Under the pieces are notes generated by a model. The model did not search any database, was not told the origin of the DNA, and was given only the letters and a program-made list of their open reading frames with translations. Shown here piece after piece: positions 1 through 64,000 of a stretch of 64,000 bases of DNA. The number at the start of each line of letters is the position of its first letter. Positions within the stretch are counted from its first letter, which is position 1. The translations under genes were made by a program, and so were the position numbers. The DNA comes from Polyangium mundeleinium (GTDB lineage Bacteria > Myxococcota_A > Polyangia > Polyangiales > Polyangiaceae), in contig NZ_JAQNDO010000001.1 of the NCBI RefSeq assembly GCF_028369105.1, positions 4,556,501 to 4,620,500 on the forward strand, read 5' to 3'.

Positions 1-192
1 GGGGGGCTCCGTTTGCGCTTCGCGAATGCGGCGCGCGCGACGCTCGAGCCGTTTCGGCCCGGGGCGCTCCTGGCCCGCTTCGAGGACGCGGACCTCGGGA
101 CGTCGATCGTGACGTTCACCGTGGATGCGCGTGGCGTGGTGACGAGCTTTTCGCTGGAGGATCACGGGGCGTTCACGCGCGTCACGCGGTGA
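1..192 (+). CDS. C-terminal fragment, probable beta-lactamase-family (serine hydrolase) protein
   Basis: The open frame runs in from the left edge and stops with TGA at 190-192, leaving the last 63 residues. The residues read as short beta strands ending in 'TVDARGVVTSFSLEDH', which resembles the DUF3471-type tail found after class C beta-lactamase-like serine hydrolase domains. The catalytic part lies outside the window, so the family call is a guess from the tail alone. No in-frame start is needed because the gene is truncated by the window edge. Confidence 0.45.
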   Translation, partial: GGLRLRFANAARATLEPFRPGALLARFEDADLGTSIVTFTVDARGVVTSFSLEDHGAFTRVTR

Positions 193-280
193 GCGGGCGC
201 CTTGCCGCGCCGGCTGTGCCGCCGTGTGCCGCCCGGCGTCGAATCCGGGCGGCCACGTCAGGGCAGGCGCCTTTCGTCCC

Positions 281-305
281 GAGGGGGACGCCTCGCGTCC
301 CCCTC
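281..305. repeat. Perfect 25-nt hairpin, copy 1 (second copy at 63965-63989)
   Basis: An 11-nt arm GAGGGGGACGC, a 3-nt loop and the exact reverse complement of the arm form a very stable hairpin. It lies in the 205-bp gap between two convergent genes. The same 25 nt, with a few identical flanking bases on each side, recurs at 63965-63989. No T-tract follows, so it is better described as a dispersed palindromic element (REP-like) than as a classical terminator. Confidence 0.75.
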
Positions 306-364
306 TCGGCCAGGCGGAGCCCGGCCGATTCACCCCCCGAGGCGAGCTCGCTGCGCGATCTCGC

Positions 365-389
365 AGAGCATCGAACCGTTCGATGCTCT
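365..389 (-). terminator. Perfect 11-3-11 hairpin just beyond the DUF3160 gene
   Basis: AGAGCATCGAA, a CCG loop and TTCGATGCTCT form a perfect stem-loop starting 9 nt downstream of the minus-strand stop codon at 398-400. Position and stability fit a transcript 3' end. There is no T-run, so factor-independent termination is uncertain. Confidence 0.45.
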
Positions 390-397
390 AGCGCCTT

Positions 398-2635
398 TCA
401 GCGGGAGACGAGATCCGTCATCCACGGCACGTCGGCGGGCGTCGCGCCCTGGAGGCCCTGCGCCCACTCCTCGTCGGTCATTCGCTCGAAGTTCGACGTG
501 ATCTTCTCGAAATAGGACGAGGCCAGGCCCACGAAGGCCCGCGGCGTGCCGCACGGGTCCGCCGTCACGACCATCAAGCGCGGCAGGCCCGTCCCCACGT
601 GCAGGACGCGCCCGACGGGGGTTCCGCCTTCGTCGGTCGGCTGCGTGTGCACGTCGGCGATCGTTGGATCCTGCTGGACGCTCTGGAAGTTGTCGAAGAA
701 CAGGTTCGCGTACCAGCCCGTCGCGCCTTCCGGATCGCCGCAGCCCATCTGCACCTTCACGGCCTGGTTGATGAAATCGAGGTGATCCTGCGTGAGCGGG
801 ATGCCCTCGCGCTCGTTCTTCGCCATCTCGGCGAGCTTCTGCGCGACGTCGCGCAGCGTGGCGAAATATTCCGGCAGCCGCTGGGCGAGGTAGGCGCTGC
901 CCGAAAGATCGAGGGTCCCGACCATTGCGGTGCCGTGCTCGGCGAGCTCGGCGATGCGCGCATAAAAGCCCGGGTACGGGTCCACGAACGCGTCCGGGAA
1001 CTGGCACGAAGCGCCGCCCGTGTACGATTGCTTCGCGTAGAGCAGCGTGTCGTGCCGGAGCTCGGCCCACGACGCGAACTGCGTGTTCATGAGCCGGCGG
1101 CCCCAGGCCTCCGTCTTCGCGACCCCGGGCAGGCCCGACGTGTCGCCGTCGAGCGTCTTGTTCGGCGAGAGCTCGCGCAGCGAGACGAGCCAGCGGTTGT
1201 AGAGGTTGTCATTCCAGAACGACGCGGGGTGCGCGTCGACGAGGACCCGCATCATGTGAAGGTCCGGCGCGTACTTGAACTGTTCGAGCTCGGGCAACAT
1301 GAGCTGCCCGGCCTGATCGTTGCCGAGCGCGGCGAAGCCGACGTCGAGCGGGTTCGGCATCATCCGCTTGACGGCGCCCTTCTGCACGCGGTCGTAGACC
1401 ACGTTCGAGAAGACGTGCGAGTCGACCACGTACCGCTGGCCGAAGAGCGCGAAGCTCGACGAGAGCGGCAGCGTGCCTTGACCGAGGCCGTTGATCATGA
1501 TGTGGCTCGAGATCCGCTGCGTGCCGTAGCCCTTTTGCAGCACGGTCTGGGCGATCTTGGCGTCGTCGAGCCCGGCGAGCCCCGCGGCGTCGGCCACGCC
1601 GAGGTCCGCGAGCAGGCCGTCGAGCTGGGGCAAGGTCATGTAATCGCTTTCGCCCACGAAGGAGCGGATCGCGTTGTCGATGCGGGTATGGCGCTTCTGC
1701 TGCTCGCCCTGCGCGAGGGCGTGCAGGACGTAGGCGCCTTCGAGTTGCCTGCGCTGGAAGATCTGCGAGCCGTCGCTTTGCGTCTCGATGATGCGGAAAT
1801 CGATGCGACCGAGCCACATCATCGCGCGGAAGTATCGCTCGAGCTCGGGCGCGTCCGTGTAGTGGCCGCGCGGCTCGAACTGCGAGTAGTCCACGATCCG
1901 ATCGCTGCCGAAGAGGCGCGTGTTGCCCATTCCCTGGTGGGCCTTGGCGCCGTTCACGAGCGCGACGATGTTCGACTCGTTCGCGCCCGCGACGGGCGGG
2001 ACCGCCTGGTCGGTGAGGAGCGAGAGCGCCACGGCCGTGAAGAGATCCGCGTCCGCGCGCGCCTCGGCGCCGAGCGCGGAGCCGCCGCCGGCCGCGAGCT
2101 CGGCGCGCATCGATTCGAGCAGCGTTTTCAGCTCGGGCGCGAGGGAGGCCATCTCCACGGCCTTCAGGATCGCGTCGTAGGAGCGGTGGACGGCGTAGAG
2201 GATCGAGTCCGCCGACACGTAGAGCGGCAAATCGAGCGCATAAATGCTCTCGTAGCCGTACACGAACGTGGGGAATTTTTTCTTCTCCGAGATGACGAAG
2301 CCATTCTTCTGGAGCTTCTGCATCTCGTCGGCGTCGAGGCCGAGCGAGGAGGCCTGGATCAACGGGAGACCGTCGGCCTGCGCGGGATCGTAGGAGAGGC
2401 CATTCGTGAACGAGACCTTGTACTGGTCCGCAAAGTCGGCGGCGGTCATGTTCGCCGATTTCTGCGCCTCGGCGAGGAGCGCGTCGAGCTCGGCCTGTTG
2501 ATCCGGCGCCATCGGCGTGGGCGGGATGGCCGTTCCGTCAGGTTTCTTGGGCTGATCTTCGAACGTCGTGAAGCAGGCGGTGGCGAGGACCGCGAGGAGC
2601 GGGACGGAGCACAAGCGAAGCAGCGGCGTGCGCAT
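398..2635 (-). CDS. DUF3160 domain-containing lipoprotein
   Basis: A 745-residue secreted lipoprotein. A type II signal peptide ends in the lipobox LATAC (Cys at about residue 21). The mature part begins with a short Pro-rich linker and then matches the DUF3160 family as I know it, with motifs such as 'FVYGYESIYALDLPLYVSADSI' split over residues 115-145 and 'RLPRLMVV'-type strands near the end. The ATG at 2635 is chosen because AAGGGG sits just upstream and the signal peptide begins there; the open frame extends 21 codons further without these features. DUF3160 proteins are large secreted proteins of unknown function, common in myxobacteria. The gene is monocistronic and faces away from the histidine kinase at 2961. 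Confidence 0.8.
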   Translation of the reverse strand: MRTPLLRLCSVPLLAVLATACFTTFEDQPKKPDGTAIPPTPMAPDQQAELDALLAEAQKSANMTAADFADQYKVSFTNGLSYDPAQADGLPLIQASSLGLDADEMQKLQKNGFVISEKKKFPTFVYGYESIYALDLPLYVSADSILYAVHRSYDAILKAVEMASLAPELKTLLESMRAELAAGGGSALGAEARADADLFTAVALSLLTDQAVPPVAGANESNIVALVNGAKAHQGMGNTRLFGSDRIVDYSQFEPRGHYTDAPELERYFRAMMWLGRIDFRIIETQSDGSQIFQRRQLEGAYVLHALAQGEQQKRHTRIDNAIRSFVGESDYMTLPQLDGLLADLGVADAAGLAGLDDAKIAQTVLQKGYGTQRISSHIMINGLGQGTLPLSSSFALFGQRYVVDSHVFSNVVYDRVQKGAVKRMMPNPLDVGFAALGNDQAGQLMLPELEQFKYAPDLHMMRVLVDAHPASFWNDNLYNRWLVSLRELSPNKTLDGDTSGLPGVAKTEAWGRRLMNTQFASWAELRHDTLLYAKQSYTGGASCQFPDAFVDPYPGFYARIAELAEHGTAMVGTLDLSGSAYLAQRLPEYFATLRDVAQKLAEMAKNEREGIPLTQDHLDFINQAVKVQMGCGDPEGATGWYANLFFDNFQSVQQDPTIADVHTQPTDEGGTPVGRVLHVGTGLPRLMVVTADPCGTPRAFVGLASSYFEKITSNFERMTDEEWAQGLQGATPADVPWMTDLVSR

Positions 2636-2960
2636 GATGGTTTCCCCTTTCGCGGCGGCTCGAATCGCCGCGCGCGCCGTGGGCCTAGCAAGGCGCATGC
2701 CCCTCTCGGCTCGATGCGCCAGGATTCGACCGCGGCGTGAGGGCCACGAACGCGCGGCATGAACGTGCTCGTGACTCGTTTTACGTCATACGATGTTCAG
2801 GGGCACGCAAATCGAGGAGGAGGCCGCATGCTCGCTTGCTCGTTGTGCGCCGCTGCCTCGCTCGTGCTCCTCCGCATACTTGTGTTCAGCCTGACGAAGC
2901 GGAGAGCGGTGATATGTTCCGTCTGCAGCGCCCCCTTCGACCCGGGGGGCCCGCGTCGAG
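2636..2960. other. 325-bp divergent intergenic region
   Basis: This gap lies between the start of the DUF3160 gene (minus) and the histidine kinase (plus), so it must hold both promoters. A patch around 2765-2815 is less GC-rich than its surroundings. I see no credible ORF, tandem repeat or clear operator. Short ORFs crossing it have no family resemblance and poor codon bias. Confidence 0.5.
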
Positions 2961-4331
2961 ATGGAATCCATGGATTTGCGGAGAGAACTCAGGCTCCTCC
3001 TCGTCGCCGTGTTGCTGATGGTGGTGGGGACCGTTGCGTCGCTGGCCATTCTCACGAAGGTCGGAAGCTCGCTCGCCGAGACCAAGGCGGCCATCGCGGA
3101 GAATGCGGCGCCCACGGTCGTCGCGCTCGACCAGGCGCAGGCGCGGCTGCGGCGGCTCCACGTGCTTTTGCTCGAACGTCACATGGGCTCGCCAGGGGAT
3201 CCCCTGGTCCGGAGCGCGGCCATTGCGACCGCGGATCGCGAGCTGAAGGGCGCGATCCGTGATTACCTCGCGCTTCCCGCCGATCCCGGCGAGGAGCCCT
3301 TCCAGCGCGCGATCACCCAATCGCTGACGCACGCGGATCGGGTGGTCGATCGCGTGCTCGCGCTCGAGCCCGGGGAGCTCGGTCGATCCGATCTGCGGGT
3401 CGAGCTCGACGCGGCCATGGCCCAGTTGAGCCTCGATCTCGTGGAAGCGAGCGAATTCAGCATGCACATCGCGAACGCCTCGACCAAAACGGTCGTCTGG
3501 ATCTCGCGCACGCTCGTTCCGATAGAGGCGACGGTCGAGGTGTTCACGTTCCTGGCCACGGTGGCGACGCTGGCGCTGACGTATCGTATGGTCCAGCGCG
3601 CACGGACGCTGGCGGCCGAACACCTGACGTCCCTCGCGTCCCGCGCGGATGAGCTCGAAAACTTCGCGGGTCGCGTCGCGCACGATCTCATGAGCCCGCT
3701 CGCGGGCGTGGCCTTGGCGCTGGACCTCGCGAGCCGGCGCCTGACCGCGCCGGAGGACACGCCGACCCAAAAGGCCATCGTGCGGGCCTCGCGGACCCTG
3801 CAGCGGGTCCGCCGTTTCGTGTCCGACCTCCTGGAGTTCGCGCGGGCCGGCGCGAGGCCCCTGCCCGGGGCGCGCGCGCGTGTGGACGATGCCATCCGCG
3901 AGGTCGCCGACGAATTCGGGCCGCTGGCCGAGGACGCGGGCGTCGAACTCCGCGCCGAGCCGCTGGGGGCGACGTGCGCCCTTGCCTGTAGCCCCGGCGT
4001 GCTGTCGAGCGTGCTGTCGAACCTGGTGCAGAATGCAATCAAGTACATCGGCGACGGCGCAGAGCGGTGCGTCTCGATCCGATGCGTGGATCTCGTGGAG
4101 GAGGTGCGGATCGAGGTCGAGGACACCGGTCCTGGCATCGCCCCGGAGGATCGCGCATCGCTCTTCGATCTTTATGCGCGGGGGCGCGACGCGAAGGCGC
4201 CGGGGCTCGGGCTCGGGCTCGCGACCGTCAAGCGGCTGGTCGAATCCCACGGCGGGGACATCGGCGTGAAGGCGGGGCCTCGGCGCGGCTCGGTGTTCTG
4301 GTTTTCGATGCCGGTCGCGGCGCACGCATGA
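2961..4331 (+). CDS. Membrane-bound sensor histidine kinase
   Basis: A 456-residue kinase. TM1 is at about 10-32, followed by a helical periplasmic sensor of about 155 residues and TM2 at about 190-211. The HisKA H-box 'AHDLMSPLAG' has the phospho-acceptor His at 241. The HATPase_c domain shows the N-box 'NLVQNAIKYI', G1 'DTGPGIAPEDR' and G2 'GLGLGLATVKRLVESHGG'. The sensor looks like a four-helix bundle rather than a PAS or Cache domain. No response regulator is adjacent, so it is an orphan kinase. Start: ATG at 2961, or ATG 2970 three codons later; neither has a strong ribosome site. The 43-bp tandem array follows directly. Confidence 0.9.
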   Translation: MESMDLRRELRLLLVAVLLMVVGTVASLAILTKVGSSLAETKAAIAENAAPTVVALDQAQARLRRLHVLLLERHMGSPGDPLVRSAAIATADRELKGAIRDYLALPADPGEEPFQRAITQSLTHADRVVDRVLALEPGELGRSDLRVELDAAMAQLSLDLVEASEFSMHIANASTKTVVWISRTLVPIEATVEVFTFLATVATLALTYRMVQRARTLAAEHLTSLASRADELENFAGRVAHDLMSPLAGVALALDLASRRLTAPEDTPTQKAIVRASRTLQRVRRFVSDLLEFARAGARPLPGARARVDDAIREVADEFGPLAEDAGVELRAEPLGATCALACSPGVLSSVLSNLVQNAIKYIGDGAERCVSIRCVDLVEEVRIEVEDTGPGIAPEDRASLFDLYARGRDAKAPGLGLGLATVKRLVESHGGDIGVKAGPRRGSVFWFSMPVAAHA

Positions 4332-4379
4332 CGGGGGGGAGCCTCGCAGGAGGGTGTCGCAGCGCACCGGATCCCGCGC

Positions 4380-4660
4380 GCACGTGTTGCAAACGCGAAT
4401 GGCAGCGCACCGGACCCCGCGTGCACGCATTGCAAACGGGTCTTCGACCGTGCACGAGCCGCGTGCACGCGTTGCAAACGGGTCTTCGAACGTGCATGGA
4501 GCCGTTTGCACGCGTTGCAAACGGGTCTTCGACCGTGCATGGAGCCGTTTGCACGCGTTGCAAACGGGTCTTCGACCATACATGGAGCCGCCTGCACGCG
4601 TTGCAGACGGGTCTTCGACGTAGGTCGTGCCGTTTGCACGCGTTGCAGACACCTTTCGGA
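4380..4660. repeat. 43-bp tandem repeat array 1 (about seven units)
   Basis: The core GCACGCGTTGCAAACGGGTC recurs with its TTGC at 4387, 4430, 4472, 4515, 4558, 4601 and 4643, giving spacings of 43, 42, 43, 43, 43 and 42 bp. Inner units are nearly identical and outer ones diverge, as in a minisatellite that grows from the middle. Each unit carries a near-palindrome, TGCACGCGTTGCA. Because 43 is not a multiple of three, all reading frames rotate and the array cannot encode a repeat protein. It fills most of the gap between the histidine kinase and the toxin-like lipoprotein gene. There are no unique spacers, so it is not a CRISPR. Confidence 0.9.
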
Positions 4661-4806
4661 GCGCGCCGAGCGCCGTTTTCACGTGGAGGGGATGTCAACG
4701 GTGTCGTCGGTCGTGGAGCGCACGCCGGCGTCCTTGTGGGCTTGAACGCCATCTTCTAGCCTGACGTCGCCATGGGCGTCTTGCCGCCTGCCGGGGAGGG
4801 CTCTCC

Positions 4807-6318
4807 ATGACTTCGCGCCGTGCGCTCGTTTCGTCGTTGCATCTGCGTCTGTGGATGCTCGGGGCTCTGCGGTTCTTTCGGCTTGGGCTGCTGGGGCTCG
4901 TCGCTTTGGGCGTTTCGGCATGGCTCCTCGGGTGCGGCGCGGCGCGCGTGCCGACGGAGGCGTGGGCGCAGGAGCTGCACGGCAAGAGCGTGTTTCGCGT
5001 GTGCCGGCGGCATCCCCGCGTCGGCCCGAATGTGCGCCACTGGTACGAGCTCGGGGACGGGGTGCCTCGACCGGCGTTCGAACCGCTCGAAAAGCTCCTG
5101 GAAAATCCTTCGGTCAGGGCGATCTTCATCCATGATCCGCACGCGCCGCCGGAGAGCCGGCGGCTCCTCGGGCTCGCGTACCAGGATCTGCCCTGCGACA
5201 AGCCTCCGCCGCCGCCTCCGCCGAAGATCGCGGCGAAAGAGCCGGAAGCCGCGCCGGCCAAGCGTACGACGGTCCGAACCGAGACGCGGACGTCGGCGAT
5301 ACGGCCCTGCGAGAGGCCGCGCAATGGGCCTCCGGATTCGCGTTTCCTCGGGCAAACGGCGCCCACGCCTGCGCCCGCGCCGGGGATGAGCGCGCCGTGT
5401 CCGCCGCCTCCGCCCGGGAATACATATGAGGAACAGAAAGTCAACCTGGCGAGGAGGGACGCCGAGGAGGAGGCGAGGCGCACGGGGGAGCGGATCGGGC
5501 GTGAGTGGGGGGCGACGCTTGGCAAGGCGGATGAACTGCCGAAGACCTTTGACCGCGGGCATGGGTTGGGGCTGGGGAAGAAGGGAGAGTTCAACAAATT
5601 ATTTCAGCAGGCCCCCCCCGAACGCGCCGAGCAGATTCAGGCCAGTCTGGCCCAACAGCTGAATGCGATTCCGGAGTTGCCGACGTACGACGACGAGCGG
5701 CTCGCCAGGATTGCGTGGGAGGCATTCCTCAAGGGGTATGGCAGAGGCTGGGCGGACGCCGAGCTGAAGGCCGCGATTCTGAACGCCCTGGCGGACACGG
5801 CATTGACGCTCGCCACCATGGGAGCGGCGGCCCTGGAGACCGCAGGGGCGAGGGCGCTGCGGGCGGCTCAGCAGAGGCTACGGAGCATGCCGGTGTTCCT
5901 GCCGGCGGGGGCGGGCGGACCAGGCGGGTTCTTGCGGCGGCCGAAGCTGCCGAGTCCGCCGGCCGCGAGCCCGCCGAAGGCAGCGGCGCCGCCCAGCGGG
6001 ACGACGGTTACGACGACGACGCGGCCCGTGTCGGGGAGTAGCAGCAGAGGCGAAACAGGGTCATACACGAACACGCACGCCAGCGGAAAAACGTACGATG
6101 GTAAAGGTAGTCGAGAGCGCTCCCAGATATCCGGTCGTCGCATCGAGCGGAAAACCGGAGACCAGCATGTAGCAACAGACTGGAGGCCCGCGCCGAACGC
6201 GAGAGACGCCTTCAAGGAAGAAGCGCGTCGGCTCCAGGAACACGGCGGTCCAGGCCGCCCTGATAACCATAACAAGATCGAGTCTCCCGGGAAAAAGCTG
6301 CTCGAACAGGAGAAATGA
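4807..6318 (+). CDS. Lipoprotein with Pro-rich linker and polymorphic-toxin-like C-terminal domain (SitA-like candidate)
   Basis: A 503-residue protein. A long basic signal sequence with a hydrophobic stretch ends in the lipobox LLGC (Cys at about 43). A small globular part follows (45-130), then Pro-rich linkers with a PPPPPPP run (about 135-210), an amphipathic helical segment (210-345), a second Pro/Thr linker, and a compact polar C-terminus (about 415-503) containing 'GDQHVATDW' and 'PDNHNKIESPGKK'. Variable stalk plus small charged C-terminal domain is the layout of polymorphic toxins. A lipobox-bearing toxin next to an immunity gene is specifically the myxobacterial SitA layout. The next gene overlaps by 4 bp and is RraB-like, which suggests a ribonuclease toxin (inference). 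Start ATG 4807 has GGGGAGGG 5' of it. Confidence 0.6.
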   Translation: MTSRRALVSSLHLRLWMLGALRFFRLGLLGLVALGVSAWLLGCGAARVPTEAWAQELHGKSVFRVCRRHPRVGPNVRHWYELGDGVPRPAFEPLEKLLENPSVRAIFIHDPHAPPESRRLLGLAYQDLPCDKPPPPPPPKIAAKEPEAAPAKRTTVRTETRTSAIRPCERPRNGPPDSRFLGQTAPTPAPAPGMSAPCPPPPPGNTYEEQKVNLARRDAEEEARRTGERIGREWGATLGKADELPKTFDRGHGLGLGKKGEFNKLFQQAPPERAEQIQASLAQQLNAIPELPTYDDERLARIAWEAFLKGYGRGWADAELKAAILNALADTALTLATMGAAALETAGARALRAAQQRLRSMPVFLPAGAGGPGGFLRRPKLPSPPAASPPKAAAPPSGTTVTTTTRPVSGSSSRGETGSYTNTHASGKTYDGKGSRERSQISGRRIERKTGDQHVATDWRPAPNARDAFKEEARRLQEHGGPGRPDNHNKIESPGKKLLEQEK

Positions 6319-6635
6319 TGAGTTACCCCAACGATGCCGATGGCGCTGCCCTGCGTCGCCTGGCGGACCGATGCGACATGTCGGAGCCGATGGATATCGA
6401 CTTCGTCGTATCTGTCCCGGATCAAGCTGCGGGCGAGGAATTGGCGCGGTTGGTGACGAAGCGTGGCTATACTCCGTCGGTCGAGTTCGACGAAGAGGCT
6501 GAGGAATGGACCTGCTATTGCGCCAAACGGATGGTTCCCACCTACGAAGCGGTCGTTGCCGCGCAGCAGGAGCTCGATGAACTGGGAGCAGAGGTGGGGG
6601 GGTACTCCGATGGATGGGGGACATTCGGAGACTGA
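6315..6635 (+). CDS. RraB-like (regulator of RNase E activity B) protein, probable immunity protein
   Basis: A 106-residue acidic protein. 'MDIDFVVSVPDQAAG', 'SVEFDEEAEEWTCYC', 'KRMVPTYEAVVAAQ' and 'GGYSDGWGTFG' are the signature strands of the RraB/DUF695-type fold as I know it. RraB itself binds RNase E and restrains it. Here the gene begins inside the stop codon of the toxin-like lipoprotein gene (ATGATG at 6315/6318, preceded by AGGAG), so the two are translationally coupled. An RNase-inhibitor fold encoded straight after a toxin-like C-terminus is best read as cognate immunity (inference). It has no signal peptide, which fits a cytoplasmic target. Confidence 0.75.
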   Translation: MMSYPNDADGAALRRLADRCDMSEPMDIDFVVSVPDQAAGEELARLVTKRGYTPSVEFDEEAEEWTCYCAKRMVPTYEAVVAAQQELDELGAEVGGYSDGWGTFGD

Positions 6636-6745
6636 GTGCGGACGAGCAGCGACGTCGACTCGTTAGGCCCGAAGAGTTCGCCGAGATCGAGGCGAATGCG
6701 ACGACAAACGCCGTGGAGCTTGACCCCGACAAACCTGTCGAGTAG
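6614..6745 (+). CDS. Small ORF of 43 residues overlapping the RraB-like gene
   Basis: ATG 6614 to TAG 6743 encodes a charged 43-residue peptide beginning MGDIRRLSADEQRRRL and ending in ELDPDKPVE. It overlaps the end of the RraB-like gene by 22 bp in another frame. Codon usage beyond the overlap is plausible but not as G/C-biased at third positions as its neighbours. I do not recognise a family. It could be the stub of a second immunity gene or a chance ORF, and it is included because it fills the gap with a protein-like sequence. Confidence 0.35.
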   Translation: MGDIRRLSADEQRRRLVRPEEFAEIEANATTNAVELDPDKPVE

Positions 6746-6761
6746 GGTGCGCGGCAGAGAC

Positions 6762-7247
6762 ATGGACGACAAACTCGACCTCGGCCAGGCGTACGCGCCG
6801 CCCGCCGCGCCGCCGCCCGTCGCGCCTGTCCCCGGCGTGATCTCGCCCTACGACAGGATCGTGAGATTCGCTTTCCCGGTCGGCGCCGGGATCGGGCTGG
6901 TCTTTGGCTGCGTGGTGTATCTCCGGTCCGCCTACGCGCTGGGCTTCTTCAATGCGCAGAAGAACACCCCGTGGATCACATGCGTCATCGTGCTCCGCGA
7001 GATGGGCCCCGCCTGCGCCATGCTCGCCGTATACCTCACGGCGGTCATCCTCCTCCATCGCGCGGGGCGCAGGGCGAGCGGACCCCTCGAGGTCGATCAC
7101 GCGCGTGTGCTCCTCGTCCTGGGGACGCTCCCACCCCTCACGGTCGTCACGGCTCCGTTCTGCGTCCTTGGCGCCCTGCTGGTGTGGCTGGCACAATCGT
7201 CGGGGACGACGAGCGAATTTTTGCATCCATTCCTGAATCGGGGGTGA
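6762..7247 (+). CDS. Small multi-pass membrane protein, unknown function
   Basis: 161 residues. A Pro/Ala-rich cytoplasmic start (APPAAPPPVAPVPG) is followed by three strong hydrophobic segments at about 38-62, 75-100 and 118-142. ATG 6762 is preferred over upstream in-frame starts, which would run through the small ORF at 6614. No family is recognised. The stop codon overlaps a GTG that opens a second small membrane ORF (7244-7444). The two may be separate coupled genes, or one gene split by a frameshift, because the second also has only hydrophobic segments. The neighbouring toxin/immunity pair lies directly upstream on the same strand, so this could be part of that locus. Confidence 0.6.
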   Translation: MDDKLDLGQAYAPPAAPPPVAPVPGVISPYDRIVRFAFPVGAGIGLVFGCVVYLRSAYALGFFNAQKNTPWITCVIVLREMGPACAMLAVYLTAVILLHRAGRRASGPLEVDHARVLLVLGTLPPLTVVTAPFCVLGALLVWLAQSSGTTSEFLHPFLNRG

Positions 7248-7444
7248 GATGGCGGGATCCCGTTTACGGCCTGGCCCAGGCCGCAGGCTGCGGGGGGGTT
7301 CTCACGTGCCTGCTCCGAATCGGGGCAAAGTGGCTCACCACGAAGAAACACGGCCTCGCCCTGAAGCTTTTCGTCGCGTATCTCTCGCTCGCCATCCCCA
7401 ATGCTGTTCTACGAGCGGTCTTTTCGATCGTGGATCCGGCTTGA
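7244..7444 (+). CDS. Small membrane protein or frameshifted C-terminal part of the preceding gene
   Basis: GTG 7244 overlaps the preceding stop as GTGA and opens a 66-residue frame with two hydrophobic stretches ('GLAQAAGCGGVLTCLLRIG' and 'LFVAYLSLAIPNAVLRAV'). Third positions are G/C-rich, so it looks genuinely coding. Either it is a translationally coupled partner or a single-base shift near 7210-7245 split one membrane protein of about 230 residues. Its last 36 bp overlap the end of the convergent P450 gene, which is unusual and may indicate that one of the two 3' ends is degraded. Confidence 0.45.
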   Translation: MRWRDPVYGLAQAAGCGGVLTCLLRIGAKWLTTKKHGLALKLFVAYLSLAIPNAVLRAVFSIVDPA

Positions 7445-8785
7445 GTCGCGCCGCTCCATGACGAGCGGCATCCCGCGGGAAGGCGCGATCGTCACCCCGC
7501 GACGCACCTCGTGCACCTTGCCGAAGCGCGGCAGGCGCAGCTCCGTGCGCGCGAGGATCGTGGCGAGGATCATCTTCATTTCATAGAGCGCGAACGCCAT
7601 GCCGATGCAGCGGCGAATGCCGCCGCCGAAGGGGAGCCACTCGTGAGGCGCGAATCGCTGGCGCAAAAAGCGGTCCGGATCGAAGCGCGTCGGATCCGGG
7701 TAAAGGTCGGGCCTTCGATGAATGAGGTAAATCGATACGAGCGCAGGCGTGCCGGCTTCGAGATCATAGCCGCCGATGCGCATGGGCCGCTGGAGGAGCC
7801 TCCCGACCATCAGGACCACGGGCTGCAAGCGCAACGTCTCCCGCGCCGTCGCGTCGAGCAGCGCGCAGCGGGCGATGCGCTCGGGCGCGAGATCCGGCAA
7901 TGCGCCCTCCGTTTCGAGCTCGCGGACGAGGCGGGCGACCAGGCTCTTCGAGGCGAGGATCCACCGCAGCCCCCACGAGAGCGCGGTCGCCGTGGTCTCG
8001 TGGCCGGCGGCGAGCAGGGTCATGAGCTCGTCGCGCAGCTCGCCGTCGCTCATGGGCTCGCCCGCCTCGTCGCGCGCGTCGAGCAGGAGCGAGAGGATGT
8101 CGTCCCCACGCTCGCCCGAGGTCCGGCGGCGCCGGATCTCCCCATAGAGCATCTCGTCGGCCTTGTGGAGGGCCCGGACCAGGCTGTTCCAGCGCGTGAG
8201 GGGGCCGAGGTCCCGCTGGAACATGGGCACGAGGAAGATCGGGTTCGTCGTGAGCTCGAGGATCTCCACGAGCCGCTCGCGCAACCGGTGGAACAGCTCG
8301 CCCTCGCCGATGCCGAAGACGACGCGCAAGATGACGTCGAGCGTGATCGCCTGCAGGCGCTCGTGCACCGGGAAACGCTCGCGCGCGGGCCAGCCGGCGA
8401 TCGAGGCCTCGGTGAGGGCGACCATGCGCGCGCCGTAGGATGCCATGCGCTCGCCGTGCAGGGGCGGCATGAGCAGCTTGCGCTGGCGCAGGTGCTCCTT
8501 GCCGTCGAGCAGGAGGAGCGAGGCTTTTCCGAGGATCGGCCCGAGCACCGCGTTGACCTGCCCCGCGTGCGCGTCGTCCGGGCCGAGCGCAAAAATCTCC
8601 TTCGCGGCGTCGGGGTGGTGGAAGACCACCGCGGGCTTGGGATTGGCCGGAAACCGCATCGTGAAGGCGTCCGGGTACCGCTTGGCCATGGCCTCGAGGA
8701 AGGGGAACGGGCGGTAGAGGAACGGCGGGAGGGTGAGGGCCGGGGGCAGGGGGAGTCCGGGCACGCGCTGCATGGGGCGCAGCAT
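7409..8785 (-). CDS. Cytochrome P450
   Basis: A 458-residue cytosolic P450. The I-helix 'LLAAGHETTATALSWG' holds the oxygen-activating Thr. The ExxR motif is 'ETLR', the PERF-like segment is 'FDPDRFL', and the haem-binding loop is 'FGGGIRRCIG' with the Cys ligand at about 393. The opening 'VPGLPLPP' and overall layout look like the CYP110-type P450s common in myxobacteria and cyanobacteria, which act on fatty acids and terpenoids (substrate unknown here). Starts at 8785 or 8773 are possible and neither has a clear ribosome site; a longer in-frame extension overlaps the divergent oxidoreductase and is rejected. No ferredoxin or reductase gene is adjacent. Confidence 0.92.
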   Translation of the reverse strand: MLRPMQRVPGLPLPPALTLPPFLYRPFPFLEAMAKRYPDAFTMRFPANPKPAVVFHHPDAAKEIFALGPDDAHAGQVNAVLGPILGKASLLLLDGKEHLRQRKLLMPPLHGERMASYGARMVALTEASIAGWPARERFPVHERLQAITLDVILRVVFGIGEGELFHRLRERLVEILELTTNPIFLVPMFQRDLGPLTRWNSLVRALHKADEMLYGEIRRRRTSGERGDDILSLLLDARDEAGEPMSDGELRDELMTLLAAGHETTATALSWGLRWILASKSLVARLVRELETEGALPDLAPERIARCALLDATARETLRLQPVVLMVGRLLQRPMRIGGYDLEAGTPALVSIYLIHRRPDLYPDPTRFDPDRFLRQRFAPHEWLPFGGGIRRCIGMAFALYEMKMILATILARTELRLPRFGKVHEVRRGVTIAPSRGMPLVMERRDSSRIHDRKDRS

Positions 8786-8876
8786 AGGGGGGAACGCGAA
8801 GGAGGGAAGGGGCGGCGCGCGGGCCGTTGCTCGGGGCGCCCCGGCCGGATAGGGTGCGCCGCGAGAGGAGCTGACG

Positions 8877-9890
<1,014 letters not shown>

Positions 9891-9982
9891 CGCCTCTCCG
9901 CGGGGGGGCGCACCGCGGCCTCCGTGTTCGGCACGTCCCCGCGTAGGGAGCCCGCCTCGGGCACCGTCCAAGGGGAACGATC

Positions 9983-11296
9983 ATGACATCTCCTCGAACC
10001 AACGAGCCGACCGGCGGGGATCCCGAGGTCCTCAAGGTCGTCGCGCGGGGCAAACGGCGGCGGCTCCCGTGGGTGCTGCTCGCCGCCGTCCTCGTCGCCG
10101 GCGGCGGGGGCGGCTTTTATGTGTGGAAGAAGAAGACCGCCGCCGCCGCGGAAGGCACGAAGTACCAGTCGCAGAAGGTCGAGCGCGGCGACCTCCGGGT
10201 GACCGTCACCGCCACCGGCACGCTGAAGGCGCGCAACACCGTGGAGGTCGGCGCGGAGATCACGGGCCGCGTCCTCGAAGTCCACGTCAATTTCAACGAC
10301 AAGGTCACGAAGGGCCAGATCCTCGCCGAGATCGACACGGAGCAATACACGGCCAGGATCGAGGAGGCGACGGCGCAGCTCGCCTCGGCCAACGCCTCGC
10401 TCATGAACGCGCGCACCACGGCGAGCGAGAACAAGCTGAAGCTCACGCGGGCCGAGGGGATGCTGGCGCAGGGGCTCGCGCCGGCGCAGGACGTCGAGGC
10501 CGCGCAGGCGAACTACAAGCGCGCCGAGGCGCAGGTGGCGTCGTCGTCCTCGCAGGTGACGCTCGCACAGGCGTCGCTCAAGGTCGCGAAGACGAACCTT
10601 TCGAAGGCGGTCATTCGTTCGCCGATCGACGGGGTGGTGCTGAACCGCGCGGTCGAGCCGGGCCAGACGGTCACCTCGGGCATGCAGACGCCGGTGCTCT
10701 TCGTGCTCGCGGCGGACCTCGGTCAGCTCCAGCTCAACGTGCAGGTCGACGAGGCCGACGTGGGCTCGGTGAAAGAGGGGCAGGAGGCGAGCTTCACGGT
10801 CGACGCGTACGCGCAGCAATCGTTCGTGTCGAAGGTGCTCGCCGTGAAGAACATGCCGACGACGGGGACGACCGTGGTCACGTACGAGGCGTGGCTCTCG
10901 GTCGACAACACGAAGGGATTGCTCCGCCCCGGCATGACGGCGACGGCGACGGTCGTGGTCGACGAGCGCAAGAACGTGCTCCTCGTCTCGAATGCGGCCT
11001 TGCGGTTCAACCCGAACCGGAAGACGACGAGCACGCAGCAGCAGGGCATCTCGGTGAACCAGTTCTTGCCGACGGGGGGCCGGCCGGGGATGGGACAGCA
11101 AAAGCGCCCGACGGGCACGGGCACGGGCACGGGCGCGCCGCGTGAGCCGGCGCTCTGGCTGCCGACGGGCGGTGAGCCTCGCCGCGTGAAGGTGGAGGTC
11201 GGCGCGACGGACGGCATTCGCACGGAGATCCGCGCGGAGGAGATCTCCGAGGGGACCGACGTCGTGGTCAGCATGGTCGAGGCGCCGCGTGGCTGA
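9983..11296 (+). CDS. MacA-type periplasmic adaptor (membrane fusion) protein
   Basis: 437 residues. A short cytoplasmic start is followed by a TM anchor at about 28-47. A barrel-sandwich (lipoyl-like) half-motif 'TVTATGTLKARNTVEVGAEI' comes next, then a coiled-coil hairpin (about 115-205) and the returning half 'VIRSPIDGVVLNRAVEPGQ'. Beta-barrel and membrane-proximal domains complete it; a Gly/Thr-rich loop (TGTGTGTG) interrupts the last domain. It should link the inner-membrane ABC transporter to the TolC-type channel encoded downstream. The stop overlaps the ATP-binding gene by 8 bp. This is the first gene of a four-gene operon. Confidence 0.92.
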   Translation: MTSPRTNEPTGGDPEVLKVVARGKRRRLPWVLLAAVLVAGGGGGFYVWKKKTAAAAEGTKYQSQKVERGDLRVTVTATGTLKARNTVEVGAEITGRVLEVHVNFNDKVTKGQILAEIDTEQYTARIEEATAQLASANASLMNARTTASENKLKLTRAEGMLAQGLAPAQDVEAAQANYKRAEAQVASSSSQVTLAQASLKVAKTNLSKAVIRSPIDGVVLNRAVEPGQTVTSGMQTPVLFVLAADLGQLQLNVQVDEADVGSVKEGQEASFTVDAYAQQSFVSKVLAVKNMPTTGTTVVTYEAWLSVDNTKGLLRPGMTATATVVVDERKNVLLVSNAALRFNPNRKTTSTQQQGISVNQFLPTGGRPGMGQQKRPTGTGTGTGAPREPALWLPTGGEPRRVKVEVGATDGIRTEIRAEEISEGTDVVVSMVEAPRG

Positions 11297-12004
11297 GCTG
11301 CCTCGCGCGGACGGCGGCGCGAGATCTCCGATCGTCGAATTCCGGCGTGTCGAGAAGATCTACGGCGAGGGCGAGTCCGAGGTGCGCGCGCTCGACGGCG
11401 TCGACATGCGCATCGAGCGCGGGGAGTTCGTCAGCATCATGGGGTCCTCCGGCTCGGGCAAATCGACCGCCATGAACATGATCGGTTGTCTCGACGTCCC
11501 CACGTCCGGCGCGTACCTCTTCCGCGGCGTCAACGTCTGCGACCTCGATCAGGACCAGCGCGCGCTGCTCCGGCGCCATTTCATCGGGTTCGTCTTCCAG
11601 GGGTTCAACCTGCTCGCGCGGACGACGGCGCTCGAGAACGTGGAACTGCCGCTCGTCTACCGGCGCGTGCCGGCCGAGGAGCGGCGGGCGCGGGCGCTCC
11701 GGGCGCTCAATCTCGTGGGGCTCGCGGAGCGCGCGGGGCATACGAGCGCGAAGCTCTCGGGCGGCCAGCAGCAGCGCGTCGCCATTGCGCGGGCGCTCGT
11801 GACGGAGCCCTCCTTGCTCCTCGCGGACGAGCCGACCGGCAACCTCGATACCGCGCGGAAGGCCGAGATCATGGAGCTCATGGTCCAGTTGAACCGCGAG
11901 CACGGCATCACCGTGGTGATGGTGACGCACGAGCCGGACATGGCCGAATACGGGACGCGGACGATCGTGTTCCGTGACGGCAAAATCATCTCGGGGAATG
12001 GCTG

Positions 12005-12005
<1 letters not shown>
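11289..12005 (+). CDS. MacB-type ABC transporter ATP-binding protein
   Basis: 238 residues with a full set of ABC motifs: Walker A 'GSSGSGKST', Q-loop '[10 protein letters not shown]', signature '[15 protein letters not shown]', Walker B '[12 protein letters not shown]' and H-loop 'VMVTHEP'. It belongs to the MacB/LolD/FtsE group, in which the ATPase is separate from the permease. It overlaps the adaptor gene at its start and the permease gene by 1 bp at its end (TGATG), so the three are translationally coupled. It should power the mechanotransmission type of export rather than classical membrane translocation. Confidence 0.95.
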
Positions 12006-13202
<1,197 letters not shown>

Positions 13203-13210
<8 letters not shown>

Positions 13211-14744
13211 AACGTCGAAATGGTGCGTCGCGGTGTCTTCGCTCGCGCTCGCCCTCTCCTCCGCGGACGCGTTCGCCCAGCAGACGCCGCCGAGCGCGGC
13301 CAGCCGGCCGGCCTCGCCCGTGGTCCACGAGATCACGGAGAACGACGTCATCATGCTCGTGCTCCGGCACAACCCCGACGTCGCTTCGGCCATTCTATCG
13401 GAGAAACAAGCGGCGGTCTTGGTGCGGGCGCAGGAGGTGCGGTATCCGTTCGTGCTCACGGCGAACGGGGGATACACGCACAGCGCGTCGCCCGCGCTCG
13501 GGCGGGATGGCCAGGTCACGGTCGGCGAGCGTGACGTCTTCTCGCTGAACGCGGCGCTGCGGAAGGATTTCGCGACCGGCACGGTGGTGTCGCTCTCGGT
13601 CCAGAGCAGCCGCAGCTCGACGTCGAACCCCGTCGGCGAGCTCGTCACGGCGGGCGCGGCGGGCGTGGGGTATTCCATGTCGACGCGGCTCTCGCTCACG
13701 CAGCCCATCCTCCGCGGCGCGGGGACGCGGATGGGCGAGGCCGGGCTCCGGGCCGCGGAGCTCGATCGCGCTGCGGCGCACGAGGGGCGCGAGCGCGTGG
13801 CGAGCGAGGTCGTGCGCGACGCGCTCACCGCGTACTGGGAGCTCTGGTATGCGTCGCGCTCGCTCGGCATCGAGCAGGCCGCGCGGGATCTCGCGAAGAC
13901 CGAGCGCGACGCGGCCGATCAGCGGCGCGAGAAGGGGGCGCTCGCGGCCGTCGACGTCCTCTCGTACGAGACCCGCATTGCGACGCTCGGCGAGTCGGTC
14001 ACGTCGGCGGAGCTCTCGGAGCTCCAGCGCGGGCTCGAGCTCGCGCAGATCCTCGCCGTCATCGATCCGAACGTGCGCCTGCGCGCGGCCGGCAGCCCCG
14101 ACGCCCCGCCGGTGCCGACCGTGGCGGAGGTGGAGAAGGCGCTCACCTCGCTCTCGCCGGAGCTGAAGGAGCTCGAGGCGCGCGTCGCCTCGGCCGAGTC
14201 ACGCGCGCAGGTGGCGGGCGACGCGTATCGACCGCGGCTCGACGTGGAAGGGTACGTGGAGCTCCGCGGCCTCGGCAATGGCAGCATCGCGCCGGCGTTC
14301 GCGCAGATCGGGACGTTTGGCGCCGTCGGCGGGTACGTGGGGTTCCTCTTCGAGGCGCCGCTCACGACCGCGCGGGAATCGGCGGAGGTCGAGAATGCGC
14401 GCATCAACGCGCAGATCTCGAAGAACCAGCTCGAATCCGCGCGCAGCCGGATCCGCATCCTCGCGCTCCGCCTCGTCGCGCAGCTCGAATCCGCGGAGGC
14501 CCGGCGCGCGGCGGCGATGCAGACGGTGGCCATCGCCGAGAGGCAGCTCGAAGCCGAGCGCGCGCGTTTTGCGCTCGGCGCGTCGACGCCGCTCCAGGTG
14601 CAGCAAGCCGAGGACACGGTGCGCACCTCGCGCCTGCGCGTCGCGCGGGCGACGGTGGATCGCACCCAGGCCTTGCTCTCGCTGGAGCACGCGATGGGGC
14701 GCATCGCGGCGCGGATCGGCGACGGCTCCACGCCGCCGAAGTGA
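13203..14744 (+). CDS. TolC-family outer-membrane efflux protein
   Basis: 513 residues. The signal peptide ends in 'SSADAFAQQ'. Two OEP repeats follow with long heptad helices and the characteristic strands '[15 protein letters not shown]' and '[21 protein letters not shown]'. It forms the trimeric outer-membrane channel for the MacA/MacB proteins encoded just upstream. It starts inside the permease gene (8-bp overlap) and ends 3 bp before the convergent gene at 14748, so there is no room for a classical terminator between them. Confidence 0.93.
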
Positions 14745-14747
14745 ACG

Positions 14748-15794
14748 TCAGAGGGGGGGCCGGGACGCGAAGGGGCGCCGCGGCCGCACGCGGCCGGTGA
14801 GCGCGAGCCACTCCGCGGCGCTGAGGGGTTCCTCGAAGAGCGACGCGTCGCTCCCGTGCAATCGGAACAGCTCCACGATGAAGCGCATGCGATCGGCGAG
14901 CGCGTCCCAGCGCTCGGCGCGGCTGCCGCACGTCGACGCGATGTCGGCGTCGAAGCGCAGGACGAACGTGACGAGCTCCGGGTCTTCGAGCGCTTCGAGG
15001 TGCTCGCCAAAAGGCCCATCCGGCAGATCCGCGCCGAGGCGATGAATCGCCGTGCCGCCCCCGAGCTCGAGCTCCAGCATCGCCTTCGTGACGAGCGCGC
15101 GCGTGGTCGGGCCGCCGGGCATCGCCGCCGCGATCCGGCCTTGCAGGCGCGTCTGCTCCTGCAGCGCGACGTACAGGTTCGCCGCGTAGAGCAGCTCGGC
15201 TTTGCGTTTGCCCGCGGGCGCGCGGGCGGCTTCGAGGTAACATTCGAAGGCGCGGCGCAGGATGTCCTGTCCACCTCGATCCGGCGGGCCTTTCGTGAAC
15301 GCGGCGAAGAAGGCGGCGAGCGCCTCGTCGCCGGCGCGGAAGGCACGCACGAAGCCGGCGAAGGCCGGGGCGACTTCCAGGAAGACCTCGCGATTGCCCT
15401 CGCCGACCTCCCGCGAGACGTCGCGCATGGTATCGACGAGGAACCGCGCGCCCGGGACGCGCGCTGCGGCGCGGGCGACGTATTGTTGTCCCGGGAGATC
15501 CTCACCGCGAATGGACTGTCCGGCGCGGCGCGAGGCCCAGGCGGCCATCGTGCACCAGTTGATCGCCGCGCCGCTGCCGAGGAGATCGGCGACTTCGAGC
15601 GAGAGATCGCCGTAGGCCTGGGTGATGAGCAGGTTGCGCGCGGCGGCGTCTTTCATCGCCACGACCCGCGTGATGTACGCCTCCGTCACGACGCGCTCGA
15701 CGCGGTCGCCAGCCTCGGCGAGGCGCGGGGATTCCTGGAGAGCGGGCCTACGAGGGAGGACGTCCCATGCAAAGCTGAGGAGGAGCGCGATCAT
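14748..15794 (-). CDS. Conserved hypothetical protein, mostly helical
   Basis: 348 residues. It is predicted to be all-helical and probably cytosolic, although residues 1-13 are hydrophobic and could be a weak anchor. A recognisable stretch 'GSGAAINWCTMAAWASRRAG' followed by 'IRGEDLP' recurs, as far as I remember, in actinobacterial and myxobacterial proteins of unknown function. No catalytic motif is evident. ATG 15794 is the first start in frame. The gene stands alone and is convergent with the efflux operon. I do not assign a function. Confidence 0.7.
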   Translation of the reverse strand: MIALLLSFAWDVLPRRPALQESPRLAEAGDRVERVVTEAYITRVVAMKDAAARNLLITQAYGDLSLEVADLLGSGAAINWCTMAAWASRRAGQSIRGEDLPGQQYVARAAARVPGARFLVDTMRDVSREVGEGNREVFLEVAPAFAGFVRAFRAGDEALAAFFAAFTKGPPDRGGQDILRRAFECYLEAARAPAGKRKAELLYAANLYVALQEQTRLQGRIAAAMPGGPTTRALVTKAMLELELGGGTAIHRLGADLPDGPFGEHLEALEDPELVTFVLRFDADIASTCGSRAERWDALADRMRFIVELFRLHGSDASLFEEPLSAAEWLALTGRVRPRRPFASRPPL

Positions 15795-16108
15795 GCCGTT
15801 TCTTCAAGCACGCGGCGGGCCAGCCCAGCTCGGCCCGCCGGCCCGCGGTTTTTCCGCGAATCAGCCCGATCCCGCGGTTTTCGGCGTAGAAAATGTGCTC
15901 GGGTGCAGGCTCGAGCCTGCAGCGTTGCGGGGTCCGGTGAGCAGGCAGGATTTCGTCGAATGGCAGGGATACGACGAAAAAGCTCCGTTTCGACTCCTTT
16001 CCTTCTCTCCAAAGTTTGACCACGGTCCAGGAACCTCGTTCGCCGATCCGGCGCCCAAGCTCCGCGCTTGCCGCGCCGTCCAAGCCCGGCCATGAGAAGG
16101 GGAATCCC
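15795..16108. other. 314-bp divergent intergenic region with an 18-bp palindrome
   Basis: This region separates the hypothetical gene (minus) from the PHP/eut operon (plus). It contains the perfect palindrome TGCAGGCTCGAGCCTGCA at 15904-15921 and two direct copies of CCCGCGGTTTT (near 15842 and 15872). Third-position bias is lost here, so it is unlikely to code. The palindrome is a candidate operator for the ethanolamine operon. Confidence 0.55.
15904..15921. promoter_or_regulatory. 18-bp perfect palindrome, candidate operator
   Basis: TGCAGGCTCGAGCCTGCA is self-complementary and lies about 190 bp upstream of the PHP gene start and 110 bp upstream of the divergent gene. No bound regulator is encoded nearby, so an operator role is inferred from symmetry and position only. 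Confidence 0.35.
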
Positions 16109-17335
16109 GTGACACGCGCGCCCGAGACGACGGTTCTTTTCTTCGCCCTGACGTTTCTCGCCGGCTGTAGCCGTTCGATCTCGCATCACCTGCTCGACGC
16201 CGGCATGTCGAGCGCCCACCGGCCGGCCCGGCCCGAAATCCCCGCGGCGGTCCTCCCCGAAGCGAAGAGCCCCTATCAGATCCTCGGCGGGGACATGCAT
16301 TGCCACGTGAGTCCCCCCGATTCGCCCCGGCACGTGAGCCGCGGCATGGAGGAGACGGTGGAGCTCGCCCATGCCGAGGGGCTCGATTTCGTGGTGCTCA
16401 CGCCCCACGTGCCGGCGCGGTTCTTCCAGAACGATCGGCTGCGCGAGGAGGTGCGCGAAGAGCTCGCGGCGCTCGAACGCGCGGTCCCGCGCGGGGAGGG
16501 GGAGCCGATCTTCATCGTAGGCTTCGAGTACACCGATCATCGGTATGGCCACATCGGCGCCTCGTTCGCGGACCTCGGCGCGGTGCTCGCGGAGGTCTCT
16601 GCGACCGCCGCCGTCGAGGAGCCGGCGCGGTTTTTTCAGGCATATCTGCGGCGCGGAGGCTTGCTCGTCGTCAACCACCCGCTGCTCACGCCGGTCGATT
16701 CGATCATTCGAATGGCGCGGGCCAACCTCTCCTGGCGCCCGTTCACGGCGCCGGGGCCGTATCCGGCGGAGATCGTCGATCTCGATCAGAACGCGCAGGC
16801 GTTCGAGGTGTACAACCTCGCGGTGACCGAGCTCAGGGATCGTTTCCTCCTCGGGGACTCCTTGACCACGCTGGAGGCGACGCTCGCGCGGCTCGATCGG
16901 GAGATCCCGCTGCGCGCGCGGCCCCTCGTGCCGGTCGGAGGCTCGGACAGCCATAGCGGTCATCTGCGGGCGGCGACGTTCGTGCTGGCGGAGGAGCGCT
17001 CGGCGAAGGGTGTGCGGGAGGGCATCGTCGCGGGGCGCGTCTGTGTGCGGGATCCGGCGGCGTGCTCGTTCGAGGTGCGCGCCGCGGGCGGCGCGTGGCT
17101 ACCGCCCGGGAGCGTGATCCGCGACGCGACGATGGTCGAGGTGCGCGCCCGGGGCGAGGAGATCCGCTTTTTCGCGAATGGCACCGTCCTCGCGCCCGAG
17201 GAGTCGGGGCATACCGTGTTCGTCCCGGTCACGCCGGGCCAATGCAGCGTCCTTCGGGCGCGGGTCGACGCGGGGTATTCGGGACCGGTGTACGTGAATT
17301 GCCCGTTTTCGCTGGGCGCAGGCCTGACTCCGTGA
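16109..17335 (+). CDS. PHP-domain phosphoesterase lipoprotein
   Basis: 408 residues. The signal peptide has the lipobox LAGC, so the protein should be lipid-anchored. The PHP domain begins with 'GDMHCHVSPPDS', supplying the metal-binding HxH-type pair. 'ARFVV'-like strands, 'FEYTDHRYGHIG', 'NHPLLTP' and 'GGSDSHSGH' provide the later His/Asp ligands. The domain is typical of polymerase/histidinol-phosphatase metal-dependent phosphoesterases and of secreted CehA/McbA-like hydrolases. GTG 16109 is chosen because GAGAAGGGG precedes it and the signal peptide starts there. It lies only 4 bp before the EutA gene, implying co-transcription and perhaps release of ethanolamine from a phosphodiester or phospholipid headgroup (inference). 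Confidence 0.8.
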   Translation: MTRAPETTVLFFALTFLAGCSRSISHHLLDAGMSSAHRPARPEIPAAVLPEAKSPYQILGGDMHCHVSPPDSPRHVSRGMEETVELAHAEGLDFVVLTPHVPARFFQNDRLREEVREELAALERAVPRGEGEPIFIVGFEYTDHRYGHIGASFADLGAVLAEVSATAAVEEPARFFQAYLRRGGLLVVNHPLLTPVDSIIRMARANLSWRPFTAPGPYPAEIVDLDQNAQAFEVYNLAVTELRDRFLLGDSLTTLEATLARLDREIPLRARPLVPVGGSDSHSGHLRAATFVLAEERSAKGVREGIVAGRVCVRDPAACSFEVRAAGGAWLPPGSVIRDATMVEVRARGEEIRFFANGTVLAPEESGHTVFVPVTPGQCSVLRARVDAGYSGPVYVNCPFSLGAGLTP

Positions 17336-17339
17336 TGTA

Positions 17340-18770
17340 TTGGCCCGGGTGAGCGGCATCGTCAGCCTGTTGGGTCTCGACTTCGGCAGCACGACCAGCA
17401 GCGCGATGGTCGCGTCCGCCACGATGGTCCGCAATTGCGTGACCGGCCGGGTGGAGCTGAGCCGGCTCACCGAAGAATACCGCTCCGTCCCGGTCTTCAC
17501 GCCCCTCCGTGAAGGACGTATCGACGAGGCCTCGGTCGTGGCGCTGCTCGATGGCTGGCTCGCGGAAGGGGGGCTTGAAGGGAAGGCGATCTTCGGCGGC
17601 GGCGCGCTCATCACGGGGCTCGCGGCCCAGCGGGAGAACGCGGCGGCCCTCGTGTCGCTCCTCCGCACGCGCCTCGGTGATGCCATTCTCGTGGCGACGG
17701 GCGACGCAAACCTCGAATCGTGGATGGCGTTTCTCGGGAGCGCTGCACGGCTCTCACGACGCCATCCGGAGGTCGAAATCCTCAACCTCGACATCGGCGG
17801 CGGGACGACGAACCTCGCGCTCGGCATCGATGGAGACGTCCGCCGCACGGGATGTCTGTTCGTGGGGGCGAGGCATGTTCAGGTCGAGCCCGGCACCTAT
17901 CGCATCATCTCCCTGTCGAGGTACGGCCGTGCGCTCCTCGATCACCTGGGCATGACCCGGGGGCCTGGGGACGAGCTCTCTCCCGGCGAGGTCGACGCCG
18001 TGCTCTCGTTTTACGTCACGTTGCTCGAAGCCGCGGTCATCGGGCGCGCCGAGGCATTTACGAAGGACGCCGCGCGCCTGCATCTGCACACGGACCTCGG
18101 GCTCGAACCCCCCGCGCCGCACGTGCCTCGTATCGTCACACTCTCGGGCGGCGTGGGCGCGCTCGTGTACGACAAACTCCGGGGCGCGCCGTGGCCCTCG
18201 ACGACGGTGTTCGGGGATCTCGGCATGGATCTCGCCCAGCGAATCCTCTCGTCCGACGTCCTCGCGCGTGACCTCTCGGCGTGGATCCCCGACCATTTCG
18301 GCCGCGCGACCGTCTTCGGAATGATGCGTCACAGCATGGACATCTCCGGCTCGACCGTCTTCCTCTCGTCGCCGGACGTCCTGCCCCTGCGTGATCTCCC
18401 CATTCTCGGCCGCCTGGGAAGCGACGCCGATGCCGGCCGCGTGCACACGCTCCTTCGTCTCGTGCGTGAGAGCCAGGCCGGCGGCTGCTTGCGGATCGAA
18501 GGGGCCGGGCCCTCGCTCGCCGCCCTTCGCCGGCTCGGCGCCTTGCTTGGCGACGCCTTGAAGGCGCGTCCGCTGCGGCCCGAACAGACCTTGGTTTTGT
18601 TCGTGGCCGAAAACGTGGGCAAGACCCTCGGCCAATACGTCAGCGATTGGGGCAAGAGCCCCGTCAAGCTCGTCGTCATCGACGAGGTTGCCGTCAGGGA
18701 CGCCCGCTTCGCGCAGATCGGGCGCATGAAGGATCACGTGGTTCCTGTGTGGTATTACGGGCAAGATTGA
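17340..18770 (+). CDS. eutA: Ethanolamine ammonia-lyase reactivating factor EutA
   Basis: 476 residues, close to the EutA norm. It is an actin-like ATPase-fold protein that exchanges damaged cobalamin on ethanolamine ammonia-lyase. Visible motifs are 'LLGLDFGSTTSSAMV' (phosphate 1), 'ILNLDIGGGTTNLAL' (phosphate 2) and 'VTLSGGVGALVYDKL' (adenosine). The start is TTG 17340 or GTG 17349; neither has a convincing ribosome site, and coupling to the PHP gene 4 bp upstream is likely. It is followed after 14 bp by the eutBC fusion gene, so enzyme and reactivase are co-expressed. Confidence 0.92.
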   Translation: MARVSGIVSLLGLDFGSTTSSAMVASATMVRNCVTGRVELSRLTEEYRSVPVFTPLREGRIDEASVVALLDGWLAEGGLEGKAIFGGGALITGLAAQRENAAALVSLLRTRLGDAILVATGDANLESWMAFLGSAARLSRRHPEVEILNLDIGGGTTNLALGIDGDVRRTGCLFVGARHVQVEPGTYRIISLSRYGRALLDHLGMTRGPGDELSPGEVDAVLSFYVTLLEAAVIGRAEAFTKDAARLHLHTDLGLEPPAPHVPRIVTLSGGVGALVYDKLRGAPWPSTTVFGDLGMDLAQRILSSDVLARDLSAWIPDHFGRATVFGMMRHSMDISGSTVFLSSPDVLPLRDLPILGRLGSDADAGRVHTLLRLVRESQAGGCLRIEGAGPSLAALRRLGALLGDALKARPLRPEQTLVLFVAENVGKTLGQYVSDWGKSPVKLVVIDEVAVRDARFAQIGRMKDHVVPVWYYGQD

Positions 18771-18784
18771 GAAGCGAGGAAGGG

Positions 18785-20983
18785 ATGGAGAAGGTCACGG
18801 AGACGCTCGTGCCATGGTCGGACATCGTCGTTCCCCCGCCCGGGCCGCCGGAGCGGTATCGGGCGACCGTCCTCGACGAAGAGATTTCATTCCTCGGCCT
18901 GAAGGCCCTCCTCGGCGCCGCTGACGAGACCAAGGCGGGGGACCGCAATGCAGGGCTCGCGGCGAAGAGCGCCCGGCACCGCGAGGCCGCGCGGACGATC
19001 CTGTCCTCGTTGACGCTGCGGCACCTGTATGACCATCCGCTCACCGACGACGAGGGGAACGTCGATTCCGTCATGCGGGTCAATTACGCGATCGATCGGT
19101 CCGTCTTCGCCGAGATCGAATCGATGACCGTGGGCGGCCTGAAGAACCATCTCCTGCGCTCGCCGGGCGCTACGATCGCGCGCGTGGGCAAGGCCTTGAC
19201 CGGCGTGATGGCGGCCGCGCTGGCGAAGATCTGCGACGTGCACGAGCTCATCTTCCTGGCGCGGCGTATCTCGCGGCCCACGAAGGCGCGGACGAACCTG
19301 GGTTTGCCCGGGACCTTGTCCTCGCGCTTGCAGCCCAACCATCCGACGGACGACCTGCGCGGGATCACGCTGCTCTTGTATTGGGGGCTCTCGGTGGGCG
19401 CGGGGGACGCGCTGCTCGGCATCAATCCCGCCATCGACACCGTCGAGAACGTGTCCGGGCTCCTGCGTCACCTCGACAAACTTCGCCAGAAGACCGGCGT
19501 CCCCACGCAGATCTGCGTCCTCGGGCACATCAAAACGCAGCTCGCTTGCCTCGAACGAGGCGCGCCGGTCGAGATCCTCTTTCAGAGCTTGGCCGGCACC
19601 GAGAAGACGCTCACGTCCGAGTTCGACGTCACCGTCGAGCTGCTCGATCACGGCTATCGGACCATGCGCGACAAGGGACCGCTCGGGCCGAACGCGCGGC
19701 AGTTCATGTACTTCGAGACCGGCCAGGGGAGCGAGTTCACCTACGGCAAGCACCACGGCATCGACATGACGACGACGGAGGCCCTCTGTTATGGCCTCGC
19801 CCGCCGATACGATCCTTTCATGGTGAACAACGTCACCGGCTTCATCGGGCCCGAGACGCACCTCGACAATTTCGAGATGATCGTGTCGAACCTGCAGGAC
19901 CATTTCATGGGCAAGCTCCTCGGGTTGCCCATGGGCATGGCGCCGTGCTTCACGCTCCACTCGCACATCACGCTCGAAGGCCAGCAGATGGCCACGCAGA
20001 TGCTCACGGCGGCGGGCGCGAATTATTACATGGATGTCGCGCTCAACACCGATCGAATGCTCGCGTATTTCGATACCAGCGGCCACGACGACCAGACCTT
20101 GCGCGAGCTGTACGGCAAGCGCGTGACGCCGGAGTACGAGGCGTGGGCGATCGAGCGGGGGATCTTCCGCAAAGAGGAGGACGGCAGCCTCGCCCGCGGC
20201 CCGAACTGGGGAAACCCTCGCCTGTTTTTATCGTCGGATGCGGAGCTTTCCGGGCTCATCGCGACCACGCCGGCCTTGCATGGATTCGAGAACGCCGGGC
20301 CGCGGCCGGCCGACGAGGTCAGCCGTCAGGTGCGGCTGCATCAGGCGGTGGGCCGGGAGGCGACGCAGAGCGAGCTCCGCGTGGGCGAGCTGCAAGAGGT
20401 CATCGATTTCCGCGTGATTGCCACGGAAGCGCCTTCCAAGGAAGCACACCTCCATTCGCCGCACCTCGGCATGCGAGTCGCCGCCGCGCACCGCGCCGCG
20501 CTCGTCCCCGAGCGCAAGAAGGTGCAGATCCTCGTCTCCGACGGACTGAGCGCCGAGGCCGTCCACCACAATGCCGGCGACTTGCTCCCCGTCCTCCTCG
20601 ACGGCTTGAACGCCCGCGGCATCCCCATGGGCAAACCCCTCCTGGCCCCGAACGGGCGCGTGAAGCTCGCCGAGGACGTCGCCGAGCTCGTCCAATGCGA
20701 CCTCGTGATCTGCCTGATCGGCGAGCGTCCCGGCGGCGACGCCCTCGCGTCGCGCAGCCTTTCGGCCTACCTCGTGTACTGCTTGCGCGACGACGACACG
20801 AGGCGAAAGGCCGCCGTGTTCAGCGGCAATCCCGAGGCGCGCTTCGAATACACGGTGATCTCGAACATCTACGCGGGCGGGCTCCCGCCGATCGAAGCGG
20901 GCGGCGTCATCGCCGAGAAGGTGTTCGAGGTGCTGGAGCGCCGCGCGGCAGGCAATCGCCTGGAGGCGTTGCTCTCGGCTTGA
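18785..20983 (+). CDS. eutBC: Ethanolamine ammonia-lyase, EutB-EutC natural fusion
   Basis: 732 residues. Residues 1 to about 495 match the EutB large subunit ('NPAIDTVENVSGLLR', 'QTQICVLGHIKTQ'-like, 'FMYFETGQGSE', 'GLPMGMAPCFTLHSHI'). Residues from about 500 match the EutC small subunit ('SPHLGMRVAAAH', 'ILVSDGLSAEAV', 'LICLIGERPGGD'-like, 'TVISNIYAGGLPPIEAGGVI'). The enzyme uses adenosylcobalamin to convert ethanolamine to acetaldehyde and ammonia; in enterobacteria the two subunits are separate genes. No stop or start separates the halves here. ATG 18785 follows GGAAGGG. No microcompartment shell gene or EutE/EutD/EutG is nearby, and no B12 riboswitch was recognised. Confidence 0.95.
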   Translation: MEKVTETLVPWSDIVVPPPGPPERYRATVLDEEISFLGLKALLGAADETKAGDRNAGLAAKSARHREAARTILSSLTLRHLYDHPLTDDEGNVDSVMRVNYAIDRSVFAEIESMTVGGLKNHLLRSPGATIARVGKALTGVMAAALAKICDVHELIFLARRISRPTKARTNLGLPGTLSSRLQPNHPTDDLRGITLLLYWGLSVGAGDALLGINPAIDTVENVSGLLRHLDKLRQKTGVPTQICVLGHIKTQLACLERGAPVEILFQSLAGTEKTLTSEFDVTVELLDHGYRTMRDKGPLGPNARQFMYFETGQGSEFTYGKHHGIDMTTTEALCYGLARRYDPFMVNNVTGFIGPETHLDNFEMIVSNLQDHFMGKLLGLPMGMAPCFTLHSHITLEGQQMATQMLTAAGANYYMDVALNTDRMLAYFDTSGHDDQTLRELYGKRVTPEYEAWAIERGIFRKEEDGSLARGPNWGNPRLFLSSDAELSGLIATTPALHGFENAGPRPADEVSRQVRLHQAVGREATQSELRVGELQEVIDFRVIATEAPSKEAHLHSPHLGMRVAAAHRAALVPERKKVQILVSDGLSAEAVHHNAGDLLPVLLDGLNARGIPMGKPLLAPNGRVKLAEDVAELVQCDLVICLIGERPGGDALASRSLSAYLVYCLRDDDTRRKAAVFSGNPEARFEYTVISNIYAGGLPPIEAGGVIAEKVFEVLERRAAGNRLEALLSA

Positions 20984-21016
20984 GGCTGGAAGGAAGGGCG
21001 GCGGAGGGAATTCGGG

Positions 21017-21595
21017 TCAGGGCACCACGCGCTTCGCCGTCGCGTTCACCGTGACCGGGCCGGCGCCGATCGTCGGGCACCAGCATTTCTTGTACGTGAG
21101 CGTGCCCGTCGCGTCGTCGCCATGGATCTGCAGCGTGAGCGCGCGCTCCTCGCATTGACCCTCGCCGGAGAAGCAATACGACGTTTCACTTTCGAGGGTG
21201 AGGGTACATCCGTCCATCGAGACCTCGCCCGTCGCCGTGTACGTGGCCGGCTCGGGGGGCATCGGGTTGCACGAATGCATGGGCATCGTGTCGTCACCCT
21301 CGAAGGTGACGCTGATCGAGACGTCGGACGCGTTGGGCGTGACCGTCAAGACATCCCCCGTGGGGACGCACCCGTCCATGTCTTTTTCGTACGTGATTTG
21401 CCATTTGCCCGCGGCGGAGCAGGGACCCGGGGTTCCGCCGCCCGCGCCGCCGGTCCCACCGTTGCCACCTGAGCCGCCGGACGCGCCGGCGCCCCCATTG
21501 CCGGTGTCGCCGCCGTCGCCCCCGCAGGCGGGGACCACGAAAAGCGCGAGGGTTGCTGCAAGAAATGCGGAAGAGAACGCAAGAGAAGGTCGCAT
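21017..21595 (-). CDS. Small Gly-rich lipoprotein, unknown function
   Basis: 192 residues. The signal peptide ends in the lipobox VPAC. A Gly/Asn/Ala/Ser-rich spacer of about 35 residues (GGAGASGGSGGNGG) precedes a 135-residue beta-rich domain with eight Cys residues, including 'KKCWCPTIG' near the end. Such spacer-lipoproteins are very common in Polyangiales; the globular domain is not recognised. It is convergent with eutBC (33 bp between stops). Confidence 0.75.
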   Translation of the reverse strand: MRPSLAFSSAFLAATLALFVVPACGGDGGDTGNGGAGASGGSGGNGGTGGAGGGTPGPCSAAGKWQITYEKDMDGCVPTGDVLTVTPNASDVSISVTFEGDDTMPMHSCNPMPPEPATYTATGEVSMDGCTLTLESETSYCFSGEGQCEERALTLQIHGDDATGTLTYKKCWCPTIGAGPVTVNATAKRVVP

Positions 21596-21675
21596 GGGCC
21601 GAGGATAGCCGCCGGGGGCGGAGCTCGCCAGGCCGCAAAACTGCTCTCGCGCGGGAGGGGAAGGGGCTCTTCGTT

Positions 21676-23346
<1,671 letters not shown>

Positions 23347-23435
23347 GTCGTGCTCTCCTCCGGGTTTCCGGGAAACCGATGAGAGCACGACGCACGGGCG
23401 TGCGTCACCAGGGATCAGGGCTGTTCGAGGCGGAT

Positions 23436-24707
23436 CTACGCCATGAACGACCGCTCCTCCGCCGCATAGTCGACCTCGACGTCGAAGCGGGCGAGGACCG
23501 AATAGAATCCGAACTGGAGGCGGTTCATGAAGAGCATGCCCTCGGGCATGGGCACGAAGGAGGGGTCCCCGGTCTTGAGCGTCTCCTTGCCCGCCTCCCT
23601 CATGTGGTGGACGAGGCTCGCCACGTAGTCGCGCGTGATGCGGAACGGCGAGGAGAACTGGGGCTCGAACGCGCGGCGGATGTACGAGAGCACGCGCTTT
23701 TCGTGGTCGCCGCCGCGCGTCTCCAGCATGATCTTCGCGGCTTCGGTGAAGGTCGCCTCGTCGCGATCGATCGCCGCGCGGTGGAGCTTGTGCGCGACGC
23801 CGCGTCGTTTCTCGTAGATGGGCTGCACGCAGCCGAAATCGAGGAACGCCACGCGGCCGTCGTCCTGGAAGAAGTAATTGCCCGGGTGCGGGTCGGCGTT
23901 GAACATGTCGCCGAGGAGCGTGCCCTTGTAGACGAACCGCCAGAGCGTGCGGCAAATCTCGACGCGATCCCGCTCGGGCAGGGCGCTCGCCTCGTCGAGG
24001 CTCATGCCGCGGACGAATTGGCTCGTGAGCACGCGGCGCGACGAACGATCGCGGTCGACCGCGGGAACCAGGATCTTCGGGTCGCCTTCGAACATGCGGG
24101 CGAACTCGATCTGGTTCTGGGCCTCGATCGTGTAATCGAGCTCCTCGCGGAAGCGGGTGCGGACCTCCTCGAGCATTTTCGCGGAGCCGACCTTGCGCGT
24201 GCCCATCATCGAGAGCGCGCCCTCGAGCAGGCCCGCGTTTTTCAGGTCCGCCTCGACGGCCTCGGCCACGCCGGGATGCTGGACCTTGACCGCGACCTCG
24301 GCGCCTTCGAGGGTGCGGGCGCGGTGCACCTGGCCGATGGAGGCGCTCGCGACGGCCTGGTCGTCCCATTCGGCGTAAAGGCGATCGAGCGGGGCGCCGA
24401 GCTCTTCCTCGACGAGGCGGCGAATGGCCTCGGGCGAGGAGCGGGGCGCGCCGGCGAGCAGCGTCTTCATCGAGCGCTGGTAGGCGTCGCGGTGCTCCTC
24501 GGGGACGAGGCCGTCGATGTAGCCGGCCATCTGGCCGACCTTGGCAGCGACGCCGCGGAGGTTGCCGAGGACCTCGGCCGCGCGCTTGGCGACCGCGTCG
24601 TCGCCCTCGCGGCGGAGGAGCAGGCTCGTCCCGGTGCGCGCGCCGATCTCGGCGAGGCGGACGAGACGGCCGAGGCGGCCCGAAGGAAGCTTGGTTTCGT
24701 CCGACAT
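23436..24707 (-). CDS. ABC1/AarF (UbiB-family) atypical kinase
   Basis: 423 residues. It has the family's N-terminal KxGQ motif ('[11 protein letters not shown]') and Ala-rich loop ('[11 protein letters not shown]'), then 'AVKVQHPG' with the catalytic Lys, '[12 protein letters not shown]' (catalytic loop) and 'FLDFGCV' (DFG metal site). UbiB/Coq8 proteins act as ATPases supporting ubiquinone or lipid handling rather than as ordinary protein kinases. The C-terminal helices ('[20 protein letters not shown]') are also typical. It has no clear TM segments, so this copy may be soluble. No ubiquinone biosynthesis gene is adjacent. Confidence 0.92.
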
Positions 24708-24751
24708 GCAGGGGCGGAAATAGCAGCCGGACGATGCGGGGTAAAGAGCCC

Positions 24752-25609
24752 TTACCCCTCTTCTGCCCGCCCTGCCATCTCGATGAGCGCCTTGCGGGCC
24801 TCCTCGCGCGTCTGGATCTCCGCGTCGAAGGCGAGCCGCACGCGCCGCTCGCCCGAAGGGGTCGTGACGGCCATTTCGATGCCATACCGATCCACGCCGG
24901 TCATCTGCGCGTCCGTGGCGTCGCCGATGCCGGCGAGCTTGCGGGCATACGCGAGGATCGACTCCGCGTGGTCGTCATTCATGTGCCCGAGGATGCGGGA
25001 CGCGAAGTCGGCGAGCGGATCGGGCTCGGCGCGGGCATACGCGGCGGCGTCGATCCAGGACATGCGGCCGAAGCCGCCGACGTAACGCAAGGAGCGCGGC
25101 TCGATGCGGTAATGGGAAAAGTCCGAGAAATCGGCGTACGTCGCGGCGTCCGGGTGCGCGGCGAGGAAAAGCGCGCGGCATTCGGGCGCCTCCTCGGGCG
25201 GGACGGCCGTGCAGGGGCCGATGAGCGTGACGCGGCCCTTTTCGAGGAGTTTTTTTCCGACGATGGGGGATTCGAGGAGGAGGACGGAGGCCTCGGGGCG
25301 GGCGAGCAGGTTTTGCGTGTGCTCGGCGAGGCGGGAGAGCAAAAAGACGGCACGGCCGCGCGCATCCGTGGCGAGCGCCACGAGCGAGGCATAAGGGAAC
25401 CCTTCCGGATCACGCGCCATCGTGGCGAGCGAACCGAATCGGGCAGCGCGGCCGAGCGTGCGCGCGCGTTCGGCGTGGCTCGGCGCGCGGGGGGAGGCCG
25501 AAGACGGACCGGTCCCTGCGGCCGTGGATCGCGTGTCCACGCCTTTGCCTTCGTGTTCGTTCCCGGCGGCATTCTGCTCGCGGCCCTTCGTCATGATGAG
25601 GGCCGTCAT
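24752..25609 (-). CDS. HugZ-like FMN/haem-binding split-barrel protein with DUF2470 C-terminal domain
   Basis: 285 residues. After a disordered 40-residue start comes a pyridoxamine-5'-phosphate-oxidase-like split barrel ('ARFGSLATMARDPEGFPYAS', 'RPEASVLLLESP', 'GRVTLIGPC'). The C-terminal DUF2470 domain begins 'LGHMNDDHAESILAYARKLAG'. This pairing is the HugZ/haem-utilisation family, whose members bind haem or FMN. Starts at 25609 and 25594 are both possible without a strong ribosome site. It is likely co-directional with, but separate from, the ABC1 kinase gene downstream. Confidence 0.88.
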   Translation of the reverse strand: MTALIMTKGREQNAAGNEHEGKGVDTRSTAAGTGPSSASPRAPSHAERARTLGRAARFGSLATMARDPEGFPYASLVALATDARGRAVFLLSRLAEHTQNLLARPEASVLLLESPIVGKKLLEKGRVTLIGPCTAVPPEEAPECRALFLAAHPDAATYADFSDFSHYRIEPRSLRYVGGFGRMSWIDAAAYARAEPDPLADFASRILGHMNDDHAESILAYARKLAGIGDATDAQMTGVDRYGIEMAVTTPSGERRVRLAFDAEIQTREEARKALIEMAGRAEEG

Positions 25610-25656
25610 AACACGGCGCGCCGGCTGATTCGATGCGGGCCTTGCGGACGATGGAC

Positions 25657-26400
25657 TCAGGGCGTGGCCTTTTTCTCCTCCACCTCCTCGGGGAGGCCCT
25701 CCTCTCCCTCCCGCCGGACCTCGATGTTCACGCGCCGTTCGCCCTTTCCGTCCCCTTCCACCTTGACGTTGACCTGCCCCTCGACGCCTTGCGCGGCGAG
25801 CTGCGCGAGGATCTTCTGCCGGACCACCTCCACGTCCTGGTCGTCGGTGATGTCGAGGTTGAAGAGATCGTGGCCGATCTTCCGGCCGAGCGTGCTCTCG
25901 AGCTTGCCGGAGAGCGGCTTCTCCGTGATCTTCGCCTCGGCGAGCGCGGGCATGGCCTCGCGCAGCTTGTCGCCGAGCGACGTGTCGCCGAGGTCCTCGC
26001 CCCACGCCTCGACTTGCAAGGTGACCTCGCCGTTCACGTGACGGCCGCGGACCTTCACGTTGTCGAGCTTCACCGAGCCCTCCAGGGCCTTCATGACCTC
26101 GGGCGGCTTGGGGCTCGCCTCCGTCTCCGCATACGTGATCGTGAGGCTCCGGCCGACCTCGACGTCGACCTCCAGGGGAGCCGCGCAAGCCGCGACGCCG
26201 ATCACCGCGGCGATCGCCGCGCCAAACGCTACCTTCCGCAAGACGTGTTTCTTTTCCATCGGTTTTCTCCTTTGTTCCGGGGTCATCGAATCGAACTGGG
26301 CGAGGAGCGACGCTTCGAGCGCTGTGCGGTGCTCGGGGCGAGGCGCGCTCGCGGGCTCGAAGACCTTATCGAGCTCTTTTTCGCGATCAGAACCGAACAT
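25657..26400 (-). CDS. Anti-sigma-like membrane/lipoprotein coupled to the ECF sigma gene
   Basis: 247 residues from ATG 26400, which overlaps the end of the ECF sigma gene by 14 bp. Residues 1-47 are charged and contain 'RPEHRTALEASLLAQFD', a pattern seen in short cytoplasmic anti-sigma regions. A hydrophobic segment at about 53-72 ends in VAACA. The rest is a beta-rich extracytoplasmic domain. A second start at 26259 has an excellent AAGGAGA site and would make a 200-residue lipoprotein with lipobox VAAC; codon bias upstream of it still looks coding. The sigma overlap favours the long form as a membrane anti-sigma factor, but two products from one gene cannot be excluded. Confidence 0.6.
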   Translation of the reverse strand: MFGSDREKELDKVFEPASAPRPEHRTALEASLLAQFDSMTPEQRRKPMEKKHVLRKVAFGAAIAAVIGVAACAAPLEVDVEVGRSLTITYAETEASPKPPEVMKALEGSVKLDNVKVRGRHVNGEVTLQVEAWGEDLGDTSLGDKLREAMPALAEAKITEKPLSGKLESTLGRKIGHDLFNLDITDDQDVEVVRQKILAQLAAQGVEGQVNVKVEGDGKGERRVNIEVRREGEEGLPEEVEEKKATP

Positions 26401-26992
26401 CGACCACCTCACCTTCCTGGAGCACCTCGCGGAGCGACCGCTGGGCGCGCGAGAGCCGCTGCTTGACGGCGGCCGTGGACTCTCCGAGCAGCGCCGCGAT
26501 CTCGGCATGTTCGAGGCCATCGCCATACCGAAGCGCGAGCACCTCCTGCACGTGATCGGGCAGCGCCGCGACGGCAGCGCGGAGCGCGCGGACGCGCTCT
26601 TTCTGGACGAGCGAATCGAGGGGCGTGCCCCGATCGTCGGCGAGGATGGGCGCGACGTCGTCGAGCGGCGTGCCCTCGCGGCGGGCGCGGGCATGATCGA
26701 TGACGGCGTTCCTGGCCATCGAGAGGACGTACATGCGCACGGAGCCGCGGCGGAGATCGACGTCGCCGAGGTGTTCGAGCAGCTTGTGAAAGACGCGGCC
26801 GACGAGGTCCTCGGCGTCCTCCCGTCTGCGAACGCGCCGGCCGACGAAGCGGCTGACCGGGTCGTACAGGTCCTGGTAGAGGGAGCGGAACGCCTCGCGG
26901 TCGCCCGCTTGGGCGCGGGTGAGGAGAGCGCGATGGCGATCGTCAGGGTCCGCCCAGGGCCAGGGGAAGAGGCGCATGAGGTGCTCACCCAT
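26387..26992 (-). CDS. ECF-family RNA polymerase sigma factor
   Basis: 201 residues. Region 2 is 'FRSLYQDLYDPVSRFVGRR' followed by 'DAEDLVGRVFHKLLEHL'. Region 4 is 'ALPDHVQEVLALRYGDGLEHAEIAALLG' (in two parts) with the HTH 'STAAVKQRLSRAQRSLRE'. There is no region 3. The gene starts at ATG 26992 or 26977. Its 3' end overlaps the anti-sigma-like gene, the standard arrangement for an ECF sigma held by a membrane partner. It is divergent from the serine protease gene. Confidence 0.92.
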   Translation of the reverse strand: MGEHLMRLFPWPWADPDDRHRALLTRAQAGDREAFRSLYQDLYDPVSRFVGRRVRRREDAEDLVGRVFHKLLEHLGDVDLRRGSVRMYVLSMARNAVIDHARARREGTPLDDVAPILADDRGTPLDSLVQKERVRALRAAVAALPDHVQEVLALRYGDGLEHAEIAALLGESTAAVKQRLSRAQRSLREVLQEGEVVDVRF

Positions 26993-27328
26993 GCTCTACG
27001 GGGCGGGCGGGGGGAGGTGACAAGAAAAGATGCGGGGCGGGGGAGGGACGTTCCTGCTGCTCGATGGGGGGCGCGGCCGCGTCGTACGGGGCCACCGGGA
27101 ATCAGCACAGGCATGAAGATCATCTCGTAACGTTTTGTCGGCCGCGCCCCAAGGACAGATCAAGCCAAGCGACGCAACCGACCGAGTTGGTTTTTCGCGC
27201 CGGCGGGGTTGTCCACGCGCCTCACCACCATGAGCCGTGGCGTCATCCCCATGCGCATGGCCACCCGCGCCGCGGGTGAACCTTTCGGCGGACCTCCCTC
27301 GCGCCGCTCGGCCTTGGAGACAACGAAC
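26993..27328. other. 336-bp divergent intergenic region
   Basis: This gap lies between the ECF sigma gene (minus) and the protease gene (plus). It contains CTCGTAACGTTT at 27124-27135, repeated exactly at 28936-28947 upstream of the sensor kinase. Short ORFs here are not convincing. It probably carries promoters for both genes, possibly including an autoregulated ECF promoter. Confidence 0.45.
27124..27135 (+). promoter_or_regulatory. Shared 12-nt motif CTCGTAACGTTT, copy 1
   Basis: The 12-nt string recurs exactly at 28936-28947, and both copies are followed within a few bases by a GGCC/CCGCG stretch. Copy 1 lies about 190 bp upstream of the protease start. A common regulator or ECF-type promoter element is possible but unproven. 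Confidence 0.3.
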
Positions 27329-28430
27329 ATGAACACGTCGAGTATTTCCTTGCGAACGGCCTTCTTCCTCCTCGCCGCCGGAACGGTGACGCTCGCAGGC
27401 TGCGTGGTGGCCACGGAGTCGGACGAGAACGTGTTCGAGGAGGACACGTCGTCGAGCAGTGATGCGATCCTCAATGGGACGAGTGTCACCGAGAAGTACC
27501 CCGAGGCGGTGACGATCGATGGAACAGGTGGGAACGTACCGGCCAACGCGATCAAAACGTGCACCGGCACGCTCATCGCGCCCATGGTCGTCCTCACCGC
27601 CGGCCACTGTATCATGGGGCCGACGACGTTTACCGTGAAGGTTGGGGCGGAATCGCGCACGACGACGGGAAGCGCGGTCTACGATTGGACGACGGTCGGC
27701 GACTTCATCAATCCCGCGCAACACGACATCGCGCTGTTGTTCCTGAGCAAGCCCATCTGGCTTCGCTCGTACCCGACGATCGAGCCAACGGCGGTTCCCG
27801 CGAACACGCCGGTGACGAACGTGGGCCGCATGCACAATGGCGTGACTTGGACGCTTTGGGGGGCGGATGTGTACGATCTCAATTACGGGACCATGATCGG
27901 TGCAGCGCCACCCTATTCCGGCACCTTCGCGTTCGACGACTGGGCCAGCAATGTGCTCGAGCCAGGCGACTCCGGCGGTCCGGTCTTCATCAAGGACACG
28001 GACCCGCACCGAATCGTCGCCGTCAACTCCGGCTCGGGGACGCTGGGCAGCGGAAAGCAAATCGAGCTCCTCGCGCGGGTCGATCTGCTCCACGGGTGGA
28101 TCATGCAGCAGATCGTCGCCCACCCCGCGCCCGCTCCGACGAACGCAGATCTCCTGCGTGTTCAACTGGGCGGAGGTCGCGTATCCGAACCTCTTCTCGC
28201 CGCCGGCGCCGGGCGTCCTGCTGAACTCGCCACCGTACACGTATCGCCCTTATCCGGGGACCAACAGCTATCTGGGCGCCGCGTGGGCGAGCGCGAGCGC
28301 CCCCCACCAGGGCGTCACGTCGCCCAGCAGCACCTATCCGGTGAAGCACGTCTTCTTCATGGGTCCGTCGGGCGCCGCGGAGGACCAGGGGACCGTCGGT
28401 TACTGGATGAAGCAGGCGAACTGCCTCTGA
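27329..28430 (+). CDS. Trypsin-like serine protease with frameshifted C-terminal domain
   Basis: The signal peptide has the lipobox LAGC. The S1 domain has an intact triad: 'LTAGHC' (His), 'QHDIALLFL' (Asp) and 'EPGDSGGPVF' (Ser). Up to about 28145 the frame starting at ATG 27329 is protein-like. After that, protein-like sequence continues one base over: 'CVFNWAEVAYPNLFSPP' and 'YTYRPYPGTNSYLG', ending 'MKQANCL' with TGA at 28428-28430. The second part matches an 'FNWAE..YPxLFSP' domain I recognise from bacterial extracellular proteins. So a +1 shift near 28146-28160 splits the gene. Without correction the first frame runs on to 28915, into a sigma-factor relic. The protease domain itself could still be made. 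Confidence 0.75.
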
Positions 28431-28471
28431 CCACGAGCCCTGGTCACCCCCCACTCCAGGGACGCGCGTTC

Positions 28472-28915
28472 CACGCGCGCAGCGCAGCCGCTGGCGGGAA
28501 CGTCCAGTTCGAAAGCCTTGACGCCGAGCGCGCAGAGGGACGTTATCAGGCCGAGCCTTCGCACGACCTCACGCCGGAGCGCCTGTACGAGCGCGCCTTC
28601 GCCGAGAATCTGCTTCATCGCGTGCTCGACCAGGTCCGCGAGAAATACGCCGCCGCTGGGAAGAGCGCGCTGTTCGATGAACTCAAAGGAACGCTGACCG
28701 CGAGCGCGTCTCGGGATCGCTACGAGGAGGTCGCTGCCCGCCTCGGCAGAAGCGAGGGGGACGTGCGCAAGGCGGCCTTCGACCTGCGCGGGGTGTACAA
28801 GAAGATGCTGCTCGCGGAGGTGGAGAGCCTCGTGGACGTGCCGCCCGACGCGGCCGACGCAAAGCGCGTGGTGGACGACGAGATCGGATACCTCCTCCTC
28901 GCGCTCGCGGGGTGA
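28472..28915 (+). pseudogene. 3' relic of a sigma-70-family sigma factor gene (region 4 only)
   Basis: 147 residues match the C-terminal half of the sigma factors often found next to Planctomycete/myxobacterial protein kinases: 'ESLDAERAEGRY' and 'HDLTPERLYERAFAENLL', then 'AGKSALFDELKGTLTA', 'YEEVAARLGRSEGDVRKAAF' and 'VDDEIGYLLLALAG'. Region 2 and any start codon are missing; the sequence begins only about 40 bp after the protease stop. It stays open in the protease's first frame, so readthrough would give a protease/sigma chimera. The intact kinase follows 60 bp downstream, suggesting a former sigma-kinase pair broken by deletion. Confidence 0.65.
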
Positions 28916-28935
28916 GCACGTTTTGGCCTCGCCGG

Positions 28936-28947
28936 CTCGTAACGTTT
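28936..28947 (+). promoter_or_regulatory. Shared 12-nt motif CTCGTAACGTTT, copy 2
   Basis: Exact match to 27124-27135, here 28 nt upstream of the sensor kinase start codon and downstream of the sigma relic stop. The position fits a promoter or operator element for the kinase gene, but no regulator is assigned. Confidence 0.3.
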
Positions 28948-28975
28948 GGCCGCCGCGGCCTCAGGACATGCCGAG

Positions 28976-31093
28976 ATGAGCACTGCGACCGACCCGACGG
29001 AGCCTCTCCCCGCTGGATGCCCTCTTCACGGGGCCATCGGCCCTCGCGCGCCCGAGGGGTTGTGCCCGCAGTGCCTGCTCGACCTCGATTGGGGGGACGA
29101 CGACGCCCCGGAAAGCCTGCCCGTGCAGTTCGGCCCTTATGAGCTCCTGGCCAGGCTCGGCGAGGGGGGCATGGGCGTGGTCTACAAAGCTCGGCAGGTG
29201 AGCGTCGATCGCGTCGTCGCGCTGAAGCGAATCCGCGACGGCGAGCTCGCCGACGCGAAGGCGAGGCGCCGCTTTTATCGCGAGGCGAGGGACGCAGCCA
29301 AGCTCGACCACGTGCACATCGTGCCCCTTTACGACGTGGGAGAGCACGACGGACAACCCTATTTCACGATGAAGTACATGCCAGGCGGGACGCTCGAAGA
29401 GGCACGAGCCCGCTTCGCCGAGCCACGGCGCGCCGCAGCGCTGATCGCCACCCTGGCCCGCGCGGTCCACGCCGGCCATCGCCAGCACATCATCCACCGA
29501 GATCTCAAGCCCGAGAACATCGTCTTCGACGATCACGGCGAGCCGTACATCACCGATTTCGGCATCGCCAAGCGCCTCGACCACAGCACCCGCACCATGA
29601 CCGGCACCATCCTGGGAACGGTCGGCTACGTGGCGCCCGAGCAGACGACCCGTGGTCACCCCCTGCGCGACAGCGCGACGGCCGATATCTGGAGCCTGGG
29701 CGTGATCCTTTACGAGTTGCTCGCGGGGCGGCGTCCGTTCGACGGTCCCACGCTGCTCGAGGTCATGCGCCGCACCCAGGAGGAGGAGCCCGTACCGCTC
29801 GAACGTCTGCGCCGGGACGTGAGCCGAGATCTGGCGACGGTATGTCTCACGTGTCTCCACAAGGATCCCGCGCGGAGGTACATCTCCGCCGAGGCCCTCG
29901 CGGACGATCTCGAACGATATCTGCGTGGCAAGCCGATCTGGGTGCGCCGGCCGAGCCCCGGCAGGCGCGCGCTCGCCTGGTGCCGCCGCCATCCCTTCAC
30001 CGCCGTTCTCCTCGGCGTCTCCGCGCTCGCGCTCGTCACCCTCACGGTCTGGTCCCTCGCGGGCACCCGCGCCCAGGAGCAGGCCCGCCGCGCGGAGGTG
30101 CTCGCCGCCAACCGTTATGCCGCCCGCGCCGTGGCCGGGACCGTGCTGGCCCTGCTCGACGAGTACGCCACGACCGTTGCAATGGAGGCGCAGGCGCCGC
30201 AGCTCACCACGGCGATGGCGCTCCACGATGGGGAGGCCCTCCAGGGGCTCTGCGAGGAGATTCGCGCGCGCCAAGCCGGTCTTGCCTACTGGTTCATCAT
30301 CGACGCGGGAGGCGCTCTTCAGGCCTACGTCCCTTCCGAGCAAAGCGACAAGCGCAGCGTGACCCATTTCGCGTTTCGAGATTACTTCCGCGGTGCCATG
30401 TCGCTCGCCGCGGACCGCCCCGCCTATATCTCGCGTGCCTTTCGCTCGGCGACGGACAAGCGATACAAAATCGCCATTGCGGCGCCCATCCGTGGCGTGG
30501 ACGGGCGGCCGCTGGGCCTGCTTGCCGCCGAGATCGCAACGGATCGACGCTTGGGCGCCCTCGAGTTGAGCGACGACCATCGCGTCGCCGTGCTCACGGT
30601 ACGCCGCGACCGCGACTCGGCCTCCGAGCCATTGCCCAAGGAGCACATCTTATGGGTGCACGGCGGCGTCGAGCACGGGGAGGGGGTCGTCGTGGAGAGT
30701 GATGCGCTGCGCCGACTCACGGCACGGCGTGATGCGGCGGGGGATGCGGGGAGGGATCAACTCCGCCTGCCCCCGCCGGACTGGGTCGAGCTCGACGAAG
30801 CGTATCGTGATCCGCTCGACCAGCGGGGGATTCGCGAGGCCGGGGGGCCCTGGTTGGTCGGTGTCGCGGCCGTCGGCCGCACGGAGCTTGCGGTCATGGT
30901 GCAGACGCGCGTGGAGGATGCCACGGCGCTCGATCGGACCCCGCTCCGCGTCTACGCAGCTTGGTCCGTGGGGGGCGTGCTCCTGTTGGTGGCGAGTCTT
31001 TTCGCGACCCTGCGCGGCACACGGCGGCGCGCGAGCGCTTCGTACCCTGACCCGAGGGGGTCGCCGCGTGTCGACCGCCTCGGGTCACGATGA
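28976..31093 (+). CDS. Transmembrane Ser/Thr protein kinase with extracytoplasmic Cache-like sensor
   Basis: 705 residues. The N-terminus has a CxxH...CxxC zinc-ribbon-like motif (CPLHG, CPQC). The kinase domain (about 50-320) is intact: 'GEGGMGVVYKA', 'VALKRI', 'HRDLKPEN', 'DFGIAK', 'APE'. TM1 is at about 343-365. A Cache-type sensor of about 270 residues follows ('AYWFIIDAGGALQAYVP', 'YISRAFRSATDKRYKIAIA', 'PIRGVDGRPLGLLAAEIA'), and TM2 at about 662-684 precedes a short tail. Extracellular ligand sensing should control the kinase. The last 16 or so codons lie in the first unit of the 43-bp array, so the array has supplied the C-terminus. ATG 28976 is chosen over an upstream in-frame ATG at 28946. 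Confidence 0.9.
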   Translation: MSTATDPTEPLPAGCPLHGAIGPRAPEGLCPQCLLDLDWGDDDAPESLPVQFGPYELLARLGEGGMGVVYKARQVSVDRVVALKRIRDGELADAKARRRFYREARDAAKLDHVHIVPLYDVGEHDGQPYFTMKYMPGGTLEEARARFAEPRRAAALIATLARAVHAGHRQHIIHRDLKPENIVFDDHGEPYITDFGIAKRLDHSTRTMTGTILGTVGYVAPEQTTRGHPLRDSATADIWSLGVILYELLAGRRPFDGPTLLEVMRRTQEEEPVPLERLRRDVSRDLATVCLTCLHKDPARRYISAEALADDLERYLRGKPIWVRRPSPGRRALAWCRRHPFTAVLLGVSALALVTLTVWSLAGTRAQEQARRAEVLAANRYAARAVAGTVLALLDEYATTVAMEAQAPQLTTAMALHDGEALQGLCEEIRARQAGLAYWFIIDAGGALQAYVPSEQSDKRSVTHFAFRDYFRGAMSLAADRPAYISRAFRSATDKRYKIAIAAPIRGVDGRPLGLLAAEIATDRRLGALELSDDHRVAVLTVRRDRDSASEPLPKEHILWVHGGVEHGEGVVVESDALRRLTARRDAAGDAGRDQLRLPPPDWVELDEAYRDPLDQRGIREAGGPWLVGVAAVGRTELAVMVQTRVEDATALDRTPLRVYAAWSVGGVLLLVASLFATLRGTRRRASASYPDPRGSPRVDRLGSR

Positions 31094-31330
31094 CTCGAGG
31101 GGGTCGCCGCGCGTCGACCGCCTCGGTCGACGATGACCGGCGGGTGTCGCCGCGTGTCGACCCCTTCGGTCCACGATGACTTGCGGGTGTCGCCGCGCGT
31201 CGACCTCCTCGGTCCACGATGACCGGCAGGGGTCGCCGAGCGTCGACCCCCTCGGTCCACGATGACTTGCAGGTGTCGCCGCGCGTCGACCCCCTCTGTC
31301 CACGACGACCCGCGGGTGTCGACGCGAGGC
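31045..31330. repeat. 43-bp tandem repeat array 2 (about 6.5 units)
   Basis: The marker GATGAC (GACGAC in the last unit) occurs at 31089, 31132, 31175, 31218, 31261 and 31304, exactly 43 bp apart each time. The unit core is GTCGCCGCGCGTCGACC. The array begins inside the 3' end of the sensor kinase gene and ends at the convergent lipoprotein gene. The unit sequence is unrelated to array 1 at 4380-4660, but the period is the same. There are no variable spacers, so it is not a CRISPR. Open frames through it are by-products of the repeat. Confidence 0.92.
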
Positions 31331-31340
31331 GAGGGGCGTT

Positions 31341-32387
31341 TCAGCGCTCGAGTACGACCACCTCGATGCCGCCCTGGGCCTTCTTTCGGCTCGTGTAGAG
31401 CTCGCAGCCCTTGGGGGTGATGCCGATGGGCACGAGGTCCGTCCCCGGGTAGACGACGACGGGCGGAGCCGCCTCGCTCGGCAGCGCATTCGGCCAGCGT
31501 TGCTCGATGATCCCCGAGCCTCCGCCCGTGATCGTGGCTTGCGTGAAATAGAACCGCTCCTTCGTCGGGTTCCGCCGGACCGCGAGCCCTTTCCAGTCGC
31601 TCGTCCCCGCATTGCCGAGCGTCGCGACCGGGGACCAGGTGTTCGAGATGTCCGGGATCTCCCAGACCTCCGAACCGGCGCGCGTGTAGGTGTACTGCGT
31701 GGAAGGCGAGCCGTTCGTGAGGACGCGGGTGACCGAGTCGGTCGGTCCGAGCGGCGGGAGATTGTAGGTCGAGATTGTCGGATTGGGCTGGTCACCCGTG
31801 ATGAGGTGATAAAGCGGGTTGGTCGTGAGTTTCCCGAGGACCATCGAGCCTACCATCGAGCTCGGCGGCGCCTCGAGCTCGTAGTACACCGGTTTGTTGA
31901 ACTTGATCGTGAGGTCCCCCATCAGGAACACGTCCTCCGCGTGCTGAAGGATGCGCGCCGGGGATCCCGGGGTGTAGAAGGAGAATACCAGGTTGTACGG
32001 GTCATACCCCGCGGTCGTGTAGGTCGAGGGCAAGGGGATGGTCGATTTGACCGAAAACTCCGTGCCGATGCAGTCCCCGTTGCCCCCGCCGCCCCCGCCG
32101 CCCGTGCCGGAGCTCGAGGACGAACTCGACGAGGCGCTCGCGCTCGACGAGCTCGAAGCGGTGCTCGACGAGCTCGACGACGAGGAGCTCGCGCTCGAGG
32201 AGCTCGAGCTCGAAGCGCTCGCGCCCCCGGCTCCGCCGGCGGAGCTCGAGGTGGGCGAGCCCCACGCCTCACCACCCTCACCACCTGATCCGGAGGCGCC
32301 TCCCGTCGAGCACCCATAACCGAGGGCGATCGCGCAAACAGCAGGAACAATCGGCCACAATCGACTTACGAGGATGAATGAGCTCAT
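31341..32387 (-). CDS. Ser-rich lipoprotein, unknown function
   Basis: 348 residues from ATG 32387. The signal peptide has the lipobox LGYGC. A low-complexity spacer of about 75 residues follows (Gly/Ala, then long Ser runs, then Gly), and then a 250-residue mature domain with beta-propeller-like strands ('GYDPYNLVFSFYTPGSPA', 'NALPSEAAPPVVVYPG'). It ends 'GCELYTSRKKAQGGIEVVVLER'-like strands (residues 327-348). The Ser tract is written with repeated GAGCTCGA on the plus strand, prone to slippage. It may be a surface lipoprotein. A GTG 7 codons upstream is a possible but less likely start. Confidence 0.75.
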   Translation of the reverse strand: MSSFILVSRLWPIVPAVCAIALGYGCSTGGASGSGGEGGEAWGSPTSSSAGGAGGASASSSSSSSASSSSSSSSSTASSSSSASASSSSSSSSGTGGGGGGGNGDCIGTEFSVKSTIPLPSTYTTAGYDPYNLVFSFYTPGSPARILQHAEDVFLMGDLTIKFNKPVYYELEAPPSSMVGSMVLGKLTTNPLYHLITGDQPNPTISTYNLPPLGPTDSVTRVLTNGSPSTQYTYTRAGSEVWEIPDISNTWSPVATLGNAGTSDWKGLAVRRNPTKERFYFTQATITGGGSGIIEQRWPNALPSEAAPPVVVYPGTDLVPIGITPKGCELYTSRKKAQGGIEVVVLER

Positions 32388-32463
32388 TGGCTCATGCAAA
32401 CCGAGCACCCTGGGCCTGTCAACCTTTTGTCAAGTAGACGCCAATGTTCCTCGTCTCCGCCGA

Positions 32464-33093
32464 TCAGCGTTCATCCCGGGGCCTCCACGAGAGCACGAAA
32501 TCACAATCGCCCTTTTCCAGATCGAGCCCCTGCACCTCGACCGTGCCTTCCACCCCGGCAAAATCGAGCGCAGCTTCCCAGCAACCCACCAGCAGCTCGA
32601 CCACCGTCCCGCTCCGGAACACCGCGACCGGAAACCCGCGCAGCCGGAGCGCGCATGTGCATTCGCCGAGGTTCTCGTAGACCAGCCGGCCCGCATTCTC
32701 CGCGATGAGCTCGCGGCCGCGCGGGACAAAGCGCAGCAAGGATTGTGGCGTGAAGCCGACCCGGCGCAGGAAGCTGTCGACGACCGCGCGGAGGAGCGGG
32801 TTCTCGAAATAACGATTCATACAGCGCCGGAAGAGCTTGCGCGTGTCCGGATCCCCGAGCTCCGCGCGCAGCGCTTCGAGCAGGTCGTAATAAGGCTCGG
32901 GCAGGAGCCATTGCACGGCGATGGCGTCGCGGATCGTCGCGAGCGACGCAGGGGCCGTGCGCGCGAGGATGCGATCCCGCACGGAGGGATCGAGCGCCTC
33001 GACCTCGCGGAGCATGGCCTGCGCGAAGCTCGCGCGGGTTCGTTGCGGGGCGGGGCGGGAAGGACGAAGAGCGGAGGACGGATCGTCAAGCAC
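32464..33093 (-). CDS. Myxobacterial small conserved protein (DUF2378-like), third gene of the ATPase operon
   Basis: 209 residues from GTG 33093, which overlaps the preceding stop by 8 bp; the longer open frame would lie wholly inside that gene. Segments 'AMLREVEALDPSVRDRIL', 'MNRYFENPLLRAVVDSFLRR', 'SLLRFVPRGRELI' and 'VFRSGTVVELLVGCWEAAL' give an alpha/beta layout like the DUF2378 (TIGR02265) proteins that myxobacteria carry in many copies. The match is by layout and I am not certain of it. As the last gene of a tightly overlapped three-gene operon it may work with the ATPase and TOPRIM-like proteins, or simply be co-transcribed. Confidence 0.6.
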   Translation of the reverse strand: MLDDPSSALRPSRPAPQRTRASFAQAMLREVEALDPSVRDRILARTAPASLATIRDAIAVQWLLPEPYYDLLEALRAELGDPDTRKLFRRCMNRYFENPLLRAVVDSFLRRVGFTPQSLLRFVPRGRELIAENAGRLVYENLGECTCALRLRGFPVAVFRSGTVVELLVGCWEAALDFAGVEGTVEVQGLDLEKGDCDFVLSWRPRDER

Positions 33094-33838
33094 GCGTGGG
33101 GGCCCCGGCGTCGGCAAGTCGTTGGAGGAGCTGGGCGATCGAGAGGAGATCGGGCACGCGGCCGAGGAGCCGGTCGAGGGCGGTGCGCGAGGCCTCGTCG
33201 AGTGCATCGTCACGCGGCACGCTGCCCTTGCGATGGGGCGGCGCGCCCCCGGCCGCGAGCATCTTTTCGAGGCACCCCTGGGGCTTGCGGAAGTGCTCCA
33301 CGAACAGCTCCGACGGGAGGCTTCCGGGGATGGGGTCGCAGCCGCGGAGGAAGGCGGCGAGCGCTTCCCGGTTGCGGCACTGGAGCTTCTGGAGCGCGGG
33401 ATCGACGTCGTGTGCGGCGATGAGGAGCGATTCGGAGTTCCAGCGGAGGAAGTGGCCGTGGATGCGATCGGGGTCGAAGTTCGTCGAGGAGCGGAGCTTC
33501 ACCGTCCAGGCGTTGCTCGCGCGCGTCACCCAGCCGTCGGTCGGCGCGGGGGCTTTCGGAGGAGCCTCGATCGGGCAGCACGTGGTGGCCTTGTCGGCAT
33601 CGGCGATGCAGACGAGGTAATCGATGGGGCCACGGCTCCCGGGCGAGCCTTGTTTCGCCGCAGACGGCCACTGGTCACGGATGAAGGGCGCGAAGCCGCC
33701 GTGTCCTCGTACGCCGTGCCGATGGAGCTCCGGCGTGCTCGCTCCGGTATCGCCGAGCGTGTGCCGGAGGGCGCGCCGCAGGCACTGGTCGAGCTTGGCG
33801 TTGTGCTGGTCCTCCCAGCAGACGAGGATCCGGGTCAT
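33086..33838 (-). CDS. TOPRIM-like/DUF4276-like protein, partner of the AAA ATPase
   Basis: 250 residues from ATG 33838, overlapping the ATPase stop as ATGA. 'ILVCWEDQ' places a Glu at residue 9 after a beta strand. 'DYLVCIADADKA' places a DxD at 80/82. Glu followed about 70 residues later by DxD is the metal-binding pattern of TOPRIM folds, as in OLD nucleases and DUF4276 proteins. The C-terminal half is helical and charged. OLD-family proteins join an ATPase and a TOPRIM in one chain; here they would be split between two coupled genes (inference). No other nuclease motif is seen. The fold call rests on the two acidic motifs and operon context. Confidence 0.5.
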   Translation of the reverse strand: MTRILVCWEDQHNAKLDQCLRRALRHTLGDTGASTPELHRHGVRGHGGFAPFIRDQWPSAAKQGSPGSRGPIDYLVCIADADKATTCCPIEAPPKAPAPTDGWVTRASNAWTVKLRSSTNFDPDRIHGHFLRWNSESLLIAAHDVDPALQKLQCRNREALAAFLRGCDPIPGSLPSELFVEHFRKPQGCLEKMLAAGGAPPHRKGSVPRDDALDEASRTALDRLLGRVPDLLSIAQLLQRLADAGAPTRA

Positions 33839-35037
33839 GAGAGAGGGTCGTCCGCGTTCGCCGGGTCCAGGTGCCCTTGGGCGCGGAGCTCCTGGAGTGA
33901 GTAATGCTCGCGCCACTCGTCGAGCGCCTCCCTGTTCAGCATGCGCAGCTTCACACCTTCCGCCGTGGGCTCACAGATGCGAATGCTGCCGGCGGGATCC
34001 GAGAGGTAATCGAGGAAGCGGTCGGAGTGGGTAGTCACGAAGACGGCGGTGTGCTCCGAGGCGCGTTCCAGGAGGTAGACGATGCGGCGCAGGGCTGAGG
34101 GGTGGAGATGGCGATCTGGCTCGTCGAAGGCCAGGGCCATGGTGGGCTCTGGGGAAAGAATGGCGGCGAGCAAGCAAAGGTAGGTGGCCATGCCTTCAGA
34201 CATCTGGTGGCCAGAAAAGCGCGTGCTTGGGTATCGCTTGTCGCGGAACTGGAGCGAGATGCGCCCTCCGGTGTGCTCAGGCGGAAATTCCAGACGATCG
34301 ACGAACGGGAATTCGGAGCGGAGTGCGTAGAGGAGCTCGTTCCACGCATGTTCGTCTTCGTTCTCTTTGATGAAGTAGAGCGCGTTGACCAAGGCGAGCC
34401 CTCTACGATCAATGTGCGGTTCCATGGAGAGAACTCCGCCATCGAACGGCGAGAACTTCCCTTCTTGAGGGCTTCGGGTCCAAAGCGGCGTCGTCAAGAA
34501 GCCATCGTAGATACGAATACTCGACAAGGCCGACTGCAGGCCGGCCAGGGATGGATACGATGCCACCTGACGGACCGATTCGAAGGAGAGTTCATGCAGT
34601 GAGATGGCTTGATCCTCGAATACCTGCCTGCGCTCATTCCACAGGACGAGGTTGCCCGCCTGACGATCGACGAGGGCGTTCGGCACAACCCCCGGCGAGG
34701 GCCGCTTCTCGAGAATTTCTTGAGTAATGCGACCAGGCGAGCACGCCCCCATGCCGTAATGCAAAATGGGATCGTTCGGCGAAAACTCGATATCCAGATC
34801 GATGCGCGTCTCCTCTACGTCTGGAGCGCTCGTCATCAAGGACCAGAAGCCGTCGAAGGCGTGGCACCCAGCCACGAACCCCGCGCCTGCCCACCGCGAC
34901 AGCAAATCCAGCACTTGAATCACGCTGCTCTTGCCGGATCCGTTCGGGCCGATCAGCACGATGGGCTTGCCCGGCTCGACGTCGATCGTCACGTCGCGCA
35001 GCAGGCGGAAGTTTTTGACGGACAACTTGCGGAGCAT
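33835..35037 (-). CDS. AAA_21/OLD-like (SMC-type) ATPase
   Basis: 400 residues. It opens 'LRKLSVKNFRLLRDVTIDV', the usual first strands of RecF/OLD-type ATPases. Walker A is 'GPNGSGKSSVIQ', the signature-like helix is 'GHQMSEGMATYLCLLAAI' and Walker B is 'MALAFDEPDRHLHPSALR', followed by 'AVFVTTHSDRFLDYL' (switch His). There is no C-terminal TOPRIM domain, unlike GajA or OLD. Such stand-alone AAA_21 ATPases usually work with a nuclease or TOPRIM partner in phage defence. The start is ATG 35037. It leads the overlapping three-gene minus-strand operon. Confidence 0.88.
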   Translation of the reverse strand: MLRKLSVKNFRLLRDVTIDVEPGKPIVLIGPNGSGKSSVIQVLDLLSRWAGAGFVAGCHAFDGFWSLMTSAPDVEETRIDLDIEFSPNDPILHYGMGACSPGRITQEILEKRPSPGVVPNALVDRQAGNLVLWNERRQVFEDQAISLHELSFESVRQVASYPSLAGLQSALSSIRIYDGFLTTPLWTRSPQEGKFSPFDGGVLSMEPHIDRRGLALVNALYFIKENEDEHAWNELLYALRSEFPFVDRLEFPPEHTGGRISLQFRDKRYPSTRFSGHQMSEGMATYLCLLAAILSPEPTMALAFDEPDRHLHPSALRRIVYLLERASEHTAVFVTTHSDRFLDYLSDPAGSIRICEPTAEGVKLRMLNREALDEWREHYSLQELRAQGHLDPANADDPLS

Positions 35038-35084
35038 CGCGACGCGCAGCCTACCCGAAAGCAGGCTGCGTCGCACACGTCAGC

Positions 35085-36323
35085 TCATCGCAACCCACAT
35101 CCCACCGTGACCGCCTGATCCACCGTCGCGCGCTCGATCTTCCTCGTATCCGCGTCCACCGTGACCCGCACCTGCACGCTGCCGCCGAGCCCCACGCGCG
35201 CCACGCCCTTGAGCAGGTCGCCAATCAGCCCGCTCGCGTGCGCGCCGATCACCGAGGCGCCGAGCTCCGAGCAGGGGACCGCGCCGTCGAGGGTCATCTT
35301 GATCCGCGCCGCCAGGCCCTCGCGTTTCACCGTGCCGGGGCCGGCCAGCTTGAACGCGCCCGCGTCGACCGTCGCCTTCGAGATGCGCACGTCCGTGAGG
35401 TTCGGCGTGGTCTCGAACGTGGCCCCGAGCTTCGTCTTGCTCCCGAAGACGATGCCGTCGAGCTCCTTCGGGTGCGGCGGCACCCAGCCCTTCACCTCGA
35501 ACGACGCCGTGCCCGTGTACATCCCCTTCGCCTCGGGACCCCCGAGCGTCACCGCCACCGTCCCCTCCACCAAAGCGCCACGCAGATCCGCAGGGACCGA
35601 GAGCGAGCGCGCGCGGGCGAGGTCGTCGACCTTGGTGGAAGGCAACGTCGCCGTGAGCCGCATCGGCTTCGAGGTCGTGTCGAGCGCGAGCCGCAGCGGC
35701 GCGGCCTCGGCCGTCTTCGCGCCGAGCCAGATCGAGGCCGGATCCTTGCCGTTCCAGCGCGCGCCGAGGAGGCCCAGGTTCGTCCCCTCGAACGCCACCG
35801 TGCCCTCGAACGCGCCTTCGTCGCCGCGCGCCTTCGTCGCTTGGCCGGCGAGCACGAGCCACGGCGACTCTTTCGCGCCCCACGTCACGGTGACGTTGGC
35901 CGTCGTCGGCAAATCGAGGGCGCCCGGGTGGGCGTTGCTCCACGCGTCGAGGGCTTCGAGGCGCTCGTCCAGGGGGAGCGCCAGCGTGACCTCCACGTTG
36001 CGCGCGTCGATCCGCGTCGGCGAGAGGCCGTCGAGGTCCACGGCGATCCACGGGGACGCAGCCGTGAAGCCGGCGACGCCTTCGAGTTTGGCCGTGGCGC
36101 CGCGGAGCACGACGCGGCCCCACTTCGGGCTGAAGTCCTCGAACGTGAGCTCGATGCCACGCGCCCGCGCTTCTTTTTCGATCCACCACCGGGCAAGCGG
36201 GCGGTGGCCGAGCCCTACACCGAGGCCGACCGCCGCGGACAGGACGAGCACGAAAGCCACGATCCGCCGCCCTCGCGGGCTCTTCTTCGGGGGCTCCGGG
36301 GCCGTGTCGGGCAGCGTGTCCAT
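35085..36323 (-). CDS. AsmA/DUF3971-like membrane-anchored protein
   Basis: 412 residues. A basic Pro-rich start and one TM anchor at about 20-42 precede a long repetitive beta region of alternating strands ('LTFEDFSPKWGRVVLRGA', 'FTAASPWIAVDLDGLS', 'IDARNVEVTLALP'). This is how AsmA/TamB/YhdP-like periplasmic beta-groove proteins begin, so a role at the envelope, perhaps lipid transport, is plausible. The C-terminal 'GDLLKGVARVGLGGSVQVRV' resembles the type II secretion GspN-like beta fold, another possibility. It is separate from the ATPase operon (47 bp gap) but on the same strand. Confidence 0.55.
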   Translation of the reverse strand: MDTLPDTAPEPPKKSPRGRRIVAFVLVLSAAVGLGVGLGHRPLARWWIEKEARARGIELTFEDFSPKWGRVVLRGATAKLEGVAGFTAASPWIAVDLDGLSPTRIDARNVEVTLALPLDERLEALDAWSNAHPGALDLPTTANVTVTWGAKESPWLVLAGQATKARGDEGAFEGTVAFEGTNLGLLGARWNGKDPASIWLGAKTAEAAPLRLALDTTSKPMRLTATLPSTKVDDLARARSLSVPADLRGALVEGTVAVTLGGPEAKGMYTGTASFEVKGWVPPHPKELDGIVFGSKTKLGATFETTPNLTDVRISKATVDAGAFKLAGPGTVKREGLAARIKMTLDGAVPCSELGASVIGAHASGLIGDLLKGVARVGLGGSVQVRVTVDADTRKIERATVDQAVTVGCGLR

Positions 36324-36416
36324 ACAGGATCCCTGCTAGCACGTCGGGGACGACGAGAGCGTGCCCGTGTTCCGCATGGTGAAAGGGCGTGCCTCGGACG
36401 TATACTGCGCGCCATC

Positions 36417-39713
<3,297 letters not shown>

Positions 39714-39732
39714 CTCCCGGACGCGGCGCGCG

Positions 39733-42603
39733 TCATGCGCCGTGCGCGGCAAACCGCGCGGGGGTGTTCGGATCCAGCAAGTACCCTTTGGGGTGGTTCA
39801 CGAGGAGCGCGCCGAGCCCCTCCTTGCGCAAGCTGCTCAGCGCGACCCGAAGGCGCGCGACGGCCGCGCCGGACAAGATGCGCTCGTTCGGCCATCCCTT
39901 CGCTACGAGATCCTTCACGGACATCGGGGCGCCGGGGCGTTCGAGGCGCTGCTCCGTCAAGGCGACCAGGAGGCGGCCGAGCAGGCGCCGGCGCGAGCAG
40001 TCCACACGCCTCCCCGAGGGCAGGCGGAACCACTCCCCCTCGGGATGGACGAGCAGCGCCGCGTCCTCGGCCGCCCGTCCATGCGAAAGGAGCGCGTGTT
40101 CGAGCGAGCGGCGCGCGCGTGTGGCTTCGAGGCGCGGCGGGGTGAGGGGCGCCGCCGCGAGCCGTCGCTTCGCGGAGGCGACGGAGAGCTCCGCGCCCGC
40201 GAGATCGCCGCTGGCCTCGGCCTCGCGGGCGAGCGCGAGATCGAGGTGCCCGCGCAGGTAGTGGATGACCGCGGCGTTCGTGGGCCGCTCCCGCGCCCAG
40301 CTCGGCCGCTCCGCTTCGGCGAACGCCTCGCGCGCGGCGTCGAGCCGCCCGGCCGTCGCCTCGACGCTGCCGAGCCACGCGTGGATGGCGACCTCCATCG
40401 AGTGCTGGTCGCGCAGGCTGACGAGCGCGCGCTTGAAGCTCTCCCGGGCCTCGCTCACTCGCTGCGCCATGAAGAGATGGCTCCCTTGGTGCCCGAGGAC
40501 CACGCCCAGCGTGTAACGATCGCCGATCTCGCCCGCGATGCGGATCGATTGCTCCCAGTACGCCTCCGCTTCGTCCGAGCGTCCGAGCTCGTCGGCGATC
40601 GACGCCAGGCTGCTGAAGCAATTGGCCAGGTTCCGCCGGTTGCCGAGGGCGCGGTGAAGGGCGACCGCGCGCTCGCCGTGCTCGCGTGCCTCTTCGAGGC
40701 GCCCGAAATGGATCTGCGCGACGCAGAGGTTGCCCTCCGCCATTCCCTCGAAATGGATGTCGCCCGCCTCGCGGTGGAGGGGCAGCGCCTTCAGAAACGA
40801 ATCCCGCGCTTCGTCCTGCGCTCCCTCGAAGACCCGGATCACGCCGAGCACGGTCAGGGCGCGCCCCTGGAGGCGGCGATCGTCGGGCTGGATGAGCCCG
40901 CGTGCGCGTTCGAGCGCTGCATGGGCCTCGACCAGACGGCCTTGAAAGAGGTGGACGAGTGTCCGGGTGAAGCGCGCTCGCACGAGCGCGTCGGGGTCGC
41001 GGGTGTGGGTCGAGAGGGCGCTCACCTCCTCTGCATCCGCGAGGGCGCGCGGATAATCTCCCATCAGCCGGTGCACCTCGGCGCGCGCGGCGAGGGCCCG
41101 CGCGCGGAGGTCTGTGTCGAGCCCGGCCGCGCCCGAGGCGCTGAGGACCGCGTCGTGCAGGGCCGCGGCCAAGCGGAGCGGCCCGTGCACCGTGAGCGCC
41201 GGCTGGAGCGCGAGCGCGACGCGCGCCGCCGTGCGCACGTCCTCGGCGCGCGGTGGCCCGATCCGCTCGAACGCGCGGCGGTGCACCGCGAGGAGGTTTT
41301 CCCTTTCGGCCAGGAGCCAGCGCCGGGCCTCGACGCCCTCTGGCCCGTCGGCCTTCGCGGCCCAGAGGCTCGCCTGCTCTTCGTAGTAGGCCGCGTGCCG
41401 CGCGACGGCGGCGCCTTCCGCGCCTCGCTCGCGCAATCGGTCCCACGCGTAGTCGCGGATGCTGAGGTAGAGCGTGAAGCGCGCGTCGTCGGGGCCCTCG
41501 CGCGGCGCCTCGCGCGCGAGCAGCGATCGATCACGGAGCGATTGGAGCACGTCGGCCACGCGCGGGGCGCCCTCGCCGAGGTCGATGACCCGCTCGGCCG
41601 CGTACAGATCGAAGCTGCCGCGAAAGACGGCGCAGTGCGCGAAGACGGCTTGCTCCCAGGGGTCGAGCGCCCTCCACGACGCATCGATCGCATCGCGGAG
41701 CGAGCCGTGCCGCGGCCCGCCGCTCGACGCCCCGCGCACCAGCACGTCGAACCGGCGGCGCAGGTGGTCGAGCAACGTGGCCGTGGAGAAGACGCGCATG
41801 CGCGCGGCGGCGAGCTCGAGCGCCAGCGGCAGGCCGTCGAGCTCGCGCACGAGCGCGGCCGTGCGGGGCGCTTCGTCCGTCGTGAGGGTGTAGCCGTGCG
41901 CGACGAGCCCCGCGCGATCGACGAAGAGGCGGACTGCTTCGGAGTCGGCGACGTCGGCGCTCCCCTGGGGGAGCGGGAGCGGGCCGAGCTCGAGGATCGC
42001 TTCGCCTTCGAGATCGGTTCGTGTCCGCGAGGTGACGAGGAACCGTGCGTCCGGCGCGCGCTCGCGCAGGGCCGGGAGCGTCGCCTGCGCGTGGGCGACG
42101 AGGTGCTCGAAGTTGTCGAGGATCACGAGGACCCGGCCCCGCGCGGCGATCGCGTCGGCGAGCTGCGCGAGCATGCCGGCGCTGTGGCCCGCGGTGAGGG
42201 GGACGTCCAGCGTCGCGCCCAGCGCCCCACAGATGCCATCGACGCCGGAGGCGTTGGTGAGATCGCAACTCCACGCGCCGCCTGGATAAGCTTCGGCGCG
42301 CCGGAGCGCGTACTCGTGGGCGAGCCGCGTTTTGCCTACGCCCGGAGCGCCGAGCACGCTCACCAGGACCTCGGTGGTGAGCCGCGCATGGAGCGCCGCG
42401 AGCTCGGGCTCCCGTCCGATGAACCGCGTCGAGCGAGCCTTTACGTTGGTCCGCGGCGATGGGGACGAGCGCGGCGCGTTTCGCACGATCGTAGCCCAGG
42501 ACTGTAGGGGACGACCAGGGGGGTGTCGACGACGTGCGCCTTTGCGCAGGGTGAGGGGCCGCACGTCGGTGCGGAGGCGCCGCGCGGGGAATCGCGGGGC
42601 CAT
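39733..42603 (-). CDS. STAND-type NTPase regulator with TPRs and a C-terminal winged helix
   Basis: 956 residues. After a disordered start, 'RFIGREPELAALHARL' opens an AfsR/LuxR-MalT-type STAND NTPase: P-loop 'GAPGVGKTRLAHEY', Walker B 'RVLVILDNFEHLV', sensor 'RFLVTSRT' and 'ELDGLPLALELAAAR'. TPRs fill about 430-800. The last 110 residues ('LLGRLLVALTEQRL', 'VKDLVAKGWPNERI', 'VARLRVALSSLRKEGL', 'NHPKGYLLD') look like an OmpR/PhoB-type winged helix. In AfsR/SARP regulators the winged helix is N-terminal, so this order is reversed. It is probably a signal-responsive transcription factor. The start (ATG 42603) is uncertain, and later GTG codons are possible. Confidence 0.85.
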   Translation of the reverse strand: MAPRFPARRLRTDVRPLTLRKGARRRHPPGRPLQSWATIVRNAPRSSPSPRTNVKARSTRFIGREPELAALHARLTTEVLVSVLGAPGVGKTRLAHEYALRRAEAYPGGAWSCDLTNASGVDGICGALGATLDVPLTAGHSAGMLAQLADAIAARGRVLVILDNFEHLVAHAQATLPALRERAPDARFLVTSRTRTDLEGEAILELGPLPLPQGSADVADSEAVRLFVDRAGLVAHGYTLTTDEAPRTAALVRELDGLPLALELAAARMRVFSTATLLDHLRRRFDVLVRGASSGGPRHGSLRDAIDASWRALDPWEQAVFAHCAVFRGSFDLYAAERVIDLGEGAPRVADVLQSLRDRSLLAREAPREGPDDARFTLYLSIRDYAWDRLRERGAEGAAVARHAAYYEEQASLWAAKADGPEGVEARRWLLAERENLLAVHRRAFERIGPPRAEDVRTAARVALALQPALTVHGPLRLAAALHDAVLSASGAAGLDTDLRARALAARAEVHRLMGDYPRALADAEEVSALSTHTRDPDALVRARFTRTLVHLFQGRLVEAHAALERARGLIQPDDRRLQGRALTVLGVIRVFEGAQDEARDSFLKALPLHREAGDIHFEGMAEGNLCVAQIHFGRLEEAREHGERAVALHRALGNRRNLANCFSSLASIADELGRSDEAEAYWEQSIRIAGEIGDRYTLGVVLGHQGSHLFMAQRVSEARESFKRALVSLRDQHSMEVAIHAWLGSVEATAGRLDAAREAFAEAERPSWARERPTNAAVIHYLRGHLDLALAREAEASGDLAGAELSVASAKRRLAAAPLTPPRLEATRARRSLEHALLSHGRAAEDAALLVHPEGEWFRLPSGRRVDCSRRRLLGRLLVALTEQRLERPGAPMSVKDLVAKGWPNERILSGAAVARLRVALSSLRKEGLGALLVNHPKGYLLDPNTPARFAAHGA

Positions 42604-42747
42604 CTTATCGAGAGATTATCGACATCTTATGCGCCGGCGCGTGCGATTCGATCTACGAACGGCAGCCGGGACAATCGTGGACGATTCGAACGACGGGCCC
42701 CGCTTTGCCGCGTGCGCGTTGCTCCTCCACGAAATGAAGGAGACATC

Positions 42748-45477
42748 ATGAACTTCCGTATGGGTTGTCGCGTGGCGACGGTGGTGTTGTGGAGCGCCTC
42801 GGCGTTCGCCTGGATGGGCTGTGGTGATAGCGAGTCGGCGACGGCGGGCGGCACGGGGGGCAGCCCGGCGACGACCGTGGGCTCGGGCGGCGGCGGGATG
42901 GGGGGCATGGGCGGCGACGGGATGGGGGGTGCGGGCGGCACGTCGTCGAGCGGGGGTTCGCTCTGTGGCAGCGGCACGACCGACTGTGACGGCACCTGCG
43001 TCGACACGGCGCTCGACCCGAAGAACTGCGGCGCGTGCGGCAATGCCTGCGCGACGGGCGAGCTCTGCTCGATGGGCACCTGCGGCGTCGTCTGCCTGGG
43101 CGGAACCACGCAATGCGGGGATGCCTGCAAGGACACCTCGGTCGATCCGGCGAACTGCGGCGCGTGCGACCAGGCCTGCCCGGCGGGGAGCGCCTGCCAG
43201 GGCGGCGTTTGCCAGGCGGCCGGCTGCGGCCCGGGGCAAACCACTTGCAGCGTCGGAATGAACCAGTACTGCGCGACGATCAGCATCGACCCGCAGAACT
43301 GCGGCGGTTGTGGCTTCGTGTGCCCCACGGGCCAGGTCTGCTCCGGCGGGCAATGCGCGGCGACCTGCACCGGCAAGACGTCCACCCTCTGCGGCGGCGG
43401 CTGCGTGGACACGGCCTCCGACAACCTCAACTGCGGCGCTTGCGGCCACGCGTGCCCCGCTGGCCAGGTGTGCTCGGGCGGCACGTGCGCCGCGACGTGC
43501 GCGGCCAGCGAGGCCACGTGCGGATCGGGGGCGACCACGCATTGCGCCGATGTCCACGACGACCCGCAGAACTGCGGCGCCTGCGGCGTGGTTTGCCCCG
43601 CGGGCCAGCTCTGCTCGAACGGGAGCTGCGCGTCGTATTGCAGCGGGCTCGCCGATACGAGCTGCAGTGGGCTTTGCGTGAACACGGACAACGACAAGCA
43701 GAACTGCGGCGCCTGCGGGAACGCCTGCGCGGGCATGCAGGTTTGCTCCGGCGAGCAGTGCGGCGACACATGCGCGGCCGGGTACACGACCTGCGGGGAC
43801 GGCGCCGGCGCGTATTGCGCAGAGCTCCCGAACGATCCGCAGAACTGCGGCGCGTGCGGACAAGCGTGCCCGGCGGGAGAGGGCTGCTCGCAAGGCGTCT
43901 GCGCCGCCGCCTGCAATGGCGTCAACGGCACGTTGTGCGGCGGTCTCTGCACGAACCTGCTCAATGACCCCGCGAACTGCGGGAGCTGCGGCTTTGCGTG
44001 CGCGCCGGGGGATGTCTGCGCGGCCGGCCTTTGCGCGACGTCCTGCGCTTTGGGCACGTCCACGTGCACCGTCGGCGCCACGAAGCAATGCGTCGACGTG
44101 TCGGTGGATCCGCAGAACTGCGGGAGCTGCGGGCACGCGTGCGCGCCGGGGGAGGTCTGCTCGAATGGGACGTGCGGGGGCTCGTGCCAGACGGGCTACG
44201 ACACGTGCGGCGTGGGCGCGTCGGCCTTCTGCACGCATCTCGACAACGATCCGAACAACTGCGGCGCCTGCGGCCAGAGCTGCGCGCCGCCGCCCAACGG
44301 GAGCGCCACGTCGTGCACCTTCGGCGCGTGCGGCTTCACGTGCCAGCCGGGATATGCGACGATCAACAATGGCAATACATGCCTCACCCTGAAGAACATC
44401 TCGGCGGGTTCCCATCACACGTGCGGGATCACCGAGAGCGGCGCCGTCATGTGCTGGGGATACAATGTTTATGGCCAGCTCGGGGACGGCACGACGACAA
44501 GCCGCACGTCCCCGGTCACCGTCCTCAACCTGAGCGGACCGGCAACCAAGGTATCGGCGGGGATGCTCAGCACCTGCGCAGTGCTCACCAATGGCAAGGT
44601 GCAGTGCTGGGGGTACAACGCCAACGGCGAGCTCGGAAACAACACGAACCAGAACAGCCTCACCCCGGTCGACGCCCAGGGCCTCACCGGTGTCGTCGAC
44701 ATCCAGTCCGGGTACCTGTTCACGTGCGCGCTGACCAGCGCGGGGGCGGTCGCGTGCTGGGGCTACAATGCCTATGGCCAGCTCGGAAACGGGACCGGCA
44801 ACAGCGCCATCGTCCCCGGGATGGTCGATGGCCTGAGCTCCGGCGTCACGGCGATCGCGGTTGGGCGGTCGTCCGGCTCGGCGGATGGCACGGGCGCGCA
44901 TGCGTGCGCCGTCACCACCGCGGGGACGGTGAAATGCTGGGGGTACAACGGTTATGGCCAGCTCGGTGACAACAGCACGGCGACCCGTCTCACCCCCGTC
45001 GACGTCCTCGGATTGAGCGGCGTCGGAAGCATCGCGACGGGTGGGTTTCACACCTGCGCCCTCACCAAGATGGGCGCGGTCAATTGCTGGGGATACAATG
45101 GCAATGGCCAGCTCGGCTACGCGACGGCCGGTGGCCAGTCCTGGACGTATGGGCCGGTGGTCGGCCTGAGCACGGGTGTTCTGGGCATCGCGGGCGGCGG
45201 GTACCACACCTGCGCCCTGACCCAGGCGAAGAAGACGCTTTGCTGGGGGTACAACGGCCATGGCGAGCTCGGAGACGGGACCACCACCGACAAGCCGGGG
45301 TTGACGGCCGTCCAGGGCCTTCCCGCGGGTGGCCTCCCGGGCATCGTGAAGACAGGGATCTTCACCACCTTCGCGGAGACGGCGGACGGCCGCGTCCTCG
45401 GGTGGGGCTACAACGAACACGGACAGCTCGGGGACGGCACCACCACGGGCCGGAGCCTTCCGACGCCGATTCATTGA
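42748..45477 (+). CDS. Lipoprotein with Cys-rich 'NCGACG' repeats and RCC1-type propeller
   Basis: 909 residues. GAAGGAGACATC precedes ATG 42748. The signal peptide ends in the lipobox MGC. A Gly-rich spacer leads into about ten Cys-rich units (about 70-545) of the form 'DPxNCGACGxxCxxGxxCxxGxC', probably disulphide-bonded. Then come seven RCC1 blades (about 550-905), each with 'CWGYNxxGQLGDGTT' and a preceding 'SAGxxHTCAxT'. Such Cys-repeat/RCC1 surface lipoproteins are plentiful in Polyangiales; their roles are unknown, with adhesion or carbohydrate binding the usual guesses. It has no operon partner and is divergent from the STAND regulator (144 bp). Confidence 0.88.
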   Translation: MNFRMGCRVATVVLWSASAFAWMGCGDSESATAGGTGGSPATTVGSGGGGMGGMGGDGMGGAGGTSSSGGSLCGSGTTDCDGTCVDTALDPKNCGACGNACATGELCSMGTCGVVCLGGTTQCGDACKDTSVDPANCGACDQACPAGSACQGGVCQAAGCGPGQTTCSVGMNQYCATISIDPQNCGGCGFVCPTGQVCSGGQCAATCTGKTSTLCGGGCVDTASDNLNCGACGHACPAGQVCSGGTCAATCAASEATCGSGATTHCADVHDDPQNCGACGVVCPAGQLCSNGSCASYCSGLADTSCSGLCVNTDNDKQNCGACGNACAGMQVCSGEQCGDTCAAGYTTCGDGAGAYCAELPNDPQNCGACGQACPAGEGCSQGVCAAACNGVNGTLCGGLCTNLLNDPANCGSCGFACAPGDVCAAGLCATSCALGTSTCTVGATKQCVDVSVDPQNCGSCGHACAPGEVCSNGTCGGSCQTGYDTCGVGASAFCTHLDNDPNNCGACGQSCAPPPNGSATSCTFGACGFTCQPGYATINNGNTCLTLKNISAGSHHTCGITESGAVMCWGYNVYGQLGDGTTTSRTSPVTVLNLSGPATKVSAGMLSTCAVLTNGKVQCWGYNANGELGNNTNQNSLTPVDAQGLTGVVDIQSGYLFTCALTSAGAVACWGYNAYGQLGNGTGNSAIVPGMVDGLSSGVTAIAVGRSSGSADGTGAHACAVTTAGTVKCWGYNGYGQLGDNSTATRLTPVDVLGLSGVGSIATGGFHTCALTKMGAVNCWGYNGNGQLGYATAGGQSWTYGPVVGLSTGVLGIAGGGYHTCALTQAKKTLCWGYNGHGELGDGTTTDKPGLTAVQGLPAGGLPGIVKTGIFTTFAETADGRVLGWGYNEHGQLGDGTTTGRSLPTPIH

Positions 45478-45492
45478 GGGGGCCCGGCCGTT

Positions 45493-45541
45493 GTCGTTGA
45501 CAGAAGTCAATCATCCATCATGGTGGACATCTGTCAACGAC
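45493..45541. promoter_or_regulatory. Paired MarR-type operator upstream of the SDR-MarR operon
   Basis: GTCGTTGACAGA at 45493-45504 and its exact reverse complement at 45530-45541 form a 12-bp inverted repeat with a 25-bp spacer. Inside the left arm, TTGACAGAAGTCAA (45497-45510) is itself a small palindrome of the MarR-operator kind. The right arm read on the other strand gives TTGACAGATGTCCA, a near copy. TTGACA could double as a -35 element. The operator sits about 50 bp before the SDR gene, whose operon ends in a MarR gene, so autoregulation is likely. Confidence 0.7.
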
Positions 45542-45587
45542 TTGCGGTCGCGCGAGCAGCGCGTCGCCGCTGTCTCGCGGAGGAGCC

Positions 45588-46478
45588 ATGTCCTTTCCAG
45601 GAGCGCCGTCCCGTCCCGTCATCGTCATCACCGGAGCCACCCACGGCATCGGTCACGCCGCGGCGATCGAGCTCGCTCGCCGCGGCGCCCGCCTCGGACT
45701 CGTCGCCCGCAGCGAAGCCAAGGCGCGGACGACGCGTGCAGATATCGAGCGCGCGGCGCCGGGCACCCCGGTGGATGTCTTTCTCGCGGACCTCTCCGCG
45801 CAAGCCGACGTCCGCCGGGTGGCCCGGGAGCTCGACCACGCGTACGACCGCATCGACGTGCTCGTGAACAATGCCGGTCTGCACGCGTTCGAGCAGCGGA
45901 TCACCGCGGACGGGCTGCCGGAGATGGTCGCCGTCAACTACCTCGCGCCCTGGCTTTTGACCCATTGCCTGCGCGACAAGCTCGTCGCCTCGGCCCCTTG
46001 CCGGATCGTCAACGTCGCCTCCGACGCCCACCGCAACGTCCGCGTACTCGATCCCGCGCGCCACCTCTGCTCCACGCAAGCGTTCACCGGAAGGGAGTCG
46101 TCCGAGCATTACGCCCGCTCGAAGTTGATGGATATCCTGTTCACGCAGGAGCTCGCCCGTCGGCTCGCGGGCACCGGGGTCACGGCCAATGCCTGCTGTC
46201 CCGGCCTCAATGCCAGCGGGCTCGGGCGCGAGTCGAAGGGGTTCACGCGGCTCGCGGCCCTCTTCAACCGGGTCGGCCTGTTCCGCCCCGAGAAGGGCGC
46301 TCGTATCCTGGTTCGCCTGGCCCGCGATCCGGCGCTCGAGGGCGTGACGGGCGAATTTTTCTCCACGGTGCGCCTCTTTCAGGCATTTCCTCCTGCGCCG
46401 ATGCGACAGGACAGGGAGCTGCAACGACGTCTTTGGGAAGCCACCGCCGCGCTGGTTGGGGAGGGCGTCTCTCCATGA
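45588..46478 (+). CDS. Short-chain dehydrogenase/reductase (retinol dehydrogenase-like)
   Basis: 296 residues of a classical SDR: 'TGATHGIGHAAA' (NADP-binding TGxxxGIG), 'VLVNNAGLH', the catalytic Ser in 'IVNVASDAH', and Tyr/Lys in 'HYARSKLMD'. The long helix after the active site and the C-terminal extension resemble the RDH/WWOX-type SDRs that act on lipophilic alcohols or aldehydes. CGGAGGAGCC precedes ATG 45588. The stop codon overlaps the ATG of the MarR regulator (ATGA), so it is presumably the MarR-controlled enzyme of a two-gene operon, perhaps induced by an aldehyde or phenolic. Confidence 0.9.
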   Translation: MSFPGAPSRPVIVITGATHGIGHAAAIELARRGARLGLVARSEAKARTTRADIERAAPGTPVDVFLADLSAQADVRRVARELDHAYDRIDVLVNNAGLHAFEQRITADGLPEMVAVNYLAPWLLTHCLRDKLVASAPCRIVNVASDAHRNVRVLDPARHLCSTQAFTGRESSEHYARSKLMDILFTQELARRLAGTGVTANACCPGLNASGLGRESKGFTRLAALFNRVGLFRPEKGARILVRLARDPALEGVTGEFFSTVRLFQAFPPAPMRQDRELQRRLWEATAALVGEGVSP

Positions 46479-46933
46479 GCCGAAAGGAGTGCCGCGAGAT
46501 CGACCGCGAGAAGCTCGTCGCCTCCGTGGGCGAGCAGGTGAGCGCGCTGGTCACCGCCGCTCGAGCCCTCACGGCGGCGGCCTCCGCCGAGCTCCACCCC
46601 GATCTGCAGCCGGCCGCGTTCCATGTCGTGCAATGGATCAAGGCGTTTGGTCCGGCTCACGCCGGGACGATCGCCGAGGGGCTCGGCATGGACAAGAGCG
46701 CGGTGAGCCGGTTGATCGGCGACCTCAAGCGGACGGGCATCCTCCGCGCGACGCCGGATCCGAACGATCGCCGCGCCGCGCTGCTCTCCATCACGGCGCT
46801 CGGTGAGAAGCGGCTGAAGAAGGTTCAGGAGCAAAAAGGGCAGGTGTTCTACAAGCGGCTCGAGCGCTGGAGCAGCGAAGAGCTGGCGACCTTCGCCGAG
46901 CTCTTGCGTCGCTTCAACACGCCGCCTCCGTAG
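46475..46933 (+). CDS. MarR-family transcriptional regulator
   Basis: 152 residues. The winged helix core reads 'HAGTIAEGLGMDKSAVSRLIGDLKRTGIL' (recognition helix around SAVSRLI), followed by the wing 'RATPDPNDRRAALLSITALG' and a C-terminal dimer helix. The Asp/Arg pair of the MarR wing (DPNDRR) is present. It overlaps the SDR stop by 4 bp. The duplicated TTGACAGA-type operator at 45493-45541 is the likely binding site, giving repression of its own operon, relieved by a small ligand. Confidence 0.92.
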   Translation: MSRKECREIDREKLVASVGEQVSALVTAARALTAAASAELHPDLQPAAFHVVQWIKAFGPAHAGTIAEGLGMDKSAVSRLIGDLKRTGILRATPDPNDRRAALLSITALGEKRLKKVQEQKGQVFYKRLERWSSEELATFAELLRRFNTPPP

Positions 46934-46944
46934 CGCGGACGCCC

Positions 46945-46975
46945 GGGGGCTGCGGATCGCCACGATCCGCCCCCC
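46945..46975 (+). terminator. Hairpin after the MarR gene
   Basis: A GGGGG/CCCCC outer stem and a perfect GCGGATC/GATCCGC inner stem with a 5-nt loop begin 12 nt after the MarR stop. There is no strong T-tract, so termination strength is uncertain. Confidence 0.45.
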
Positions 46976-47090
46976 GTTCGATGACGTATCCGCAGGGCGT
47001 GCGCGGCGCGTCTCTCGCGCGCGCAAGGGAGGTTGTTCGACGCGGCCGCGGCGTACGCGGACGCTCCGCGTGGTGCCGAAGGAGGACATG

Positions 47091-47460
47091 CGGATCGAGC
47101 TCACGTTGAAGCCTCTCGCGTCACCCGCGCCCGCGCCCGCGCCGAGGGCGCAGGCGCTCGACGTGTTGCCTCTGTCGCTGGCCATGAACGAGCTTGGTCA
47201 CGCGCGCGTGTCCACCGAGCCGACGTTCACGAAGCAGGAGGGTCCGTTCGCGTACGAGGATCCACCGAGCACGCAGCCGGCGGAGACGCGGAAGACGACG
47301 CGCGGATCGATCGGCGCAGGCCCCGTCGTCGTGTTCGGGGTGGCGTCGTGGATGCCGGCTGTCGGGATCGTGGCGGGAGGAAGTTGGAGGCCAAACGAGT
47401 TCCTCGCACCCAACTTCGCTGTACACGGCGGGGTGGACTTGCGGCCCCCAAGAGGAGACG
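47091..47460 (+). pseudogene. Degraded fragment of a myxobacterial envelope-protein family
   Basis: The frame containing MRIELTLKPL stays open past 47900, but only its first part looks like protein. 'GSIGAGPVVVFGVASWMPAV' followed by 'GGVDLRPP' resembles the beta-barrel-like segment ('VGAGxxxSFGxxP...') of a family of secreted or outer-membrane proteins common in Polyangiales, normally preceded by a signal peptide and several hundred residues. Here the signal peptide and most of the protein are missing, and after about 47460 the translation is low-quality. I read it as a relic, though a short unrecognised gene is possible. Confidence 0.35.
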
Positions 47461-47778
47461 ATGCAGGGAGCGCGTCTGGGCAACCACCTCGCGTCTGTAT
47501 CGCCTTCTCCTGGGGGCCGTTTGGCCCCGATCGACAACACGACGCAATCCTCACCCCCCGGGCGAACGGTACGTTCGTGAATAGAAAGGGGAGAGCGCGC
47601 CCCAACCAGAGTGCCGGCTTGGCGGTTTTTCTCGGCCCGTCTCCCGGAGACCGGGTGGGGAACTCGAGTTCGTGGATCCAGCGCGAACGCGCCCTCCAAA
47701 AACCTGTTCGTCTCAGAACGAGCGACCTGTCAAGCCAAACTCTGCGTTCTTTCCTGCGGGACGTTTGTCTCCGGAAAA

Positions 47779-49740
47779 TCAGCCCCCGAGCCGGGTCACC
47801 GGCGGGGGCGGAGGCGTCGCCGAGCGCGCCTCGTCCGGCAGGAGCTGGCGCAGGTGCCAGGCCTGCATCGCCGAGCGCACCTCGGCTTCCCGCAGCGCGA
47901 GCTGCACGCGGCCCATGACCACGCTCGGCGCCACGATCAGGAACACGCTCCCGAGCGTCAGCGCCACGAGCGTCGGCACCTCGGGCAGCGATACGCCTTG
48001 CGGCAGGATCACCATCGTCCCGTTCTGGAACATGTACGAGCGCGGGATGATCCCGAGGAGCTCGAGGCCGAGCGGCACGAGCAGCCCGAGCGAGCCCGTC
48101 GCGAGGATCGCCGCCCGGAACCGGCCCGAGTGCGTCATCGAGAACGAGAACGTGAAGATCGACAAGAGCATCGGCACGAAGAAGAGCGGGCCGAACGCGC
48201 GCGTCACGAAGCCGAGCGCGAGGATGTTGAACAGAAAGGCGCCATAACTGAAGACGTAGAGCCGGCGCACCTCCTCGGACTGCGCCGCGAGGAGCTTCAG
48301 CGCCGCCGAGATCGCCGAGAGGCCCACGATCGCGAGCAGGTGCGCCGTGCTCCGCACGCCCATCCAGAGGGCGAGCGGAATCAAGAGGATCAGGTTCCCC
48401 ACATCGAAGCGCACGCCGTCGCGCAACGCGAGCCGCAGCCGGCCGAAGCCCCGCGCGCGCACTTCAACCCGCGCGTCCGGCACGATCTCGCTCGGCGGTG
48501 TGGTGATGATCCGGGCGAGGAGGCGCAATGCGTCGCGGTTCGTCGGATCGAGCGCGAGGGCGCGGCCAACCTCCTGCATCGCCTCGCGCCGGGCCTCGGC
48601 GGCCTCCGGGCCGGGTCCGTCGGCGCGGCGGGCGGCGGCCTCGGCAGCGTGCGCGTGGCGGCTCGACATCTCGCGGCGCACCGAGATGTCCGTGTCGCCG
48701 GCGAGGAACCGCTCGATCACGTCGTGCAGGTCACGCGCCGAGGCGTACCGCGCGTCCGGGTCGAGCGCGGTGGCTTTGATGCAGATGGCGTCGAGCTCCG
48801 GGGGCAAGTCGAGCGTCGGGGCGCGGGTCGAGGCGCGCGCGTCGGCGCCCTGGAGCGTCGCGAGCATCATCGCGTTCCAGGTGTCTTTCGTGTGCAAAGC
48901 GTCGAGCGTCAGGATCTCGAACAGGATCGCGCCGAGCGAGTAGACGTCGCTGCGCGCGTCGAGCGTGGTGACCTTTCCCATCGCCTGCTCGGGCGACATG
49001 TACCCGAACGTCCCGAGGATCTTTCCGGCGGCCGTCTTCAGGTCGTCCGAGGAATCGTCGAGCGAAAGCGCGACCTCGGGGGCGTCCTTGCGGAGCTTGG
49101 CGAGGCCCCAGTCGAGGACGTAGACCTCGCCGAAATCGCCGAGCATCACGTTCGAGGGTTTGAGGTCCCGGTGGAGCACGCCGCGGGAATGGGCGAAGTC
49201 CACGGCGAGGCAGGCGGCGGAGAACGCGCGGAGAAGCTTTTGACGGCTGTAGGCCTCGACGATCGCGGGGTCTTTTTTGCGCAGGCCCTTCACGATCTGC
49301 GCGAGCGTCAGGCCCCGCAGGCATTTCATCGTGAAGTAAATCGAGCCCTCGATGTCGACGCCGAGGTCGTAGACCGGGACGATCGAGGGGTGTTCGAGCT
49401 GCCCTTGGACCCGCGCCTCCCGCAGGAACCGCGCGCGGACCTGCGGATCGGACTGGTAGATCGGCAGGATCACCTTGCGCGCCACGTCGCGGCCGATGCG
49501 CGTGTCTTTGCAGAGCGCGACCTCGCCCATCGCGCCGCGGCCGAGCCTTCGTCGCTCCACGTAACGATCGAGCGGCTCGACGCCGAAGCCCTCGCCTCCG
49601 GCGGGATCGACGGGCGGGGGCACGGAGAAGATCCGCGCCGGCGGCGGGACCGAGGTGCGCGCCTCTTCCTCCGGGGCCTTCGCCGGCTCTTCCACGGAGT
49701 CGTCGAAGAGATCGGGCTCGGAGGTCCGAGGACGCTTCAT
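47779..49740 (-). CDS. Ser/Thr protein kinase with C-terminal polytopic membrane domain
   Basis: 653 residues from ATG 49740. The kinase domain (about 58-350) has 'GRGAMGEVALCKD', the beta-3 Lys in 'DVARKVILP', 'HRDLKPSNVML', and 'LDWGLAKL', where the DFG motif is DWG, a variant typical of one bacterial kinase subgroup with Asp kept. 'GTFGYMSPEQ' is the P+1 region. A linker precedes a C-terminal domain with about six hydrophobic helices ('LLAIVGLSAISAALKLLAA', 'AFLFNILALGFVTRAFG', 'LGSVFLIVAPSVVMG'). The kinase is therefore anchored by a multi-pass domain with no recognised sensor. It is divergent from the STAS-domain protein. Confidence 0.9.
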   Translation of the reverse strand: MKRPRTSEPDLFDDSVEEPAKAPEEEARTSVPPPARIFSVPPPVDPAGGEGFGVEPLDRYVERRRLGRGAMGEVALCKDTRIGRDVARKVILPIYQSDPQVRARFLREARVQGQLEHPSIVPVYDLGVDIEGSIYFTMKCLRGLTLAQIVKGLRKKDPAIVEAYSRQKLLRAFSAACLAVDFAHSRGVLHRDLKPSNVMLGDFGEVYVLDWGLAKLRKDAPEVALSLDDSSDDLKTAAGKILGTFGYMSPEQAMGKVTTLDARSDVYSLGAILFEILTLDALHTKDTWNAMMLATLQGADARASTRAPTLDLPPELDAICIKATALDPDARYASARDLHDVIERFLAGDTDISVRREMSSRHAHAAEAAARRADGPGPEAAEARREAMQEVGRALALDPTNRDALRLLARIITTPPSEIVPDARVEVRARGFGRLRLALRDGVRFDVGNLILLIPLALWMGVRSTAHLLAIVGLSAISAALKLLAAQSEEVRRLYVFSYGAFLFNILALGFVTRAFGPLFFVPMLLSIFTFSFSMTHSGRFRAAILATGSLGLLVPLGLELLGIIPRSYMFQNGTMVILPQGVSLPEVPTLVALTLGSVFLIVAPSVVMGRVQLALREAEVRSAMQAWHLRQLLPDEARSATPPPPPVTRLGG

Positions 49741-49914
49741 GGATTCAAAGCAAGCTGAAACCGCATAAGGGGTCAAGCGCCGGGCGGCACGCCGTTCGAT
49801 TTCGTACCCGCGGTCGGGTCCCCCGGGGCCGTGAGGCGGCACGCCGGCTCTGGATACGTGTCCGGGCGTGGAAAGGCATTTTCGGGCAGGAAGATCCTGT
49901 TACCACTGGCGTGC

Positions 49915-50730
49915 ATGCAGCGGGTCATCGACGCATTTCAGGAAGGGATCGACACGAACGTGGCGGAGGCGTGTGAGCGCGCCCTCGCTGCGGGGAGCCC
50001 TTTTTACAGTCGTCTGACGCGCGAGCAGCTCCTCGCCTCGGTCAGGCGCGTGTTCCAGGCCGTCGCGCACGATCTCGCGACCGGCGTGCCCGAGGCCGTG
50101 GTCGCGCTCATGGGCGCGGTCGGGTCGCTGCGGAGCTCGCAGGGAGCGAAGGTCTCGGACATGCTCCGCGGGCTGGAGACGGGCTTCCAGGTGGTCACGG
50201 AGCGCTTCGGCGAGCGATTCCGTGACGATCCCGAGGCGCGTCTCTTCTGGGAGATGGCGCGGAGTCGCCTGAGTTATGCCGGCGCGGCCGCGCTCGCGGA
50301 CGCGTTCCTCGAGGCGCGCGAGCTGATCACGCAGGCGCAGGCCGAGGAGATCTTCGAGCTCTCGGCGCGTGTCCTGCCGCTCGCGCGCGGGGTGCTGCTC
50401 CTGCCGCTCGTCGGCCGGATCGACGGCGCGCGGACCGAGCGTATCCTGGAGGTCTTGCTCGCGGCCGTCTCCGCGCACGGGGCGAGGGTGGTGCTGATCG
50501 ACGTGACGGGGCTGCCGGCCGTCGACGAAGGGGTCGCGTCCCACCTCGTGCGGGCGGCGTCCGCGGTGCGGCTGCTCGGGGCCGCGCCGGCGCTCGTGGG
50601 GGTGGGGCCGAACCTGGCGCGGACGATCGTGGCGGGCGGGATCGACCTCGGCGGGCTCGTGACGCTCGCGCGGCTCGAAGATGGGTTACACTGGGCGCTG
50701 GGGCTGCTCGGGCGGTCCCAGGGGCGTTGA
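49915..50730 (+). CDS. RsbR-like protein with STAS domain
   Basis: 271 residues. The N-terminal half is helical, like the globin-like N-domain of RsbR co-antagonists ('RVIDAFQEGIDTNVAEACER', 'MGAVGSLRSSQGAKVSDML'). A STAS domain occupies about 155-268 with 'PLVGRIDGARTERILEVLL' and 'ARVVLIDVTGLPAVDEGVA', where a Thr/Ser at the phosphorylation position is available ('DVTGLPAVDEG'). RsbR proteins form stressosomes with RsbS and the kinase RsbT; neither is adjacent. The next gene starts at 50763 on the same strand, 32 bp away. Confidence 0.82.
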   Translation: MQRVIDAFQEGIDTNVAEACERALAAGSPFYSRLTREQLLASVRRVFQAVAHDLATGVPEAVVALMGAVGSLRSSQGAKVSDMLRGLETGFQVVTERFGERFRDDPEARLFWEMARSRLSYAGAAALADAFLEARELITQAQAEEIFELSARVLPLARGVLLLPLVGRIDGARTERILEVLLAAVSAHGARVVLIDVTGLPAVDEGVASHLVRAASAVRLLGAAPALVGVGPNLARTIVAGGIDLGGLVTLARLEDGLHWALGLLGRSQGR

Positions 50731-50762
50731 CGGGAGCGAGGCGCGCGGAGGGAGAGGCGGCG

Positions 50763-51890
50763 GTGCGCGGGGCGTGGGGGCGACGGTGGCTGCTCGTGGG
50801 CGCATGGCTCGTCGGGGCCGCGGGCTGTCAGCCCGCCGCGCGCCCGCCGAAGGGGCCGGCGATGACGATCGCGGACCTCGTCCGGGAGGCGCGCGCCGAG
50901 GGGGTTTCCGTCGAGGATCCGCTGGTGATCGACGCCGAGATGAAGGCGGACGTCGAGCGGGTGGTGGGGCGCATGGGCACGCCCGAGGAGCGGCTGCGGC
51001 GGCTCTCGCGGTATTTGCGGGACGACCTCGCGTTCCAGTATGCGCCGAGCCAGTCGCTCACGGCGCGCGCGGGCTTCCGGGCCCGGCAGGGCGATTGTGT
51101 CTCGTATACGCACCTCTTCACGGCGCTCGCGCGGCACCTCGATGTGCCGGTGTATTTCGTGTACGTGCGCAAGGTCGAGGGGCATTACGAGAAAAACGGA
51201 TCGTTTTTCCTCTCGTCGCACGTGGCCGTCGGGTATGGCAGCGGGCCGATGGCGGTCGTCATGGATTTCGCCAAGGAAGCGCCCGATTGGACGCTCTCCT
51301 TGTACAACACCATCGACGACGGCACGGCCCTCGCGCTCTACCAGAACAACCTCGCCGTGGACGCGATGCAGGCCGGGCGTCTCGACGAGGCGGAGGCGTC
51401 GATGCGCTTCTGGCTCGCGCGCCGGCCGAACGTGGCGGAGATCCACAACAACCTCGGCGTCCTCTTGAACCGCGCCGGGCGGCACGAGGAGGCGCTCGCC
51501 GTCCTGCGGCGCGGGATCGAGGCGTTTCCGCGGTACGAGCCGCTCTACACGAATGCGATCCGGTCGGCGCGCGCGGCGGGCAAGCAGGACGAGGCGCTCG
51601 CGCTCGTGGGCCGCGCGTCGGCGCTCGAAGAGGGGGATCCGCTGCTCCTGCTCGCGTCGGGGCTCAGCCTGTACCAGGCGGGCGATGATGGCGCCGCGGC
51701 CGAGCGGCTGGAGCGCGCGGCGCTCGCGCTGCCCGACAATGCGGTGATCGCGGCGTGGCTCGTCCGGGTTTACCTTCGAGCGGGCAGGCGCACAGCGGGC
51801 CTCGGGGCATTCGATCGGGTCCGCAAGCTCGCGCCTGCGGGGAAGCTCGAGCAGGATCTCCGGCGCGAATTTCCGGAGCTCGGGCCGTGA
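50763..51890 (+). CDS. Transglutaminase-like lipoprotein with TPRs
   Basis: 375 residues from GTG 50763, which has GGAGGGAGAGG upstream and leads straight into a signal peptide with lipobox GAAGC. The transglutaminase-like domain (about 40-200) shows the Cys-His-Asp set: 'QGDCVSYTHLFTALAR', 'LSSHVAVGYG' and 'VVMDFAKE'. TPR units follow from about 205 ('YQNNLAVDAMQAGRLDEAEA', 'HNNLGVLLNRAGRHEEALA'). Such proteins are predicted cysteine peptidase/transglutaminase-fold enzymes at the envelope; the substrate is unknown. A TTG overlapping the preceding stop would extend it by 12 codons but spoil the signal peptide. Confidence 0.85.
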   Translation: MRGAWGRRWLLVGAWLVGAAGCQPAARPPKGPAMTIADLVREARAEGVSVEDPLVIDAEMKADVERVVGRMGTPEERLRRLSRYLRDDLAFQYAPSQSLTARAGFRARQGDCVSYTHLFTALARHLDVPVYFVYVRKVEGHYEKNGSFFLSSHVAVGYGSGPMAVVMDFAKEAPDWTLSLYNTIDDGTALALYQNNLAVDAMQAGRLDEAEASMRFWLARRPNVAEIHNNLGVLLNRAGRHEEALAVLRRGIEAFPRYEPLYTNAIRSARAAGKQDEALALVGRASALEEGDPLLLLASGLSLYQAGDDGAAAERLERAALALPDNAVIAAWLVRVYLRAGRRTAGLGAFDRVRKLAPAGKLEQDLRREFPELGP

Positions 51891-51986
51891 GGAACGCGCC
51901 CGGCCACGTTTCTCCGCGTACAGGTTTCTCAGCTTGACGCGTTTCGGGCGCGGATGTCCAATCGCGCGATGCAGAAGGGGAAGGGG

Positions 51987-53300
51987 ATGCGCCGTCGTCC
52001 GATCCTGGCGGCCCTCTCGGTTTTGGTCGCGGCCGCGTTCGCGGGGTGTCTCGAGCCCACGCAGATCACGCTGGAGATCGTGACCGATCTGGATTGCTCC
52101 CGGATCGACAGCACGGCCATCGTGGTGAGCAACGAGGCGCAAGCTGCCGACACGATCCGGGATCCGGGCGCCGTGGCGAGCGAGTGCAACGGGGGGCGCA
52201 TCGGGGCGCTCGTGCTCTTGCCGAAGAGCGCCAAGAACGAGTCGATCGCCATCAAGGTGGTCACGGGCGTCGGACTCACGGCCGAGGACTGCCTGAACGA
52301 CCCGGCGCAGATGCCGGCGCCGGGGCGTGGCTGCATCGTGGCCCGCAGGCGCCTGAGCTTCATCCCGTCGACGCCCCTCGAGCTGCCGGTCAGGATGCGC
52401 GGGGATTGCATCGGTGAAGTCTGCGATCCCGAATCGACCTGCGTCGCCAAGGGATTGTGTGTCGACTCGCTGGTGAATGAGCAGGCGTGCAAGGGGGAGG
52501 ACACGGAGGAGACGTGTCAGCCGACCGGCGGCGCCGGGCCCGGCGGAAGCGGCGGCATGGGTCCCGGAAGCGGAGGCAGCGGCGGGGGGAGCGGCGGCAA
52601 CGGTGGGGGGGTCGGAGGCAACGGCGGCGGGGTCGGAGGCAACGGCGGCGGGGTCGGAGGCAACGGCGGGGGGAGCGGCGGCAACGGTGGGGGGAGCGGC
52701 GGCAACGGCGGCGGCGGATCTGGCGGCAGCGCCGGGAGCGGAGGCATGGGCCCCGGGAGCGGAGGCAGCGGAGCCGGCGGATCTGGCGGCAGCGCCGGGA
52801 GCGGAGGCATGGGCCCCGGGAGCGGAGGCAGCGGAGCCGGCGGATCTGGCGGCAGCGCCGGGAGCGGAGGCATGGGCCCCGGGAGCGGAGGCAGCGGAGC
52901 CGGCGGATCTGGCGGCAGCGCCGGGAGCGGAGGCATGGGCCCCGGGAGCGGAGGCAGCGGAGCCGGCGGATCTGGCGGCAGCGCCGGGAGCGGAGGCATG
53001 GGCCCCGGGAGCGGAGGCAGCGGCGGCGGCGGAACCGGCGGCAGCGCCGGGAGCGGAGGCATGGGCCCCGGAAGTGGAGGCAGCGGCGGAACCGGCGGAG
53101 CCGGCACGGGAGGCAACGACTGTCCCCCCGGCACCGGCGGAGCGGGCGGTCAGGGCGGCATCCCCGTCCCCATGCCGACCTGCACGGGCACCGTCACCAA
53201 GGACAACGGGGCCCGGCCGCCGCCGAAGCCGCAGACGGCGACCCTTCACCGCGTTCGCCTCTTCACACTGGACGCGCTCCCGCGTACGTTGCACCCGTGA
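51987..53300 (+). CDS. Gly-rich repeat lipoprotein
   Basis: 437 residues from ATG 51987, with GGAAGGGG upstream. The lipobox is FAGC. A compact 150-residue domain with paired Cys (to about 185) is followed by a Gly-rich region of about 215 residues: first GGNGGGV units, then six near-identical 21-residue units (GSGGSAGSGGMGPGSGGSG + AG). A short Cys-containing tail (NDCPPGTGG) closes it. The repeat should be a flexible, extended stalk. The stop overlaps the GTG of the next kinase gene (GTGA), so the two are coupled, suggesting the lipoprotein and kinase belong to one signalling unit. Confidence 0.8.
   Translation: MRRRPILAALSVLVAAAFAGCLEPTQITLEIVTDLDCSRIDSTAIVVSNEAQAADTIRDPGAVASECNGGRIGALVLLPKSAKNESIAIKVVTGVGLTAEDCLNDPAQMPAPGRGCIVARRRLSFIPSTPLELPVRMRGDCIGEVCDPESTCVAKGLCVDSLVNEQACKGEDTEETCQPTGGAGPGGSGGMGPGSGGSGGGSGGNGGGVGGNGGGVGGNGGGVGGNGGGSGGNGGGSGGNGGGGSGGSAGSGGMGPGSGGSGAGGSGGSAGSGGMGPGSGGSGAGGSGGSAGSGGMGPGSGGSGAGGSGGSAGSGGMGPGSGGSGAGGSGGSAGSGGMGPGSGGSGGGGTGGSAGSGGMGPGSGGSGGTGGAGTGGNDCPPGTGGAGGQGGIPVPMPTCTGTVTKDNGARPPPKPQTATLHRVRLFTLDALPRTLHP
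52716..53093 (+). repeat. 63-bp in-frame tandem repeat (about six units)
   Basis: GGATCTGGCGGCAGCGCCGG starts at 52716 and again at 52779, and so on every 63 bp, with the first five units nearly identical and the last two slightly diverged (GGAACCGGCGG). The near-identity at silent positions shows recent expansion or gene conversion. A shorter 21-bp repeat (GGGGTCGGAGGCAACGGCGG type) precedes it at about 52580-52700. Confidence 0.9.
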
Positions 53301-54640
53301 CCGAACCCGTCTCCCGGGATCCGGCCTCGCTCGACGGCGTACCCGCGCCAGGCACGGTGCTCGCCGGCAAGTACGTGGTCGAGTCCGTCCTCGGCCAGGG
53401 TGGCATGGGGATCGTCCTGCAGGCGCGGCACCAGCGCACCGAGCAGCCGGTGGCCATCAAGCTCCTGCGCCCCGACGCGCGCGTGCTGCCCGACGTGACG
53501 GCGCGGTTCGAGCGCGAGGCGCGCGCGGCGGCCCTGATTCAGGGGCCCCACGTGGTGCGCGTCTATGACGTCGACAACCTCCCGGACGGCAGCCCCATGA
53601 TGGTGATGGAGCTGCTCCAGGGCTGGGATCTCAGCCAGGAGCTCGCGATCCGCGGCCCCTTGCCGTATCCGGAGGCCGTCGGCCACGTCCTCGCCGCGGG
53701 CGAGGCGCTCTCGCAGGCGCATCGCATGGGCGTCGTGCATCGCGACATCAAGCCGGGAAACCTCTTCCTTTGTCAGGAGGGCCAGCGGCGCATCGTCAAG
53801 GTGCTCGATTTCGGCATTTCGAAGGTCCTCGACAAACGGGACAACGCCGCGCAGACAGCCACGACGGCCGCCTTCGGCACGCCGCAATACATGTCCCCCG
53901 AGCAGGTGCGGTCCGTGAAGAACGTCGACGGGCGGGCGGACATCTGGTCGCTCGGCGTGGTGCTGTACGAGCTGCTCGGCGGACGCGGGCCCTTCGACGA
54001 GCCGAGCGCGACGGCCGTGCTCGCGGCGATCATCGCGGACGAGCCCAAACCCTTGCGCGAGCTCCGGCCGGACCTGCCGCAGAAGCTCGCGGACGTGGTC
54101 ATGAAGGCGCTCACCAAGCGCGCCGACGAGCGGTGGCCCGACATCGATACGTTCATGGCCGCGCTCCTGCCGTTTGGCCCGGCCGGCGCCGCGCCGCAGA
54201 CGTTGCTCAATGCGAAGGCGCTGGCCGTCGCGCCCCGCGAGCCGATGTCGAACCGGCGATTGATGTTCGTCTCGGCGGGCATTGCGGCGGTGGTGGTGGC
54301 GGTGTTTCTGGTCGTGCTGGCCTCGCAGACGAAAAAGCCGGCGGATCCGGCCGGAGATGCGGCCGCGATGATTCCGATGGCGTCGCCGCCCCCGACGGCG
54401 CCTGCGCCCGCCCTCGCGCCTACGCCCGCCGCGACGCCGGCGGCCGCGGCCGAGCCGACGATCGTGCCCGTCCCTGCGCCCGTTCCCACGCCCACGGCAG
54501 CGCCCGCCGCCGTGGGACCGGGGCCGAAAAAAGAGCCAACGTCTGCGCCCCCGGTCCCTGCGACGGCCACGGCCGCGCCGACGCCGACGCCCACGCCCAA
54601 GCCACCCCCGCCCCCGGCGGAGGATCCGACCCACCTTTAG
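53297..54640 (+). CDS. Ser/Thr protein kinase with TM segment and Pro/Ala tail
   Basis: 447 residues from GTG 53297, overlapping the lipoprotein stop. The kinase domain (about 22-290) is intact: 'GQGGMGIVLQA', 'VAIKLL', 'HRDIKPGN', 'DFGISK', 'SPEQ'. One TM at about 327-350 ('LMFVSAGIAAVVVAVFLVVL') precedes a Pro/Ala/Thr-rich extracytoplasmic tail of about 95 residues with no globular domain. Such kinases may sense by association with an envelope partner; the co-translated Gly-repeat lipoprotein upstream and the PEGA protein downstream are the obvious candidates. Confidence 0.92.
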   Translation: MTEPVSRDPASLDGVPAPGTVLAGKYVVESVLGQGGMGIVLQARHQRTEQPVAIKLLRPDARVLPDVTARFEREARAAALIQGPHVVRVYDVDNLPDGSPMMVMELLQGWDLSQELAIRGPLPYPEAVGHVLAAGEALSQAHRMGVVHRDIKPGNLFLCQEGQRRIVKVLDFGISKVLDKRDNAAQTATTAAFGTPQYMSPEQVRSVKNVDGRADIWSLGVVLYELLGGRGPFDEPSATAVLAAIIADEPKPLRELRPDLPQKLADVVMKALTKRADERWPDIDTFMAALLPFGPAGAAPQTLLNAKALAVAPREPMSNRRLMFVSAGIAAVVVAVFLVVLASQTKKPADPAGDAAAMIPMASPPPTAPAPALAPTPAATPAAAAEPTIVPVPAPVPTPTAAPAAVGPGPKKEPTSAPPVPATATAAPTPTPTPKPPPPPAEDPTHL

Positions 54641-54649
54641 GATCGCGCC

Positions 54650-55651
54650 ATGAGCCGAAATCGCCTCCGCGCTGGCCTTTCCCACGTCCTCTTCGTCGTG
54701 CTCTCCACGACGATCGCCGAAACCGCCCTCGCCGCCGAGCCGCAAGCGGCCCCGCCGGCGCCCGCCGCGCAGGATCCCGCGCTCGTGGCGCGCGCCAAGG
54801 AGCGCAAGGCCGAGGGCGACAAGGCGATGGACAAGCTCCGCCCCCTCGACGCGCTCGCGGCCTATACCGAGGCCTACGCGCTGCAACCCGAGCCGGCGCT
54901 GCTTTACAACATGGGCCGGGCCCTCGAAGCGCTCGATCGTTTGCCCGAGGCGCTCGAAAAGCTCACGGCGTTCCGCGCGCAGGCGCCCGCCGAGCTCCTC
55001 GCCAAGGTGCCGGGGCTGAACGACCGGATCACGAACCTCGAAAAACGTCTCTCGCGCCTCACCGTGAAGGTGAACGTCGAAGGCGCGCGTATCCTCGTGC
55101 GCGACGTCGTCGCCGGCATGTCGCCCCTCGACAAACCCCTCGCGCTCAAGGCCGGACCGGCCGACGTGCTCGTCGAGGCGGAGGGGTATTTTCCGTATCG
55201 GACCCGCGTCGAGCTGCCCGGCGGCGGCGCCCACGTCATCGACGCAGAGCTCCAGAGCAAGGCCAAGGTCGGCAAGCTCCTCGTGACGGCGCCGAAGACG
55301 CGGGTCAACGTCCTCGTGGATGGCAAGAGCGTGGGGCAGGCGCCGCTCGAAACGCTCGTCGAGCCGGGGACGCACAAGGTCGCCGCGCGGCACCCGGAGT
55401 ACCTCGATTACGAGACCAGCGTGATCGTCACGGCAGGCGGCGAACGCACGGTCGCGCTCGTCCTGCAGCGCCCGCCGCCCCTTTATGCGCGCTGGTGGTT
55501 CTGGACCACGATCGGCGTGGTCGTCGTGGGCGGCGCGGCCGGCGGGGCCGCGTATGCCCTCACGACCGAAAAAGACCCGGGGCAGGGGGACATCCCGCCG
55601 GGCCAGCTCTCACCAGCCTTTTTCGTGACGACGCCCCCGCTCCCGTTTTGA
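54650..55651 (+). CDS. PEGA-domain protein with TPR-like helices
   Basis: 333 residues. The signal peptide ends near 'AETALAAEP'. Helical TPR-like repeats (about 35-125) with 'YNMGRALEALDRLPEALEKL' are followed by two PEGA units (about 130-275) with the typical 'VLVDGKSVGQAPLETLVEPGTHKV' shape (split here), and a C-terminal TM at about 288-308 ('WWFWTTIGVVVVGGAAGG'). This is a common myxobacterial envelope protein, often encoded next to Ser/Thr kinases. It starts 9 bp after the kinase stop, so it is in the same operon. Confidence 0.88.
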   Translation: MSRNRLRAGLSHVLFVVLSTTIAETALAAEPQAAPPAPAAQDPALVARAKERKAEGDKAMDKLRPLDALAAYTEAYALQPEPALLYNMGRALEALDRLPEALEKLTAFRAQAPAELLAKVPGLNDRITNLEKRLSRLTVKVNVEGARILVRDVVAGMSPLDKPLALKAGPADVLVEAEGYFPYRTRVELPGGGAHVIDAELQSKAKVGKLLVTAPKTRVNVLVDGKSVGQAPLETLVEPGTHKVAARHPEYLDYETSVIVTAGGERTVALVLQRPPPLYARWWFWTTIGVVVVGGAAGGAAYALTTEKDPGQGDIPPGQLSPAFFVTTPPLPF

Positions 55652-55663
55652 TCGGCCTCTCCG

Positions 55664-56410
55664 TCAGGCCGCCTGTTCCATCGTCCCTTCCGCGTCCTGC
55701 ATCGTGTGGTTCGCGACCCATTGCCGCACGTGCGCGAGGTGTTTTTCCTCGGCGCGCATCGCGTCGCGGAAATCGTCCGCCATCGCCTCGTGGCCCAGGC
55801 TCGTCGCCAGCTCGATCAGCATGTCCCAGCCCTCGGTATCGGCGAGCTCCGCGACGAGGAGCGCGTGGAGCGACTGCGGCAATGTCGTGCGTGGATCGTT
55901 CAGCACCTGCACGAGGCCCGACGCCTCCACCGCGGCGATGTCGGCCGAGGGCGTGAGCGCCGTGGGATCGGCGCCCATGCTCTCCAGCGCGCTCCGCAGC
56001 ACCTGAAAATGCCTGAGCTCCTCGTCGTGGAACTCGAGGAGCGTCTCGCGCGACGGTCCGCCGTCGAAGCCCCCGAGCGCGTCGAACTTCGCGAGCACGC
56101 TCTCGTACATCCGCGTCCCGGTCCGCTCGAATTGCAGGCGCTCGGCCAGCTTGTCCAGGAACACGGCCGGGTTCTTCGCGGTGAGGCCTTCGAGCACCGA
56201 TTTCACCGCGCCTTTGACGGTCGAAGGCGGCGGCATCGTGCCGATGATGCCGGACTCGCTGATGTACGATATCCGGAGGCTCGCGATGCCCTCCGCGTCG
56301 CCCTCCGCGCTCGGCACCGTGGCCTCGGCGGCCTTGATGAGCTCCTTCGAATCGAAGGGGCTCGTCCCGATCCCCGTCCGGTTCATCCCCCTATCGGTCG
56401 GCTCTTTCAT
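55664..56410 (-). CDS. Ferritin-like four-helix protein 1
   Basis: 248 residues. A disordered N-terminus (1-65) is followed by a helical bundle with candidate iron ligands 'ERTGTRMYE', 'HDEELRHFQVL', 'ELADTEGWDML' and 'AEEKHLAHV', i.e. paired ExxH motifs of a ferritin-like diiron carrier. It is in the ferritin-like superfamily and not a classical ferritin or bacterioferritin. It follows the second ferritin-like gene on the same strand with a 23-bp gap (an operon). The role is perhaps iron or peroxide handling. Confidence 0.8.
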   Translation of the reverse strand: MKEPTDRGMNRTGIGTSPFDSKELIKAAEATVPSAEGDAEGIASLRISYISESGIIGTMPPPSTVKGAVKSVLEGLTAKNPAVFLDKLAERLQFERTGTRMYESVLAKFDALGGFDGGPSRETLLEFHDEELRHFQVLRSALESMGADPTALTPSADIAAVEASGLVQVLNDPRTTLPQSLHALLVAELADTEGWDMLIELATSLGHEAMADDFRDAMRAEEKHLAHVRQWVANHTMQDAEGTMEQAA

Positions 56411-56433
56411 GGTCTCCTCCTCACAAGCTCCCT

Positions 56434-57606
56434 TCAGGCCGCCTTCTTCACGAGCTCGGTCCCGGGCGTGTACACGTACCCCGCCGCGACGGTTTGGCTG
56501 GGCGAACCCGCGGCGTTGATTTGCCGGTTGTAGGCGATCGAGGGGGAATCCGGGGGCACCTGGCCCACCGGGACGAACTGGGTCCCCACGCTGCGCAGGT
56601 GCACCTCGTTCTTCAGCACCTGCCGCACGTAGTCGCGGTGGCTCATGTATTTGATGCGATCCGGCAGGCTCGTCGGGATGATCTCGAACGGATCACGGTT
56701 CTCGACGCGCCGGAAGAGATCCATCACGTGGTTCAGGTGGCCGAGCTCGTAGGCCACCATGCGCTCCCAGAGGGCTTTGAGCCGCGCGTTCGACTCCTGC
56801 TCCATGCAGGCGAGGTAGTTCCAGACCTCCGTGCACTCGTGCAGCAGCCATTTCTCCATCCACGTCTCGTTCGGGTCGATCATCGCCTCGTATTGCGTGA
56901 CGTGTTGCTCCTCGATGTGCGCGATCTCCGCATAAAGCAGGCGCGCCACCGGGTCGGAGAAGAGCGGGCCGATGTTCTGGTAGTAGTTCTGCGTCTGCTG
57001 CTCGCCCGCCATGATCGTCAGCGACACGAGCTTCGTGATCGGCGCGGCCGTCGTGCGATCGTAGGGCTCGCGCAAATCATCGAGCGGATGGCGGTGCTCG
57101 ACCACCGTGGGCCGGCCCGGCAGCACGTCGGTGTACGATTGCAGGATGGCGTTCGCGTCCTTGCCTTCGAGCCGATCGAGCAGCGCGGAATATCGATAAA
57201 GGTGGTCGAAGTCTTCGAGGAGCCCGAAGCGCAGGACCTGCGCGACGTACGGGTCGGGCTCGAGGAGCGCGAGGCTCGCGGTCACCTCGATGGCGACCTG
57301 CTCGTAGGCGATCGTGGTCTCGAGCGGCGATTGATCCGCCGGCAGGAGCCAATTGACGAGCACCTGCTGGTGCGTCTCGATGCGCCGGACGCGCGCGAGA
57401 TCGGCGCGCATCGGCGCGTTCATGCGGGCGAAGGCGTGCTGGAAGCGGTTTGCCTCCATTTCCAAGCCGTTCATGAGGATGATGCGCAGGCGCGTGAACG
57501 CGTCGTCGTTCAGCTTGCTGATCGGCTCGCGCACCATGTCGCGCCAGGTGAAGTCTTCCTGGGCGTCGAGGGCCACGCCTTTTTCCTTCGTGAGGTCGAG
57601 TGCCAC
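56434..57606 (-). CDS. Ferritin-like protein 2 (large, two-bundle)
   Basis: 390 residues from GTG 57606, with GGGGAGGAG just upstream. The helical protein carries several ExxH or E/H-rich helices: 'NGLEMEANRFQHAF', 'LEDFDHLYR', 'YAEIAHIEEQHVTQYE' and 'YELGHLNHVMDLF'. These could make two diiron sites, implying a duplicated ferritin-like bundle. A conserved C-terminal arm ('YMSHRDYVRQVLKNEVHLRS') follows. I do not know a named family. It is co-transcribed with ferritin-like protein 1 and divergent from ferritin-like protein 3, so the trio is probably regulated together. Confidence 0.72.
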   Translation of the reverse strand: MALDLTKEKGVALDAQEDFTWRDMVREPISKLNDDAFTRLRIILMNGLEMEANRFQHAFARMNAPMRADLARVRRIETHQQVLVNWLLPADQSPLETTIAYEQVAIEVTASLALLEPDPYVAQVLRFGLLEDFDHLYRYSALLDRLEGKDANAILQSYTDVLPGRPTVVEHRHPLDDLREPYDRTTAAPITKLVSLTIMAGEQQTQNYYQNIGPLFSDPVARLLYAEIAHIEEQHVTQYEAMIDPNETWMEKWLLHECTEVWNYLACMEQESNARLKALWERMVAYELGHLNHVMDLFRRVENRDPFEIIPTSLPDRIKYMSHRDYVRQVLKNEVHLRSVGTQFVPVGQVPPDSPSIAYNRQINAAGSPSQTVAAGYVYTPGTELVKKAA

Positions 57607-57854
57607 GATACTCCTCCCCGTTCGGTTCCTCCGCGATGGATGGCTCGAGGATCGGCCGCCGCACGGTCGCCGTCCGTCCCGCATCGCTTGCAAGAAGCGT
57701 GGCGTTCATTGCGTCCGGACCCGAATGGGTTTGTCGAACGAGCAGACGCTGCACGCCGCGGGCGAAAGCTTCCCGCCGCGGGGGCTCGACGTCGCGCACA
57801 TTCGTCCCCCATGGATAGGCCGAGCCTGGAAGGGCCCCGAGGAGGGAGTTTTCC
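57607..57854. promoter_or_regulatory. 248-bp shared regulatory region between divergent ferritin-like genes
   Basis: The gap separates ferritin-like gene 2 (minus) from gene 3 (plus), so it should hold both promoters. I see no Fur-box-like or OxyR-like palindrome by eye. ORFs across it lack coding bias. It ends in GAGGAGGGAG, the ribosome site for the plus-strand gene. Confidence 0.45.
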
Positions 57855-58307
57855 ATGGATAACCGCGAAGTGTGCGAAAAGCTGAACAAACTGATCAAGC
57901 TCGACGTGGACGCGGTGCATGCGTACAAGCAGGCGATCGACGCCTGCACGATGGAGGACCTCCGGAGCAATCTGGAGCGGTTCCAGGAGGACCATCAGCG
58001 GCACATCCGGGACCTCTCGCAGCAGGTGCGGGCCTGCGGCGGCGAGCCGGAGGTGGAGACGTCCTGGGCCGGGTTCCTGATCGAGGGCTTCACGGCCATC
58101 ACGGCGCAGGGCGATCACAGCGCGCTCCTCGCGATGCGGGGGAACGAGGAGCTGACGAACCGCACGTACGAGGCGGCGCTGAACGTGGCCGACCTGCCGA
58201 CGCAGGTGCGCTCGCTCCTGGAGAGAAACTTCTCCGACGAGCAGCGGCACCTCGCGTGGATCAAGGATCAGCTCAACATGCGCGTTTGGGAGAGGAAGGC
58301 GGCCTAA
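57855..58307 (+). CDS. DUF2383/PA2169-type ferritin-like protein 3
   Basis: 150 residues. A four-helix bundle has 'LNKLIKLDVDAVHAYKQAID', 'FQEDHQRHIRDLSQQV', 'ALLAMRGNEELTNRTYEAAL' and 'NFSDEQRHLAWIKDQL'. The E/D-xx-H pairs match the PA2169 family (DUF2383) of ferritin-like proteins. The length is normal for the family. It is the third ferritin-like gene in 2.7 kb. It is followed by a good intrinsic terminator at 58335. Confidence 0.85.
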   Translation: MDNREVCEKLNKLIKLDVDAVHAYKQAIDACTMEDLRSNLERFQEDHQRHIRDLSQQVRACGGEPEVETSWAGFLIEGFTAITAQGDHSALLAMRGNEELTNRTYEAALNVADLPTQVRSLLERNFSDEQRHLAWIKDQLNMRVWERKAA

Positions 58308-58334
58308 GAGGACCGCTCCCCGCGAGCGAACCAG

Positions 58335-58377
58335 ACCCCGCCCGCACGTCGTGTGTGTGGCGGGGTTTCGTTTTGTT
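58335..58377 (+). terminator. Intrinsic terminator after ferritin-like gene 3
   Basis: ACCCCGCC (58335-58342) pairs with GGCGGGGT (58359-58366) across a 16-nt loop, followed by the T-rich TTCGTTTTGTT. This is the most classical intrinsic terminator seen in the window, about 28 nt beyond the stop codon. Confidence 0.8.
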
Positions 58378-58393
58378 GTATGATCTTCCGCCG

Positions 58394-60025
58394 ATGGAGC
58401 CGAAGACGCAGCGGGGGTTCGAGGCGCAGGGCGCCGCAGGCGACCCGGAGCCCCGAGCGTTGGTGGAGATTCAGCTCGGCCACATGTGCAACAACCGTTG
58501 CGTCTTCTGCGTCAGCGGCCAGGAGACGGCGCTCGGCCGCGCGAGGCCCCTGCCGCTCGCGCCGATCCTGGAGCAGATCCGGGCCGCGCGCGCGGCCGGG
58601 CACGCGAAGATCACGCTGCTCGGCGGCGAGCCCACCTTGCAGCCTGCGTTCCTCGACGTGGTGCGCGAGAGCGTCGCGCTCGGCTTCGAGGAGATCGTGA
58701 TCTTCACGAACGGCGTGAAGACCGCCCGCGCCGCGTTCGTGGACGAGATCCTCGCGACAGGCGGGAATTTCACGTTCCGCTTCTCGATCCAGGGCGCGAC
58801 GGAGGAGGCGCACGAGCGCACGACGCGCAAAGACGGATCGTTCGCCCGCATCGTGCAGTCGATGCGGCACGTGCAGGCGCGGGGACAGCGGCTCACCGTG
58901 AACATGTGTGTCGTCCAGTCGAACCACGAATCGGTGGACGTGTTCCCGGATCTCCTCCTGCCGCTCGGGGCCTCGCAGCTCCACCTCGACATGGTGCGGC
59001 CGCTCGACGCGGGCGTGCGCACGCAGGAGGAGTTCGCGGCGATGATCCCGCGGTACCGGAGCCTCGTCGGCCCCCTCGGGCGGATGGTCCGCGGCTTCCC
59101 CGAGGGGTTCGACGTCAACATCGGAAACCTCCCGTATTGCGTCGCGCCCGAGCTCGCGCCCTTCATCCACCACGACGGCGAAAAGACGATGACGATCGCC
59201 GTCGACGGAGAAAAGACGCTCAGCAAGCCCTGGGACAAGTACCTCGTCAAGCGGCGGGACAAATCGAAGCCCGCGGGCTGCGCGGCGTGTGTCTTCGACG
59301 GGCGCTGCAATGGCATCTTCGAGACCTATCGGGAGATGTACGGCGACGAGGAGTTCGTCCCCGTGACGCCCGAGCGCATGTCTGAAGCCGATCCCGGCCG
59401 AAAACTCTTTTCGGTGCACGCGCGGGCGCTCGTCGCGCGGGCGTTCGCGGGGTTCGTCCCGCCCGCTCCATTTTCGCGTGCCCTGCTCACGGAGCTCGGC
59501 GAGCGCGTGGTCGAGGTGCGGCTCGAAGGCGACGAGAGCCTCGTGGTCACGCTCCGGCCCCGGGCCGAAGGCGACGGGATCGCGGCGACGGATTGGTTTT
59601 CCGTGGGGATCACGGGCGCGCCGGCGGATCGCGCGGCGGCATGCGCGGGGATCCTCGCGATCGGGGAGAGGTTGTCCCGGCACGTCACGTTCGTGCATCC
59701 GATCGGGGAGGACGCGGCGCTTCCGCTTTTGCGGTCCGTGGGGGCGCGGCTCCAGCTCTTGCGGCGGCGTGCGCCGTTCGGCGCCCTCGCGTGGAAGGAC
59801 GTGCGCGTCTTGCAGGAGGGGCGGCGCGCCGAGCTCGGGTTCGAGGCGCCGTCGGGGGAGCGCGCCTGGGTTTGGCTGGGTGAAACCCACGGAAAACCCG
59901 TGGGCGGGTATCGGGTCGGGGAGGGGGAGCCTTCGGCCGAGGTCATCGAGGGGCTGCGGGCCGTGCTCGGGGCGCTCGCGCCCGCCGGCGCGGGCCCGCG
60001 GGCCCCGTCGGCTTCGCGGGCTTGA
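58394..60025 (+). CDS. Radical SAM protein
   Basis: 543 residues. The 4Fe-4S/SAM motif is 'CNNRCVFC' (CxxxCxxC) at about 37-44, with 'LLGGEPTLQP' as the SAM-binding GGE loop and 'IFTNGVK' and 'FRFSIQGATEEAHER' as later barrel strands. 'CAACVFDGRCNG' near residue 300 is a SPASM-like second Cys cluster. The C-terminal 200 residues are unusual and Cys-poor, with no family recognised. Radical SAM/SPASM proteins often modify peptides; the very short gene downstream (79 residues) could be a substrate, but it lacks a Cys-rich or leader-like core, so this is speculative. ATG 58394 is the first good start after the terminator. Confidence 0.88.
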   Translation: MEPKTQRGFEAQGAAGDPEPRALVEIQLGHMCNNRCVFCVSGQETALGRARPLPLAPILEQIRAARAAGHAKITLLGGEPTLQPAFLDVVRESVALGFEEIVIFTNGVKTARAAFVDEILATGGNFTFRFSIQGATEEAHERTTRKDGSFARIVQSMRHVQARGQRLTVNMCVVQSNHESVDVFPDLLLPLGASQLHLDMVRPLDAGVRTQEEFAAMIPRYRSLVGPLGRMVRGFPEGFDVNIGNLPYCVAPELAPFIHHDGEKTMTIAVDGEKTLSKPWDKYLVKRRDKSKPAGCAACVFDGRCNGIFETYREMYGDEEFVPVTPERMSEADPGRKLFSVHARALVARAFAGFVPPAPFSRALLTELGERVVEVRLEGDESLVVTLRPRAEGDGIAATDWFSVGITGAPADRAAACAGILAIGERLSRHVTFVHPIGEDAALPLLRSVGARLQLLRRRAPFGALAWKDVRVLQEGRRAELGFEAPSGERAWVWLGETHGKPVGGYRVGEGEPSAEVIEGLRAVLGALAPAGAGPRAPSASRA

Positions 60026-60103
60026 CGTGGCTTGACGTTCCTCGAGGGCGGACGGCTAGCGTTTCGTCCACGCTGGCCCCATGGGGACGCTCTGGAGGGC
60101 ATC

Positions 60104-60343
60104 ATGGCGAAGGACCAACCTTGGCCTTTTGATCGGGGCGACGCCGGGACCGTGCAGCCACGGACGCAGGAGGGCGTGCCCGGCGTTCGGCGCGGGCCCG
60201 TGGGGGACGAGGGCGGCGCGGGTTCGTACCCCGGCGGCCCGACGTACTCCGAGGGGACGGCGCTGGAGGAGGGCCCGAACCCCGAGGCATGGGTGCCCCC
60301 GACCGAGCAGATCAGCGGGCCGCCCACGGAACCGACCGATTAA
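60104..60343 (+). CDS. Small acidic hypothetical protein
   Basis: 79 residues from ATG 60104, with CTGGAGGGC upstream. It is rich in Gly, Pro, Glu and Thr ('EGGAGSYPGGPTYSEGTALEE'-type composition) and likely disordered. No Cys, signal peptide or TM. It ends with TAA at 60341-60343, overlapping the stop of the convergent gene by 4 bp. It sits 78 bp after the radical SAM gene on the same strand and may be co-transcribed. No function is assigned. Confidence 0.6.
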   Translation: MAKDQPWPFDRGDAGTVQPRTQEGVPGVRRGPVGDEGGAGSYPGGPTYSEGTALEEGPNPEAWVPPTEQISGPPTEPTD

Positions 60344-60786
60344 CGGGAGCCTTGGCACCCTTCCATCCGCAAGGCGGCGGTCTGCCCATCGATTTCGAGT
60401 TTGACCGACTCGTAATCGATCGCGGCCACGCGCTCCTCCGCGTTGCAGCCCATCCGCCCCTCCAGCACGAGCGTGTAGGTGACGGATCGGCCGCCGTTGT
60501 CGGGGATCCGCTCCTCGACTTCGAGGGTATCGCCGCGCTTCTCGTCCGCCTTCCCCTCGCTGTCCTCGGCCCTGCACGCGACCATCACCGCGGCGCTCGC
60601 GCGCACCGTCACGGTCTGGCCGCTCTGGTTGCGCAGGCGGAGCGAGACCATCGCATTTTCGCCCGTGCACCGGGCGACGGACTCGGAGGCGACCTCGACG
60701 CTTTTCTTCGGTTCGGCGATGGCGTCCGTCGTGGCGAGCGAGAGCGGGACGAGGAGCAGCAGCGTGCGCTCGAGGGTCCTTTTCAC
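60340..60786 (-). CDS. Small exported protein, unknown function
   Basis: 148 residues from GTG 60786, which has AAAAGGAG upstream. The signal peptide ends near 'TTDAIAEP'. The mature part is a single beta-sandwich-like domain with four Cys ('ARCTGENAMVSLRLRNQSGQ', 'VMVACRAEDSEG', 'GRMGCNAEERVAAIDY', 'MEGCQGSR'), probably two disulphides. The layout resembles a small immunoglobulin-like periplasmic domain. No close family is recognised. Its stop overlaps that of the convergent 79-residue gene. Confidence 0.72.
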   Translation of the reverse strand: MKRTLERTLLLLVPLSLATTDAIAEPKKSVEVASESVARCTGENAMVSLRLRNQSGQTVTVRASAAVMVACRAEDSEGKADEKRGDTLEVEERIPDNGGRSVTYTLVLEGRMGCNAEERVAAIDYESVKLEIDGQTAALRMEGCQGSR

Positions 60787-61129
60787 GGGGGAGGCTCCTT
60801 TTCGAAGAGGAAGGCCGTACGCGTAGGGTCGCGGCGGTAGGCCGGGGGCGCGGGGCCGAGCGAGAAAGGAATGCCCGGAGAGCGCCATGCCGGAGCACGT
60901 ATGCAAAGGATTTGCCGAAGAAGCTGGAAGAGCGCGCCGCACGAGAATGCCCCGGGCGCGCGCCGCCGGCGCAGGGAAAGACCTCGGGATCCGAGGGGAG
61001 CGCTCGACGGCGATACCCGCCCCTCCGGGCGCGCGTTTGCATTGGTTTTGACGGGTCGTGTGAGGTGGCGGGGCCCGGGGGGGCGGTCCAAGCTCCGACA
61101 ACGGGGCCCGAGAGCGCGAGGGAAACGGA
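60787..61129. other. 343-bp divergent intergenic region
   Basis: It lies between the exported-protein gene (minus) and the acyltransferase gene (plus). I see no strong hairpin, repeat or operator. Several ORFs cross it in all frames with Arg-rich, non-protein-like translations, typical of GC-rich shadow frames. It probably holds two promoters. Confidence 0.45.
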
Positions 61130-62275
61130 ATGCGAGACGTCGAGCTACGGCAGAAGCCTTCCGCGAGCGCGGACGAAATCGGCCGCGCTGCGATCTCCAC
61201 GCAGCGCCTCGCGGGGGCGCGAGCGCTCTCGCAGGTCAAAGAGACGTGGGCCGCGCTCGACGCGCTCCAGGACACCCCGATGCAGCAAAGCCTCTGGACG
61301 GAGAGCTGGCTCTCGGCGAGCGGTGTGTCCGATCGATTGCGTGTCCTCGTGGCGACGTCGTCGCGCGAATCGACCGCGATTGCGGCGCTCGTCCATCACG
61401 GCGGGCGTTCGCCCTCGCTCATGCCCGCCGGGGCGATCGAGCTCGGCGAGCCCGTGGATCTGTCCCGCGTCGGGCCGCGGGCGCTCGGGGCGCTTTGCCA
61501 GGCGCTCGCCCGCGGGCCCTGGCCGGTGCACCTGCCGCGCATGCTCGCCACGTCGCCCACGATCGCGGCCTTCCAGCAGGCCTACCGCAGGCGCGGCCTC
61601 GTCCGCGTCGGCCCCGCGAAGCCGTGCCCGTTCCTCTCGCTCGACGCGTCCTGGGCCGAGCCCGAGCGCCACCTCTCGCCCCGCAGGCGCCAGGATCTGC
61701 GCCGCGCCGAGCGGCAAGCCGAGCGCCTCGGCAAGGTCGTGTATTCGTTCCTTTCGCCCGCGCCCGAGGAAGCGGCCGCGGTCCTCGACGAGGCCTTCCG
61801 CGTGGAGGCCGCCGGCTGGAAGGGCCGCGAAGGCACCGCGATGTCGTCCGACCCGGTCGTCGGCACGTTTTTCAGGACGTACGCCCTCGCCGCCGCACAC
61901 CGCGGCATCCTGCGCGTCGCGCTCCTCCGTATCGGCGGGCGAGGCGCGGCGATGCAGCTCGCGGTGGAGCATGCCGGACGTCATTGGCTGCTCAAGATCG
62001 GCTATGACGAATCGTTCCGGCAGGCGTCGCCGGGCATCTTGCTCCTCCGCGAGAGCCTGCGCCGCGCGGCGACGGAAAATCTTTCGACGTACGAATTTCT
62101 CGGCGGCGTCGCGCCGTGGATCAAGCCCTGGACGAGCGAGGAGCGCGCCACGGTTTCGCTCAGCGCGTATCCGATGAGCCTCGCGAGCGCGTCCGCGCTC
62201 TCGCGCCAGGCGGTCGCGCGCATGCTCCGGACATTGAGGAGGCAATGGCAATGGCTGACACGATCCGAGGTCTGA
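61130..62275 (+). CDS. GNAT/CelD-BcsL-type acyltransferase (FemAB-like fold)
   Basis: 381 residues. The first half has 'LQDTPMQQSLWTESWLSAS' and 'VLVATSSRESTAIAALVHHG', the start of the double-GNAT layout seen in CelD/BcsL and FemAB proteins. The second half contains 'SPRRRQDLRRAERQAERLG', 'DEAFRVEAAGWKGREGTAM' and 'LLKIGYDESFRQASPGILLL', the last being the characteristic motif of the family. These enzymes acylate cell-wall peptides or extracellular polysaccharides. Start ATG 61130 follows GAGGGAAACGG. It overlaps the PRODH-like gene by 25 bp, so the two are in one operon. Confidence 0.85.
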   Translation: MRDVELRQKPSASADEIGRAAISTQRLAGARALSQVKETWAALDALQDTPMQQSLWTESWLSASGVSDRLRVLVATSSRESTAIAALVHHGGRSPSLMPAGAIELGEPVDLSRVGPRALGALCQALARGPWPVHLPRMLATSPTIAAFQQAYRRRGLVRVGPAKPCPFLSLDASWAEPERHLSPRRRQDLRRAERQAERLGKVVYSFLSPAPEEAAAVLDEAFRVEAAGWKGREGTAMSSDPVVGTFFRTYALAAAHRGILRVALLRIGGRGAAMQLAVEHAGRHWLLKIGYDESFRQASPGILLLRESLRRAATENLSTYEFLGGVAPWIKPWTSEERATVSLSAYPMSLASASALSRQAVARMLRTLRRQWQWLTRSEV

Positions 62276-63150
62276 AGCAGGCCGCGCTCGCGGCGTGGGA
62301 GCCGATCGCGCGGCGCGCCGGGCGGTCGTACATCGCGGGGCCGCGGATCACGGACGCCCTCTCGTTGAGCCGCGGGTTCTGGGACGCGGGCATGGGCGTC
62401 GTCGTTTGTTTCTGGAACGCGGAGAAGACGTCCCCGCGGATCGTGGCGAACCGCTCGCTCGCCACGCTGGAGGCATTCGCGGAGGCGGACGGAGACCATT
62501 ACCTCGCGATCAAGGCCCCGGCGCTCGGGTTCTCGCGGGATCTCGTCGGGGAGATCGTGGCGCGCGCGGCGCTCTCGTCCGCGCGGGTGCATTTCGACGC
62601 GCAGCGGCCGGAGGCCGTCGAGAAGACGCGGGCGCTCGCGGAGAGCGTCATGGGCGGGGGGACGCCCATCGGATTCACCTTGCCCGGGCGATTCGCGCGG
62701 AGCGTGCGGGACGCGGCGTGGGCGGCGCGGCGGAACGTGCCTGTGCGCGTCGTGAAGGGGCAGGTGGCGGATCCGGCGGCGCCCGATCTCGATCCGCGGG
62801 CGGGCTTTCTTTCCGTGATCGACGCGCTCGCGGGCAAGGCGCGGCACGTGGGGGTGGCCTCGCACGACGCGCCGCTCGTGCGCAAGGCGCTCCAGCGGCT
62901 CGTCGCGAACGGGACGCCGTGTGAGCTCGAATTGCTCCTCGGATGGCCGTTCGGGCCGGTCTTGCGGGAGGCGCGCACGTTCGGCGTCCCGGTGCGCGTG
63001 TACGTGCCGTTCGGCGAGGCCCGCGTGCCGTACCATTTCACGGAGGCGCGGCAGAATCCGCGTATCTTCGCCTGGCTCGCCCGGGACCTCTGGCGCGCTT
63101 CGCCTGCGCCGCGGGCGAAGGGGTCGGGGTGGACTAGCGCCCCTGCTTGA
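62251..63150 (+). CDS. Proline dehydrogenase-like flavoprotein
   Basis: 299 residues from ATG 62251, 8 nt after AGGAGG (ATG 62245 is too close). A TIM-barrel layout with 'YLAIKAPALGFS', 'FTLPGRFARSVRDA', 'VPVRVVKGQVADP' and 'HVGVASHDAPLVRKAL' resembles the PRODH/PutA catalytic barrel, with the C-terminal 'VRVYVPFGEARVPYHF' near the expected active-site strand (PRODH has YxxRR here). The classical 'RR' pair is missing, so proline may not be the substrate. It overlaps the convergent SDR gene end by 17 bp. It may act on an amino acid or precursor related to the upstream acyltransferase. Confidence 0.75.
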   Translation: MADTIRGLKQAALAAWEPIARRAGRSYIAGPRITDALSLSRGFWDAGMGVVVCFWNAEKTSPRIVANRSLATLEAFAEADGDHYLAIKAPALGFSRDLVGEIVARAALSSARVHFDAQRPEAVEKTRALAESVMGGGTPIGFTLPGRFARSVRDAAWAARRNVPVRVVKGQVADPAAPDLDPRAGFLSVIDALAGKARHVGVASHDAPLVRKALQRLVANGTPCELELLLGWPFGPVLREARTFGVPVRVYVPFGEARVPYHFTEARQNPRIFAWLARDLWRASPAPRAKGSGWTSAPA

Positions 63151-63946
63151 TTCGTTCCTGCGCTTCGCGGCCTTTTTTCGTGAGGATCGGTTCGAGCCAG
63201 CGCGAAGCGGCCGGCGCCGTGTTCGCCGCGCGCGCCATCATCCCGCGGCCGAGCGGCAAGGTGATTTCGAGCGGGCGCTTCGGTAAGACCTCGGTGAGGA
63301 GCGCGCGCTCGACGTCCTCGACGGTGAGCGCACGCGGGCCGGAGAAGGTCATCGCGGCTTCCTCGTGGTCGACCTGCAAATCGAGCATGGGCGTCTGCAC
63401 GGCGTCGGGCATGACGAGCGTCACGGCGATGTCGTGGCGGACGAGCTCCATCGCGGCGGCCAGCGTGAATCCGCGCACGGCGAATTTCGACGCGGCGTAG
63501 AGCGAGAGCCCCGGCACGGGCGCGAGCGACGCGAGCGAGCCGATGTTCACGATGTGCCCGCCGCGTCCCCGCGCAATCATCCGCACCGCGGCCGCGCGCG
63601 TGCCGAGCACCGTGCCTTTTACGTTGACGTCGAGGTGGAAATCGACGTCCGCGGGCCCGAGATCCGGGACCCAGCCGGGCTTCAGCACGCCCGCGATGTT
63701 CATCACGACGTCGAGCCCGCCGCCCTCCCGCTCGGCGAGATCGAGCGCCGCTTCCCAGTCCGCAGCCTCGCGCACGTCGAGCCGGACGAGACGCACGTTC
63801 GTCCCCCACGCGCCTTCCGCGGCGCGTTTCTCCAGGGCGGCGAGGTCCACGTCGGTCGCAACGACGGTGTCACCGCGGCGCGCAAAGACCCCCGTCATGT
63901 GCGCGCCGATCCCACTCGCAGAGCCAGTCAAAACCAGGACGGTCAT
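63134..63946 (-). CDS. Short-chain dehydrogenase/reductase
   Basis: 270 residues from ATG 63946 (a start 2 codons earlier at 63952 is also possible). It is a classical SDR: 'TGSASGIGAHM' (NAD(P)-binding), 'ATDVDLAAL' (acidic residue after the second strand, favouring NAD), 'VVMNIAGVL', the Ser in 'IVNIGSLAS', and 'YAASKFAVRG' (catalytic Tyr/Lys). AAGGAG lies 7 nt upstream of 63946. Directly 5' of that ribosome site is the second copy of the 25-nt hairpin. The end is convergent with the PRODH-like gene (17-bp overlap). Confidence 0.92.
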   Translation of the reverse strand: MTVLVLTGSASGIGAHMTGVFARRGDTVVATDVDLAALEKRAAEGAWGTNVRLVRLDVREAADWEAALDLAEREGGGLDVVMNIAGVLKPGWVPDLGPADVDFHLDVNVKGTVLGTRAAAVRMIARGRGGHIVNIGSLASLAPVPGLSLYAASKFAVRGFTLAAAMELVRHDIAVTLVMPDAVQTPMLDLQVDHEEAAMTFSGPRALTVEDVERALLTEVLPKRPLEITLPLGRGMMARAANTAPAASRWLEPILTKKGREAQERIKQGR

Positions 63947-63964
63947 CGTCATTCTCCTTGTCCC

Positions 63965-63989
63965 GAGGGGGACGCCTCGCGTCCCCCTC
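63965..63989. repeat. Perfect 25-nt hairpin, copy 2
   Basis: Identical to 281-305, including several flanking bases (GTCCC before, TCG after). Here it lies immediately upstream of the SDR ribosome site on the minus strand, so it would form a strong stem-loop in the mRNA leader or end the transcript of the next gene. Two copies at the window edges suggest a dispersed palindromic element of the genome. Confidence 0.75.
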
Positions 63990-64000
63990 TCGCCCGGGCA

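Follow-up and report, generated by a model that had tools for sequence, protein, structure and literature searches.

The window analyzed here is a 64,000-nucleotide stretch of the genome of the soil myxobacterium Polyangium mundeleinium. The locus of interest holds three minus-strand open reading frames (Table 1), which overlap by 4 bp (genes 1 and 2) and 8 bp (genes 2 and 3), as a preliminary description of this DNA had stated. That description also read the trio as one operon with an unusual third component, a view overturned by comparison with other genomes of the genus. Two of these, G367 and G369, lack genes 1 and 2, and in both an AsmA-like gene directly abuts gene 3. When the window is aligned by blastn with these empty sites, the match breaks off at 35083/35085 and picks up again at 33056/33058, with G367 and G369 themselves continuing without a gap. 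The actual unit is the ATPase together with gene 2, carried on an inserted segment. Because the empty sites join the AsmA-like gene directly to gene 3, gene 3 is native flank and is rejected as a component of the module. Nor is the trio a fixed core locus, a possibility raised at the outset, as the pair is absent from three of the six same-genus genomes.

Table 1. Features of the locus, with positions in the window.
Feature	Position	Strand	Remarks
Inserted segment, ~2.03 kb	33057..35082	.	In 3/6 same-genus genomes; ends accurate to a few bases
AsmA-like gene, native left flank	35085..36323	-	Name given by eye; in 6/6 same-genus genomes
Hairpin, 11-bp stem, 4-nt loop	35045..35070	-	Ends 7 bases upstream of the gene 1 start codon; came with the insert
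Gene 1, stand-alone AAA_21/AAA_15 (HEC-01A/AriA-like) ABC-type ATPase, 400 aa	33835..35037	-	Profile matches and motifs
V1, variable segment in the middle of the ATPase (~residues 60-212), after Walker A and before the signature	34400..34830	-	Low identity
Variable segment V2, last ~35 ATPase residues and first ~65 gene 2 residues	33640..33940	-	Low identity
Gene 2, WED family, TOPRIM-like putative nuclease, 250 aa	33086..33838	-	Remote profile similarity and residues
Gene 2 acidic codons	E9 33814-33812; D80 33601-33599; D82 33595-33593	-
Gene 3, native neighbour outside the module, 209 aa, GTG start	32464..33093	-	First ~12 codons are insert DNA here

Gene 3 is a pre-existing neighbour that the insertion split from its native partner, the AsmA-like gene. 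In G367 and G369, residue 12 is the first to show homology, and the stop codon of the AsmA-like gene is overlapped by an in-frame ATG/GTG. The protein (P0003) has no Pfam match up to E = 10 and no NCBIfam or PADLOC match up to E = 1, and its single PHROGs match is weak (0.048). Its initial assignment as DUF2378-like is not supported by this Pfam result; the DUF2378 model (PF09536) matches one place genome-wide, elsewhere, and hhalign of gene 3 with the protein at that place gives 0.3%, a weak test with one sequence. One further genome, G292, is without gene 3 and was dropped from the table of AsmA-like distances. The AsmA-like gene itself has no PADLOC match. The hairpin is missing from both empty sites, and its stem is the same in the window and at loci L010 and L011 (z = -2.8, -2.8 and -3.4, respectively). 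This stem was not found upstream of the ATPase in the six other loci of the gene 2 family that were folded, one of which (L005) has a different hairpin there (z = -2.2).

Gene 1 was first described as a stand-alone AAA_21/OLD-type ATPase, and both its motifs and its Pfam matches agree. Sequence reading identifies a Walker A motif (GPNGSGKS, residues 30-37), a signature-like motif (QMSEGM, 278-283), a Walker B motif (LAFDEP, 302-307) and an H-switch histidine (His337), and the protein matches AAA_21 (2.2e-28, 100.7 bits with a cut-off of 27) and AAA_15 (1.3e-20, 74.8 bits with a cut-off of 32.1). Its best PADLOC model is HEC-01A (9.4e-40, residues 2-390, by E-value and not by PADLOC's own cut-off), and AriA (2.2e-26) and GajA (5.3e-14) also match. 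The best-scoring models are defence candidates, in a library of defence proteins only.

Gene 2 has no match at E ≤ 1 in Pfam, PADLOC, NCBIfam or PHROGs, and none in Pfam at E ≤ 10. It belongs to a family, which we call WED, of eight full-length members, seven of them in other genomes, and an ATPase lies directly upstream of every one. Glu9 and Asp80-x-Asp82, already pointed out in the preliminary description, are invariant in all eight; since five of these share only 33-40% identity with gene 2, the conservation is more than chance. In the TOPRIM fold, a Glu follows strand 1 and a DxD follows strand 3. In an AlphaFold model of low confidence, Glu9 ends a predicted strand and Asp80 directly follows another. 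Neither this model (pLDDT 36.1) nor that of the ATPase (pLDDT 33.4), both from three-sequence alignments, was usable, and both were kept out of the fold searches. Structure prediction, proposed earlier as a means of refuting a TOPRIM fold in gene 2, is thus uninformative in either direction. PDB searches by sequence or profile yielded no credible relative for either gene 2 or Nostoc DUF4276.

The TOPRIM assignment of gene 2 rests on a two-step chain of profile comparisons, because direct comparison with OLD-like TOPRIM domains is negative (0.8%, and 3.9% for a joint profile of gene 2 and its sister family, YED). The gene 2 and YED families match each other at 93.2%. Their joint profile matches DUF4276 at 95.1% with a score of 61.8, ~4-fold above the highest of 100 column shuffles (≤15.0), and DUF4276 in turn matches OLD-like TOPRIM at 92.9%. 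The gene 2 profile alone gives a moderate match to DUF4276 (hhalign 82.4%; 25.6-81.3% in six subsets). For the DUF4276 profile, 26 of 39 loci were extracted and those of ≤180 aa then omitted; the OLD-like TOPRIM profile was built from 10 of 11 matches. The YED profile contains 10 sequences, including L099 and L104, which look frame-shifted; L096 (YKD), with a lysine at the Glu9 position, was removed by the motif filter, and in L101 the DxD is not clean. Next to the same ATPase family, DUF4276 is the protein that PADLOC names HEC-01B (3.3e-84), and a Walker-A reading frame lies directly upstream in 20 of the 26 DUF4276 loci examined (39 places found). HEC-01B families match gene 2 in no case at E ≤ 1 and five of its relatives in no case at E ≤ 10, while one of three YED proteins is matched at 0.0071. 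Identification of gene 2 as DUF4435/AriB was rejected, with an hhalign value of 0.8% for a DUF4435 profile of only three closely similar proteins and no Pfam match. Gene 2 may be regarded as a putative, divergent TOPRIM-type nuclease. The split ATPase and TOPRIM-like system proposed at the outset finds support: the ATPase is of the HEC-01A/AriA/OLD kind, and the TOPRIM half, although negative in the direct comparison, is reached through the profile chain.

Gene 2-like DNA occurs in 10 of 317 genomes of the class (eight full length, two partial), with three weak partial matches (G515, G547 and G411) excluded. A gene 2-like gene overlaps the end of the ATPase gene by 4 bp in all nine genomes with a best-scoring ATPase (E ≤ 1.6e-57), and in G520 it carries an internal deletion beside an intact ATPase. 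In the sister family, only effector remnants are present at L107 and L109 (L102 is doubtful). The search behind these comparisons used the ATPase as query and is biased toward loci with an intact ATPase. In G447, a canonical HEC-01AB pair (6.6e-139 and 7e-74) is the head-to-head neighbour of the gene 2 module, as judged from gene calls by a crude script and eight scanned proteins, two of them from the window. No other defence gene was seen adjoining a module among the few neighbours scanned, and a defence-island setting in general was not adopted, being seen in G447 only. Plasmids, phages and viral contigs yielded no homologues (queries P0005 and A1). A scan of genome contigs, sensitive to close relatives only and hardly covering other phyla, returned two Polyangium loci. 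In two other searches, weak partial matches (3 and 2, E 1e-4 to 3e-3) were excluded from the relatives. No description of the pair was found in the open-access literature, with preprints and most subscription journals outside the scope of the search; among the papers listed, those that mention HEC-01 deal, by their titles, with other topics.

Within the module, the variable segments stand out. In V1, the window and L010 share a nucleotide identity of 0.44-0.55, compared to 0.92-0.97 in the AsmA-like flank, and pS is 0.75-0.79 in aligned ATPase codons 51-200 compared to 0.11 in the AsmA-like gene. In V2, identity is 0.61-0.69 between the window and L010, and 0.96 between L010 and L011. Because near-saturated synonymous differences between species lie beside well-conserved stretches, both segments were replaced by recombination. 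Positive selection alone was rejected as an explanation for the variability of the ATPase middle, as the synonymous sites there are nearly saturated too.

HEC-01 (HEC, Hma-embedded candidate) is a PADLOC candidate system composed of the ATPase HEC-01A and HEC-01B. The locus shares its ATPase family and overlapping two-gene order, and gene 2, by profile similarity, may be a remote relative of DUF4276, the HEC-01B protein. However, HEC-01B models do not detect gene 2, and the ATPases found with gene 2-type and YED-type partners group in a branch (98/97) that excludes all 20 sampled ATPases with a DUF4276 partner. In PARIS, Ocr and other triggers are sensed by AriA, which then releases the TOPRIM tRNase AriB (PMC12409363). 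The locus resembles PARIS in its stand-alone AAA_15/AAA_21 ATPase and separate small partner, putatively of TOPRIM type, and our working model is borrowed from AriA/AriB. The PARIS rule, as given in PMC9122126, is AAA_15 or AAA_21 over cut-off with a DUF4435 partner; here both ATPase models exceed their cut-offs, but no DUF4435 partner does, and AriA models score below HEC-01A. OLD class 1-3 proteins and GajA of Gabija have a related ATPase and share the TOPRIM idea. There the two domains are fused in one protein (PMC10568477), whereas here they would be divided between two genes, the 400-residue ATPase ending 4 bp into gene 2. No GajB-like helicase adjoining the locus was noticed by eye.

We consider it fairly probable (about 0.62) that the locus is an inserted, two-gene HEC-01/PARIS-like defence module, in which the ATPase controls a divergent TOPRIM-type nuclease. 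This kinship is favoured because HEC-01A is the best ATPase model, ahead of AriA. A defence pair is further suggested by the strict 4-bp pairing, the profile chain and the DUF4276 loci with an upstream Walker-A reading frame, and by the G447 module beside HEC-01AB, the patchy distribution in the class, presence or absence at one site and the mosaic alleles. Against it weigh the negative direct TOPRIM comparison, the moderate match of gene 2 alone to DUF4276, the unusable structure models, the failure of gene 2 to match HEC-01B models or any PDB entry, the lack of adjoining defence genes outside G447 among the few neighbours scanned, and the deviating sister proteins L096 and L101. The ABC-type ATPase would most likely form a scaffold that holds the gene 2 product in check and senses an infection trigger, probably via V1. 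Once freed, the gene 2 product, a predicted metal-dependent TOPRIM-type nuclease using Glu9, Asp80 and Asp82, would cut tRNA or DNA and so stop the infected cell, giving an anti-phage role with an abortive outcome.

It is rather unlikely that the genes instead form an addiction pair of toxin-antitoxin type, with gene 2 encoding a toxic nuclease that the ATPase neutralizes; such a pair would work as described above but serve selfish upkeep or plasmid exclusion, with no phage trigger. The tight overlap would suit such a pair, and broken effectors, as in G520, L107 and L109, are expected if the effector is costly, but replacement of ATPase segments suits changing triggers better than plain neutralization, although this point is not decisive. 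RecF and RecR have the same make-up of ABC ATPase and TOPRIM protein, and the RecF profile (NCBIfam TIGR00611) weakly matches the ATPase N-terminus (4.6e-7). The locus could thus encode a repair or replication-restart pair acting on the cell's own DNA with no part in defence, and an archaeal OLD-class ATPase is reported to serve the cell cycle and not defence (PMC12796447). We judge this clearly improbable, since absence from half of the same-genus genomes and a scattered presence in the class are unlike housekeeping genes, and the best-scoring ATPase models, in a defence-only library, are defence candidates. Very unlikely is a gene 2 product that is no nuclease but a non-catalytic or differently folded partner whose acidic residues are there by chance, with the effector role falling to the ATPase: the negative direct TOPRIM comparison and the lack of a confident structure would allow it, while the invariant residues at or after predicted strands (low confidence) and a DUF4276 match far above shuffles argue against it.

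Within the reading of an inserted defence module, we tentatively raise the possibility that gene 2 and YED make up an undescribed TOPRIM effector clade with its own ATPase branch. Specificity might then change by recombination of two cassettes, the ATPase middle and the ATPase tail with the effector N-terminus, which different species would swap as a matched set of surfaces for trigger sensing and docking, with the remainder of the module unchanged.

An ATPase with a nuclease-like partner is a pairing typical of bacterial immunity against viruses. Gene 2 adds a putative effector family overlooked by the libraries searched (Pfam, PADLOC, NCBIfam and PHROGs), and the locus suggests that HEC-01/PARIS-like pairs extend beyond their models. 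At this single site, alleles with the insert, without it and with replaced segments offer a natural set for mapping the trigger-sensing and partner-binding surfaces of such ATPases.

Gene 1 (a 400-aa AAA_21/AAA_15 ATPase), gene 2 (a 250-aa putative TOPRIM-like nuclease of the family termed WED) and gene 3 (209 aa) lie on the minus strand of the 13.25 Mb genome (window G000:C1:4556501-4620500), with the overlaps of 4 and 8 bp described previously. The further proposal that the three form one unit was not borne out, as among six same-genus genomes gene 3 occurs in five and genes 1 and 2 in only three, while the AsmA-like flanking gene occurs in all six. Nor does gene 3 hold up as a module component, since in the empty sites of G367 and G369 it is joined straight to the AsmA-like gene, whose stop codon overlaps the in-frame gene 3 start (GTGA and ATGA, respectively). 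In the window, ∼2.03 kb separates these two genes, and blastn matches to the empty sites break off at 35083/35085 and restart only at 33056/33058, so that gene 3 of the window takes its first ∼12 codons from the insert. By eye, gene 3 was not seen beside the distant modules of G085, G325, G381, G447, G538 and G520.

Coordinates of the module and of neighbouring or related features (window positions unless a locus is named)
Feature	Position	Strand	Remark
AsmA-like gene	35085-36323	minus	native flank
Hairpin	35045-35070		immediately 5′ of ATPase start codon
Gene 1	35037-33835	minus	ATPase
Gene 2	33838-33086	minus	WED family
Gene 3	33093-32464	minus	downstream neighbour
Ser-rich lipoprotein-like gene	31341-32408		between gene 3 and kinase
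Tandem repeats	31068-31260		between gene 3 and kinase
Ser/Thr kinase	28946-31093		PADLOC PD-T4-6 models, 1.4e-77
Partial duplicate	L011:11127-12191		AsmA-like gene end fused to gene 3 end
HEC-01AB pair	L123:4826-6657		G447, head-to-head with gene 2 module
Methyltransferase-like gene	L123:1579-2307		G447; mad2 model, 4.9e-19

Insertion is favoured over deletion as the origin of the filled and empty states, because at the empty sites translation of the AsmA-like gene and of gene 3 overlaps cleanly. It is also possible that a filled site was transferred between species, or replaced by an empty one, since the AsmA-like gene of the filled G378 is slightly nearer to those of G367/G369 (identity 0.900-0.903) than is that of the window (0.891). 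Beside the favoured insertion, the spot adjoining gene 3 is likewise variable: the DNA between gene 3 and the kinase is unmatched in L010 and L011, the loci of P. fumosum DSM 14668 and Polyangium sp. 6x1 that also carry gene 2, and its tandem repeats match G367 in part. The PD-T4-6 match of the kinase is to the kinase domain and hence little informative. Of nine folded WED loci, the three Polyangium inserts alone have the stable hairpin, which may mask the ribosome site.

Gene 1 exceeds the curated Pfam cut-offs for AAA_21 (2.2e-28) and AAA_15 (1.3e-20), and its ATPase motifs, read from the sequence, are intact as described (Walker A 30-37, signature-like QMSEGM 278-283, DEP 305-307), along with H337. 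Its top defence model among 136 PADLOC models matched at E≤1 is HEC-01A (9.4e-40), followed by further HEC-01A models and by lower matches including AriA (2.2e-26), mad3 (1.7e-24), AbiLi (1.7e-21) and many more of the superfamily. For gene 2, searches of Pfam, PADLOC, NCBIfam and PHROGs gave no match at E≤1, and Pfam gave none even at E≤10. The pair is HEC-01-like but is not classed as HEC-01, because gene 2 fails the HEC-01B models. On a Nostoc plasmid, the only one of five plasmid matches opened that is annotated with a DUF4276-type partner, a homologue of the ATPase (HEC-01A, 3.5e-153) shares a 4-bp overlap with a DUF4276 gene assigned by PADLOC to HEC-01B (3.3e-84), and a Walker-A ORF lies directly upstream in 20 of 26 DUF4276 loci extracted from 39 places found. 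In G447, the gene 2 module and a canonical HEC-01AB pair are neighbours. According to PMC12988326, several HECs ("Hma-embedded candidates"), HEC-06 included, are antivirally active; we found no literature report of such activity for HEC-01 itself.

A five-row profile of gene 2 matched 13/317 genomes of the class at E≤0.01. The gene is full-length in eight (G000, G377, G378, G325, G085, G538, G447, G381) and incomplete in G520 (internal deletion) and G400 (contig end); three weak partial matches were left uncounted. The phylum sample gave three clear matches in 377, all within the same class, and two weak ones. A same-family ATPase ends 4 bp inside gene 2 in all nine genomes with a readable upstream side, and these are the top nine of 26/317 genomes recovered by the ATPase (E≤1e-30). 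The remainder comprise G485-G487 (L093-L095), where no gene 2-like partner was found downstream, and 14 ATPases of a separate clade, 11 of which have a downstream ORF beginning ...[YW]ED... with DxD (the sister family YED; L096 reads YKD and L101 has no clean DxD). A 46-ATPase tree places the nine gene 2-type and three partnerless sequences in one branch (100/99) and the 14 YED-type in another (100/100), the two uniting at 98/97 apart from 20 DUF4276-linked ATPases. The gene 2-type ATPases are not strictly a single group, as the partnerless three nest within them, with weak placement (82/33).

The Glu9 and Asp80-x-Asp82 noted previously are present and invariant in all eight full gene 2 members, as are W8, D10, G45, F49, W57 P58, D73, C77, H127 G128, W133, E136 S137, D144 and others. 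With hhalign, the gene 2 family matched DUF4276 (represented by myxobacterial loci and one protein from a Nostoc plasmid) at 82.4% (score 45.5 over 197 columns; reversed 21.4; 100 + 100 column shuffles ≤25.2). E9 falls opposite the VEG-motif Glu, D80 opposite a conserved Asp and E136 opposite the HEFE-region Glu. Six random 12-sequence subsets spanned 25.6-81.3%, so the DUF4276 match alone is moderate. Gene 2 matched YED (10 of the 11 ORFs) at 93.2% (score 54.1; 100 shuffles ≤23.5), and a joint WED+YED profile matched DUF4276 at 95.1% (score 61.8; reversed 19.6; 100 shuffles ≤15.0), against 0.1-2.5% for three unrelated families. DUF4276 in turn matched OLD-like TOPRIM at 92.9% across the E and DxD region. 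Counting against the TOPRIM reading, direct comparison with OLD-like TOPRIM fails for gene 2 (0.8%), YED (0.2%) and the joint profile (3.9%), as does gene 2 against DUF4435 (0.8%). The AlphaFold model of gene 2 (pLDDT 36) has a beta-alpha-beta-alpha-beta order that is compatible with TOPRIM but is no evidence for it.

The Polyangium alleles are mosaic. Between the window and L010, pS is 0.11 in the AsmA-like gene, 0.24 in ATPase codons 1-50, 0.75-0.79 in codons 51-200 (window/L011 0.60-0.70; L010/L011 0.51-0.68) and 0.07 in gene 2 codons 201-250. Sliding identity dips into two troughs. V1 covers the middle of the ATPase (window/L010 as low as 0.44; L010/L011 0.58-0.78) and V2 spans the end of the ATPase and the beginning of gene 2 (window/L010 0.61-0.69; L010/L011 0.96), so that L010 and L011 diverge in V1 and not in V2. 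Window/L010 identity is 0.91 between the troughs and 0.90-0.97 past them, falling to 0.75-0.89 farther along in gene 3. ATPase codons 1-300 have a GC content of 0.55-0.61, compared with 0.69 for the window. Near-saturated synonymous sites adjoining conserved stretches would mean that V1 and V2 were replaced through recombination, rather than shaped by amino-acid selection alone.

PARIS may serve as a model for the pair. According to PMC12409363, AriA keeps AriB inactive until a phage trigger frees AriB, which dimerizes and cleaves tRNA-Lys. By analogy, V1 may be a putative sensing segment and V2 a putative docking surface. The effector is lost beside an intact ATPase in G520 (gene 2) and in the YED-type loci L107 and L109, which retain downstream remnants only and were themselves found through ATPase similarity, a caveat on this pattern (L102 is doubtful). 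Such loss fits a costly effector.
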